NCBI GenBank assembly: GCA_963402885.1
Contig: OY727098.1
Span: 2,165,001 to 2,229,000 of the forward strand
Direction: 5' to 3'
DNA length: 64,000 bases
Source: Antedon bifida
Lineage: Eukaryota; Echinodermata; Crinoidea; Comatulida; Antedonidae
Position 1 is the stretch's first letter; each line of letters starts with the position of its first letter. Shown here piece by piece: positions 1 to 64,000 of the stretch. The notes beneath the pieces were generated by a model, which did no database searches, had not been told where the DNA came from, and saw only the letters and a list, made by a program, of their open reading frames with translations. A program made the position numbers and the translations under genes.

Positions 1-100
1 ATTTACTTTATGTTTTGATTACATTTAGTTTCGTTATGATATTATTTAAACTGTTATGTTTTATATTTTTATGATTTACTTTATTTTTACTAACAAAAAG

Positions 101-1897
101 GCTTTAAAATCATCTGGAATGTCTAATGCATTGGAAAATGGCGGAAAGGTGAATATGATTTTAAATAATAATGGAGGGTTTTACCAAAATAATTAGTAAC
201 TGTACGCCGTGGGTGGGAGACTAGTAGGAAATGACGGTTCTGCCGTCTGCAACCCCAACACGTTTCAAGCAACGTTATTTGTACGACGCGCGCCTCTATT
301 TGACCAATGAGTAGGCTAGGTTACAGTAATTCGAACTACGTTTAGTTCCCCAATGGTAAAATACAGGAATTAGACAAGGGAGCATGTAACGTTAGGGCGA
401 GTCATATCAACGTTTTCATAATTCGTCAAATATTCGTTAAATATAGACCTATAATTGTACGAATGGTGTTGATATCTTTTAAATAGTGTTATATATATTA
501 TATCAATAACTGAGCAAGGTTAATCAGTAATAAATGTCTTTGCGGTCCTAAAGATATTCCAGATCTTTCGTCGGTGGCAGCGTAGATGTCCTTTGTTTTC
601 GTAAGATCAAACTTGTGTATTTGTATAATTTGTCGTGTGCTGTGGCTTTATTCAAGTTTATGTATGCAAAATAATACAGTAGAACTCCTACTTTAAGATG
701 GGCCCTACTTTCAGGGGACATTTTCCAGTAAAACGAACGAGTGGAAATATAGGCCTACGTACGAGAAACTATGGTGACATTCCCACCCTCCTTAATAGCG
801 TTCTACTGTATTGGTAAACTTGTTTGGTAATTTCTGTGATTGCGGTGGGTTGCAATGTGGATGATGGGTATTTGGAATCAAACCTTGCTGTTTCGTTATA
901 GGCCTATTTATTCAGATTTAGGCCTAGGCCTAGACATTTTCTGACTCGTGAAAGCAGCACATCATGGCGAATTTACAATTCTAATGTTTTGCATACATGG
1001 TGTCTATAGCCTAATCGGCGTAAACTATCGTGTACTCTACAGGCTTCGGACATTTCTACACATTCTGGCCTTGCCTCGGATGTTATAACATTGATGAATT
1101 AGTTTCTATGGATAGGACTTTCACAATCACTTTCACAATTGAGCAAAGCTTTCATTTATGATTTCAAACGACTTTCATTTAATGGGAAAATATTGTCTTC
1201 ATGATGCTATGATCATACATAGGCTATAAACCAACTTATTCCACAAAAGTTCCATTTTGAAAAAATGTTCATCATCCGCTTTCATTCCGAAATCACATTG
1301 TTTTGCAAATGGTGCTTGTTTCGAATGTTTTAAGAACGAGAAACAGATTAATAATTAATTTCAAATTCGTAACTATTATTTTGATCACTTTTTTAATAGG
1401 ACCGCCCGCGTTTCGAATCTAAGAGAAAATCCCGCTTTGCAAAATCCAAACGCAGACCACGAACCAGCTCTGCAGGTAGTCGACCTAGAACAGACGGAGT
1501 AGAGGAACAAGGAAACGGTACTGCAAGTCATCCAACATCTCCACCGTAAGTAGGCCTATATCGCCTTTCCAATGGCGCCTTCGAGCACAACAAATGGCCG
1601 TACTAAGTCCTATAGTTTATACGACGAGAGTGTTTCCACAACTAGTTAATTGTGCGCGCGTAAAAGTCGTATCATTTTATGAGCATCAACTTTTTATAAC
1701 ACATCATAAACAAACATGTACTTTAATGAACATAAAGCACAGTTTCTATCGCCAATAGTTTATCAAATAATCACTACTGATCATGATGATTATGTCTTGT
1801 TATCTTTAATTACAGGGAAAAAGTAGCTTTAGAAGAAGGTGGAGTATCTATTGAAATGACAGACAAGGAAGCAGTGAAGGAAACTACTGAAGCGTGA
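101..1897 (+). CDS. 3' end of an unidentified split gene (last three exons)
   Basis: Three exons join in frame: 101-148, 1400-1545 and 1816-1897, with AG acceptors, GT donors (GTGAAT, GTAAGT) and a TGA at 1895-1897. The predicted C-terminal tail is about 91 aa and has no recognisable domain. It starts with a short polar segment (SSGMSNALENGGK). A strongly basic Arg/Lys/Ser stretch follows (RKSRFAKSKRRPRTSSAG), then an acidic end finishing KETTEA. Such a tail could be a cytoplasmic or nuclear disordered region. The upstream exons lie outside the window, so the protein cannot be named. The frame closes at both junctions, which supports real exons. The first exon is short and is the least certain. 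An AATAAA overlaps the stop region. Confidence 0.55.
675..810. mobile_element. MITE family D copy, in intron
   Basis: The copy begins TACAGTAGAACTCCTAC and ends with the inverse, GCGTTCTACTGTA. The same terminal inverted repeat recurs near 37570, 47566, 60465 and 62333. No coding capacity. It lies in the intron between the first two exons of the unidentified 5' gene. Confidence 0.6.
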
Positions 1898-3499
1898 ATA
1901 AAAATTCCCACATTACTTAAGTCTTCCTAGTTGCTGTTTTAGAAACTTCGATTTTATATAATATAATTTTATTTTAGCCGTTTTAAACAAAAGATGTAAA
2001 TGTATGATGTTTGCGTTTTTTTTCTTGTATCCACATGCCATAAATCATTCCATTTAAATTTCTCGCTATCCAAGTAAACTGTAGTGAACCGTAGATTACA
2101 GTCAACCCAGACAATAGGCTAATGCTATTCAGAATTATTGAAGATTTTATTGTTGTTAAAAGGCTCCTTTCAGGCGGTTCATATTTTTATAAACATTTTT
2201 AGAGAAGATTATACATAAATCAACATTGAATTCCAAAAGAGGTCTATTTGTATGTTAAGTAATGTAATACTAATAATAGTCTGTAAATAGGTGTTGATTT
2301 ATTGTTTGAAGAGTCTTGATTTAACATTGCTGAGTGTACAATATTAGGACAAATTTGAGGCTTGCCAATCCTTGTCAACTAGGATTCATACAACGGGTGA
2401 TCTCTGTGAAATGTTGTGCACCAACGAATGCATGTACCACAACGAGGCTGAAAGTATTATTATATCCAAATCTGAGATTTACCTTTACGGCTTAATTATC
2501 CTTGAGGCTATCAGAAAAATGTATTGTTTTATCTTGTCTTTCCTAGATGATGACAATAGAAGTATTCAATCCTACCACAACTCCAAGAAATTGACTTCCT
2601 TAACCATAACACTCATTCAAGGTTTAGTTCAATAAACCCGTAGCTCAGAATTGTAACCACGGCTTAAACAATTTCCTTTCACGACAGTTAGTAATAGTAA
2701 TAACTTTTTTGCATAATAATAATACTTTATTTTGATATAAACTAGCTTAAGAGTTTTTTTAACAAGTTATTTTCAGTGTTATATGTAAATGAATAAATAT
2801 TTTACGATAAAAAACTATGAGTTTCGACTTTTGTAAATGTGTTCTTTTTAATAGTATTAATATCAATATGTTTAACCAGTGAATATTGAAGCATTTCAAA
2901 TCGTTTCCTCAAGCACAACAAAGCGTAACCTCAGTTGTATAAATAGAACATTGTCAATTTACTTTTCTTATTGCATTACAAAAAAAAACAATTCATCGTT
3001 CTGCTGTATGCAAACAGGCTTGACAATGGCGGTTAGTGGTAATACAAGAAGAAGACAAAGAATAAGTTATATAAAAGGTCGATCGGGGATTTTTCGGGGT
3101 TTTTGAAATTGTTATAAAGAGTTGAATCTGTTCATGCGTCCGTTCTACAAATCGTATTGTTTCATTTTCTTTTCTGAGAGATGTCGCCTTTGGGTTTTTT
3201 CAGATTTGGGACAGACTGTTAATTGACTCTCTGTGGTCGGTGTAAAGTCGGCAATTATTGCGGAATTTGAAAGCGATCGAAGCTGCAGTAATAATAATAG
3301 GGGCATTGATAGAGTATCGAACGATCTAGAAGGGTCGTCTGTAGTTGAGGGACCCTGTACTCTTCCAGCATAAATTATAAATGAATAAATTACACTAAAT
3401 AAATCTGCAATAGTCCTCAAGGACAAAAACAATATAAAATTGTAAATGGGGGAATAACCTGCGACTTGCAGCCTACTGGACTGAATTACGAACAGGTGT
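1898..3499. other. 3' flank / intergenic, no gene seen
   Basis: AT-rich sequence after the stop of the 5' gene. It probably contains the 3' UTR and polyadenylation sites. Open frames here are short, start at non-ATG codons or lack any recognisable similarity. Confidence 0.5.
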
Positions 3500-3750
3500 G
3501 GACGACACACACCACCCTAAGGGACCCTTCCTATCTGTCTGTCCACAGCGACAGGGGCTGCATGGACCAGTGCACCGGGGTAACCCCTACTCTTCCGAAA
3601 GACGTACTGAGTGCTTTAAAGTGCACACGAGTCAGATATGTATACTGGACCTCCAGTTATAGGTCCTTATCCGAGAAGACTTGTTCTACCACCAGCACAA
3701 CGGTCGAGGAGTGCCTTGAACCTGTGCAAGTTTGCGGCGTCCCTTCCTAA
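3500..3750 (-). mobile_element. tRNA-derived SINE, reverse copy
   Basis: On the minus strand the sequence carries the SINE body seen also at 4258 and 62750: a GGTGGTAGAACAAGTCTTCT block, a 'ccagt' block and a 'gtgcactttaaag' block, then GTAGGGGTTACCCCGGTG. The tRNA-like head is degraded. The open frame across it has no codon-level support. Confidence 0.7.
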
Positions 3751-4257
3751 AGCGCTGGACTCGACAAATTTAAGTCATAAAATACGGTAACCAAATTAGC
3801 AATCTAAATAATATAACATTCAAAACATTCTGCGCGAGATTTCTTGAAACTTCATTCGTACTGGACTTTTTCTAGGTCAAGTTGGATCCAAAAAGTCTAG
3901 TGTGATGGAGTATTTATACTCAATATTTAAAAATTCTTTCTATAGTTACATAGGCTATATAGTGATATTCTTACTGTGGTTTCATTAAGCGGTTTATAAT
4001 AATCTTAAGTGTAAATTATTAGAACATCCTGGTCTTAGAAACCAGGACCTCAAATAAATTGTACGCAAAACAAATTTCACTCTACTTCCTTATATAGGCC
4101 TCTTACAACAATAGTTGGTGTAGTGGCGATTGAAAAAAAAACCAGTATTTCCTTGTCTGGTCATTCTATCAATAGAATACCAATGTCTTGTATAATTATG
4201 TCTACATATAAATTGTTATGTATAATAACAATGGTCTCGTGTCACTTGGGCCTACGT

Positions 4258-4600
4258 TGAGTGAGTGTGGCCGAGTGGTTAAGACAGTGGAACCGAAATC
4301 CATAGCCATATCATTGGCAAGGGTTCGAGGCTCACTCGCTCCATGGTTCTGGTGGTAGAACAAGTCTTCTCGGATAAGGACTATAAACCGTAGGTCCAGT
4401 GTAAATCTGGCTCATGTGCACTTTAAAGAACCTAGTACATCTTTCGAGACGAGTAGGGGTGTACTAGTACATTCACACACACACACACACTTGGACAGAC
4501 GTATTGGCGCCGTAGTTGGCTGCCGATGTCACAATGGGACGCCGTAGTTGGCTGCCGATGTCACAATGGGACCCTTAGTGGAGCAGTAGCCTTTAACTAT
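4258..4600 (+). mobile_element. tRNA-derived SINE with intact tRNA-like head
   Basis: The head (about 4262-4342) has a box-A-like GGCCGAGTGGTTAAGAC and a box-B-like GGGTTCGAGGC, as in Ser/Leu tRNAs. A 150-bp body follows, shared with the other copies. A short CA run sits at about 4477-4494. The lack of a proper cloverleaf and the long body argue against a functional tRNA gene. Confidence 0.8.
4509..4572. repeat. 32-bp direct duplication
   Basis: Two exact consecutive copies of a 32-bp unit starting GCCGTAGTTGGCTGCCGATG, at 4509-4540 and 4541-4572, at the 3' side of the SINE. Confidence 0.85.
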
Positions 4601-7600
4601 GAAGTTTGCTCCTTAAAATAGAAGAAGAAGAAGAGAAGATACATGTCACGACGCTATCGTTAAAAGGTTACCGTCAAGATTGTATGCCTACTTCTCTAAT
4701 ATGTTCACCTTTAAATTTCAATTTTACAGTCCGGCTCACTTTTGTTTGTTATTCAAAAACAATTGTAAGCGAAAGAAAGAACTGCTATTTACAAAAACTA
4801 AATTGTCAATACATTCTTAGACTGAAATCAGTATCAGTAGGATACTTCGGGTTCGAATCTAACATTGGTCATAGGCGCAATCTCGGTGGTCTAGAACTAG
4901 CTAGGAACGTGATCTAGAGTCCCAACATAAAAGTACTTGCGAGTATAGTCTATCCGGTGTAGTTAAAACAAAATAAATCAGCCACCTAAAGAAAAGCTAC
5001 TTTGTAGCTGTAGAATTAAATTTCATTTACTTATAATAGGCCTACAGTATTGTGACAATATAAAATGTTGCGCGAGTTACAATGATACGTGTATTCAAAA
5101 GTTGCGGGCGATAACGCGATCGATAAAACGAAAACGTACCGGAGTGATAGATTAGTGCTAATTGTTATTAGTTGCGCAACATTACGATCGATTGGACATT
5201 GCAACACTGACAACGGAAAGGAAATACCAGCTATTGCAAACATGTATATAATAATAAGCTAAGATGCGCACTCATAATGAATACAATGTTTGCACTCGTG
5301 ACGCAAACGATGTCAATGTGTACGTGTTTCTTTCCACGTACGACGGAGGGATCTTAGAACCAAACATTGATACTTGTATGCAAGTGATGTGGTCAAAGTG
5401 TGAAATCGAAAATTGGAAATGGCCATCAAAGGTTGCCTTTTAAGCATGGTCGCGCTTCAATTACAGCATCGGTGCGACCGGTCGGGTGAATTCAAGATCA
5501 AGATGTGTGCTAACCCGAAAAGCATAGTTAGTTTAGTGGATATGGCAAAAATGTTAAGAGCGTTTGATACATTCCAATATAAAAATAATTAATGTTTATT
5601 TATGTTGTAGGGTGTTTTTAGAGATGCAAAATACGGTGGTCGATACTGAATCTGTCCAGTGTAGTCCCTTGAACTCATAGGTGGCCCGAAGTTGGATACC
5701 GGCAATTCCATATTAGCAAAGTCATGTTCATTATCTATTAACAAACATCTGCTTCCTGAAACAGTACTTTTCTTGAGCTAGGAACGGAACTTTTCACAGG
5801 GAAGTTATTTATAATATTAGCCGTTACTGAAACATAGCTACCCGCCGACACTGTATTGCCAACGATTACTTAATAATGCGCACAGCAAGCAATATTCACT
5901 CTTCCCTGATTAAACCCAAATGTTTCGTGGGCATCATGCAGCAGAAACCGTCCGGATTCAATACCCGCCGATGACTCCCAGCTCAGTAGATAAGGGGCGT
6001 GAAAATTCACCACCTCATCAGAAGGACTAGGCTATAGAGGCTGCAGCAGGCTTTACTAACATTATCTCCGTTTGGCGAATAAGCAGCCCCCATCCTAATT
6101 GGGAAAGCATTCTTAATTATACTCAAGAGTATTAAGGAGTAACAAGATAGTATTATATAGTTATAATTATTTTTGACCCACCAACGAATATACATCATAT
6201 ACAATCGAATGTTGATCATTACGGACAATTATAATAAAAAAAAACATCTATCTTTCCAAAATGATTATTGCGGTAGGCCTATATTAATTGATTGTTTGAT
6301 AAGACTAGGGGTGTAACAATACTTCCTACTTCGATTTATATATTCATTCATAGATGGATATCTGATGCACGTATGCAGGAGTAAATGACCGCTAGCCGGT
6401 ACTACTTTCTACACAGTCAAACCGGGAAAATAAAACTGCCAATTAATTTCCGCGTGGGGATAGGCTATGAAGGAATTAGTTTAGTACCAATTCCATCATT
6501 CCTCGATGTGTATACCAGTAGTACATCAGGAAATAGAAAAAATAGAGATGACTTTAATATTTACGTTTGAAAGATTTTAATTAGGAATGAATGATTCTGG
6601 AGTATAAAGGCCAAAATCATCAACTTCACATTACGTCCTTTGTTGAATCAAAAATATGAACACCCAGATAACTCCTATTTAGAAAAAATATATTTTAATT
6701 GGGAAGGCGTAGGCCAATATCAGTCTCCCGTGACGTCCTAGATCGAAATCTAGATCAACAAGGCCATATATGCAGTCGCATGCACAAATTTGAGTTAGTG
6801 TTTACCGACCGACCAACCGACCGACCAACCGACATAGTGAGCTGTAGAGTCGCGTGTAAGATTCTAAAGGTTGTGTAAATAAATATTACGAGGTTGTGTA
6901 AATAAATATTGAATTATTTATTTAATTTCGACATACAATACCAACACTACATTGAAAAAAAAACCACATGAGAAGGAAGTAGGCCTATATAAGTACTGTG
7001 CATTATTTGACACACGTGTGTTGCGTCACATAGTTCACAAACTATGGATCTGACACGCATGTCGCGTTTATTAATAAGCACAAAATCGAAAGGGGAACTT
7101 TTGTGTAAAATCCCTAATTTGTTTTCTACTCAAAGGAGACGCACTTCAAATGTTCACCAAAACATAAAATGTATTGTAGAAGTCCTCAAACACATCAAAC
7201 GTATCCGGTACAGGCCGCAACGTTTTCTTTTCTGAACGTTTGAGGCAGGAATCATGAATAATTTATGAGATTAATAATAAGGCATAATTGCGCGTACGGG
7301 CCTTGTCATTTTATAGCCTAATTATTGATATAATGTTTACTATTTGAATCAAATCCTGTACATATCTGGGCATGTCTTCTTTTGTAAATAAAAAACAATA
7401 AAAATAAAATAATAAAATAAATAAATAATAACAATAAAATTAAAACCAATTGTTAATGATTTGGATAATTTGATAAACTGCGAAGTAGATTTTATTTTTC
7501 CAACGAAACAAATAATTATCGAGTAGGACTCGAACATACATCATCCAGATCACTAGGCCTGCCATCCATTACCTCGAGAATATCGAGCTTGCGATGACTG

Positions 7601-8569
7601 TAGGGTTAGCCCAAAGAAGCAAGTACCGCACCAAGCAAGATGATGATGATTGTTGTTATCTACTGCGAAGTTAGTTTTGCGTTAGGGAGCTAAAAATCGT
7701 TGCGCAAATGTTCTCAAATGTACGGAGTTTAAATTAAAACAGTCAGAGTAGGTAAAACATTTGACCAATTGTTATTTTGTTCGTTCTCATCTACCAGGGC
7801 CACCGGTGCACCAACATTGCCCGTTTTTAGTAATTAATACCCTTCATCTACTTGTTGATCAAACGTCAGTGTAATTTATAATAATGTCCAAATTAAGGCA
7901 ATCTTTTGTTGTCATTACGTGTTTTTTTTTCACAATGGAAATTTTAAAACTACCTTTACATGGTTTTGTGCATTTGTTGTCGTCACAATCAATTGTCACC
8001 GAGTTGATTCGAAGCCAATATCACATTTGTGTGTGTGTGTGTGTGTTAAGTTAACGATTTGATAATTACACCAGTTGCTGAAACTATACAATATTAAGCT
8101 AGAAAATAGTTTGCGGTATTTGTGTACAACCAATTAAATACATTTGGTAAACTAAAGGCTAAAAGGCTTACATGTACTTAAGTTGGTAACTAACAACAAA
8201 TGATAACTTTTGTGACCTAAACATAGCATCCACATGAGTGTACAATCCACTGTTTACGTCATACATCAAACGAATTAAAGAACGTTCGTCACACTGGATC
8301 CAAAAATACATTTTTAAAGAACTATAGATAAATGAAAAACAATGTTAGAATTGATACATAATGATTGTTGCAGAAAAATGAAATCACCTTGAAATGATTA
8401 GTCCTACTTTGCAGAAGTGAACTAGTTTCTTTGATAATTATATTGTGGTTTATTTATTTATCAACAATTCGAAAAACAGCCCAAGAACAAACCATGGCCA
8501 ATTGCCCTGAACAGAAGTTGGAACATTTTGTTTTTGTATAGTTCTTGTTCCTTCAATCTAGACATTGTG
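4601..8569. other. Intergenic, no gene recognised
   Basis: No frame here shows a known domain or a credible exon chain. It holds a (CCGA/CCAA)n tract at about 6808-6832 inside a dispersed repeat that also occurs near 16680. There is a GT microsatellite at about 8030-8046 and several TAGGCCTATA motifs. Confidence 0.5.
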
Positions 8570-8585
8570 GGTGTGGTATCCATCC

Positions 8586-9012
8586 TCCAAAAGAGATGGT
8601 GAACAGTTCCTCCTCCACAAGAGATGGAGAACAGTTTCTCCTCCAAAAGACAAAAGAAATGGAGAACAGTTCCTCCTCCTAAAGACAAAAGAAATGGAGA
8701 ACAGTTCCTCCTCCAAAAGAGATGGAGAACAGTTCCTCCTCCAAAAGAGATGGAGAACAGTTCCTCTTCCAAAAGAGATGGAGAACAGTTCCTCCTCCAA
8801 AAGAGATGGAGAACAGTTCCTCCTCCAAAAGAGATGGAGAACAGTTCCTCTTCCAAAAGAGATGGAGAACAGTTCCTCCTCCAAAAGAAATGGAGAACAG
8901 TTCCTCCTCCAAAAGACAAAAGAAGTAGAGAGCAATTCCTCCTCCAAAAGAGATGGGGAACAGTTCCTCCTCCAAAAGAGATGGATAACAGTTCCTCTTC
9001 TAAAGGGGTGGA
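8586..9012. repeat. 28-bp minisatellite
   Basis: About 14 copies of a 28-bp unit (core GATGGAGAACAGTTCCTCCT followed by CCAAAAGA). Some units carry an extra ACAAAAGAAAT insert. Because 28 is not a multiple of three, every frame cycles through the same peptides. Both strands are open in several frames, so the long overlapping ORFs here are not evidence of coding. Confidence 0.95.
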
Positions 9013-10214
9013 GAACGGTACTAGGTTAGAAACACAATTCAGTGGTGGATAATAACAGTGATTCCTACAAGAGGTGGTGGAGAGGTGGTCAAGATTATTT
9101 ATAGATCTATAGTTCACTGCATGGTGTCTCACCATTGTGGTTGTCAACTAGTCCTATACATTCCCCCGACCTTGGTTGCTTATTCAGTTTTGTGTACTTT
9201 AACTATTCAAGCCTATTGAGTCACCATTTCTTTAAAATCGTTGTATAACACACCTTAACAGATATTATTGAAATCTTGTATGGTCAGTGAGTGAATCAAT
9301 TTTGCTGGGTAGTACAGAAAGTCAGGACCAAAAAAAAAGTTTAGGGGTGATTTAAGATTTTGCATAATCAACTAATCTATTGTTTAACTCCGGACAGCAT
9401 TTACATTTTTGTTATTTTCAGCATTATTTTCATTCATTTTCCTCTCTCAATTCTGAATAAGGGTAAAAGTTTATGCCTACCTCCCTTCTATTTTTTAAAC
9501 AGGTCATTATTTTGCACCACAACTCTGGAATGACTATAAACTTGTTTTATTATTGTTGTTTGTTGATTTGTATGGTGATCATATATATAAAATAATATGC
9601 ATGTGGTAACAGCATTATTATAACAATTAAGAGCTTAGTTAAAATTAACTTTTATGATTGCATATTATGTCTGGCTTTCTGAAAAGTCTGGTACTCTGAA
9701 TGTGTTTTTAACGATAACAACACTGTGGGGCCTGTTGGACCTCATGCAAAGTCTGGGGTTGAAAAGTGTTTTCCATTTTTCAGAGAGTTCAATATTGGTA
9801 CAGTTGACTGCTGCATTACTATTATTATGAAATTAACCATGTACATTGGGCTGTCAACTTAAAAAACTCCCAGGTATGAAACCACAAATTTTAAGTAACA
9901 GTTCCGCAATATCCTGTTAGGGAGTATACTACCTTCCTGAGTAAACGCTAAATACTTCCTTTTAGAAAGCTTCTTGCCTTTTACACACCACCAGGTAATA
10001 TGCAAGTCATCAATATGGTGGTTCCTTAATATTTTTTATTTCATTTATACAAATGCCGGCCTTAGTCTACCAAAGGTGGCCCGGGGAAAGCTAGGGTTCC
10101 ACTCCAGGGCTAAAAAAATGTTTTTAATTACTTGGGCAACATATGGCTAACTGACAGACCTGTTTTCACAGAATAACAAAAGGCAAAAACAAAATAAATT
10201 GAATATAAATTGAT
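9013..10214. other. Intergenic, with a decayed MITE family C copy
   Basis: No gene seen. About 9670-9812 resembles family C (TCTGGTACTCTGAATGTGTT, then a CAGTTGACTG end), but the left end is lost. Confidence 0.4.
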
Positions 10215-10325
10215 GGATTCCTCCGCCAAAAGAGATGGAGGACAGTTCTTCCTCCAAAAGAGATGGCGAAAAGTTCCCCCTCCAAAAAAGATGGCGAAAA
10301 GTTCCTCCTCCAAGAAACAGGAGAG
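10215..10325. repeat. Second small cluster of the 28-bp minisatellite
   Basis: Three to four degenerate units of the same 28-bp motif as at 8586-9012 (AAAAGAGATGGAGGACAGTT and variants such as GATGGCGAAAAGTTCC), about 1.2 kb away. Confidence 0.85.
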
Positions 10326-10579
10326 AGGTACATATGTCAATGGATATTACTTGTTCCTCTCTCCTTTATCATTTGTTGATGGTTGTTATGGAATCCAATG
10401 TATTTCTTTTCTTTTGTTTGTATGTATCATTGACAGTTTGTCTGAAACAAAAGTTGAATTGAATAAGAAATTATTTCTAATTCCCTGTTCTCAGATTTGT
10501 GTATGGTCCATATTTACCAACTATGTCTATTGAATAGTATTCACTGGACCTGAGGGCCAAATCTAACACCATGCACTAT

Positions 10580-10732
10580 AGAGCGTTGATTCACACTATC
10601 AAACTTTATGTGACAAAAAATGTGATGTGCCCATATATGGACATGATGATTTCATAGGATTACCATATCTGGGCATATCACTACAATATTTGGGCTCATC
10701 CACTTGATTGATAGTTTAGATAGAACTTAAAG
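10580..10732. mobile_element. MITE family A, diverged copy
   Basis: It contains the family A left arm (CACACTATCAAACTTTATG, then TGACAAAAAATGTGATGTG), internal CATATATGGACATGATGAT and an inverse TGATAGTTTAGATAGA end. The termini are degenerate. Confidence 0.6.
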
Positions 10733-12563
10733 CTTTGTTTCACCTCCTCTAATAATGGACGATGTATATTTTACTATATTGGACAACAATTATGTAATAT
10801 GTGACCAGTGACCATACCAGAAGCTGCGATTAGTCACTTCTACCAAAAACATATAGTTTAGATAGTCATCACATCACAATACTGATGTCATCATTGACAT
10901 ATAATTAATTAAACAATGCAAACTCACATATCAACAAAGCAAAGTCATTATCATTAAATATTAATAATAACATCATCATTAATACTTTACAATAAGGCTA
11001 TTGTTAAGAATATATACAAAGTAGCCACATGTCATAACAAAATAGAACATTTAAATTACCATAAAGATTTAGCAAAGTCATTACTGTTTTGCATTTAATA
11101 TATTTTAGTTTCCACTAAAACTTAAAAACTCCTGACAGTTTGACACCCTAGCAAACATGTTTAGTGCATATACTAGGTTGAAGTTCATTATAAGTGAAAG
11201 AAAAAGGGACTATTACTAAAATGATTAATTCTTCAAAATAATAATAAATATTAATCCAAAAAGATGGACAAGTAGTAGAATCAAAAGTGTCAGTTTAAAT
11301 TCAATACTTGTAAAATGTTATCTACTTGACACAAACACTGGCAAACAGCCTATAAGTATATATAAATCATACTGTAAAATTATAGAAACAGTGCTCATAT
11401 TCGGCACATGATCTCATAATTGCGTCGAGCATAGTTCTTTGGAGAAAGTATATAGGTATACTTTATCTATGCTGACTCCAAAAGGTATGAGTTTTATTTC
11501 GTTGAGTTTATATTTTTAGAAAGATAACCTCCAATTTTCATTGCAACTACATTGGCAGTATGATAACCATGCAGTCATAGGGAATTTTAACAACCATTTT
11601 GAAGCTGTTACCTAACACTATCTGACATTGATACCTATACACTTTAGCTTAGTCTTATTAGTTAAAAAGATAAATAATTTGGCACATATGGCATTTCATA
11701 CGTATACTACTTGAGCTCATAACTGAAAAGCCGACTGGTGGACTAATATAAAAAAGACAAAACTACAGAATTGGGGCAAGTCTACCTTTAGCTATACTAC
11801 ATGAATAGCTATGTTATGAATGCTAGTGAGAGAGAGGATACAATAATCTAATGTAAGGAATAATCTGCGGAAAATATTATATAAATTTGTATATTCTAAA
11901 AGAATGAAAGGGTAATGCCACTTCAAGAGTATCAATACAAACTAAATAATTCATTTGAAACTTTTTGAAAATGAACAATAAAAATCCAGCAGTGATTCTG
12001 CTAAAATGTGATGACAGAGCGTAATATACTAGGTTTTTACTCAATGCGTAAATAGACACGCTTTTTAACTGTTTTGGCTGAAACGAGTCAACCAGTAAAT
12101 CCTTAATCAAAAGGATACAGATTGAATGCCGTTCAGTGACAATGATGTATATTATTCTCGGTAAATAAGCTTAAAATCTTTTACAGAGACGTCATCCATG
12201 CCTCTTCACAATACAGTAAATTCAGGATCCAATAAATTCCTGACAGAACTGAGATATTAAATTAAATACCAAAGGTTGCTAACGAACAAATTCAAGGCCA
12301 TAAAACTTCCAACAAAATACAAGTAGTATACATTTGATGTAGTCATACTATTTTTACCAATATTAAAAAACTGCTTGTGTGGGCATACATTATCTGTAAC
12401 TTAAAATAGATTTAAAAAAAACCTAGTACTGTATCGCCAACTATACAGTTTGTTTTTAAGGTTTTATATTTAAAGTGAATTGTATAGATATTGTTTATTT
12501 TAAATGCTGATTTTAACTGTAATGGTGAAGGTTTAACTTGGGCAGTGTTCCACAAAAGATTTT
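10733..12563. other. AT-rich intergenic, no gene seen
   Basis: No recognisable gene, RNA or ordered repeat. Frames are short and interrupted. Confidence 0.5.
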
Positions 12564-13943
12564 GTGAGAAAAATGCAAAACAAATCAAATCTCTGCTCAA
12601 ATCAAAACAAATTATCTTTATCAGAAAGTGAAATATTTAGGTTAAAGAGAAATGAAAGTCGGTTATGTTATATTATAAAACTTCACCAAAATATAAATAA
12701 ATAAATAAATAAATAATAAAATAAATATGATGCAATAGATGATGTATTAATGTAAAAACCATAATGGATGAAACAAAGCCCTAACCAAGAGTCAAATTAT
12801 TTTGTGATCATATAAATATGTCATACCATTGCTTGCATTTTGTATTTGTATGAAAATATAATCATCCTAAATTGGATTTTGATTTTGTAAGAAAAAAGCA
12901 AAACAAATCAAATCTCAAATCAATAAAAATTATCATTATCAGAAAGTAAAATATTTAGGTTAAAAGGAAATGAAAGTGTTATGTTTACATTATAAAACTT
13001 CACCAAAATAAATAAATAAATAATAAAATAAATATGATGCATTAGATGATGTATTAATGTAAAAACCATAATGAATGAAACAAAGCCCTAACCAAGAGTC
13101 AAATTATTTTGTGATCATATAAATATGTCATACCATTGTTTGCATTTTGTATTTGTATGAAAATATAATCATCTTAAATTGCATTTTGATTTTGTGAGAA
13201 AAAAGCAAAACAAATCAAATCTCAAATCAATAAAAATTATCATTATCAGAAAGTAAAATATTTAGGTTAAAAGGAAATGAAAGTGTTATGTTTACATTAT
13301 AAAACTTCACCAAAATAAATAAATAAATAATAAAATAAATATGATGCATTAGATGATGTATTAATGTAAAAACCATAATGAATGAAACAAAGCCCTAACC
13401 AAGAGTCAAATTATTTTGTGATCATATAAATATGTCATACCATTGTTTGCATTTTGTATTTGTATGAAAATATAATCATCTTAAATTGCATTTTGATTTT
13501 GTGAGAAAAAAGCAAAACAAATCAAATCTCAAATCAATAAAAATTATCATTATCAGAAAGTAAAATATTTAGGTTAAAAGGAAATGAAAGTGTTATGTTT
13601 ACATTATAAAACTTCACCAAAATAAATAAATAAATAATAAAATAAATATGATGCATTAGATGATGTATTAATGTAAAAACCATAATGAATGAAACAAAGC
13701 CCTAACCAAGAGTCAAATTATTTTGTGATCATATAAATATGTCATACCATTGTTTGCATTTTGTATTTGTATGAAAATATAATCATCTTAAATTGCATTT
13801 TGATTTTGTGAGAAAAAAGCAAAACAAATCAAATCTCAAATCAATAAAAATTATCATTATCAGAAAGTAAAATATTTAGGTTAAAAGGAAATGAAAGTGT
13901 TATGTTTACATTATAAAACTTCACCAAAATAAATAAATAAATA
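12564..13943. repeat. Tandem array of a 307-bp unit (about 4.5 copies)
   Basis: The same landmark (TTTTGTGAGAAAAAAGCAAA or a close variant) recurs at 12564, 12887, 13194, 13501 and 13808. The last three spacings are exactly 307 bp; the first is 323 bp. Later copies are almost identical and the first is the most diverged. Each unit carries an AAATAAATAAATAAAT tract. No coding capacity. A diverged single copy lies at about 16640-16885. Confidence 0.97.
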
Positions 13944-14277
13944 ACTGAAATATTTCTGCTTGTTTCTTTCTACAATACTTTATATTTATAGTAGTACTTA
14001 TATTAATTTTTAAAAACTGATGCCAAAGACATAATATCTCTATTGTTTGTAAAAGAGGCTTGGAATACTTGGAATAACTACAATCACCAGATTGTATCTA
14101 TAGGGTTAAGGTACTAAACAACAATGGTGATACAGTTTAAAGGATGGTATGACAAGCCCTAATGAAAAGTCAGCTCCTGATAACCCTATCCTGTTTTAAT
14201 AGCATTCATTTATTCATCTTTTATTTCGGAAAAAAAAAAAAATTCTCCATAGCTCAAGAACAAAATTAGTGTCTAAT

Positions 14278-14545
14278 AATAACAATAATAACTGGTACTT
14301 GATATAGCGCATTATGCTGAAAGCCTCAATGCGCTTTACAAAGACAGAAAAATTTAGAAAAATTACAAATTAAAAAGGTGGGTTTTGAGGAGAGATTTGA
14401 AGACACTGGTGGAAGTAGCCTGACGGATTTCAATAGGCAACGCATTCCATAGAGAAACGGATGCCGAAGAAAATGAACGATTTCCATAAAACTTAGTGGA
14501 AGGATGAAATATATGGGCAAGAAGAGACTCAGATCTAGATCTCAG
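14278..14545 (-). pseudogene. CR1/L2-like LINE, 3' terminal fragment
   Basis: Minus-strand frame 14545 to 14363 encodes the usual C-terminal end of CR1/L2-group reverse transcriptases. Visible blocks are YGNRSFSSASVSLWNALP and FKSLLKTHLFNL, then a stop. After it come a 3' tail with GCGCTATATCAAGTACC and an (ATT)n-like end at about 14278, typical for this group. Only the last 60 residues remain, so it is a 5'-truncated dead copy. Confidence 0.8.
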
Positions 14546-15639
14546 AGACTGTGTCTACATTATTATAAATATAAAGGAATATTGTGGACACTCTTTGGCC
14601 TTGCATATGTCTGGTTTTTCTGGAAAGTTTAGTTAAACAAGCAAGTCCAGTTGTATATATTTATCCTTTTAAAACTTAATACTATTGGATGAATGACAAT
14701 ATCCATATCCGTGGTATTCAGAATGTGTTTGTAATGGTAAAAACAAAGTTGGTACCGTTTTTGAACTTCAAGAAAAATATAGTTTTGATTGTATAATCAT
14801 TTTTTTTGTTACTGTTCATGTTTTCATTGTTGTTTTATTGGTCATGTTTATTTTGTGTAGTATCTTGTTCGTTGATTTACTTCGTTGTTGACAACTATAT
14901 TAAACTGATTAAATAAATTCAGTGTGACTTCCATTAACAATAACAGATTAAAAAATATAGATATATACAGATACATGTAGAACCCCTATTATGGGGACAC
15001 ATTGGGTACCCAATGAAGTATCCTCTGCGGTTAAAAAACATATATTTGTTTGTTTCACAGCAATATAATAGCGGTGTCTTAAAAGAGGATCTATCTATAT
15101 TATTTTGGTAATAAAAGAGATATTAAATAAAGTAACTATGTAAATAATATTTTAAAAAATACAAATATGCTACAAAGTAGGACGTACTAAAAATAATGAT
15201 TATAAAACGTAAATTTTTTATTTTAAGCCTAAACCTGAAGTGTTGATAGACTAAAACCAAAATGTAGTCAGAATAAGTAACTTAATCCAGATTAGTGTGT
15301 GAAGTAGTCACTTTCAGTGCACAATCAAGGCCTTAATCCTCCAACAATGACTTTAAAAAGGATGTTAAGAAATGATTGAATAGTACACGGAAATAAAGCA
15401 AACTCAACTGAAAAACAAAACACTTTTTGTTAGTTTGGAAATCACTACAATGACATCAGATTTTAAGACTAAGGAAGTTGGCATGCAGTAAACTTAATTT
15501 AAGTCACAGTTATTAAAAAACTATAAATAATAAATATATAAATGCTATTTTAGTATAAATAGAAACTCTTAAATGAACTGATAGTGTAAAACAGATCTTC
15601 ATCACATCTGTTATTTTATTTGTATTTATATATTATATT
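14546..15639. other. Intergenic, no gene seen
   Basis: AT-rich. About 14573-14765 resembles a decayed family C element (GGCCTTGCATATGTCTGG, CAGAATGTGTTTGTAATGG). Nothing else recognised. Confidence 0.4.
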
Positions 15640-15900
15640 ATTTCTATTTATTTTATTTTATGTCTTTAGGCAATTTGGCCATGGATTACCAATAGTAAAT
15701 TTATCACTCTCCTATCAGATAGGTGGTAGTCCCCCTGATACAGGGGCTATTTTGTGAACCAGTTCACCAGGTATCCCCCTACTCTTCTTGAATAATGAAC
15801 TGGGTTCTTTAAAATGCACACAGGTTATAACTGTGTACACTCGACCTATGGTTTATAGTCCTTATTCAAGAAGACTTGTTCCTCCACCAGCTTTGAATGA
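15640..15900 (-). mobile_element. tRNA-derived SINE, tail variant
   Basis: Minus-strand copy with the shared body (TGGAGGAACAAGTCTTCTTG, GTGCATTTTAAAGAACC). Its 3' part (about 15640-15756) carries AGCCCCTGTATCAGGGGGAC and ends in a TAAAATAAAATAAA tail. The same tail block occurs alone at 62065-62175, which suggests a SINE subfamily with a distinct 3' end. Confidence 0.7.
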
Positions 15901-16046
15901 AGCAACTGTTGGCAAATATTTAATTTCAGTTAAAGTGTTACAGTGATGTGATACAAAATGATGCATTGCAATACTTTTATGTATATACATCATGGATGTA
16001 ATAGCCGAAGGCTGGATGGCAATCTTTTAATGTTATCGCAGTTCAA

Positions 16047-16405
16047 AAGTGACTCCTCCATGGAGAGGGAACCAACAAGATGGCAGCTGCAATCGACCAA
16101 TCAGATATGCCCTACGCAGTACGCACTGCTACGCCTGTGTTGAGCCTATCTGCGTGAGAACGATACGCAACGCAGTGTGTTAAGCGTATAAGCGCGAACG
16201 CATTCTATATGATCCTCGTTATACGAAAAATGCTATTCCCAAGAAATTATTCATTCCATTGCGATTAACAATATATTTAATTTTATAAAAACTTAACTGT
16301 GCTTTGGCAAGAATATGTGTTGAAATTTATGTGGTCTTAATGTATTATATTAGATTATTATTTTTTATAATAATAATAATTTACGGCCGCCATCTTGTTG
16401 GAATC
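16047..16405. repeat. Imperfect inverted repeat (possible MITE)
   Basis: CCAACAAGATGGCAGC at about 16073 is mirrored by GCCGCCATCTTGTTGG at about 16386-16401, with AAAAGTGACT / TCACTTTT outside them. This layout fits a foldback element. Confidence 0.45.
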
Positions 16406-16639
16406 ACTTTTCAGTCTGGAGTACGCCCTCTAGCGTTCAGCTTACAGCTCACTGATATACATACATATGTTTAATACTATATAAATTAAAAATCATGTTG
16501 TATAGGAATATGTAAATGGGTGTGTGTATGTATAGATGTTTTAACACATAAATGTTTCTACAGTTCTACACTGTAAATGGGTTAGTTATGCTTTGTAGAT
16601 CTGCAAACCAAATACTGCAGTTATGATTAGAGTTAGTTA

Positions 16640-16885
16640 ATATGATGCATTAGATGATGTATTAATGTAACAAGGCAAAACATGGCTTCAGTCACATGCT
16701 CAAGTTAGTGTTTACCGACCAACCGACCGACATAGTGAGCTGTACAGTGGCATTGCACGCGACTAAAAGTCATGATGGGTGAAACAAAGCCCTAACCAAG
16801 ACTGAAATTACTCTTTGATCATATAAATATGTCATACCATTGTTTGCATTTTGTATGAAAATATAATCGTCCTAAATTGGAAAAT
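16640..16885 (+). repeat. Dispersed copy of the 307-bp unit, interrupted
   Basis: ATGATGCATTAGATGATGTA and GGTGAAACAAAGCCCTAACC match the 307-bp unit. Between them sits about 100 bp containing TTAGTGTTTACCGACCAACC and CATAGTGAGCTGTA, also present near 6790-6860. The unit therefore existed as a dispersed repeat before or beside the tandem array. Confidence 0.8.
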
Positions 16886-16966
16886 TCGGATTACAGACCC
16901 ACGGCAGCCACAGTGCACGCAGTGCCTACCATCAATGACAGACTAAGATGGACTGTTTCAAAAGAT

Positions 16967-17050
16967 AAACTGGGTTCTTTAAAGGACAATGGACCTCCAG
17001 TTTTAAGTTCTTATCTGAGAAGACTTGTTCTACCACCAGAACTATTGTCA
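16967..17050 (-). mobile_element. tRNA-derived SINE fragment
   Basis: Only the SINE body remains (minus-strand GGTAGAACAAGTCTTCTCAG, then the GGAGGTCCA block). Confidence 0.6.
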
Positions 17051-17499
17051 ATAGGAGCCTCAAACATTACTGCTACGGTTTGCAGTGCCCTATCTCTGCC
17101 ATTCAACTCATCTATTATGAAAATAATGGTTATACAATAAATGTATATTTATTTATAGAATGTTATTTCCTTTTAAAAATATACATTTGTCAAAAACCCC
17201 CTGGTACAAGGAAGTAAATAAGCTTATATTGGTGACAATGCAAGTGTTTTTAACTCTAACAAACAGCTTTTATACAATTTTTTTTATTAGTTTATTTTTT
17301 TGTATAGTTGTTATGGTAGGCGTATGATTATTTTCTGAGTAGGCCTATATTTAAACAATTCTACTATAACACAATGGAACAACGACATTTGAGAAATAAG
17401 TCTTAAACTATGTAATTGGGAAAATCAATTTTACAATGAAAATGTTTACCAACGCATTGGTAAAAATGGTAAAATTGGTAGAAATGCGTTTCCGGACAA

Positions 17500-17580
17500 C
17501 AACCCCCTGGACAATTACCCCCCGGACAACTACCCCTGGACAATTACCCCCTGGACAACTACCCTCTAGGACAACTAACC
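17500..17580. repeat. Short tandem repeat, about 16-17-bp unit
   Basis: Four to five imperfect copies of a CCCCTGGACAACTACC-like unit. On the minus strand it reads as a Val/Gly-rich ORF that is only the repeat translated. Confidence 0.85.
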
Positions 17581-17659
17581 CTGTATACATATAACCTACC
17601 CTGAAAAATATTCTCGAAAGTTGCCTATTCATGAACAAGTCGCAACAAGTCGTAAACAT

Positions 17660-20600
17660 GTGACATACAGTATTTTGTGCATAGAAGATGAAAGTTCACC
17701 AACACATGGTATTACAGTACAATCACGGCTATCCTTATAAAATGTACAAAAAAAGAGCAGGGTTTTTAGGTGTAAACTGAAGCGGTTCTAGTAAACACCA
17801 CACGATACCCAATAGTACCACATGAACGTAGGTTATGATGCTAATACAATTTAGTACTCTAGAATGGTGTATATACAAGGGTTCAGTTATATTTAGCAGT
17901 GAGGTTGATTAGGGTTATGTTGGTAAGTGTACTAACATGTATTAGTATCTAGGGTTAGGCGCCTGTGGTACTATTACACATAGTGTGATGTTAATAGTAG
18001 GACACCAGAGGTGAATCGTGGACATACACAAGTTAATTTTACAGAAACGAAATATTATTTTAATGAATTTCTCTCATTCCACCAATGTTTTCAGTGGAAT
18101 TTATAACCATACTAGCTAACTGTGGAGTAATCAATATTATGATAATAATAACAATGAAGAATTATTATTATTATTACACAACTTGTAATAATACTATTCA
18201 AGCTCAATTAATTGCATGCATGCACACAAAAGTTGGCTACAGTAATTCTATTGAGGTTAGCCTAGTCATAAAATAATATAGGTACTATAAGTTATGTGGT
18301 TTTGCATTTAAATAAACAATAAAGTTACAAACTGAAAGTGAAATGCAGCACGAGAATACTTTTCTTCGAACATTTAATATGTGAAAAGTATAAAATTAAG
18401 AGAACAGAGATTTAGTTATATAGGAATAGGGTTAAAACAAATTCTGCTTGCAGATATCCGAGTGGGTTGAAATTAGGCTGGGTAGAAAACTTTTGGTTTT
18501 GTGAAAGATTTTGGTGCCCCAGCTCATGACCGCAATGTGGCTTCTGCTAGGCTATGGATGGATCGATCAACTAAACCATGCAAAAAAAGTTATTGATTAA
18601 AATACGAAGCAAGTATTCGGCACACATACGGACATAGTTAGCTAACATTCTAGAAAATATTTTTGCATGAAAACTGGTGCGATACCTTACGATAAAAGAC
18701 ACATTGTCTGGAAGGGAATGATTTAGCGGTATGTAAAATATAATGTTTATTATAATTTACTACCTTTAATAACCTTTTCATCCTGGTATATTAATCACGA
18801 TTGAACGCAGATATTTCTGGCAGGTCACAGAACCAGTGTACATGTCCTCCGTGGGGGAAGATCCAGGAAGGGTTGGGGGGGGGGGGGGGAAAGATACAGG
18901 AAGGGTTGGGGAGTGTGAAATTATAAACTTTCTGATATCTAGTTTTGACTATTAATGTGTATTACATATCATATGACCTCTTCTGTCATCCAGGATCATG
19001 CCTGGATATAACCCCTGGTCTCTATTACTTTTTTGGAAGTGAACAAAAGTACTTTTGTTGGTAGCAGTTGAATTTTATCTTCATGAAACAAAGTATTATT
19101 TTGAAATCTGTAACTAATCAATATATAACCAGATACATGCCACACCTTAAATTGCAAGATATACCAAAGAGGGCAGTAGACATGCTGTAAGGTGTTCAAT
19201 TTATATTTCCTGCTAAAATCAATAAAAAAAAAACAAGACATTTTTTTTCAATATTTTATTTAGTTATTATCCTGTACATATGCATTGACTTTACAATCAA
19301 ATCATTTCTTGAATTGTTTAACAGTCAGTATTGATCTGTTTTCTTGTTTAGAGTTGTTTTTCACACCGCTCCCTCCCTTGTAGAAAGATAAAAGACTTGT
19401 TTCGAAAACATGACATAAATAATGTCCATTGGAATACAACTATCAAATGTGTTTGTCAAACAAATACTCCATTCTCCAACCCTCCCAATTAATATTTCAA
19501 TCATAACAATAAAAACACATTTAATAAATATTATATGAAAAAGAAAAACAAATTACCACTCCCACCCTCTTAAACTTACACCCTTCCCCACACTCCCCAT
19601 CAAATGCACAGTATTATCATAGAGAAAATAATTTTCTACACTGTATTAAACGTATCAACCAAATGCCAAGCAAAAATGTATTAGTATAATACCCATCCAT
19701 GTAGATCTTTGGTGTTTATCAGATATGCTTTTTAGGTACAGTATATAATATATATTTCAGTAAAAGAATTCAAAGAGTAACTGTATCAAATAACAAATAT
19801 ATTGAGAATAATTATTTACAAGAAACAAATAAACATTATCTGGAGTATTCTAACGGCCCAAATTTTTTTTATAATTATAATTCAATTAGATTTTCCAGAA
19901 ACCATACATTTTGTTCCCTTTTTCTTAAATTTGAGGGGGAAAAATAAATTTTACTGACCGCTCATTAATTTTGTTCACAATGTAAACATTATTATATCAG
20001 AATAAAATCAGTATTTAAAAGAATTCACTATTGTACCCTATCATAATATAGGATATATTTTACAGGTCATGCCCTTTTCATACTGATTAAATTAAACTTT
20101 AAATTTTTATTTAAATGTACATAAAACAATATTAATGAAAATCGAAACATTTCAAATTAAGTCTTGTATGGCAGCAACAAATTAATAAAACATAAAAAAA
20201 TAAAATTTCTTTTAAATGATTGTCTATTCAAAATCATTATTTTGAAAAATGTATAAGAACATGAATACAATTAAATTTTAAATGTATTGAGTTTGGTTAT
20301 AGAAATATGTCTTTTAACCTTTTTTGGTAAAAATTATAACAAATAGTTTTAAAAATTAGTATTATATAATATTTACATATTATTATACATAACTAAACTC
20401 TTCAAATGTTTACACAGTATCTGAAATGTGATCAAGTGATCACAAAATAACACGCTTCATGATCACATAATAACATGCGGCATCTCGTTATCACTAACTA
20501 ACATTATAATGTTAATTATAATAAAATCTTTTAAGATCGTTTAAGATAGCAGCACGGATTATTAGACCAATATCCTTCTTTGGACTTTAGGACCACCTAA

Positions 20601-20697
20601 AATAATTAATTCTATTATTATTAACTATTTACTATTTTTTGGGTTTGTTATGTGAAAATAAAATCATAGAATTTTTTTGTCAGAAGGATATTATGTG
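17660..20697. other. AT-rich intergenic, no gene seen
   Basis: No exon chain or domain found. A run of about a dozen G residues is present near 18877-18889, flanked by two AAGATCCAGGAAGGGTTGG-like direct copies. 19250-20500 is strongly AT-rich. Confidence 0.5.
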
Positions 20698-20995
20698 TGT
20701 GGCGCAGTGTGTTGGACGTTGGATTACTGATTGTGAGATCGTGGTTCGAATCCAACTCTCGCCGCATTGCTTGTGTCCTTAGGCAAGATACTTTACTTAC
20801 ATTTGCCTCTCTCCACCCAGGTGTATTAAATGGATACCAGTTAGATCAAGACACAACTTTGCGCTGATTACTAGCTGCATTATGGGACTATGTTTCCATA
20901 CATTTATGATCCAAATTACCAGGGTAATAATGTGCAGCGCATTGACAACTTGCTTATATGCTCTATATAAGAATGAACTATTATTATTATTATGA
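20698..20995 (+). mobile_element. Second tRNA-derived SINE type (ATT tail)
   Basis: The head holds GGCGCAGTGTGTTGGACG and a box-B-like GTGGTTCGAATCC. The body holds CTCTCTCCACCCAGGTGTAT and AATGGATACCAGTTAG. The end is TGCTCTATATAAGAATGAAC followed by (ATT)n. It is unrelated to the SINE at 4258. The central block resembles a conserved domain found in widespread metazoan SINEs, but I cannot assign a named family. Confidence 0.75.
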
Positions 20996-22369
20996 TTCTT
21001 GTAAAACAGCAATAGGTCTATATTTACTATGATTGTGGCACAGTTTCAGTCCAATTTTCAATTACAAAACATGTGGAAAGAGAATCACAGAAACACATCA
21101 GAATAATAATAATTGTCAGCAAATTGAAAAGATATTACTTAACTTATATTAATCTTATACGAAACCACAAGACCTGAGAGTGTTCTGTGGATCGAAAATA
21201 AACAAATTAATTTTAATAGTTGATATAAAATTTGATCTAGCAAGAGATTAACATAGAAACCAGACAATGCAGAGAAAATTAATAATAAAAGAACTGAACT
21301 GAACTCATTAAATATAATAATTGATAGACTAAAATCCTATAAAAAACCAGAAGTAGGAATTCGGTTCCGACTGGAAACAAAGGAAATACATTACTGTAAT
21401 CAAAAGTAATAATTGATAACAATTTAATAACTGTTTTGATTACATTTGTAAACAAAACCAGACAATTAATTGTGATTGGACAGAACTTATGAAAGTCTTA
21501 AAGGCTGGAATAAAGTACAAACAGAAGTATAAAGAAAAATCAAGTTACTACAATTATCAAATAATACTAAAATTCCCTGATAAAAAAATATATAATCTGA
21601 TACTGACCTTCCTTAATTTGAATTAATCCCATTAAAATTAATCTCAAATTACCCAATTAATCCTGTCTTTGAACCCGATGGAATCCAAACCTAATCTAAT
21701 CTTATCAATGCCCACCATTGCAAATCCTATTCTTTCCAAAGAAAACCTACTAATCTAGGCTTCACCTCATCACAATCTTAATGAATTAAACCAACTTCAA
21801 CTAATCCCAACATTACATAATCCTAATCCAATTTCCTCCCTAATTCAAACTCTGAAACTGATAACCTATAAGTCTTGTTCACATGTCAAACCTCTCGCGA
21901 TCGAGTGGCCTGTCATAGGTCACTCTCGATAGAATCCGTACTTATTCTTGTTCTCATAATGAACCGCCCGATTAACGGATTGAGAGCGACTTAAGGCATG
22001 TGAACGTGGTAATAATGGAACTGCTTTCATTGACAACTAAACAAAATCACAATATTTTAATAACAAATTATAATCTAAAGATATAAGAATAAGTTCAGTG
22101 TGGAAATCAAACTGTCATCACAATTTACTGTTTTGTTAACTAAATCATTAATTCTTAATACCAAACCAACTGGACTGGGAAAAAACAAAGCTCATTTAGT
22201 TTTTATGAATATTAATATTTCAAATTGCATATTACATTGTTTAGTTCATTTCATATTAATACAAAGTTATTATTTATGCAATACCTTAATTAATTATTTA
22301 ATATCTTATTCACATTTTAGAGTTGATTTTAATCTCGTCACATTCATGTATTTCATTTGTTTTTGTACC
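20996..22369. other. Downstream flank of CERT1, probable 3' UTR
   Basis: AT-rich sequence beyond the CERT1 stop on its 3' side, likely 3' UTR in part. A weak palindrome lies at about 21875-22010 (GTTCACATG at one end, CATGTGAAC at the other). No other gene seen. Confidence 0.45.
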
Positions 22370-25300
22370 TCACCATTTGATTTCTTTATCTTTTGTGATT
22401 TCTTGTACAAAAGCTGAGAATCGTCTAAGGAATTTTGGATACTCACGCTTATAAACAGTTCTAAGGACCGAGGCAGGAACCCATCCACCAGGATTTGCTG
22501 CAAAGATAATATTATATTATATGTTTTAACCTTTTTATGAAATGTTTGTATTTGTTCCATTTGGAACTTTTTTTGTGCTGTACTGTCTGTATTTTACCCA
22601 TTTTATTGTGTTATGTACAAGCAAGACAATTTTCGAGCCTGAGTGCTTGACAAAATAATAAAACACCTGTGTGTATCCTTGGTATCTGATTGGTTAATTT
22701 CATATGGCATGTGGTATTCAGTACGTAAAACTGATAATGAATGGTGTTAATTAAAGATACTATTGCACTTTCTGCTTGTTGAGAATTTTGTTCCATGCAA
22801 GATTGATGACTAAACAGCATACCAAACTGTGGTGTGTGCTGTTTTTATACTGCGGCTAAAATCTGAGAACTGCCTTTTTAAATGTCCTACAGTCTATAGT
22901 AGCCTTGTCATTGATTAATAATTGAAGCAGCGTTTACAGAAAGAAAAAAGTTCCTATGTAGTTTTAGGGTACTTTAATAATATAATAGTCAACTCTCCCA
23001 ATACCCACCTTTGGTCTGGCCAAAGATCTTCCGGAAAGTCTGGTATTAAGAATGTGTTTTTTATGGTGAAAACGAATTTAGGACCTTTTGGACCTTGAGA
23101 AAAGTCTGGCATTGGGAGAGTTTCTTGTTTTCAGAGAGTTCAGTATTGATTGGGAGAGTCGACTGTAGTAATGACAATGTAAAACTTACAATGAGCAACA
23201 TAGATGATTTTGCATTTTAATTGATCCCTGGTAACAGTTGAAAGGTCATCACTTGGAGGGTCTACAAATGTCTGACAGAGCATACTAACGTTGATCGTAG
23301 CTCGAATACATCGACTGTGAGCCTGTCCATAAAAATAGAGAGGAATAAGCCATAGTTCATTATCTATTAATGGGTCACTATTTTTTATTAGGATGTCAAT
23401 GATTGGCAATAGCAAATTTAATCACTGTCTTAAAGCTCCATCTAAATAATCAAACTAGTTTGATATTCCCAAATATGGTAGTGATATACCCAAATATGGT
23501 AGTGATATGACATCATCATGTCCATATATGGACACATCACATTTTTTTGTCACATAAAGTTTGATAGTGTAGACAGAGCTTTATAGGTGATAATGAATTC
23601 ATATGAAAAAAAAACTGATAGACTGATAGCCCAGGATCTCATTTAGTCCAATTGCTCAAATGCTTACCTCTGGATGATCAATGGAATAATTAACAACAAT
23701 GTACGATCCCTTTTCATCCGGTGATTGGCTGGTAAGATTAACTTTACGAATATGTGAAGCAAAACAAGTATCACGTTGCGTTGCCGGCCAAACACGCCTC
23801 ATAAATTGGTGCGAAATGACCGTGTCGGGTGACAAAACCTCAAGCGTTTTACTTGAATCTAAAGTTGCTAAAAAAAGAATACATAGAATTATTAGAATAT
23901 TTGAAATTAATTAAAATGATGCATTAAATATAGATATTACACAGTCAAATATTAAACTACCAGACACCCTTGTGCCGGGCTATGATTTTCTCTGGTATAA
24001 TCCCAGCCCCCAAAGAACACAAAATTGGGCTGATTAATGGTCAGCATTTCTTCTAAAAACTCATCTGAACTGGCTAGAGAGAGGCCACAACCAGACCAAA
24101 AGTATATAGATAGTATATAGATATGCCTGTTTATGAAATCAGACATAAAGTAGGAGGTGGGATTAAGCCCAAAGTGGGATTATACCTGATATACGGTTTG
24201 TACAGTATAAATTATTGCAAGATTTATATGGAATTAATTCTGAAACACAATATTGATTGATTGATCGATTGATATCCATGTAAAATGGAAACTTATTTAA
24301 ATAATTGTATCAAGTCACATGTTTGTATCAATGTAACAATTTTGTAAAATGGGTATAAAAAGAATAAGAAGTTCAGAATACTTACTGTCCCAATCCATTC
24401 TTACTCCAACATCCCAGAAATAAAAACAGAGTTCATAAGCTGTAATGTTGCGTACAGTATGGATGGCTTTGAGAGGGTCGCATACTACACCATCTTTCTC
24501 AACTTCGCATTTGTAAATCTAAAAAAATGAAATTCATAAACTAAACTAGACAAAACGACTTGTTTAACTGGCAAATAATGTCACCAGATTTTATTAGGCA
24601 AAATAATATTAAGTACTGTATAGGTAATCAGAATAACATGACAGCAGAAACTAAACCAAGGAAATTAAAATTAAGCCCCCTCAAGCCCCACGGCAGTTAA
24701 GTTACAGAACCTACTATTATATAAGATCCCATGATATTTTTTATTAGCAAAGTCCTTTATATGCACATCAGAGCCACTGTCACGCGCAGCAACTGATCTA
24801 AACTGGGCTCATTATGCAATTGGGACTGGGCCATTTTAAAGGTGTTTACCACCTGTTGGTCCCATACTTCACTAATGTTACCTGTATTTATATTTCTTTG
24901 AATGTACATCTTAGTGAGAATAAGTAAACAAGGCCACAGTTTTCAATCTTTCCTAAATGTTATTGATAGTGTATTTTACTTTGTATCTTAAATATCAATT
25001 TGTATATTCCTTCTGTATTACTTAATAACTTTGTTTTTTCCTGCTTGGAGTTACAAACTCTTTGAGTCATAGTGATTTTTGTGGCTTTTCTTTTTTATGA
25101 CCTTTGTATCTGTTTGAAATTCAGATTTAAATTTCTTGAATAGTTTGAACAAAAAATGATGCAATTTCAGCGGATTATATATCCAATCATAATAGATTAA
25201 CATAAAAAAAGCAACTGTAATGATAGAGATTTAACAGCACAATCTACTTGAGGTATTAAGCCAATCAGAATGCAAGAAATTGAGTATTTATAAGTGTTTT

Positions 25301-28300
25301 ATTGGTGTTTATTGAACCATAAAGTTATGAACTAATTTCAGATTACCTTCATCTCTGGTTCAGAATGAAACAAATCCCAAGTACTCTCAATATTTTCAAA
25401 CGCATACTTCAAATTTTCTTCAACCTTTTCATTACACTGTAAACAACAAGTTTATTATACAATTATGCATATGTACATTTTTTTTCTTTATACACTAAAT
25501 GTCAATTTACACAGACGAGCGGTAACGGTTAAGTGGAAAACCGCGTAGCTTTTCCCACGCAGAATCTGTATCTATCCTGAGCAGAAACCGCACGTCTGTT
25601 CCGCATTTTGTGTAAATGGTCATAAGAAATAACATAGATTCTATATTTTTAATAAAGTTACCGCTCATCTGTTGTGTAATTTGGCCTTAAGTGATTAACA
25701 CTATATACATTATTTTTTTAAATATTTTTTATTACACCTTATTTTATAGAGGGTGACCCAAAACAGCGTATGCTGACAATCAAGGGGCACTCTTGATAAG
25801 TGACAGTGGTCATGTAAGTGTCCCCTTAATAGGTGTTGTACTGTATATATTACATAAAGCACACGTCTCACCGTATCTAGAAGTCTGTGAGGATGTGGAG
25901 GACGGTCATCATGAATTGACATTGGTGGCAGTGATTCTTTCGAAGTTACCTGCAAAATAATTCATATTTTTTGTATATTTTTAATAGAGAAAAAATGTTT
26001 TCATTATTTCAGTAATATATTATTTATATACAAAGATACATATTAAAGCTCTGTCTACACTATCAAAAAGTGTGATGTACTGAAATATGGTACTGATATC
26101 CCCAAATATGGTAGTGATATATTGTCATCATGTCCATATATGGGCACATCACATTTTTTGTCACATAAAGTTTGATAGCGTAGACAGACATTTAGAAGCA
26201 TTATTGAGAAATAAATTAAAACAATTGATGTAAGACAAATACTTGAAATTTGTGTTCAATCCCTGAATTGACTGCCAGTTAAATTAATTACATAATGTAA
26301 AAAATATTGTTGTGAAATTGCTTATGACAAACAATAGTATTATGATAAAACAATGACAATATGTTGCTGAACACAGTGAAATATGCATGTACATATTTCT
26401 ACTTTTAAGTTACATATAGTATTATTAATAAAGTATTTATGTTCATTTAAGTGTGGAAATAATTTACCTTCTGGTCCTCTAATTGGTCGTTCAAGTCTAA
26501 CGCTGATTCGATGGCATCAAAAAATTCCTCTTCTTTCAACTTGCTATACGGTCCTTCCTGTAAATAAAAACAAATTGTTCAACTTAAAATAATATGTCTA
26601 ATTAATGCATTTTACATAAGGCCAAGCTGATTTATTTTGGTCTTGTTTGTTTATTTTTAATTATGTTGTCCCCGCGAGGGGTTTATCTAGGTAAGCAAGG
26701 CATGAAATAGACTACTGGATGTCCACAAAATTTCAAATTACTTACCTCAAAATCTGGTCCCCCTTTAATGTTCATGCCCTTCATCTTTTCAAACATTTTC
26801 TTATACTCCTCAACGGCCCGTTTTCTTCGGTCTTGTTCCTAGATATTCAACAAACAATAGTTTTACCTCGAATATCATTTAAAATTGTATGTATTTAATC
26901 CTATTAATATTCTTCTGAAAACACACAATACAGTCAACTCTCTCAATACCAGACTCTCTGAAAACTGCAAAATCTCCCAATACCAGACTTTTCTTGAGGT
27001 CCAAAGGGTCCCAAATTAATTTTTACCATTATAAATGCATTCCAAATACCAGACTTTCCAGAAAACCAGATATATTAGGCTAGCCCAAAGGTGGTTGGTA
27101 TTGGGACAGTTGACTGTACTTTGCTATTTTCATCATATTTTGAATTACCTTTTCTAACCGTTTTTGCCACTGCTCTTCACGTTGACGCATAAGATCAATA
27201 CAATGAGATAACGTTGCCAAGATACCACCAGTTGTTGCCTTAAAAGTGAACGCTTCACCTCGGAAGTCTATTCCCATTGAGCTAGGCTTCTGGAATTTAT
27301 CTGGAAGAAAAGGCAATGTTGTATAATTTATTCAAAGAACCCTGGTCCTTGTGGAGATAAAACAGTATTTGTTATATGTTTTTAAAGTTAACATTTATAG
27401 TAAAATGGAAAACATGTAATTGCGCTGGGTGGCAGTGTGTAGCGACGCACATGTTTTTCCAAAGAACATCTTATAAAAATGAATACGCATAATGAAGAGA
27501 TGGACACAGATCAAACAGGTTTTCTGCATGCCAGTTTTTGGCTGAATGGTATAGACTTGTGGAACTGGAGCCAGCAGTTTGAAACTTTATCTACCAAGAG
27601 ATTTTTTTTTATCCAGCCATAAAGGAACCTCTAGATATTGATTTCCCAATGCAATGCACTCTTACATTTTCTAGCTATACATCCCTACATGACAAAACTC
27701 ACCTTTTGAGGGACCATTTGTGTGTTGGTGATCATTGACTGTAGTTTTGCTAACATTTTCATTGTCAATTAATTCGTCATCTTCAAGAATATCTTCATCC
27801 ACTAATTAAAAGAAAATGTCAGTACATTAAAATAAAATATTGTAAAACATCTATTAAAAATATACTGTATAAATAAATAATTGTGTAATACTGTATAACA
27901 ATCACCTTAATTATAAAAAATAAACTCAAAATAAGTAAGTTAACAGAAGAAAAAAACTAAAACGATCACTTCCTTGGCAAGCTGTTTGAACGAAGTATGA
28001 AGAGAGAAAATAGGCAGAGCTATTAATACCAAATGAGATATCAAATGATCTATGAGAGCCAGTATTAAATATCTTTATTTTTAACTTTCAACATTCTTGT
28101 AACTGTAACTCTAGTTTAACCTTAATATTATTTGCAAATACCAAGTTTAATAGAGTGATGACCATATCACCATTAAAAAATATAGATTAAAAAGTGCTGG
28201 TATTAATGGGCTGTAATGCGCTGTTATGCGCAGTATCTACAAATATTAACAATACTGCTTTAGAAATTAAATATGACACCCATTATTACGCTTAATTTCC

Positions 28301-30896
28301 ATCTTTGCAAACCCTCTTATTGTAAGAAAATAACATTGCATTTTATTGTTTGTTAGGCAGGATACTGTAGTCACATGCTCAAATCATTATGACAATAAAT
28401 AGCTAGCTTGTCTTGACAAGTTAGTGAAACAGTGTGGTGATGTGAAACTTTTTTCTGTTTTCTTTTCTTTCTTCTGTTTATTAGCCCTTTTCCTGGTTTA
28501 TTTAAAAATAACACTTTCTTTCTTTTTACACTTGTGTTAAACAGCGCATAGAGACTATTTGTATTTTGCGCTATACAAATTTAAAACATTAACTAGGTAT
28601 AAATGGTGACATCATTTGAAAGACAACTTGAACTTACGAGGGTCCTCCAACCACTTTTTGGACAAATCCTCAGGGATGTTAGCTGTCGCTGCTTCAGCAC
28701 AGTTATCAAAGTAACCTTGAAGGGTATCAACCTGACGACACAAAATATCTCGGAATGTCTCCATCTCTGCGAGTTTTTCACGCAAATTCCTGCCTTTCTA
28801 AATGAGAGAAATTATTGGAAATATTAGATTAGATTATTAAAGATTGAATTTGTTATATTATATGTATTAAAATAAGAATGTTTAGCAATTTAGCGATGAA
28901 GCCTACAGTACACAGTAGTCCTAAATTATCATAGGAGGGTGGGGGAGATGTCAAGTCGAGTGGCCGAGCAGTTAAGACAAGGGTGCCGCCGCAAACAATA
29001 GCGATACAACCGGCACAGGTTCAAGTGGTATGTGTCATCCACACCTGTCCGCAATTCAGCCCAGTAGGCTTACTGATATAACATGAAATTTAAGTACTGT
29101 ATGTATCTGTATATTTATATATGGCATCACAACTATACAAAGAACTTTGAATACCTTAAATGAAGATGTTGAGATTAGGCTTCCAGAGTTCAATGACATC
29201 ATTGAACCATGACGATTTAGTTTGTCTTCTTTGCTTGCTTGAGCCTATAAAAAAACACACAAAAAAAAAAAAACATTAAAATATGGTAAAGTCTGTCTAC
29301 ACAAAATGTACCAGCAGAAGTTGTTTGCCTGCATGAATATTATTGCGTACAAGACGTTTAGTACAGTTGTCTTTCAAAAATAATACCTCTTTTTTTGAGA
29401 CTGGGTTTTGGTCACGAAATACAAAATGAGATACGTGTTCCTACATTCAATTCACATAATATTAAAAATGATATTGGATACTGTAGGTCAATATTGTATT
29501 TTCAGGTTTGTATGATGTCAAGCCACATATAGGTAAATTATTCTTATGAGATTAAACAAATTAAATTATTCCTAAGAGATTAGTATTTTTGCAGGGCACC
29601 ATTCCGTTTTAATCATTTAATTCAAATATGTGTAATCTTAATATTAAAAAAGTGGAAGGCAATTTAATACAGTACACCAGTATCAAATACAACAGTCAGG
29701 GAAGAGTGAAATTATTGTTGAAGTATTATTGTATTCACTCTTCCCTGGGTATACTACACACTGTAACCCAAATAAATTGGCCATTGTGTCACAAGATTAA
29801 TATTTTGTCATTAATTATGTGATCATCCAGATTATATATGATAATATTTAGCTTGTTAACCGACCCATTACCATCAAGAAAGTATTATTACATAATAATT
29901 AGTACATAATTAAAGATGATTAAACATAGCAAGATGACTTATCATTCTATGTACCTTGTGTGCCTCTATTGCATCTAACCATTTCTGCCGTATGTCTACT
30001 GATTTAGCCTTGATATACCAAATATTGTCATTTATTCCAATATCGAATCTACACTCATCAAATTCATGGGGCTGAAAAAAAGAAGCAACTTTAAACAATC
30101 AAAATACTATATACAACATATTAAACGCTGATGGATATCGTTCAAAATAATCTACAGTAGCTGTCACTTTATTCGCCTTTCACAAAACTATTTCATTTAA
30201 TGATTTGTGGTATTTTCATATTTTTAGTATTTTCATATTTTTAGTATATTGTTACTATTAATCTTTTAATAATATTCATTTTTGCACTGAGCATTTTTCG
30301 TAACCTGCAGGCCAAGTCCTTTTTAATTAATGGGGTAGCCTCTGCATATTTTTGAAAACCTTGTAAAATATTTTTTTTACTGTACAAAGTGTTATTCACT
30401 GTACTACTAGACCTCTCTCTAGTCCTATACATATACTACTCTATTATTATTATTACTATAGGCCTAGGGTAGGCCTATAATTTACTATGTTATAACTATA
30501 GGGGCCAGGCCTATTTATTAGGGCCTGATTTTAGGCTATTTTAAACAACTTTTTTTATTTATTTATTTATTGATATTCGTCATTTTATACTGATTGTTTT
30601 GAATTTGGATTATTGAAATGAATACATACCTCAACATCTGCACTAGCTAAGCTAATTGATCCTCTACAACCCACATTCATGCCATTTTGTGAACGATAGT
30701 AGCTAAGCGTACCATCTCTCAAAACTACCCACCGATCCTGCCATCCGTGCAGGTAGTTAGTCCACTTGCTGAGGGTTTCTTCGAGCTCCGGTAGGCTATC
30801 CGACTCGCTGTCGAATTCGTCGTCATCCTCGTCGCTGTTAAGACTTATTTCATCGATTACCTTAGGTTCATGTTGGTACCTTGATTTTTCATGCAT
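22370..30896 (-). CDS. CERT1: Ceramide transfer protein (PH-FFAT-START), complete 14-exon gene
   Basis: Carries ceramide from ER to trans-Golgi for sphingomyelin synthesis. Coding exons, in order: 30896-30630, 30071-29955, 29244-29155, 28797-28638, 27801-27703, 27300-27149, 26838-26746, 26557-26468, 25949-25872, 25436-25347, 24518-24386, 23867-23668, 23322-23190, 22497-22370. They total 1830 nt (609 aa), every junction GT-AG and in frame; human isoforms are 598-624 aa. Seen in order: an acidic N-terminus; a PH domain (about 43-128, [19 protein letters not shown]); a serine-repeat motif ([11 protein letters not shown]) of the kind phosphorylated to switch off the human protein; a coiled-coil region ([19 protein letters not shown]); the VAP-binding FFAT motif EEFFDAIE; and a C-terminal START domain with [10 protein letters not shown] and [12 protein letters not shown]. 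It is transcribed divergently from POLK. Confidence 0.96.
22986..23168. mobile_element. MITE family C in the last CERT1 intron
   Basis: Ends TAGTCAACTCTCCCAATACC and GGGAGAGTCGACTGTA are inverted repeats. The interior is itself palindromic (AAAGTCTGGTATTAAG, AAAAGTCTGGCATTGGG). It stops 21 bp from the 5' splice site of exon 13. Confidence 0.8.
23449..23583. mobile_element. MITE family A, left-truncated
   Basis: It has two copies of CCAAATATGGTAGTGATAT, then CATATATGGACACATCACAT and the right end TTGATAGTGTAGACAGAGCT. The left terminus is incomplete. Located in CERT1 intron 12. Confidence 0.85.
25501..25686. mobile_element. MITE family B
   Basis: Left end CAATTTACACAGACGAGCGG is mirrored by CCGCTCATCTGTTGTGTAAT then TTGGCC. 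Further copies at 34448-34605 and 46706-46859. Located in CERT1 intron 9. Confidence 0.85.
26045..26192. mobile_element. MITE family A
   Basis: Left end AAAGCTCTGTCTACACTATC, internal CCAAATATGGTAGTGATAT, right end TTTGATAGCGTAGACAGA. Located in CERT1 intron 8. Confidence 0.88.
26929..27119. mobile_element. MITE family C in CERT1 intron 6
   Basis: Starts TACAGTCAACTCTCTCAATA and ends TATTGGGACAGTTGACTGTA, near-perfect inverted termini. It lies 29 bp from the exon 6 splice donor. Confidence 0.88.
28950..29080 (+). mobile_element. tRNA-derived SINE head fragment
   Basis: GAGTGGCCGAGCAGTTAAGAC (box A type) and ACAGGTTCAAG (box B type), as in the SINE at 4258. The body is diverged. Located in CERT1 intron 3. 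Confidence 0.55.
29697..29747. repeat. Short perfect hairpin
   Basis: 14-bp arms CAGGGAAGAGTGAA (29697-29710) and TTCACTCTTCCCTG (29734-29747) with a 23-nt loop, in CERT1 intron 2. A lone TTCACTCTTCCCTG arm also occurs near 5896, so this is probably a small foldback repeat. Confidence 0.7.
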
Positions 30897-31203
30897 CTTT
30901 TGACAATTTTTTAAAATGTGTTATGTAAAGCGTTGAAGTTTTAACTCAAAATTTAAAAAACAAATTTATTTAGTGAATGAACACTCCCTTCCAACACACT
31001 CCAAAACACGATTACGGTACACACGCCACCACACGACGACGAATGGTCATGTGATGATTACGTCATTTTAGTTTGGATCGGCGCGCGCATATGAAAGGGT
31101 ACTTCCCCTTTTGCCGTGTTTACATTAGAGATGTAAACGAATCAAATTTATCTTTAAAATAAAGTGTTAGAATTCCAGATTTCCGTCATCAAAAATAATT
31201 TAA
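30897..31203. promoter_or_regulatory. Bidirectional CERT1-POLK promoter interval
   Basis: Only 307 bp separate the two divergent start codons. The interval must hold both 5' UTRs and the core promoter elements. Visible candidate sites are TTACGTCAT (about 31058-31066), similar to a CRE/ATF site, TCATGTGATG just upstream of it (an E-box/M-box-like sequence), and a CpG-rich CGGCGCGCGC at about 31080. No TATA box stands out. The divergent arrangement is seen directly; shared regulation is inferred from it and from the same head-to-head pair in vertebrates. Confidence 0.75.
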
Positions 31204-34200
31204 ATGGCTAGTACATATAATACTACACTTCAAGATTCTGATTCTGAAAGTGAAGATTGGAAAAGCCCGCTGACACATTGCCATGCATCAAGTTAGTAAA
31301 CATAATTTGAATTTTTCCCGGCCCCAGCCCAGGCAGGCCTTCTTCTTTAACTGTGTTAAACTGTTAGTATCTGCTAGTAGTCTTGACTGTAAGAAGCTAG
31401 GCTAAATTGCTGATGATGTAATGGTTCAATACAATAAAATAAGGTTTTTAAACACTAATATATTGAATATACTGTGAGTGTTTCGACTAAAAAAACTATT
31501 ATGTATTATCAGCACAGAGTGAAGTGGTTTAATAAAGTTTTCTATATAGATTATAGGCATGGTTGATCGTGTCGTGAGAGATAATTAATTCCAGCTCACC
31601 TAAATTATGGTGTGGCCAAGAGCAGACAGTATGTTGTTATGTTATGGTGTCACATAAACCTTAACTTGCAGGTACAACCACTTTAATCTTTATAGGTATT
31701 TTCTTTCAAATAAAGTCACAATGGTTTCATGTTTTCAGATGTTGCAGAGAATGTTGCAGATAGATCACAGAGTTTTGGTAGTGGAGAGAATAAAGACGTG
31801 AGCAAGATTGATGTAGAGAACAGCAGAATAATGAACCAAGGTGCTGGAACTGACAACAAAAATGAAATGGCTGTCATGTCGAGGATGGCCTTGAATACGA
31901 ACAAAGCTGGAATGGAGGGATTAGATAAAGACAGGATAAACCAGATCATTCTTGAAGCATCCAAGGGATCCAGGTAATCTCTGTTCAAGCCACTGGGTTG
32001 TCAAAGACCTCTGTGAAAATGTGGTCAGATTGAAACCTTAACAACCGTACTGGTAGCTACAGCTATGCGTGTATTTGACAAGTAACACTGTCCACAAACA
32101 CAGAGAGTGAAATGGACTAGGTTGAACTTTGTTCTAAGTGCACACATGCTTAATCTATACACTAGATCTCCAGTTTTAAGTTCTCATCCTAGAAGACCAC
32201 CACTATGAATGAGGAGATCTGATATGTACTGATTTTACTTATTGTTATGCCCTGGTAATAGCTGCCTAAATAATAAACACAAATCAATTACCACCAACCA
32301 CCATGTCTGACATTTGTATATTTTTCACAATTATAGATTCTATGAAAATGAACAAAAGAAAGAATTAGAAACAGACCAGCGTGTGGCAACAATGAAACAA
32401 CAACTGGATTTGATAACTGAGAAAGATAAACAAAAAGCAGTGAAAGTGGTAGGTACAGTCAAGGGCTGATCCAGGGGGTAGAGCTAGGTGTGCATGCTCC
32501 CTGGCTTGACAGCTAAAATGGAATTATGAACTACTTGTTGATATCTATTTTGACAGACAGACTATCGATGTTATATGTGTTACTGCTCCCCTAAAAAAAT
32601 CCTAAATTCGTCCCTGACAGTAAAAACTTCCAGATTTTAAGTGAAATAATATTGTTTATTTATTTTTTGTATATTTTACGAAAAGAAAGATTTGATTTGC
32701 ATTTATTTGAAAAATCAGTAATAAAAAATACATACAATGTGATAACATTCATTTCATTTTTAGATGGATGCACTCGCACAACAACTAGAGGTTGCAAGAG
32801 ATTTAAGTCGTACTATAGTTCACCTAGATATGGATGCATTTTATGCAGCGGTTGAAATGAGAGACAATCCATCACTAAAAGACAAACCAATGGCAGTTGG
32901 CTGCATGTCAATGCTGGTAAAGCTCTGTCTACACTATCAAACTAGTTTGATGTGCCCAAATATGGTAGTGATATGCCCAAATATGGTAGTGATATGATAT
33001 GGGCACATCACATTTTTTGTCACATAAAGTTTGATAGTGTAGACAGAGCTTAAGAATACTTTCAATATTGATTTAAGATTCAACCCATCCTCCACTGTGT
33101 ACTATATTTTTTAGATTGTACGTAATCTAATATTCTTGTATGCCCATAATAGAAACCCCTTAAAAGGAAAATGGAATAATCCAGTCATAATACATTATCA
33201 TGTAATCATGTTTTTCTTTTTTTCAGTGTACTTCTAACTACCTTGCCCGTAGATTTGGTGTGCGAGCTGCGATGCCTGGCTTTATTGCTAAAAAATTGTG
33301 CCCTGATCTAATTTTAATTCCAACAAATTTTGATAAATACAGAGAAGCAAGTAAACAAGTTCGAGAAATTTTGAAAGAATATGATCCCAACTTTTGTCCA
33401 ATGAGTTTGGACGAGGCTTACTTTGATCTCACCGAACATCTTGTTAAAAGAAAGTCATTAACTGATAAACAAAGGACGTTTTATAATCCATATCACTGTG
33501 CAAAGATAGAATGTAAAATTAAAGATGAGTTAAAGGGGATGAATTGTAGAGATGTAAATAGCAAAGGTGTTGAAAGACTGGATGATGAAAGGAATATTGA
33601 AGAGGAAGACAATTCCAAATGTGTGACATTTGGTTTTACTGATGAAGATGCAGTGAATGAGATTCGATTCAGAATCCAGGCTAAGACACAGCTGACAGCC
33701 AGTGCAGGTGAATAAAAGGTCTTTCTCAACGGGTCCGGCGTTGAAAATCAAATTGAAAGTCAATGTTTCATTTTCACACGGCTATGCGCATATCAATTAT
33801 TGCATAGCCACATGAAGTGTCGTGAAAATGAAACATTGATGTTCGATTTGATTTGCCGGTGCTGGGCCGAAACCGTGCCAGAACAGGTGTGAAAGACCCT
33901 TAAAAAGAAGGCAAACAGTTCCAGACCTTTAGTGGTCTAAACAGCTCTGATAATAATTAGTCTTTTTCAATGTACCATACTTCATTTAGGAAGTTGACAA
34001 AACGTAATTGCGATTTAAGAAGGTTTTTTTTTATCGAATTTGAACCATACCATGAACATTTGTACAGTATGGTCTAACAGTAGGTTATCTCAAATATCGG
34101 TTGTAACGACTTTTTCTTTTTAACAGACTTCCACATTTTCACTGAATGTAAATTAATTATTTCTAGTATATCACTTGGTGGTATTTAATCTTGTATTTTA

Positions 34201-37200
34201 TTCTTCTTTTTCAAGGTATTGCTCCAAACACAATGCTGGCAAAGGTGTGTTCTGATAAAAATAAACCAAATGGACAATACAAGATTCAACCAACAAGAGA
34301 GGCAGTCATGGACTTTGTTAGAACATTACCAATAAGAAAAGTATGTACAATATTCTCTATACACTAAACATATAGTTAATTATAATTCCTTTGCAGCTCA
34401 AACTGGTATTAAATGTTGATGAATCCAGCAAGCCCTTAAGGCCAAAAGGCCAATTTACACAGACGAGCTGTACCGTGTAGCTTATCCCACATAGAATCTG
34501 CATTTTTCTTAAGTGGAAACCACCTGTCTGTTCCTCGTTTTGTAAATAACATAGATTCTACAGTATTTATTTTTTACTGTTACCGCTCATCTGTGTAAAT
34601 TGGCCATTTGACTGTACTGTATCATCAACATAAGCTGAATTTGAACCAGAATACTGAAGTAACCCCTACACCTATGATGGGTTCTTTTAAAGTGTACACA
34701 TAAGCTATTACACTGGACCTCCATTTTGTGAATTGTTTTATCCAAGAAGACTTGTTTCACCAGAACTATGGACGAGTAGAGTCTCAGGAACCAGTCATTG
34801 TGTTGCTATGGAGGTTTTACTTCCTCTGCTTTAACCACTCGACCAATCAACTCTTCCATCCTATTTATCTTGTATAAACTATATTTATCTTGTTCTGTTA
34901 CTGTATGTACTAGGCCTAAGTACAGTATGTATATTAATATGATCATTATACAACCTATAGGTTGGTGGTATTGGAAAGGTGACAGAAAAGATGTTGAAAT
35001 CATTAAACATTGAGACATGCAGAGATATGTTTGTCCACCGTGGAATTCTTCATCTTTTGTTCTCAGAGATATCATCGCATCACTTTTTACAGACTTCGTT
35101 GGGCTTGGGTTCGACTAGAGTTGAAAGGTGAATTCATTTTAACATTATTTTAAATTTTTTTAAGTTTAGCATAGCTTGATATTTTCTTCTAATCCTTTTT
35201 AGATTACGAACTTGAGTTTAATTTAATGTATAAAGGAAAGAACTTTTTTTTTCACCTGAACAAGATTGTGAGTTTCTGATGTTTCTTTTCTCTAGTTCTA
35301 GTTGTCCCATGACCTAGATGATCGTAGGGATGTAGCAGATAAGATATAGTAGTTTTACTTATAATAATACGATACACAGGCATATGCCATATCTCCCAGT
35401 GGTGCCTACAGTATCTTCTCTCCGGGCTGGTGGGGTTTTGTTGGATGGCCGTTGCCCTTGTAGTTGTTTTTTTGTTTTTAGTACCAACTGGGTGTCCAAC
35501 CACCCTTCACACCATGCTCCGAAAGGAGTTGGTTGTGGTACCGGTTTTAGTCTGCGGTGTGTGACAGTGGCTGTGTGTGTGGACCAGCACACTTTTAATG
35601 TACTTTAATTGTATGGTTCTGGCATTTTTATGGCACTTACACTACAATTACTTGGAATGTATGTCTAAAAATAAGTGGGGTTATTATCAGTGTTGTTGCA
35701 AAGGCTTAGAACAATGGAACTATGGAACGTTTAAAGCAGGATCTATCCTTTAAATTTTACGACTATATTACAGATCCTCTGGTATTTGCACTAATTTGCA
35801 AGTACAATATTACTATAATACAATAGTAATGGTGATACACATCTAACATAGTATTTTATTTTTCTACTGTAGATCCTCCGAAAGGAAAAGTATTAGTGTA
35901 GAAAGAACGTTCAGAGAATTGTCAACACCTTCTGACCTCTACTTAAAGTTGAATGAACTTTGTCAATCACTTTCAAAAGATTTAAAAGAGGAAGAAATGA
36001 TGGTAAACATACAAACAATATTGATAAATAATAATAATATAACATAACATACATGTCTAGTAGGCTATATTTAACATGTACTATGGATATTTACTAATTA
36101 TATTGCCTGATTGCCATCAGATGTAGTATAGATAGAGTATAATGCAACTGACGTCACGGTACCACATGCATTTTATGCTATACAAAACAGATTTGCCTTC
36201 AATAACTTCTCGAGCCATATAGCCAGATTGGTTTTGATAACTGCTGAAATAAAAACTATAAATGAAATAGTTTACAAATGCACACAACTTACACATTATG
36301 CTCATTCAATCTTCAGTCCAGGCTTATAAGCACAAATAAGTATTATGATTTAAGTTTTCAACAGTTACGTTAGCGAAACCAATACAAATCTGGCTATGGC
36401 TTGGGAAGGCATTGAATGCAAAAGTGACGTGATGTCAGAGCTTAGTAGACAAGGTGGAATGACATTGAGGTGGTAGCATGTTATTATTCTTTCATATGCT
36501 GTTTCAAATCTTTCAAAGTTAATATTTATAGTTACTCCATTTCTTCTACAGGGAAAAACAGTTAGTATTAAACTAAAAAATGACAAGTTTCAAGTGAAAA
36601 CAAGATCTAGTTCGGTGCCACATGCAATTGACTCATTGGAAGCAATCTACGCCTCTGCTAGTGAACTGCTTAGACTTGAAATCATGGCCTGTCACCCTGA
36701 CCCTTTAAAATTAAGGTTAATGGGTAAGTGTAAAATAGTGCAGACTTCTTTAATGAGTGGTCAAGTGGAACCATAATCCATAGCCATAATATTTGCCAGG
36801 GTTCAAGACTGTTCTTGAATAAGGTCTAGTGCAGACTTCTTGAGTGAGTAGCCAAGTGGTTAAGACAGTGGAACCGTAATCCAATAATGTTGGCAAGGGT
36901 TCAATTAGACTGTTCTTGAATATGGTCTAGTGCAGACTTCTTGAGTGAGTAGCCAAGTGGTTAAGACAGTGGAACCGTAATTCAATAATGTTGGCAAGGG
37001 TTCAATTAGACTGTTCTTGAATATGGTCTAGTGCAGACTTATTGAGTGAGTAGCCAAGTGGTTAAGACAGTGGAACCGTAATTCAATAATGTTGGCAAGG
37101 GTTCAATTAGACTGTTCTTGAATATGGTCTAGTGCAGACTTCTTGAGTGAGTAGCCAAGTGGTTAAGACAGTGGAACCGTAATCCAATAATATTGGCGAG

Positions 37201-39744
37201 GGTTCAAAACTCATTTCTCCATTTATTCTGTTCTTCTCGGATAAGGTCTACTGTATATAAAATGTTTGTGTGCACTTTAAAGAACCTAGTTTGTCTTTCG
37301 AGATGAGTAGGGGGTTACAACAGTGTACCACCAGTTAACATACAGCCACTGTTGTGGACAAAAGAGGGCGTCTTGAATCTAGTAGCACTGACCCTTAAGT
37401 GTGGTTCCTACCATCGCTTCTGATTGATCAAATCACTTACGTTGCGTCGCTAGTGGGAATCAGCTTTAGAGAAGAACCATGATGTGTAACATAATACTAA
37501 GTCCACAGAGCAATGATTATCTTTTAAAAGATGTACATAAGAACATAAGCAATACAAGGCGTTTGAAAATACAGTAGAACGCTTCCATTGAGACAGTAGC
37601 ACCCTTATTCAGGGATATACTTCTACTAAGAGGACACTTTCTCATGAAATAAACAAGGGGAATTATATGTTTTAGCTTTAAGGTCAAGGGGGAATTTTGT
37701 TTGGTCCTGAAGGTGAGTTTACTGTATTTTAGAATAAATCGTATGTTTTCTTTTCTCTTTCAAAGGTGTGAGAATGTCTTCACTGATTTCTGCCAATGTT
37801 GTTCATAGTAAACAAGGAACTCTAATGAATTTCTTTCAAAAGCCAAAAACAACCTCGTCAAAGTTAGTTAACGGACCTGAGATGCATGATCATAAAGAGA
37901 CTGTCAAAAGCAGTAACACTGCCAATTCAAATGATATGAGCAATAATATGAATTTGAATAGCAATATGTCTAACATTGCTCAAGATAAAAACAGAACTAT
38001 GTCAAAAGATGTAAAAGAATCCCGAGAAATGAATAACCATTTTTCAGACATTCCGGACAATAAGGACTCCATTCCGGAAGCAGCTACTATAGAGGGCAGA
38101 CTTTTAAAATTTGTGTGTCCCATTTGTAACAATGTTCAAACGCATAATGACTTGAATGAATTTAATAAGCATGTTGATCTGTGTTTGAATGATAAAGAAA
38201 TAAAGTCAATATTATCAGAACAAGGTAGGATTTATTTATTGTTGTATTTTACAAAATCATATTTATTTGTGTATTTCAGTAAATCTCTGAAAAGGCAGGT
38301 GTGCTGCCCATTGTACTTGTAATTATTATATTATTAATTTTTTTATATATATACTTGCAATATTTTTATATAATAATAGTATATATAATAATTTATATTC
38401 CCTACAGATCAGAAAGTGAATGAACAACCAATATCTCCAGTTCAATCATCTAAACGGTAAGTTCTATAAAGAATCTGGTATTAAAATAAAAATGAATAAT
38501 ATTAAAAAATAGAAAGTACGGTGAGAGAAATAATCAACCCAACCAAGTTTGGAACTTTATAGTTCCCTTCCATAAAGTCTAATATAAAATTATATATTAT
38601 AAATTTATATTATTAAATTAATAAATTATAATACAAATTATTGGGATTATTATAATATTGCCATTAACTCACTATTACACTTTAAGTAAACACAATTTTA
38701 AATATACAGTAGATGTTTGTATTTGGTACATTTACCATACTCAAACAAAATTTGTGTGCTCTCTCACACTCAGGCATGGAAACTTGTATATACGGATATG
38801 AATTTTGGGCCATTGATATAGATCAGTTCATTCAGTTCAGTCTCCTAACCCCTGATAGGGTTGTTGAGGCACCACTGCTGACTTTTAGACAATCCTCCTC
38901 CATCGGTCTCTATCCTCTGTAGCTCGTTGTGAGTCAACAAAGGTCAAAACTGTCCATTCCTTGATGTTGTCTTCCCACCTCTTCTCCCTCCTGGTATGGT
39001 AACCTGTAGGATGGTCTTGGCCAGCCCACTGGATCTCGACACTCCAGCTTTCTGCTTTTCACAATGATAGATATGTGCTATTTATGAGGAAAAAACATGT
39101 GCTGTAAAAAGTGACATTTTTGTAAGAAAGTATACCCCTTGTAGGGTTCCCAATAGGTGATAATTAGCCCAAATTAACCACTCATGCTTTACTAAACATA
39201 TAAACAAAAAGCACCCTTCCGGCACAAGTGGAGATTATCCCATGGTAGTGATAATGTATTCGAGTGGGGGGCTCCTATGCCTGATTACCTAATGGTCAAA
39301 CCTAATCAAATCATTTAATATGTATCTAATCAACAGTATAACTATTGATTTTAATAGTGTTTATATAGACACTGATGTTATTTACTGATTTAGCTTCATC
39401 AACATTACTATGCATTGTGGGATACTGTATGAATATGACTGTTATTGATTTAAACGTCAGATGTTTGTTTAATATTTGACATAGTGACTATTGGCTTGGC
39501 ACTAATATTGATGCTGCTATTAAGCCTATTAACTTATCCATTGTATTTGATTTTTTTTTTCCAATTCATGGTTTTGACCCAGAGAAATTAGGATTAAGCG
39601 ATTAATCTTTTCTATTTTTATTTATATTTCAGAAACTGCGGGTCAGAAACGTCATCAGCAAAACGTAGAAAAAATGATGATAAAGGAACAATTAAATATT
39701 TTTTTCAAAACAATAATTATGGAACTTTTCCGCCACACAAATAG
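31204..39744 (+). CDS. POLK: DNA polymerase kappa, complete 12-exon gene
   Basis: Y-family translesion DNA polymerase, nuclear. Exons: 31204-31291, 31739-31973, 32337-32448, 32764-32916, 33227-33707, 34216-34340, 34961-35127, 35873-36002, 36552-36723, 37766-38224, 38408-38456, 39633-39744; 2283 nt, 760 aa, all GT-AG and in frame (human 870 aa). Seen: the N-clasp ([20 protein letters not shown]); the metal-binding motifs [12 protein letters not shown] and [25 protein letters not shown]; the helix-hairpin-helix region [11 protein letters not shown]; the little finger ([25 protein letters not shown]). After RLRLMGVR comes a canonical PCNA-binding box (QGTLMNFF). Then one ubiquitin-binding UBZ finger (CPIC...HVDLC) and a second PIP-like KGTIKYFF near the C-terminus. 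Human POLK has two UBZ fingers. Exon 1 start is the first ATG in the chain and lies next to the divergent promoter; exon 1 is the least conserved part. Confidence 0.96.
32097..32215 (-). mobile_element. tRNA-derived SINE fragment
   Basis: SINE body on the minus strand (GGTGGTCTTCTAGGATGAGA, CTGGAGATCTAG, GTGTGCACTTAGAAC), decayed. POLK intron 2. Confidence 0.55.
32919..33051. mobile_element. MITE family A abutting POLK exon 4 donor
   Basis: Left end AAGCTCTGTCTACACTATC, internal AAATATGGTAGTGATATG twice, right end TTTGATAGTGTAGACAGAGC. Exon 4 ends at 32916 and the GT donor is 32917-32918, so the element terminus supplies the donor bases from about +3 on (GTAAAG). Confidence 0.92.
33713..33902. 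mobile_element. MITE family F (palindromic) abutting POLK exon 5 donor
   Basis: Ends AAAAGGTCTTTCTCAAC and GTGAAAGACCCTTA are inverted. Internal arms CAATGTTTCATTTTCAC and GTGAAAATGAAACATTG pair perfectly. Only one copy seen here. Exon 5 ends at 33707, so the element starts about 5 bp into the intron. Confidence 0.85.
34448..34605. mobile_element. MITE family B
   Basis: Termini GGCCAATTTACACAGACGAG and CTCATCTGTGTAAATTGGCC are a 20-bp near-perfect inverted repeat. POLK intron 6. Confidence 0.9.
34640..34850 (-). mobile_element. tRNA-derived SINE, reverse copy
   Basis: Minus strand: TTAACCACTCGACC complement marks the head (TGGTCGAGTGGTTAAAG), then TGGTGAAACAAGTCTTCTTG, GGAGGTCCAGTGTAATAGCT and GTAGGGGTTACT. 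POLK intron 6. Confidence 0.7.
36752..37345 (+). repeat. 101-bp tandem amplification of a SINE head, then SINE body
   Basis: The landmark CTAGTGCAGACTT recurs at 36826, 36927, 37028 and 37129, exactly 101 bp apart. Each unit carries a tRNA-like head (GAGTAGCCAAGTGGTTAAGA with GGCAAGGGTTCAA). A single SINE body (TTCTCGGATAAGGTCTACTG, CACTTTAAAGAACCTAG) follows the last unit. Located in POLK intron 9. Confidence 0.93.
37395..37468. mobile_element. MITE family E, partial copy
   Basis: TTAAGTGTGGTTCCTACCA and ACGTTGCGTCGCTAGTGGGA match the ends of the element at 45471-45652; most of the interior is missing. Confidence 0.6.
37570..37733. mobile_element. MITE family D, POLK intron 9
   Basis: Begins TACAGTAGAACGCTTCC and ends GTTTACTGTA; internal AGAGGACACTTTCTCATG as in other D copies. 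Confidence 0.6.
38805..39060 (-). pseudogene. Non-LTR retrotransposon, 3' terminal fragment
   Basis: Minus strand encodes [10 protein letters not shown], then [15 protein letters not shown] and a stop. This is a C-terminal block common in animal non-LTR retrotransposons. Frameshifts break the frame upstream. Located in POLK intron 11. Confidence 0.7.
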
Positions 39745-39910
39745 TTAATTTACATTATTATTTTCAATACACACATTTAAGGGGACCCCATTTGACCCGA
39801 AGCCAACCCACATACACTTTGCTATAATAATTAATTGTTCTAGTATTCTTTGTTATCCAACACTGAACAACAAACTTATTAATGCTATGTTGTCTTAATT
39901 GCTATGCAGG

Positions 39911-39986
39911 TATTTTTAAGAATGGCAACAGTAGATTGGAAATTAGATTTGTTTCTTGATGATCACAATGATGAATCACAATGAAT
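39911..39986 (-). pseudogene. Decayed duplicate of the last O-fucosyltransferase exon
   Basis: AATGGCAACAGTAGATT and the next 50 bases match 42590-42660, which is the 3' part of the terminal exon of the gene at 42570-45985, at roughly 85% by eye. On the minus strand the frame is broken by a stop. It lies 170 bp behind the POLK stop. A partial tandem duplication is the simplest explanation. Confidence 0.7.
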
Positions 39987-40064
39987 TACAAATTGAAATG
40001 GATTACAATATTTTAATTGCATTAAAGTTCTATTACATTGCATACATCAATTGTTTTAATGGCT

Positions 40065-40139
40065 TAAGCTCTGTCTACACTATCAAACTAGTTTGACAAA
40101 AAAAGTGTGATGTGCTCAAATATGGTAGTGATATATATA
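40065..40139. mobile_element. MITE family A, left half only
   Basis: AAGCTCTGTCTACACTATCA, GACAAAAAAAGTGTGATGTG and one AAATATGGTAGTGATAT, then the tandem array begins; the right half is absent. Confidence 0.8.
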
Positions 40140-41405
40140 TAAATAGCACTATAAGTACACATATAGCAATATTAGTGCATATTAACTAAATTTGAAAAGG
40201 TCGAAATTTGGGTGATTTTGCAAAACCTTTTTATTTGTCGACATAAAGTTGTCCCATGACACTATAAGATGATGATATGGTACTATACGTGCACATATAG
40301 CAATATTAGTGCATATTAATTGGATTTTAAAAGGTCGAATTTTTGGTGATTTTGACAAAAATCCCTGTATGTACTATAGTACAGGGATTTTCTCAAAAAA
40401 TGAACAAATTTCGACCTTTTTATTTTTCGACATAAAGTGGTCCCATGACACTATAAGATGATGATATGGCACTATACGTGCACATATAGCAATATTAGTG
40501 CATATTAATTGGATTTTAAAAGGTCGAATTTTTGGTGATTTTGACAAAAATCCCTGTACTATAGTACAGGATTTTCTCGGAAAATGATCAAATTTTGACA
40601 TTTTTATTTTTCGACATAAAGTGGTCCCATGACACTATAAGATGATAATATGGCACTATACGTCCACATAGTAATATTGATGCATGTTAACTAGATTTGA
40701 AAAAGATCGAATTTGGGTGATTTTGAAAAAAATCCCTGTACTATAGTACAGGATTCTCTCGGAAAATGATCAAATTTTGACATTTTTCTTTTTCGACATA
40801 AAATGGTCCCATGACACCACAAGATGAGGATATGGCACTATACGTCCACATATAGCAATATTAGTGCATATTAATTGGATTTAAAAAAGGTCGAAATTTG
40901 GTGATTTTGAAAATAATCCCTGTACTATAGTTCAGGGATTTTCTCTAAAAATGACAACATTTTGACCTTTTTATTTTTCGAAACAAAGTGGTCCCATTAC
41001 ACTATAAGATGACATGGCACTATACGTGCACATATAGTAATATTGATGCATGTTAACTAGATTTGAAAAAGATCGAATTTGAGTGATTTTGAAAAAAATC
41101 CCTGTACTATTATAGTACAGGATTTTCTCGGAAAATGACCAAATTTTGACATTTTTCTTTTTCGACATAAAGTGGTCCCATGACTCTATAAGATGATGAT
41201 ATGGTACTACACGTCCGCATATATCAATATTAGTGCATATTAAGTAGATTTGAAAAAGGATTTTGAAAACAGGAATTTTCTCGAAAAATGACAAAATGTT
41301 TATTTTTCGACATAAAGTGGTCCCATAAGATGATGATATGGCACTATACGTGCACATATAGCAATATTAATGCATATTAAGTAGATTTGATAAAGGTCGA
41401 AATTG
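40140..41405. repeat. Tandem array, about 184-bp unit with palindromic core
   Basis: The landmark GTCCCATGACACTATAAGAT (or a close variant) occurs at 40251, 40440, 40624, 40806, 40984, 41174 and 41320, spacings 146-190 bp. Most units contain CCCTGTACTATAGTACAGG, a near-perfect palindrome. Also conserved are CACTATACGTGCACATATAG and ATTTTTCGACATAAAGTGG. Copies are diverged, so the array is older than the 307-bp one. ORFs on either strand are only the repeat translated. Confidence 0.95.
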
Positions 41406-41911
41406 TACATTTGTTAAAACACTATGTAATCACTTTATTACCCATTCCCCTACCCACTCTCTCCTTCACCCCAAAACCAGGATGTGTACTCTATTTAAAA
41501 CCTGATTACAAAAAGAGTCTACATTTTGCAAGAACTACACCAGGCTGAGGTTTAGATTACTTTACTTAAAGATGATACAAGATCACTTTCATTTTCTAAT
41601 TAACTTTCCTAAAAGCACCGTAAATTCCAAACACGATTACAATAGCCCCTAAATGTAATAAAATATAAACAGTGAATTTTTATACTAAAGAAATTGAATT
41701 ATTAATGATTTAATTATTCGAGATTTGTGACGTCACCAATATATTTTTGATTTGATCACTTTATTTCAGAAAAAATATTCCATATACTGTACAACAAAAA
41801 ATAATACAACCGGAAAATCAAACTAAAAAAGGATTTTTTCCCACATAGTGTAGAGATTCGTAACAAATAGTTCGTAGTACACCTACATTTTCACTATTCA
41901 CAACTCTTAAT

Positions 41912-42390
41912 CTAAAAACATAGACGCACTTGCGTACATGCTCGTAGAAAGAGGGAATTCTCCTCGTGACAAATGTTACTAGCACTACAGTGCTTAGGTA
42001 AGCCTAGCAACATTCTCAATGAGTTGTTGTAGCACACCTCCAGAGATTTAATAGTTTTTATAGTGTGGTTACACCATAACATACAACAGTACAGATTAGT
42101 ACAAAACGACCTGAACAAATTACATTTAACATTCTCATTACATCTACTAAAACGTCTACTAAGAGTATTACCTCGAATTCAAGAGCTCGATACTGGCGGT
42201 TAATATTAAAATCATCTAAATTATTACGTAAAATATGTCCTAGGTAAGTCACTTCATTGACGTAAGATAATATATCATTATTTAGCATAATATTTGATAC
42301 CACTTCACCATGTTTCTTCTTTTGAGAAAAAACCATACAGACAGATTTTTTTTCGTTATATATAACATCATGTTCTAGACAATATACTGC
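41912..42390 (-). pseudogene. Non-LTR retrotransposon reverse transcriptase fragment, frameshifted
   Basis: The minus strand shows the region after the RT active site: KSVCMVFSQKK, then NEVTYLGHILRNNLDDF. After a frameshift near 42120-42150 come LFRSFCTNLYCCMLW and VCYNNSLRMLLGLP. These blocks are typical of RTE/CR1-like elements. No catalytic YADD remains. Confidence 0.8.
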
Positions 42391-42569
42391 TCACATTATT
42401 TTAACCATATTTTTCAACCCATATATTATGTATGTGCATGTGCAAGTGCAAGTAGTGAATATCTTACAAAGTATATTACTTTAAGTGGCAGTGAATATAG
42501 AGTTAATTTATTTGTGAGAAAATCTCTGAATTATATTTTCAATCTGTTAGTACATTAAATATACTCGAC

Positions 42570-45500
42570 CTAGTGTGAGGGTGTTTTTATGAATGGCAAC
42601 AGTAGATTCGAAACTAGATTCGTTTCATGATGATCTCGTTGCTCAATCACAATACTTGACCAAGATGACAATGGACTTCCAATGAAATGATTCGATTCTG
42701 TAATGTAAACAAGAATATTGAGTTAATACTACATCTTTTAAAAACGTTTGGGAACTTCCACCGAGAAACTAAAGACTAGGCACTCTCGACCATTGGCAGT
42801 CACTGTGCAGGAATTGTTTAACCACCGGAACACAATGGTCGATATGGCTAAAATAGTGCGACCCTGTGTTAGGTTGTGAACATATTGGGAGGAGTATGTC
42901 TAACACTTGATTTAAGTGATCTAAATACTAATAATGATATGATGATACAGATGATAATGCTGATCAAGGGAGATATTAATACTTCATTTGTTTAATTAGT
43001 TCGTGTTTTTACATACTAAAGCATATTTCTTGCTCCAAGAGAGACAGAAGGTAATTATCGTTATCGAAACGTTTACTGCTTGGTGATTGCAATTTCGATA
43101 TGTCTTTTGCTGAGAATGTTGCAGGAACCATCTGTTTCACATAGTTGAACAAATCGATCTAAAAAATTAACATGTATATAATATTATCTATAAAAACAAA
43201 GTATATATTAATATATATATTAATTGACAATAATATTTCATCAACGTCCGTACGGTTATCGTGCTTTACACAATCATTTCTACAATAAACGTTGATCACG
43301 TGATAACAATAAATGACTCGCACGAAAAGATGTCCAGAAGCGATTTTTTTCGGTGCATAATTTCATATCACTTTATCGCATTTCATTTTAATTTTAAGAG
43401 GACCTAGAAAGAACCAAAAGTGTGCCAAGGAATCAGCTGAAACGTCCTAATGCCCCGCATGCGCACAATAGAATGCCATGACGTAACTATGGAAAGATAC
43501 CTATAATAATTTGTATACACCGGGGATAACATTTAGCTCTAATCATAATTTGGCATATGATTGATAAAATTCTTACCGCCGAGTCGTGTGTGAAAGCCAG
43601 GTAAATTTTCGTCAAATTGAGCATCTTCATTTGATCCACCAACACCTTGGCGACTAATTGTCGATCAAGACGAGCTAGTTTACAATGATCCTTGGTACTA
43701 TACGAGTCATTAGCTCTGCACCTAAAGAAACATATAATATACTATGAATAATATAACACATATGATTACAAATGTATCGGTTAAAATTAATTTAAAACAA
43801 AGCAGAAAGTCATTGACAAAGAGTTTTCAAAAGCTGACACTAATTATGGGAACTGTCGGCGTTTTAAAATAAGAAAACTCCAGTGACGTCATTTATTAGA
43901 AATAAAACTTACCAAACACTCTGATACTCGTCATTGAGTCTCCAGTGAACGGCAAGAAGTCCATCAGCATTCCATAACTGTTTAGATAATAATTTCTGAT
44001 GATCTTGTATCCAAACAGGTCTCCGTAAATGTTTAAATAGCTCGTTATGCAGATCACGCCTTCCATGGAATACGACGGAAGCATCTCCATAAGGGTAGAT
44101 ATAACCTAAACATCTATCAAAAACATCCCTGCCAACAATCTTAATTACGGATAAGATATTTTCTAAAATGAATAAATTATCTCCAATAGGTGGTACAGTT
44201 ACGCCACTGAACTTCTGTATGAACCACATGTACGTGTGTAGTTGGGCTGCAAAGTCTTCTTTCCAGCGACCAGCCACGCCATTCACCATGGCTGTGACAA
44301 CATGTCCACAGTCGGCTACAAACTGGTGTTCGGTAGAAATTTTAATAAACTTACTAAGTTCCTCTAAATCTATCGTTTCATTCATGGCATATACTTTATT
44401 CACAGTTCCAGTTGGATGATCAAAGAATGGACTTGGAACAAGAGTTCGGTTTGTAAGATGGGCAAAAGCAATGGCTGCAGTTAGGGCTTGTAATTGGTTA
44501 TTCGGTCCTTGATTTCCAGCGAAAAAAGGATAAATATATCTAGGTTTTATAGCATTAGTTTTCGATACTTCAATTTGTGGCGAATGCGAACGTTGGATTA
44601 TAGAAGATTTCGTTTGAGACGTGGATTGATTCTAAATTTAAAAAGAAAAGGAAGAATATATATTTATGTTAATGCAAAAGCTGCTAATAGGAAAATAAAA
44701 CTAGCAGGTACAATTTTCCGATAATTGATAAAAGAGAATTAAAAGGTGCCCCAGCTCCTCGAACGGCGCTGGTATTATCGTACGAGATAGAGGAACACAT
44801 TTTGGCTTAGTGCTATTATATTATAGATATTCATAAAATAGTCGTATTGTAAGTTTGCATACCACGTAGCCACAGACCAGAGAAACAAAGGATGTTTGTG
44901 GATAATAAATTTGGTTGATAATTCTCTCTGGAAGTATTGTCCCCATCTCCCTTTTAAAAGGTTTGAAGTTCATAAAAGTATAAATGCTGGTGAAATGCGT
45001 GTTGATTTGAAACTCAAATATTTCTATCAACAAGCACACTACAAAGGATTCCTATGCTTCATGTCACACTTGAACGGAAAACGGCGCCGTTTCGTTAAAT
45101 AAATAAGAAACATCACTATAACACATATGTTTAACTTTGTCAAGCGCCTTTGAACATTATTTTTATGGATACCGGCGCTATATAAGTCTGATTGATTGAT
45201 TGATTGATTATTGATTGGTATGCATAATTGAACGGTGCCGTCTTCCGTTCCGTGAAACGGAACAAGTGTGAATATATAGTTTAAAAGCTTTCTAGTCCAC
45301 AAATATAGTTAAATATTGATATTAATATTGTAGTCACAGTTTAAAATATAATATGCATGATAATATTATTTTTACTAGTAGGCATAATAATCTGTATCTT
45401 AATTAATTTCATTAAACACGCCTCAAAATGTGCTCAAGGGAACATTCTTTTCCCGCACGGTCTCAAGGTGAAGCGTGGTTCCCACTAGCGACGCAACGCA

Positions 45501-45985
45501 AGGACGTAACGCAACACAAGTGAATTGACCAATCACAAGCGATGGCTTATTCGCTTGTGATTGCTAACTGTCTATAACTTCGCTTGTCATTGGTTAAAAC
45601 GCTTGCGTTGCGTTTACGTCCTTGCGTTACGTTCTAGTGGGAACCAAGCTTAAGGGATACTCGATCCCCAAATGCCCCAAATTTCGGATCACATTGTTTG
45701 GCAAATGCTTAAAATTGCGAGAAACATCTAAAATACTGCACAGTAAGGGTCAAGCTTTAATAATTAACCGTATTAAAAAAAAATTGAAACAATTATAATT
45801 ATTATTATTATAACGTAATTTCAATGATTAAAAGATATACTTACATAACAAATGTGTCTTATTTCGTTCTGCACAATGTCCTCTTTGGCATTTTGATAGA
45901 TTAACCACTCAAAATATTGGTAATTTGTTGCAAAAACAAAAGCAAGTCCAAATCCAAGTAGAACAACTTTTTTTGTGAAACGCAT
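42570..45985 (-). CDS. GDP-fucose O-fucosyltransferase family, type II membrane protein, complete
   Basis: Exons: 45985-45845, 44631-43913, 43721-43577, 43158-43017, 42697-42570; 1275 nt, 424 aa, all GT-AG and in frame. Residues 8-20 form a hydrophobic signal anchor (VVLLGFGLAFVFA) after a basic start, as in Golgi/ER glycosyltransferases. The fold-typical N-terminal block GNQGPNNQLQALTAAIAFA then NRTLVPSPF fits the nucleotide-sugar-binding region of O-fucosyltransferases. LLAVHWRLNDEY contains the HxR motif expected to contact GDP-fucose. KIYLAFTHDS, LLSLLEQEIC and FIGSPLSSWSS are the further conserved blocks. Reading exon 4 through its GTATGT donor would stop early and lose FIGSPLSSWS, so the fifth exon is needed. 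It is not clearly POFUT1 or POFUT2; the acceptor protein is unknown. Confidence 0.87.
45471..45652. mobile_element. MITE family E (strong palindrome)
   Basis: Ends AAGCGTGGTTCCCACTAGCG and CTAGTGGGAACCAAGCTT are inverted. Inner arms ACGCAAGGACGTAACGCAA and TTGCGTTTACGTCCTTGCGT continue the palindrome. Located in intron 1 of the O-fucosyltransferase gene. Confidence 0.9.
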
Positions 45986-47269
45986 TGTTGCCTAGTAGGC
46001 TACTAAATGATTGTAATGCTTTGTATTTTGTATTTGTCGAAAAAACACCGAACGCGATAGGTTAGAAGAATGGTGAACTTGTGAGCGGCGGCGACGTTAA
46101 CACGACCTTGTTGATTTAACTTTTAACTGTCAAAACAACCATTGATCGTAATCCGCGTCATCAAAAATACACTTACCATACGTACGTTGTACTTTTTAAT
46201 TTATCAAATTGCGCTTGACGTAACATTTAAATGTCCAGATGATTATTTTAGTCAATAATGTAATATGTTTTCTAACTATGAAGTTACGGTACCGTCAATA
46301 ATAAACTTACCATACGTTTTTAATTGTTTAAACTTAATTTTAATTGATCAAATTGCGATTGTTTCAAAATTAGAATGTCCAGATGATAATTTTAGTTAAT
46401 GTAATATGTTTTTCAAGTTACGGAACGGATGCAAATTTAGTAAACTTGCCATATGTCTCTAGTTGTTTGTTGTTGAAACTGTGATTGATGTAATGAAATA
46501 CGGATGAATGTTTTTTTTTGTCCTGTAATGTAATGTATTAATCTTCCTTTTCGTCATTGTCATCAATGTACAATGACATACCTTGATAGGCCTAATGGTT
46601 TAGTTAATAATATAATATAGTATGATCATTTGTTAATGAAAGTACGGTACTGAACATGGTCATTGGTAAACTTGGCACGAGGACGAGTCTCTTGTAATGT
46701 ATTACGGCCAATTTACACAGACGAGAGGTAACGGAGAATCTGTATCTATCCTGTGCGGGAACCGCCCGTCCGTTCCGCGTTGTGTGTAAATGGTCATACT
46801 TAGGAATAACATATATTCTATTATTATTACCGTTACCGCTCGTCTGTGTAAATTGGCCTTTAATCTTCCTTTTTACGTCAGTGTGATCGATGTTAAATGA
46901 AAATGTCCCGTAGTGGGTTACAAAGGTAACAACGACAATGTCAACGGAAATGCAGTGATAATGTTAAACTTCCTCACCAAAAAGTATCCTAACAAACGCC
47001 CATAATAACACAGAAACTGAAAGTTAAATCTCATACCTATTAATGGCTGTTGTTCTAAGAAAATAATTGTTTAACAATTTAGAGAACTAAACAACAATGA
47101 TATAAACATGGTACAAATGATACTATTAAAATATAATAATAAACATAGAAAAATAATCAATAATCAACATATACCGTATAATTCTAAAATAATTAATAAT
47201 GATATAGTTTTAAATGTTTCCCTTATTGCACGCCATTCCATTCCTGAGTATATTAGCATACATTACGGA
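45986..47269. other. 5' flank of the O-fucosyltransferase gene, no gene seen
   Basis: About 46160-46470 contains three degenerate copies of a block with AAACTTACCATACGT, TCAAATTGCG and AATGTCCAGATGAT, a loose tandem repeat of roughly 130 bp. Family B MITE at 46706-46859. Confidence 0.5.
46706..46859. mobile_element. MITE family B
   Basis: GGCCAATTTACACAGACGAG at the left is mirrored by CTCGTCTGTGTAAATTGGCC at the right: a perfect 20-bp terminal inverted repeat. Confidence 0.93.
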
Positions 47270-47275
47270 TCGAAG

Positions 47276-47366
47276 CCCCGAACCCAAGCTCCGAACCCAA
47301 GCCCCGAACCCAAGCTCCGAACCCAAGCCCCGAACCCAAGCTACGAACCCAAGCCCCGAACCCTGG
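47276..47366. repeat. 13-bp tandem repeat
   Basis: About seven copies of CGAACCCAAGCCC / CGAACCCAAGCTC alternating, giving a 26-bp higher-order period. Confidence 0.92.
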
Positions 47367-47565
47367 GGTTAGTTAACAAACACCTATACTACATAAAATA
47401 CATAGACGTATATATTCATAACCCATACCTCAGGATTCACGAGTAATGTTCGCCCACTATAACACGTATTCGGTAAGTTCATTTTAGATATCCAACTCAT
47501 ATAGCTTAGTGGATAATATTAAATAACAATCCTCTTACAAAAAATATGTAATACAATCCAGTTAT

Positions 47566-47814
47566 ACAGTAGAACCAATATTAAGGGGACATCTTTGGGA
47601 CTCGAAACAAAGTATATACTTAATAGAGGTGTCTCTGGGAGTTGGCCGTAAAACATAGATAGATAAATGGATGGATAGACAAGATTGTTTGCAATCCATA
47701 TTATACACAAATTGAAATTTAAAATTCAATTTAAAAAAACAGTATAAAAATACACACATTTCCCCTGCTCCTTTCACAGAAACATTCCCCTTGAATAGGG
47801 GTTCTACTGTGATA
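47566..47814. mobile_element. MITE family D
   Basis: TACAGTAGAACCAATATTAA then GGGGACATC at the left; CCCCTTGAATAGGGGTTCTA then CTGT at the right. Confidence 0.8.
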
Positions 47815-47817
47815 GGT

Positions 47818-47983
47818 AAAGCTCTGTCAAAATAATGTGTGCTGCCCCAAATATGGCAGTGATATGCCCAAATATGGTAGTGATATGCCCAAATATGGTA
47901 GTGATATGCTCAAATATGGTAGTGATATGCTAAAATATGGTAGTGATATATGACATAAAGTTTGATAGTGTAGATAGAGGTTA
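47818..47983. mobile_element. MITE family A with expanded internal repeat
   Basis: TAAAGCTCTGTCAAAATAAT at the left and TTTGATAGTGTAGATAGAGG at the right. The internal CCAAATATGGTAGTGATATG motif is present five times in tandem, against one or two in most other copies. It directly follows the family D element. Confidence 0.85.
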
Positions 47984-48221
47984 CAAACAGGATAGTAATA
48001 TATACAGTTTAAACATGTAGTGTTGTATTGGTGATGAAGGTAAAAACTATTTAAGATTCGGCTGAGAGTCGGCTGCTGAGGTTGGGGCTTATTTTTACGA
48101 GGGTAAACAGGAAGCTCTAATGTAGTACGGTAGCAGGTTTTATCAACTTTGGCAACATGGATTAATATTACACTACTGAATTTGAATCACTTGATCACAT
48201 GATATTGCTAATTGAATAGGA

Positions 48222-48732
48222 TACACCCACCATCACACAACATACACCCACCATCACACAACATACGCCCACCATCACACAACATACGCCCACCATCACA
48301 CAACATACACCTACATCACACAACATACACTCACCATCACACAACATACGCCCACCATCACACAACATACACCCACCATCACACAACATACACCTACATC
48401 ACACAACATACACTCACCATCACACAACATACACTCACCATCACACAACATACACCCACCATCACACAACATACACTCACCATCACACAACATACGCCCA
48501 TCATCACACAACATACGCCCACCATCACACAACATACACCCACCATCACACAACATACACTCACCATCACACAACATACGCCCATCATCACACAACATAC
48601 GCCCACCATCACACAACATACACCCACCATCACACAACATACACCCACCATCACACAACATACACTCACCATCACACAACATACGCCCATCATCACACAA
48701 CATACACCCACCATCACACAACATACACCCAC
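48222..48732. repeat. 21-bp minisatellite, left part
   Basis: About 24 copies of a 21-bp unit (CATACACCCACCATCACACAA less one base, with variants ACTC, GCCC, ATCATC). 21 is a multiple of three, so it reads as an endless His/Thr/Tyr heptad or, on the other strand, Cys/Val/Met/Gly. That open frame comes from the period and is not evidence of a gene. Confidence 0.97.
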
Positions 48733-48855
48733 TGTTATATCTTATGTGTATATTTATTGCATCTTTCATTGTGTACAACGTATACATACAGATTACCAAC
48801 CATGTGGTTATATCGATCTCCCTTAACCCCTTAGTCTCCCAATCCAGACACTACA
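48733..48855 (-). repeat. 3' LTR
   Basis: 123-bp long terminal repeat starting TGTTATATCTTATGTG on the plus strand and ending GACACTACA; identical to 53339-53461. Very short for an LTR. Confidence 0.95.
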
Positions 48856-48870
48856 TCTTCCCCCTTCTTT
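48856..48870 (-). promoter_or_regulatory. Polypurine tract
   Basis: On the element's sense strand, AAAGAAGGGGGAAGA lies immediately before the 3' LTR. This is the standard position for plus-strand DNA priming. Confidence 0.85.
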
Positions 48871-49174
48871 AGCTAAAACTCACAACCCAATTAACTCCAT
48901 ACAATATGATATTCATTTTGTTTTTTTTTTAACTTTAACAATAATACAACAATTTAACTTTGAACTTTAAATCAAATATCATCATACATGCATATTATAA
49001 ATGTTTTCTTTGATCACATATCATTTTCTTATTATTTCCAAGATTCCTATAATATCAATGAACAACTTAGCATATCATAACACTTAAAACTTTCAACATT
49101 TTAACAAAATCTCAACTTCTGGTGAACTTTAAAAATTTACATAACTCATAAATATGACTTCTTAATTTTACACT

Positions 49175-52100
49175 TTAAAAATCATCAAACCTCTTGGGTT
49201 TTTTCTTCTCTCTTACTGGTCTGCTTTTAACTATCATATTTTCATTACTCTTTGTTATTTTGTCACTTTGCTCAGTATCAACTGGCTTATTCTGTTCAGC
49301 GTCATCAATCTTACTGTTACCATTAACTTTACTAGTATCAATTTGTTTTAAATTATCATTTGGTGTTTTAACATTTGCTTCATTTACTCTTTCATTATAG
49401 GATCGAACATGTGTCGAATTCCTTTTGTATCTTACACCCTGTGGTGATTCAACCACTACACTATTCCCTTTTTTCTCTATTACTACATATGGTTCTGTGT
49501 GATATGGCGTACTCATCTTGTCCCTCTGTGTCACTTTCACTAAAACCTTATCTCCTTTACACACATCACTTTCCTTCGCACCTCTCTTCTCATCAATGTA
49601 CAGTTTGTTCTTTAATTTAGACACGGCATCACGATCAGAAATCTCTTCGTCCATTATTGTATTATCATCTAATTCTGGCAATTTTGTACGCAACTTTCTA
49701 TTCCACATCATTTCTGCTGGTGTCACTCCGGTAACACTATGTGGGGTTGTACGATATGCGAATAGGTACACTCGTAATTCTTTTTTCCAGTCTTTTCCTT
49801 CAGCTTGCGCAATGCGAATTCTTTTCATTAGTGATCTATTTTGTCGTTCAACCTCTCCGTTCGCAGCTGGATGTAATGGTGTTACACGTCTATGTCTGAT
49901 TCCATTTTCCTTCAGGTAGGTTTCAAACTCATTGGACACAAACTGGGCACCATTATCTGAGGTAATTGATTTTGGTATGCCATGTTGAACAAACATATTT
50001 TCAAGTGTGTCTATAATTTTCTCACTTGTGATTGTCTTCATTAAACTAATTTCATAATAACGACTATAATAGTCTACCACCACTAGTACATTATCCTTCG
50101 ATGGAAACGGTCCCAGCAAGTCAATCGAAATATCTTGCCATGGTCCTGTTGGTAGTTGTGTTGGCTTCAATGGTTCTGGTGCTGGCATCGAACTTGTTAT
50201 CTGACACTCATGACATGTTTTAACATAGTCTTCCACATTCTTCTCCATCCCAGGCCACCATACCTTGGTTCTAAGCCGTTGCTTGGTTTTGACTATCCCC
50301 AAGTGTCCTTGGTGTGCTAATTCAATACACTGTAATCTATATTTTTCTGGAATTACAATCCTTCTGTTTCTAAGAATTAAATATCCAAAACATGCAAGTT
50401 CTTGTTGTATTGCATTATACTGAATCAAGTCTCTGTCCCATTTATCTGTCCGTATACTATTTCTCACTTTACTCAATTCAGGATCTTCCTTTGATGCCTC
50501 TTCAACTTCACGTGATGATAGTGCACATGGGGTTGCATTTGATGCTACTAATCGAATATACATCTCTGTGTCATCACTGTCATTATTCTGTTTGCCATCA
50601 GTTTCTATTGGTAACCTTGATAATATATCAGCAATGTTATTCTTACCGGGTACATACTTTACTGTATAAGAATAGGACATAAGTCTCATCACCCACCTTT
50701 CAATCCGTGCATTTGGTTTAGACTTTGGTCCATACAGGCCTTCGAGTGGTTTATGGTCAGTTATCAATTCAAACTGTAGTCCATATAAGTAAACATGAAA
50801 CCTTTCCATAGCCCATACCACTGCCAATGCCTCTTTCTCCGTTGTTGAATATTTTTTTTCAGTAGCTGATAATGTTCGACTTGCATAACTTATAACTCTG
50901 GTTTCACCATTGTATTTCTGAATTAAAACTCCACCAATGCCTACATTGCTTGCATCTGTCACCAACTGAGTACTTTCTGCATCTAATCTGAAATAGCCTA
51001 AACATGTTTCATTAGTTAAGCATTTCGTAAGTTTTACATAACTATTTTCTTGTTCAGACCCCCAATAGAAATTACAATCTTTTCGCACTAGTCGTCTTAA
51101 GGGTTCCGCAACTGTAGCTAAATTTGGAATGTATCGTGCTGAGAAGTTAACTAGACCTAAGAAACTTTTTACTTCTGCAGCTGTTTTTGGTCTCTTTGAT
51201 TCTGCCAATGCTCTGACTCGCCCAATTGTAGGTTTGATTCCATTTGCTGACAATATGTGACCCATGAATGTTATCTGTGATACAGAAAATTGACACTTAT
51301 CCTTGTTGAGAGTCAAATTCTTCTCTTTAAATTTCTCAAGCACTACACGAAGTCTATCATCATGTTCAGTCTGTGTTCTCCCGTGTACAACAATGTCATC
51401 TGATATGTTAGCTACACCTTCGCATCCACTCAGCGTCTGACTGATTACTCTTTGGTACTTTTCAGGGGCAGCATTTATCCCGAACATCAACCTTTTGTAG
51501 CGATAAAGACCTTTGTTAGTTATGAAAGTTGTGATGTTTCGTGATTGCTCATCTAATTCAATTTGGTGATAGCCGTAATTCATGTCTAATTTAGAGAACA
51601 CTGTACTTTGATTCATTTCATACAACACTTCGTCAACTGTTGGGATTGGATGCCTCTCCCTTTTAACTGCTCGGTTGGCCTGCCTCATATCTACGCAGAG
51701 GCGTATATCCCCATTTGGTTTTGGCACTACTATGACTGGACTTACCCAATCACTTGGTTCATCTACCCTTTCAATTATGTCAAGAGATTCTAACTCATCT
51801 AATTTGTCACTCACTTTATCTTTGAGACTAAACGGTATTCTATACATGCTCTGAACAACTGGTGTTACCTGTTTATCAATAAATAAATGTAACTTATAAT
51901 CTTTTAATTTACCAATACCTTCAAATACCTGTGTATACTTATCTTGTACACTATTTATCACTTGTGGTATTACAATATTTAACACTCCAAGCTTCATTGC
52001 AGTATCACCTCCCAACAAAGCAGGACCTTTCCCTTTTAACACATATACATCTGCTGTTATTTTAGGCTCAGTATTATTACCTGTACCTTGAAAAATTGAC

Positions 52101-53242
52101 ATGTTCGTAGTAAATTTTCCTAACAACTCTAATGGTTTTTCTGACCCATATGCATATAACTTTCTGTTTGTCAACTCAGATTTGCATTTAATTTTCTTGG
52201 ATTTTAACTGTTGCCATAAATACTGATCTATGATATTAACTGTAGCACCACTATCAACAATCATTTCTACCTTATGTACATCCATACAAACATTTATCTT
52301 TGTAGTTTTAGAATTATTATTTTGTATACCAAAAGCATAGTCATCGTCTTCACTTCCATTTTGAACATTACTAATATCACTACTCTTTTTGTCTTTACCT
52401 AATTTAGTTTTGCAACAAACAGCAAAATGTCCCAACATTTTACATTTATTACATTTCTTGTCTCTTGCAGGACAACATTTATCCTTAGCCAAATGTCCTT
52501 CTCTTCCACAGCGAAAGCATTTCCGGTTATCTTGTCTATCATTGAACTTTGACTTACTTGTTCTGTTAGTGTTAGGCCTACCACTTGAATTTCCAGCTTG
52601 GTACCTGTTTCTGCTCGTCGTGCTTGATCTTGACCATCTCTCATTCCTCACTGCATTCATGTTCGTTGTTGTTTCCACTCCATTAACTTCTTGTGACATC
52701 TCCTTTGCTTGCTTCTCACTCATTTCAAATGTGCTAGCTATTGCTTTTAAATTAGTTAATTTCAAAGTATTTCCTTTTTCTAGCAATTTTAGTCTCAGTC
52801 TATTTGATTTGCATTTTTCAATAACATGGTCTCTAATTAACTCATCAACATTCGCATCATCAAATTCACATTTTGCAGCCTGCTGCCTCAATCTGTTTAT
52901 AAATTGGTGAATAGTTTCATCATCACCTTGCGTCAGTTTTCTAAAACAATAACGCTCATACGGTACGTTGGTTTTCATAGCAAATTGTTTATTTAATGTG
53001 TTTACAACAACATCATACTCATCTGTTCCGTTCTCCTCCGTTAAACAGTCATATATGTCCTGTACAGCCATTCCGGCGCAATGCAATAACAAAGCTTTCT
53101 TTTGGTTTTTGTCCACTACTCCTTTACCAGTAGCATATAATTCAAAACTGCGAAGCCATTTCTTCCACCGTTCAGCCGAAGCGTGCACATCGTGTGGATC
53201 ATACGCAGCGATTCCCGTGATTTCAACGTTTACAGCGGTCAT
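49175..53242 (-). CDS. Gag-Pol polyprotein of the Ty3/gypsy-type element
   Basis: A single open frame of 1355 aa. In order: a gag capsid region (about 1-200); two zinc knuckles (about 242-278), the first with an unusual spacing before its last Cys; an aspartic protease (VDSGATVNIID, about 329-339); reverse transcriptase (KLDMNYGYHQIEL, active site ISDD in place of the usual YxDD); RNase H (LVTDASNVGIGGVL); integrase with an HHCC finger (LAHQGHLG...CHECQ) and DDE core (SDNGAQF, NGEVERQNRSL). There is no frameshift between gag and pol and no env. No stop or frameshift interrupts the frame. A Mag-like or related Ty3/gypsy lineage is likely, but assigning it needs a tree. Confidence 0.96.
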   Translation of the reverse strand: MTAVNVEITGIAAYDPHDVHASAERWKKWLRSFELYATGKGVVDKNQKKALLLHCAGMAVQDIYDCLTEENGTDEYDVVVNTLNKQFAMKTNVPYERYCFRKLTQGDDETIHQFINRLRQQAAKCEFDDANVDELIRDHVIEKCKSNRLRLKLLEKGNTLKLTNLKAIASTFEMSEKQAKEMSQEVNGVETTTNMNAVRNERWSRSSTTSRNRYQAGNSSGRPNTNRTSKSKFNDRQDNRKCFRCGREGHLAKDKCCPARDKKCNKCKMLGHFAVCCKTKLGKDKKSSDISNVQNGSEDDDYAFGIQNNNSKTTKINVCMDVHKVEMIVDSGATVNIIDQYLWQQLKSKKIKCKSELTNRKLYAYGSEKPLELLGKFTTNMSIFQGTGNNTEPKITADVYVLKGKGPALLGGDTAMKLGVLNIVIPQVINSVQDKYTQVFEGIGKLKDYKLHLFIDKQVTPVVQSMYRIPFSLKDKVSDKLDELESLDIIERVDEPSDWVSPVIVVPKPNGDIRLCVDMRQANRAVKRERHPIPTVDEVLYEMNQSTVFSKLDMNYGYHQIELDEQSRNITTFITNKGLYRYKRLMFGINAAPEKYQRVISQTLSGCEGVANISDDIVVHGRTQTEHDDRLRVVLEKFKEKNLTLNKDKCQFSVSQITFMGHILSANGIKPTIGRVRALAESKRPKTAAEVKSFLGLVNFSARYIPNLATVAEPLRRLVRKDCNFYWGSEQENSYVKLTKCLTNETCLGYFRLDAESTQLVTDASNVGIGGVLIQKYNGETRVISYASRTLSATEKKYSTTEKEALAVVWAMERFHVYLYGLQFELITDHKPLEGLYGPKSKPNARIERWVMRLMSYSYTVKYVPGKNNIADILSRLPIETDGKQNNDSDDTEMYIRLVASNATPCALSSREVEEASKEDPELSKVRNSIRTDKWDRDLIQYNAIQQELACFGYLILRNRRIVIPEKYRLQCIELAHQGHLGIVKTKQRLRTKVWWPGMEKNVEDYVKTCHECQITSSMPAPEPLKPTQLPTGPWQDISIDLLGPFPSKDNVLVVVDYYSRYYEISLMKTITSEKIIDTLENMFVQHGIPKSITSDNGAQFVSNEFETYLKENGIRHRRVTPLHPAANGEVERQNRSLMKRIRIAQAEGKDWKKELRVYLFAYRTTPHSVTGVTPAEMMWNRKLRTKLPELDDNTIMDEEISDRDAVSKLKNKLYIDEKRGAKESDVCKGDKVLVKVTQRDKMSTPYHTEPYVVIEKKGNSVVVESPQGVRYKRNSTHVRSYNERVNEANVKTPNDNLKQIDTSKVNGNSKIDDAEQNKPVDTEQSDKITKSNENMIVKSRPVREKKKPKRFDDF

Positions 53243-53320
53243 CGTTACAACAGTATTAAAACAAATATATCGCCAAAAATAACAGTATTGAAACTTCTAA
53301 TCACTTGTGGTTCGATATTC

Positions 53321-53337
53321 TCCTTTCCTCGTCGCCA
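53321..53337 (-). promoter_or_regulatory. Putative primer binding site
   Basis: One base inside the 5' LTR the sense strand reads TGGCGACGAGGAAAGGA. TGG is the complement of a tRNA CCA end, so this fits a tRNA primer site. The tRNA was not identified. Confidence 0.65.
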
Positions 53338-53338
53338 A

Positions 53339-53461
53339 TGTTATATCTTATGTGTATATTTATTGCATCTTTCATTGTGTACAACGTATACATACAGATT
53401 ACCAACCATGTGGTTATATCGATCTCCCTTAACCCCTTAGTCTCCCAATCCAGACACTACA
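53339..53461 (-). repeat. 5' LTR
   Basis: 123-bp LTR identical to 48733-48855. As the upstream LTR in element orientation it should carry the element's promoter. Confidence 0.95.
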
Positions 53462-54085
53462 CCCACCATCACACAACATACACCCACCATCACACAACAT
53501 ACACTCACCATCACACAACATACGCCCATCATCACACAACATACGCCCACCATCACACAACATACACTCACCATCACACAACATACGCCCACCATCACAC
53601 AACATACACCCACCATCACACAACATACACCCACCATCACACAACATACACTCACCATCACACAACATACGCCCATCATCACACAACATACGCCCATCAT
53701 CACACAACATACGCCCACCATCACACAACATACACTCACCATCACACAACATACGCCCACCATCACACAACATACGTCCATCATCACACAACATACGCCC
53801 ACCATCACACAACATACACTCACCATCACACAACATACGCCCACCATCACACAACATACACTCACCATCACACAACATACACCCACCATCACACAACATA
53901 CGCCCACCATCACACAACATACACTCACCATCACACAACATACGCCCACCATCACACAACATACACTCACTATCACACAACATACACTCACCATCACACA
54001 ACATACGCCCACCATCACACAACATACACTCACCATCACACAACATACGTCCATCATCACACAACATACGCCCACCATCACACTT
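53462..54085. repeat. 21-bp minisatellite, right part
   Basis: About 29-30 copies of the same 21-bp unit as at 48222-48732, continuing in register after the retrotransposon. Without the insertion and one copy of its target duplication the two parts form one array of about 54 units. Confidence 0.97.
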
Positions 54086-54647
54086 GCTCCTATTCATCCA
54101 ATAATCCATTCTTTCCAAACTCAAACTGTTAAAAGGACTTTGTGTCACATATGTATAACACGTGACACTGTAGTCAGGCCATAAGCATATGATACTTAAT
54201 ATAATAAATGCGTCATGTGATACATATGTGACACTTTATTACAGAATTTGGCAACGATTTTGAACATTTATGCGGAACAACACTCTCAGTCACTCCAACA
54301 CCCTCCACACTCATAATCATCGTATTTCTTCCACTCTCCTCTCCAAAACTCATTTACGCTGGAATGACAAAGGTTATTTGTTTGTAAGAATTGGATCGGT
54401 TGATATCTTATTTAAGCCTAACCATCTAACAACTGCCTTAGTAGGATGTACCCTTTAGTTTTGAAGCTCCGGACTCACAAACTGTTTTATACCTTAGCAC
54501 TACAAGTTTTGCATAGGAAAACCCTGAAATAAAATAATTCCATGCTCGGCTTTCAAACCCCAGACTCAAGACATTTTCTAATCTTAACTTAATTAAATAA
54601 AACAGTGTAGTAATTAAAACAGCTTTACTAAACCAATTAATTATTAA

Positions 54648-55613
54648 ATGCTGGCAATAAACTTAACACAAGTAAATGGTGTCCGATCAGATAAATGCTA
54701 TAGTAATTGTGGAATCCCCCAAGGATCAATTTTGGGACCACTCTTATTTATACTTTATGTAAATGATCTACCAAAGCATGTAAATAGTGTACAGATTAGT
54801 ATGTATGCAGATGATACAGCTCTTTACTTTGCATCTTCTGATATAAATGAAGTACTTGCAAAAATTAATGAAGATTTAAAAAAAATCAAATCATGGCTAG
54901 CAAGTAACAAGCTTAGTCTAAATGTATATAAAACTCAGTGTATGTTTATAGGAACACAACAAAGGCTTGCAAAATTAGCAAACATTGATCTAAATTTAAA
55001 CATAGACAATGTTCGGCTACAAAGAGTAAAAAGCTGTAAACATCTAGGTGTTGTTATTGATGAATATTTACTGTGGGATAAACAAATAGATAATGTTAAA
55101 AGTAAAGTATTGCCAGGCTTGTACTACTTAAAAAAATCTTCAAATCTCGTCCCAAAACATGTATCTTGCTTAATGTATAATAGTATTATCTCTCCACAGT
55201 TTAACTATTGTAATATTGTGTGGGGCAGATCAAATAAAAAAAATACTAATAAACTACAAATGCTACAAAACAGAGCAGCCAAAATTATTACAAAAACAAG
55301 GAAATACGACTCAAGTACACAAGCCCTGCAAAACTTAAACTGGATAAATCTTAATACTCAACTACATAATAATGAAGCCAAAATGTTATATAAAATATTC
55401 CATAATCAAGCACCACCATATCTAAACGAACTATTTACACCCAAACTAGACACATACAATACAAGATCAAAGGATGTATTAAAATTGAATAAACCCAAAA
55501 CAGAATATAAAAAAAAAAGTTTTTCATATCATGGTGCTAGTTTATGGAATACTTTAAAAAAACCAATGCAAAATGCCACAAATTTAAATACTTTCAAAAA
55601 ATTATTGGTGTGA
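54648..55613 (+). pseudogene. Non-LTR retrotransposon reverse transcriptase, 5'-truncated
   Basis: An open frame of 321 aa covers the C-terminal two-thirds of a LINE reverse transcriptase. It contains GIPQGSILGPLLFILYVNDL, the catalytic MYADDTALYF, KTQCMFIG, CKHLGVVID and the C-terminal YHGASLWNTL followed by FKKLL. An in-frame TAA lies directly before the ATG, and no endonuclease or N-terminal RT region precedes it, so the copy is truncated. After the frame come about 200 bp of 3' UTR and a (TTA)n end near 55825-55845, as in CR1/Rex-type elements. The intact frame suggests a young copy. Confidence 0.87.
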
Positions 55614-55845
55614 TTTATTATTTATTTTGTACTCTTATCACAAATGTAATTAAGGTTTCTGTTCATATATTTTTGTTCTCTAATTTGTTATTTTTAAAAT
55701 TTGTTATTTTTAAAATTTGTTATTTTTATATGTGTAATGTACTACTGTTAGTTGATCACGGCCTTGTAGAAGAACACCTTTATGGTGACACAAGCTTTTC
55801 CGTGTTAAAATAAAGTATTTATTATTATTATTATTATTATTATAA
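55614..55845 (+). mobile_element. 3' UTR and ATT tail of the LINE copy
   Basis: Continuation of the element at 54648: CACGGCCTTGTAGAAGAACA, AAATAAAGTATT and then a TTATTATTATT microsatellite marking its 3' end. Confidence 0.75.
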
Positions 55846-56586
55846 TAAAATACAGTATACACAGGATTCTATAGCAATCATGAATCACAAATACGAACAT
55901 AGAGCACTATTTGGTTAGGTATAAAACTTCACAAAAATAGCTATTTATTTTAAAATTCAAACTATTTCATTGGGATTTTTGTATATATATATATATTTTT
56001 TTATTTGGTATTAAAATAAAAAAAAAGGTATTAAAAAAACCAAAATCATACTTTCCTTTCTCTGAACTGTACAACAGATCTTGTACCATATTGTACACAT
56101 TTTGTTAAAACATTATGTAATCATTTTACTACCCATTTTTTTCACAAAGGGAATTAGTGTACACTATTCAAAAACTCTGATTTTACCCAGGTACATTGTT
56201 TGCAATAACACCACCAGGACCACATAAGACAGGCTCCATTCACAAGAGGATATTTGGTTTACTTTGACACTAGGTTTGGTATACTCACACACTAGGAAGA
56301 GATACACTGTCACATTGTTATCAGCACCTCTAAGTCTCCCACGAACTACTCGTACATATATATATAGTATAATATTATACATTGATATCTGTACATTATT
56401 GCATAAAATATCATTATTATTATTATAATAACAGATTCATACTTGATTTTATTCAAACAATAAATACACTATTTACTACTACTTAGTAAATTAGTTGTTT
56501 AGCACCAGAGACCAGAGTTATTTAAGTTATTATTACAACATATCTTACAGACATACAATAATACTGTACTCATATTTTGTACAATC
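55846..56586. other. 3' flank of the TRPM gene
   Basis: AT-rich, probably 3' UTR of the minus-strand TRPM gene in part. About 56085-56140 repeats a TTGTTAAAACATTATGTAAT block also seen at 41411. No gene seen. Confidence 0.45.
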
Positions 56587-59500
56587 TCAGCATCTCGTTT
56601 CTGCTTCATCACACTGTTCATCGTTTTGTGAAGTTGCTAAAAATGTGATCCCGTCATCTGTGTCATCTTCTTTTGCGTCAACTTTGACAGGATCAAAGTC
56701 ACTATTTGTCTCGCTACTTGGGGTCGGTATGTTCAATGGCGTCGGACTCCTTTCCGGAAGGTTCACATTGTACATGTTTGTATGATTGATGGCTGGGCTT
56801 AATGATGAGTGAACCTGGTTGTTTGTTGCGCCGTCTGTCATTGTCCAGTATTCAAATGCAAGAGCGCGTGATTGGTCCAGTCTTTCCTGAATGTCTACCT
56901 CTCTTGTGTCGATGTGGTCCGTAATAGTACTGTAAGCTGGAGCTGCCCTGTATGGTGTCGGTTGTCGTATAGAGGTCTTAGTTAACCCCGACTCACTATA
57001 CATAGATAGGTTAGACTCGGATTCTATACGCGAAAGAGCGCCAAGTTTAGAAGGAACTTTCAACTGGATTGGTTCTTCAAAACCCATTTGTCGTTTAATA
57101 GGTCCTGCTTCCGTGTCTGGACTTATTGCCATAGATATCGTGGGTGCAATCATTGTGGCATACTTTTCAAAAGTACTTAAGCGTTGCTGACTTGATTTAA
57201 CCTTCTTCTTTGCTTTTGTCCATATGCTGCTCATTGGTGAGATATCGTCTCTTACAGACGAGACTGGAGTTGCTTCTACCAATGGCTTAAGAGCACGCTC
57301 ACCTTCAAACTCATTCACTTCACTGATTGGTAATTCTAACTTGTCTTTATCAACAGATGTTTTTCTTGTAGAACTGCTTCCTAACGATTCCTGCTTGCTA
57401 TCCATGTTTCCCTTTAATGGTAAAAAACCACCAGAAGGTTCCCAGAGGTATGCCAACGCTTCCTTGGAGGATGCAGTAGACGGTGGTGTAAGGATCGTGT
57501 CCGAAAGAGTCATCCTTCTTTGTATCGTCGGTTTAGTTGGCGAGTCGTCATTAGATCTCTTTTCTGTCTCGCTTATCGAGTCACGGCTCTCGGACATGGA
57601 CATAGCTGTAAGGAGATGTTGCAGATAACGCACACTGTGAACAGTTTGAAAACATACACTCTCCAGAAGGTTCAAACGTGTGTCTAAAGAATTCAAGTTC
57701 ACTTTAATCAAATTCTCTTTTGCAATTATTTCATCTAATTTTAGTTCTACATTTTCAACCCTACAGAAAAAAAAGAAATAAATAAACATGTTTACAATAA
57801 AATGTAATAGCATCAACATTTTTATTGTAAAGTTATAGTAGTATAGTATAGTAAGCGTTTGTGTGAGAAAATTCAGGTCAAATAACCTTGTGCATAGTTA
57901 GGCAGAAGGAAAAGAATTTGCTGCTCGAATATGAAAGTTTGCTACAAAGTGGAATATATATCAATTCTACATAAAACAAAGATAAATTGTCAATGGAAGG
58001 AGGAAAGAAAACGCAAATAGGCTGCTCAGGGGTCACACAGCATTGGTGTAGAAACCTGGAAGGGATCAATAGTGTTTTTTCATTGGATTTTGAAGCCATC
58101 CTTCATGTGGAGTATATATCAGCATCTTGTCTTGTCCTAACATTTACTATGTGTGTGTACACACTGTTAAAATTGTGAATTAAAACCGAGTTAATTCTCA
58201 TGCATGTACACCATTTTACAGTCTATATGATTTAATAATTTGTTGAAAAGACAACAAATTTTTAATATCTAGTATTTATTTTTGTAATTTCAAACTTTTG
58301 TCTATTTTATTTTAAAAGAATAAACATAAAAACATTTTAAAAAACACTACTTACCTTTCGTAAGTAGCATTTAATCTTTGTTCATTTGACGATTTTATTC
58401 TTGCTTCTTTACTGCGAAAATATAGTTCCATACATTCTTCTTCAAAATCATTTAAAAGCTGTATGTCTTCATCCGGTAAAAACAGCTCTAGGGGTAGGAG
58501 ACAAATTAAATTATTTATTTCAACAATATTTTACATAGATATCTACAATAGTCAGGGGTGAATATGAACTACTTTTTGATATAGGATATGTAGTCTAGTT
58601 GTAGCTTAGTTGTTAACATCCTTGCCTTCCTATTCAAAAGTCCAGTATTCAATCCTGACCTAGTGCCAGGGTTCAATCTTGACCTAGTGCCAGGGTTGTA
58701 TTTTATGACTCTTTCAACTCAAATGGGACTTAGTTTACAAGCATGATATATTTTATCTATCCTATAATTGTTGCTCACTATTGGATGACTATTAATATTA
58801 TATGTTAGTACTCCTATCCTACATCAGCTCCCTGATGGTTCAGAAATAAAAGCATGGTTTGCACAAGCGTGTTGTATTAACACAGTGGAATATATAGTAA
58901 ATATAATAACCTTACTTAGTCCTTTGTCCCGACTTGGACGTGTGTCTCTACAACAGCAGCGAAGTAAAGTTCTCAAAAACAGGAACACATGTTGAAGAAT
59001 TACAAATGGTGGCACTAAGATTGACTTTTGTTCATACTCCATGATAAGACGATACCGTTGAAACTTCCACACTACATCAGATATGTTTCGAATTCTTGCA
59101 TAAGTGTTACTGAATGAAATAATTAGTAGTAGTATAAATTAAATCTTGTACCTGTTTGATCAGTTAAAATGAATAACTTAGGTAGTCATACAGATATGTA
59201 TTGGAACATCTTAGGGAGTTCAAACATGCTTTTTTTTTCTTTTTGGACCCAACACAATTTTTTTTGCTATATTATCAATGATCACCAAATGAGAAATCAT
59301 TATATTTTGTAATAACCTGCAACACGGTCTTCAAACAAACTATAAAAAAACGGTTTTAGAGTTTTAAATTAGAAACACTAACTGCTTATTTATAACTGGA
59401 TTAATTTACTAGGCGTAAATTCATTCAAACCTACTGTACATTTACTCGTCTATAACAATAATAACTGGGTCCGCGAAGTAAAGTCTCATGAAGGCCTGAC

Positions 59501-62500
59501 AATACATATATGTATAATATCTAGTTTAACAAATTTGCAAAAAACAAAACTTACTTAAAAGTTGCAATAAGAAGATTAATAAGTAGAATATTAGCTACAA
59601 TACAGTACAATGCCATAGCAGAAGGAACAACCCAATGACCAGGTACACACTTGGATGGATCTGGTTCATCTCCACAAGCTGTACAAATAACAAGTAATTC
59701 GTTTCGTTTCTTTTCCATTCATTAAAAAGCAAACATACACATACAGTGTATAATATGGAAGGATTTCACAGTAAGTTAATTGAACTCTAAGTCATGACCC
59801 CAGTATCAGTATAATATATTTACTGTACATGAGCAGTTATTTTATGTGGTCTAAAAAAAGATTTTAAGACATTTAAATCATAATATAGTCAAGTCTACTC
59901 TCCCAAAATCAACACCCTTTGGCTGGTTAAAATGCATAGAAATTTTCCATTCAGAATTTAACATGATTTTCACATGAATATGGTGGAAGACATGATCTTC
60001 TTTATCTCAGGGAAATTCCAATATAGTTTTCCTTGATATATTTTGCCAAGTACTTCACTCAGTTTCTGAGTGCTTTTATTTTTACAGAAACTGAGTGAAG
60101 TACTATATTAGAATTTACCAAAGCGCTTTGCATAATGCACTATAGAAGCCCCCATTCTTATTACTATTTTTTTTTAACCAATTAGAACTTACGATTAATA
60201 TCAGGTGCATAAACTTCTCCATAAATCATCCAATAGGGTTCATGGAAGATATTACGTAGCATTGCCCAACTTGGTTCCATGTTTTGATGTGTGATGGACT
60301 GTCGAACTACTCCAAAACTCAGCATAATCAACAGTAAAAGGACAATGAAGTAAGCCATATCACGCATCTGAAATATAGAGTACACAAAACAGAAGATTAA
60401 TTTTATTGAATTGAAGTCAGACAAAGAAATATTGAGAATTTTAAGCTGTCTATGTTGCCTTAACTAAAGTAGAACTCTTATTAGACACTTTCGGGACTCA
60501 ATAAAGTGTCTCCCTTAATAAGGGTGTCCCCTGAATAGGTGTTGGCTGTGTTAAAATATGTTTCCCCTATTTCATTTCACAAGGAAGTTTCCCTTTATTA
60601 GGGGTGTCTTCTGAATAGTTTGGCTTATTTCCTTTCACAAGAAAGTGTCCCCTTAATAGAGGTTTCCCTTGAATAGGTGTTGGCTATAGTGTTCATAAAA
60701 GTTTCACCTATTTCATGTAACAAGAAAGTGTCCCCTTAAAAAATGTGTCCTGAAGAAGGGGTTGTACTGATTTTTAAAACTCTTGCTTACCATTTTACCC
60801 ATCATTGTTACAAAGGGCCCAAGATAGATATTAATACTTAGAATATCTAAAAACTTGAGATACCAGAAGACGACATCAGCAGAGTAGATGACTCGACCAA
60901 CTTGGAGCGTTGGCTCATTCATACGAAATCCAAAGCCCAATAAGAATAGCAGTATAGCTACAGAATCGTGGATGTTCCAATAGTCTTCATACCAAACCTC
61001 AACCTTCTGGATTACTTTACTAGGCTCAGATGTAACAAACTAATCAGATAAAAAACAATTCATTATTTAGTATTTTAAATACAAATACACAAACTAACAG
61101 TGGTGTTGGCTGTCTATGCATGAGATACCTGTATAGACTACAATTGCAATTATTCCCAAATCTTGGGTGTCCATATTTAAGAATAATGACATATGTAGAG
61201 TCAATACAAGTAAAGCTTTGTCTACACTATTAAACTTTATGTGACAAAAAAATGTGATGATGTCATATCACTACCATACTTATTTGGGGAATATCACTAC
61301 CATATTTGGGCATATCACACTTTTTTTGTCAAACTAGTTTTATAGTGTAGACAGAGCTTAAGAATCTCATGATTGATTTATTTGGAAAAAATATTTTGAA
61401 AAAAATTTATTTCGTTTAAGGGATATTGACAAAACTATTCTATTCAGTTCCTGCAGTAACTGCATTTTGTTTACTGCACTACTGAACAATTTTGTTCAAC
61501 AAGTTGATTTCAATGTAAAAGTTTAGTTTTTTCACAGTTTATCAGATTATCCAAAAAAATGTTAAGGAGTTAAAAATAGAGTAGTAGAATAATTGTGACA
61601 TCATCACATTTTTTTGTCACATAAAGTTTAATAGTGTAGACAAAGCTTTACTTGTATTGACTCTACATATGTCATTATTCTTAAATATGGACACCCAAGA
61701 TTTGGGAATAATTGCAATTGTAGTCTATACAGGTATCTCATGCATAGACAGCCAACACCACTGTTAGTTTGTGTATTTGTATTTAAAATTGGTGCAGTTG
61801 AAGTTTGTTTTCAAATATGATTATTTGTGGTCATTTGTTTTTTAAATATGCGACAAGGAGAATTAACTGCTAATAGCTTACCTCTCTGATTTGTTCAGCA
61901 GCGAATGTAACAATATAGAGGACCACAATCCATTCATATAATGAAGGCTTGACTGGTGTTGGTATCAATACAATGTAACTATACAACCCCATAAACAGAA
62001 TGAACGTAAGCTGAGGAAAAACAAAAAATAAAAATATGTTAAGCTCACAAATACATACACTAGTTTTATTTTATTTTTATTTTATATCTTTAGGCTATGT
62101 GGCCAAGGATTACCAATAGTAAATTAATCACTGTCCTATCAGATAGGTGGTAATCCCCCTGATACAAGGGCTATTTTTAGTTTGACAAAAAAAGTGTGAT
62201 GTGTCCAAATATGGTCGTGATATGCCCAAATATGGTAGTGATATGACATCATCATGTTCATATATGGGCACATGATTTTGTGTCGCATAAAGTTTAATAG
62301 TGTAGACAGAGCTTAAGTGTTGAGAACCCCTCCTTGGGAAAAATCACTACTTTGAAACACCTATATTCAGGAGACAATCCTATTAAGGGGATGATACAGC
62401 CCCATTAAGAGATTTCATGAAATGAACGAGGGGTAATGGACAACCACTATTGAGGGAACCACCTCTATATTAAGGGAAGAGTTTGTTGTGTCCAGGGTTT

Positions 62501-64000
62501 CCATTTAATAGGGATTTTACTGTATAATAGTATTAGCCACTTACAGTTTGAGTCCAAAACTTGGTTATCGGTGCATTGTAGAACTCATATACCTTCTTGC
62601 CAAGTCTCAGTGATCTGTGTTGTGATAAATTGTGGCTTGCACTTGCCACCAACGGTTTAAAACGGCTAGACGACAACTCATTCCTTTGACTTCTCTACAG
62701 AAATACAAAATACAGTAGTTAACTCTTGACAAAACCAGACTGTATATAGAGCAAGTGAGTGGCCAAGCGGTTCGGCCAGTGGAACCGTAATTACATAGCC
62801 ATAACATCAGCAAGGGTCCAAGGCTCACTCGCTCCATGGTTCTGGTGGTAGAACGATTCTTCTCATATAAGGACTATAAACCGTAGGTCCAGTGTACACA
62901 TCTAGCTCATGTGCACGTTAAAGAACCTAGTACATCTTTCAAGATGAGTAGGGGTTACCCCGGCGTACTAGTACATCACAGCCACTGATCATAACTGGGC
63001 CCTCTGGGAGACCAGTATTTGACTGAAGAGGTCATTCGGTATAAATAAAATATTTCAATTCAATTCAAAAACTGAATGTAATAATATGAATGTAACTAAC
63101 CAGAGGGATGTGATTAAAATCTTGTTCATCTTCCTCTTCATTCACATTATTTCTAGAGGTTGCTGAGGTTGTTTCATCTTTTTGTTCCTGAATAAATTCC
63201 TCCAGTGTCTGAGGTTGAAGCTGAAGTTCTTCTTTTGTTTTGAAAGTTAAAGCTAATAAAGTTGGTGGTATAAATATTGCACATAATACCTAAAAAGGAA
63301 AAGTAGATAAGTACTGTATACGGTTTATTTATTTTTAGTTTTATTTGAACCATATTTAATGAGGGTGATCCATCCAGCAATTGCTGATCATTTGGGACAG
63401 ATACAATACACAAAATACAACAAGTTAGTTAGGTTTGGCCTGATTGTCCATTGTTCAATTTTGCAGTAACAATACAAAAAATATCGCCAACTAAAACAGA
63501 TATTTTGTGTTTGAAATTAAGAGGATATTGTATTATAACATAGAGGAATCATTTGGGATAAATAATTCCTAAATGATTCAAGTAAGTATTTACAATAGAA
63601 ATATAAATTGATATTAACAAATGAAATAGTCTTTATATTTCATTTTCATTTCATTTCATTTATTTTGTCTCATAAAAATACAATATCAAAAAAAAATGGA
63701 CAAACAAGAGAGAAGAGTGCAGAGACAAGATTCCTAAAAAGCGAACCTAATCACTATCTAGTAGGTCTCCTAGTTTATTAGGCTTACTTTGAAATTCATA
63801 TATTTCCTAAGCTGCAAGCCACCTAGCCACAGGTCATTTAGCAGTAGCTGGCAGCATATATGTGCTGTGAACTCCCTGTGATTCCCAATTGCTGCAATGC
63901 TTAGACATGTTTGATTACTCCAGTTTTTTAACTGTACTGTCAATAACTGCATAGTAAAATCGTCATCTTGACGGTAACACTGGTCTAGTAGATCAAATGC
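56587..64000 (-). CDS. TRPM-family cation channel, 3' part (gene continues past the window)
   Basis: Exons: 64000(partial)-63788, 63289-63101, 62694-62545, 62010-61882, 61039-60791, 60367-60193, 59678-59555, 59109-58916, 58487-58355, 57760-56587; GT-AG throughout, frame kept. A plasma-membrane Ca/Mg/Zn-permeable channel by family. Seen: the end of the cytoplasmic TRPM homology region ([22 protein letters not shown]); S1 ([20 protein letters not shown]); S2; S3 ([20 protein letters not shown]); S4 ([20 protein letters not shown]); S5; pore ([20 protein letters not shown] then EVYAPD); S6 ([19 protein letters not shown]); TRP box [11 protein letters not shown]; coiled coil ([18 protein letters not shown]). 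The last exon adds a 390-aa Ser/Thr-rich tail and stops without an alpha-kinase, so it is closer in layout to TRPM1/3 than TRPM6/7. The N-terminal exons lie beyond 64000. Confidence 0.95.
59890..60010. mobile_element. MITE family C, decayed
   Basis: AGTCAAGTCTACTCTCCCAA and TTTGGCTGGTTAAAATGC resemble family C; the right end is unclear. TRPM intron. Confidence 0.35.
60049..60104. repeat. Perfect 20-bp hairpin in a TRPM intron
   Basis: Arms AGTACTTCACTCAGTTTCTG (60049-60068) and its exact reverse complement (60085-60104), loop 16 nt. Confidence 0.9.
60465..60770. mobile_element. MITE family D, complex copy
   Basis: AAAGTAGAACTCTTATTAGA at the left and GAAGAAGGGGTTGTACTG at the right. Inside, a CCCTTAATAAGGGTGTCCCC / TGAATAGGTGTTGG block is repeated three times. 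Confidence 0.6.
61072..61265. repeat. Left arm of a perfect 194-bp inverted repeat
   Basis: Exact reverse complement of 61596-61789, checked base by base. The inner part (from about 61211) is the left end of a family A MITE; the outer 139 bp is ordinary intron sequence. The arm starts 33 bp from a TRPM exon. Confidence 0.95.
61211..61362. mobile_element. MITE family A inside the inverted repeat region
   Basis: AAAGCTTTGTCTACACTATT at the left; TTTATAGTGTAGACAGAGCT at the right; internal CCATATTTGGGCATATCAC. Confidence 0.88.
61596..61789. repeat. Right arm of the perfect 194-bp inverted repeat
   Basis: Mirror of 61072-61265. It starts with the inverted MITE left end and continues into the inverted copy of the neighbouring intron sequence. 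Spacer 330 bp. The arm ends 92 bp before the next TRPM exon. Confidence 0.95.
62065..62175. repeat. SINE tail block
   Basis: GATTACCAATAGTAAATTAA, CCTATCAGATAGGTGGTAAT and CCCCCTGATACAAGGGC match 15650-15756; here without the SINE body. Confidence 0.75.
62177..62314. mobile_element. MITE family A, left-truncated
   Basis: AGTTTGACAAAAAAAGTGTG, two CCAAATATGG blocks, and right end TTAATAGTGTAGACAGAGCT. It is fused to the SINE tail block. Confidence 0.82.
62333..62525. mobile_element. MITE family D, diverged
   Basis: ATTAAGGGGATGATACAGCC inside and TTTAATAGGGATTTTACTGT at the right end; left terminus diverged. Confidence 0.5.
62750..63060 (+). mobile_element. tRNA-derived SINE, well preserved
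   Basis: Head GTGAGTGGCCAAGCGGTTCG and AGCAAGGGTCCAAGGCTCAC; body CCATGGTTCTGGTGGTAGAA, AAACCGTAGGTCCAGTGTAC, GAGTAGGGGTTACCCCGGCG. 3' end with an AAATAAAATATTTCAATTCA tail. Located in a TRPM intron. Confidence 0.85.

Follow-up and report, generated by a model that had tools for sequence, protein, structure and literature searches.

Several described processes leave an inverted copy of a DNA segment close to its source. In the four-point model of short-range template switching, a nearby reverse-complement copy yields a perfect hairpin in one step (PMC7954356, PMC8794818); copied pieces in the great-ape set have a median of 12 bp and reach at most 128 bp (PMC7954356). Human fold-back duplications combine a source, an unduplicated spacer and an inverted copy. 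They carry 2-8 bp of inverted microhomology (13 junctions) and are part of large terminal rearrangements whose spacers measure 766-70,466 bp (PMC3907307). Templated inverted insertions at yeast breaks, which are local inverted copies adjoining their source, are mostly about 5-34 bp long (PMC11724301). The inverted pieces of small inverted triplications have a median of 160 bp and come with a flanking direct duplication (PMC13334657). Introns can also contain MITE foldbacks, in which the hairpin-forming sequence is that of the transposon.

The hairpin described here lies in a TRPM intron of Antedon bifida. It resembles a short-range template switch in being a nearby reverse-complement copy, but its 194 bp exceed the maximum of 128 bp cited for the ape set (PMC7954356). 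With the fold-back duplications it shares the order of source, unduplicated spacer and inverted copy, and it would share about 2 bp of inverted microhomology at the inner junction if no target was lost; it differs in its dimensions (194 bp with a 330-bp spacer) and in that the sequence switches back to its original strand (PMC3907307). The yeast insertions differ from it in size (PMC11724301), while the inverted triplications have pieces of similar size but include a direct duplication of the source, which is not seen here (PMC13334657). By the standards of these classes, 194 bp is long for some and normal for another. Like an intronic MITE foldback, the hairpin places transposon sequence able to pair within an intron; here, however, pieces of two elements pair with their own later copy.

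The window, that is, the whole 64-kb stretch of DNA analyzed (C11:2165001-2229000), lies on a contig of 28.2 Mb in an assembly of 315.6 Mb and 27 contigs. The features at the locus, numbered from the first base of the window, are as follows.

61882..62010, minus strand: upstream TRPM exon (ends from sequence and translation)
61040..61881, minus strand: TRPM intron, 842 bp, GTAAGC...AG (from sequence and spliced translation against TRPM3)
60791..61039, minus strand: downstream TRPM exon (ends from sequence and translation)
61065..61072, minus strand: likely branch site, TACTAAAT, whose branch A (61067) lies 27 nt from the acceptor G (from sequence)
61072..61265, plus strand: arm 1, the probable source copy (B end plus the left 52 bp of MITE A)
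61072..61085, plus strand: 14 bp of arm 1 past the usual B terminus, as judged from where B copies end
61086..61212, plus strand: family B copy, an older repeat, with its terminus TACACAAAC... at 61086 (at least 60 further genome pieces)
61214..61358, plus strand: MITE A, 145 bp, with TAA at 61211-61213 and 61359-61361
61406..61525, no strand assigned: third dispersed repeat, in the spacer (at least 30 other genome matches)
61596..61789, minus strand: arm 2, the inverted copy of arm 1 (from complementarity and 16 differences common to both arms)

The two arms are complementary at 194/194 positions (100%) with a spacing of 330 nt, and a genome search places them at C11:2226072-2226265 and C11:2226596-2226789. 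A perfect match of 194 bases is far beyond chance expectation. Identity of 100% is unique to this pair among the eight inverted pairs no more than 3 kb apart in the window (blastn, E<=1e-8). No third copy of the arm was found in the 64 kb, and the right flank, 61790-61881, matches only itself within the window. When the exons are joined (62010-61882 to 61039-60791), their spliced translation aligns with TRPM3 at E 6.5e-35, without a gap at the splice junction; another exon region, 56587-57897, matches the TRPM tetramerization domain (E 8.9e-8). A protein search with the TRPM tail yielded 3622 candidates, of which none reached E<=0.001. The sequence, the assembly places and the TRPM3 alignment together bear out the initial annotation's perfect 194-bp inverted repeat with a 330-bp spacer in an 842-bp TRPM intron. 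The neighboring TRPM intron holds degenerate direct repeats of ~36-62 nt at 60512-60750, spaced 58-83 nt apart, and a 12-mer of these also occurs in arm 1.

The stretch consists mostly of stacked repeats: B, then A, then the third repeat. The 137 bp of arm 1 that precede the MITE (61072-61208), used as a genome query, gave 62 matches from 35/35 scored candidates, namely the two arms and 60 pieces elsewhere at 77-91% identity, many of which are parts of one copy; like all repeat copy counts given here, this is a lower bound. The best match outside the arms covers query positions 6-137 at 77% identity. The family terminus ...GTTTGTGTA, located here at 61086, is the end of the common sequence in 16/16 copies displayed. 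In four B copies, large or short (L071, L072, L074 and L075), similarity continues past 61086 to 61073-61067; this extension is AT-rich, and we take it, short of proof, to be target sequence rather than element. Three large copies (L069, L070 and L071) align piecewise over up to about 4.7 kb, and one of them, L070, carries 148-bp inverted ends (97%), with more inverted pieces nearby. Within the arm, the B segment has a foldback character of its own: 61126-61159 and 61165-61212 correspond to the same stretches of B in opposite orientations. The 139 bp initially annotated as unrelated flanking intron therefore belong mostly to family B (61086-61212), a dispersed repeat of the same genome, and the host sequence supposedly carried along shrinks to about 14 bp per arm beyond B's usual end.

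MITE A is short, is present in high copy and has terminal inverted repeats and a target duplication, the features of a MITE. A first look at the genome gave at least 4227 candidates, the best others among the 40 scored having 90% identity. The initial annotation had placed the complete MITE inside the spacer, but the element straddles the boundary, the left 52 of its 145 bp belonging to arm 1 and the other 93 to the spacer. It sits within B or at B's edge, with its TAA duplication. When its flanks were joined and used as a query, which omitted one base (61362), nearly all B matches ended at 61212, the insertion point; one short L076 match crosses the junction by 8 query bases (43 columns, E 4.7e-5). 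By eye, the bases after MITE A agree with a B variant at 9/11 positions. Four MITE end strings had no match in the literature text searched, and one MITE string had 0 matches in viral contigs.

Two further observations concern mobile elements in the window. Oppositely oriented MITE A copies, 61213-61336 and 62178-62314 (78% alike), bracket the TRPM exon 61882-62010; they could pair in the pre-mRNA and favor circularization of the exon. Farther away, a long minus-strand open frame in the region of 48212-48826, 49175-53296 and 53433-54132 resembles, by eye, a Ty3-type polyprotein, with short tandem arrays of one kind on both sides.

Differences from the families bear on how the arms are related. 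The B copy in the arm departs from the family majority at 8/74 and 6/48 sites and the MITE A end at 2/51, the majorities having been built from loci brought in by search, not from a random sample; these loci overlap, so that some copies are counted twice among the 61, 36 and 22 hits, and hits covering <60-80% of the query piece were left out. All 16 differences are common to both arms, and the arms differ from each other at 0/194 positions, which bounds their divergence at about 1.5%. The 16 common differences and the absence of any between the arms indicate that arm 2 was copied from arm 1 after both insertions. Arm 1 is taken as the source, since it alone adjoins an entire MITE A. Two independent insertions in opposite orientation were rejected as an origin of the arms; they would not share 16 differences.

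The junctions bear on how the copy was made. Of the four breakpoints, 0/4 coincide with an element end identified in this locus: 61072 lies 14 bp beyond B, 61265 cuts into MITE A after its first 52 bp, and no element end was found at 61595 or 61790. A comparison of 61063-61071 with 61790-61798 revealed no target duplication. A second copy of the whole arm was not found either, the only full-length matches to the 61072-61208 query being the two arms (35/35 candidates scored); the whole-genome search, in which 40 of 1202 candidates were scored, turned up no further copy of the unit, and no empty copy lacking arm 2 was found among the own-genome matches. The absence of breakpoints at element ends, of a target duplication and of a second copy speaks for a strand switch, either as a fold-back of the growing end or as a templated insertion at a break. 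Inverted microhomology amounts to 2 bp (CA/TG) at the inner junction, provided that no target was lost, and to 0 bp at the return junction.

The locus is probably the product of one recent inverted duplication of already nested repeats, most simply through fold-back or strand template switching; the event is reconstructed from one assembly. In the order of steps that we infer, B would have inserted in the TRPM intron long ago, followed by MITE A, in or beside B's inner end, with duplication of TAA. Later, during replication of the stretch or repair of a break near 61595/61790, the growing end may have crossed to the other strand at 61265 and copied 194 bases back to 61072. Its return to its own strand at 61790 would then have left a perfect hairpin around a loop of 330 bp.

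Mobile elements offer two other origins. One takes the 718-bp unit to be a transposon of the foldback type whose terminal repeats are 194 bp long; this would account for their length and perfection and recalls some B copies whose inverted ends are long (L070, 148 bp at 97%). The unit is nevertheless single among the candidates scored in both searches (35/35, and 40 of 1202), has no target duplication between 61063-61071 and 61790-61798, and its arms cut MITE A in mid-element, so that this origin is extremely improbable. The arms as terminal repeats of one transposon were accordingly rejected, given the lack of further copies among the scored candidates and of a target duplication. The initial annotation's view of an inverted duplication rather than a simple transposon foldback agrees with the searches, which revealed neither a second arm copy among the scored matches nor a target duplication, and with the lack of clear homology beyond the edges. 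It had offered template switching or aborted transposition as the mechanism, and only the former fits. Aborted transposition of MITE A or B has in its favor the two mobile elements at the spot, but none of the breakpoints (0/4) matches an identified element end, and MITE A carries TAA on both sides; it is an exceedingly doubtful source of the copy.

Gene conversion between close inverted repeats is known, and an old inverted repeat whose arms were kept identical in this way would fit 0/194 differences equally well. Conversion tracts are, however, expected to end inside larger homology. Past the inner edges no degenerate homology is detected, the alignment of the flanks being no better than that of simple base shuffles (39% of 500 reach its score), and past the outer edges the score is only borderline (27/500 shuffles, 5.4%). 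An old, converted repeat is unlikely. The perfect identity of the arms could also point to an assembly artefact, with one arm absent from the animal. Yet the locus has two clean junctions, where a fold-back read chimera would have one, and the gene continues in order on both sides within a 28.2-Mb contig, which makes an artefact quite improbable.

A recent inverted duplication by strand switch, the preferred reading, would have consequences for the transcript. The predicted minimum-energy fold of the intron has -401.3 kcal/mol, with 194/194 arm pairs in register, as against -146.9 when arm 2 is removed; the full duplex proposed for the transcript at the outset is present in this prediction. 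Just outside the arm duplex lies a TACTAA motif, which we take to be the likely branch point with its A at 61067, and which is unpaired in the predicted fold. On paper, omitting the hairpin shortens the path between donor and branch point from 814 nt to 96 nt. In the pre-mRNA the arms would pair over 194 bp, and with the copy stopping just short of the likely branch point, splicing could continue. The predicted fold shows only that the splice signals are left alone by the hairpin. Rfam gave 0 matches in 60700-62400 at the gathering score.

By default, and not as a result, the duplex is regarded as neutral, perhaps with some editing or dicing; the involvement of Dicer, ADAR or splicing control suggested in the initial annotation would be a possible effect. 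It is very unlikely that the duplex serves as a young endogenous hairpin RNA, spliced from a channel gene and diced into small RNAs that bear end sequence of MITE A and B and are directed against the many other copies of both families. If that were true, one template switch would amount to the birth of a transposon-silencing locus. The locus also carries a practical lesson: sequence adjacent to a transposon calls for a genome-wide search before being named unique host sequence. More broadly, it presents a case in which one copying error would have produced, within a transcribed gene, a long and perfect hairpin from remnants of nested transposons, in one step and with the splice signals untouched. 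Loci of this kind may feed the emergence of new hairpin RNAs, and the present one appears recent enough that its presence, absence and effect could be checked in living animals.
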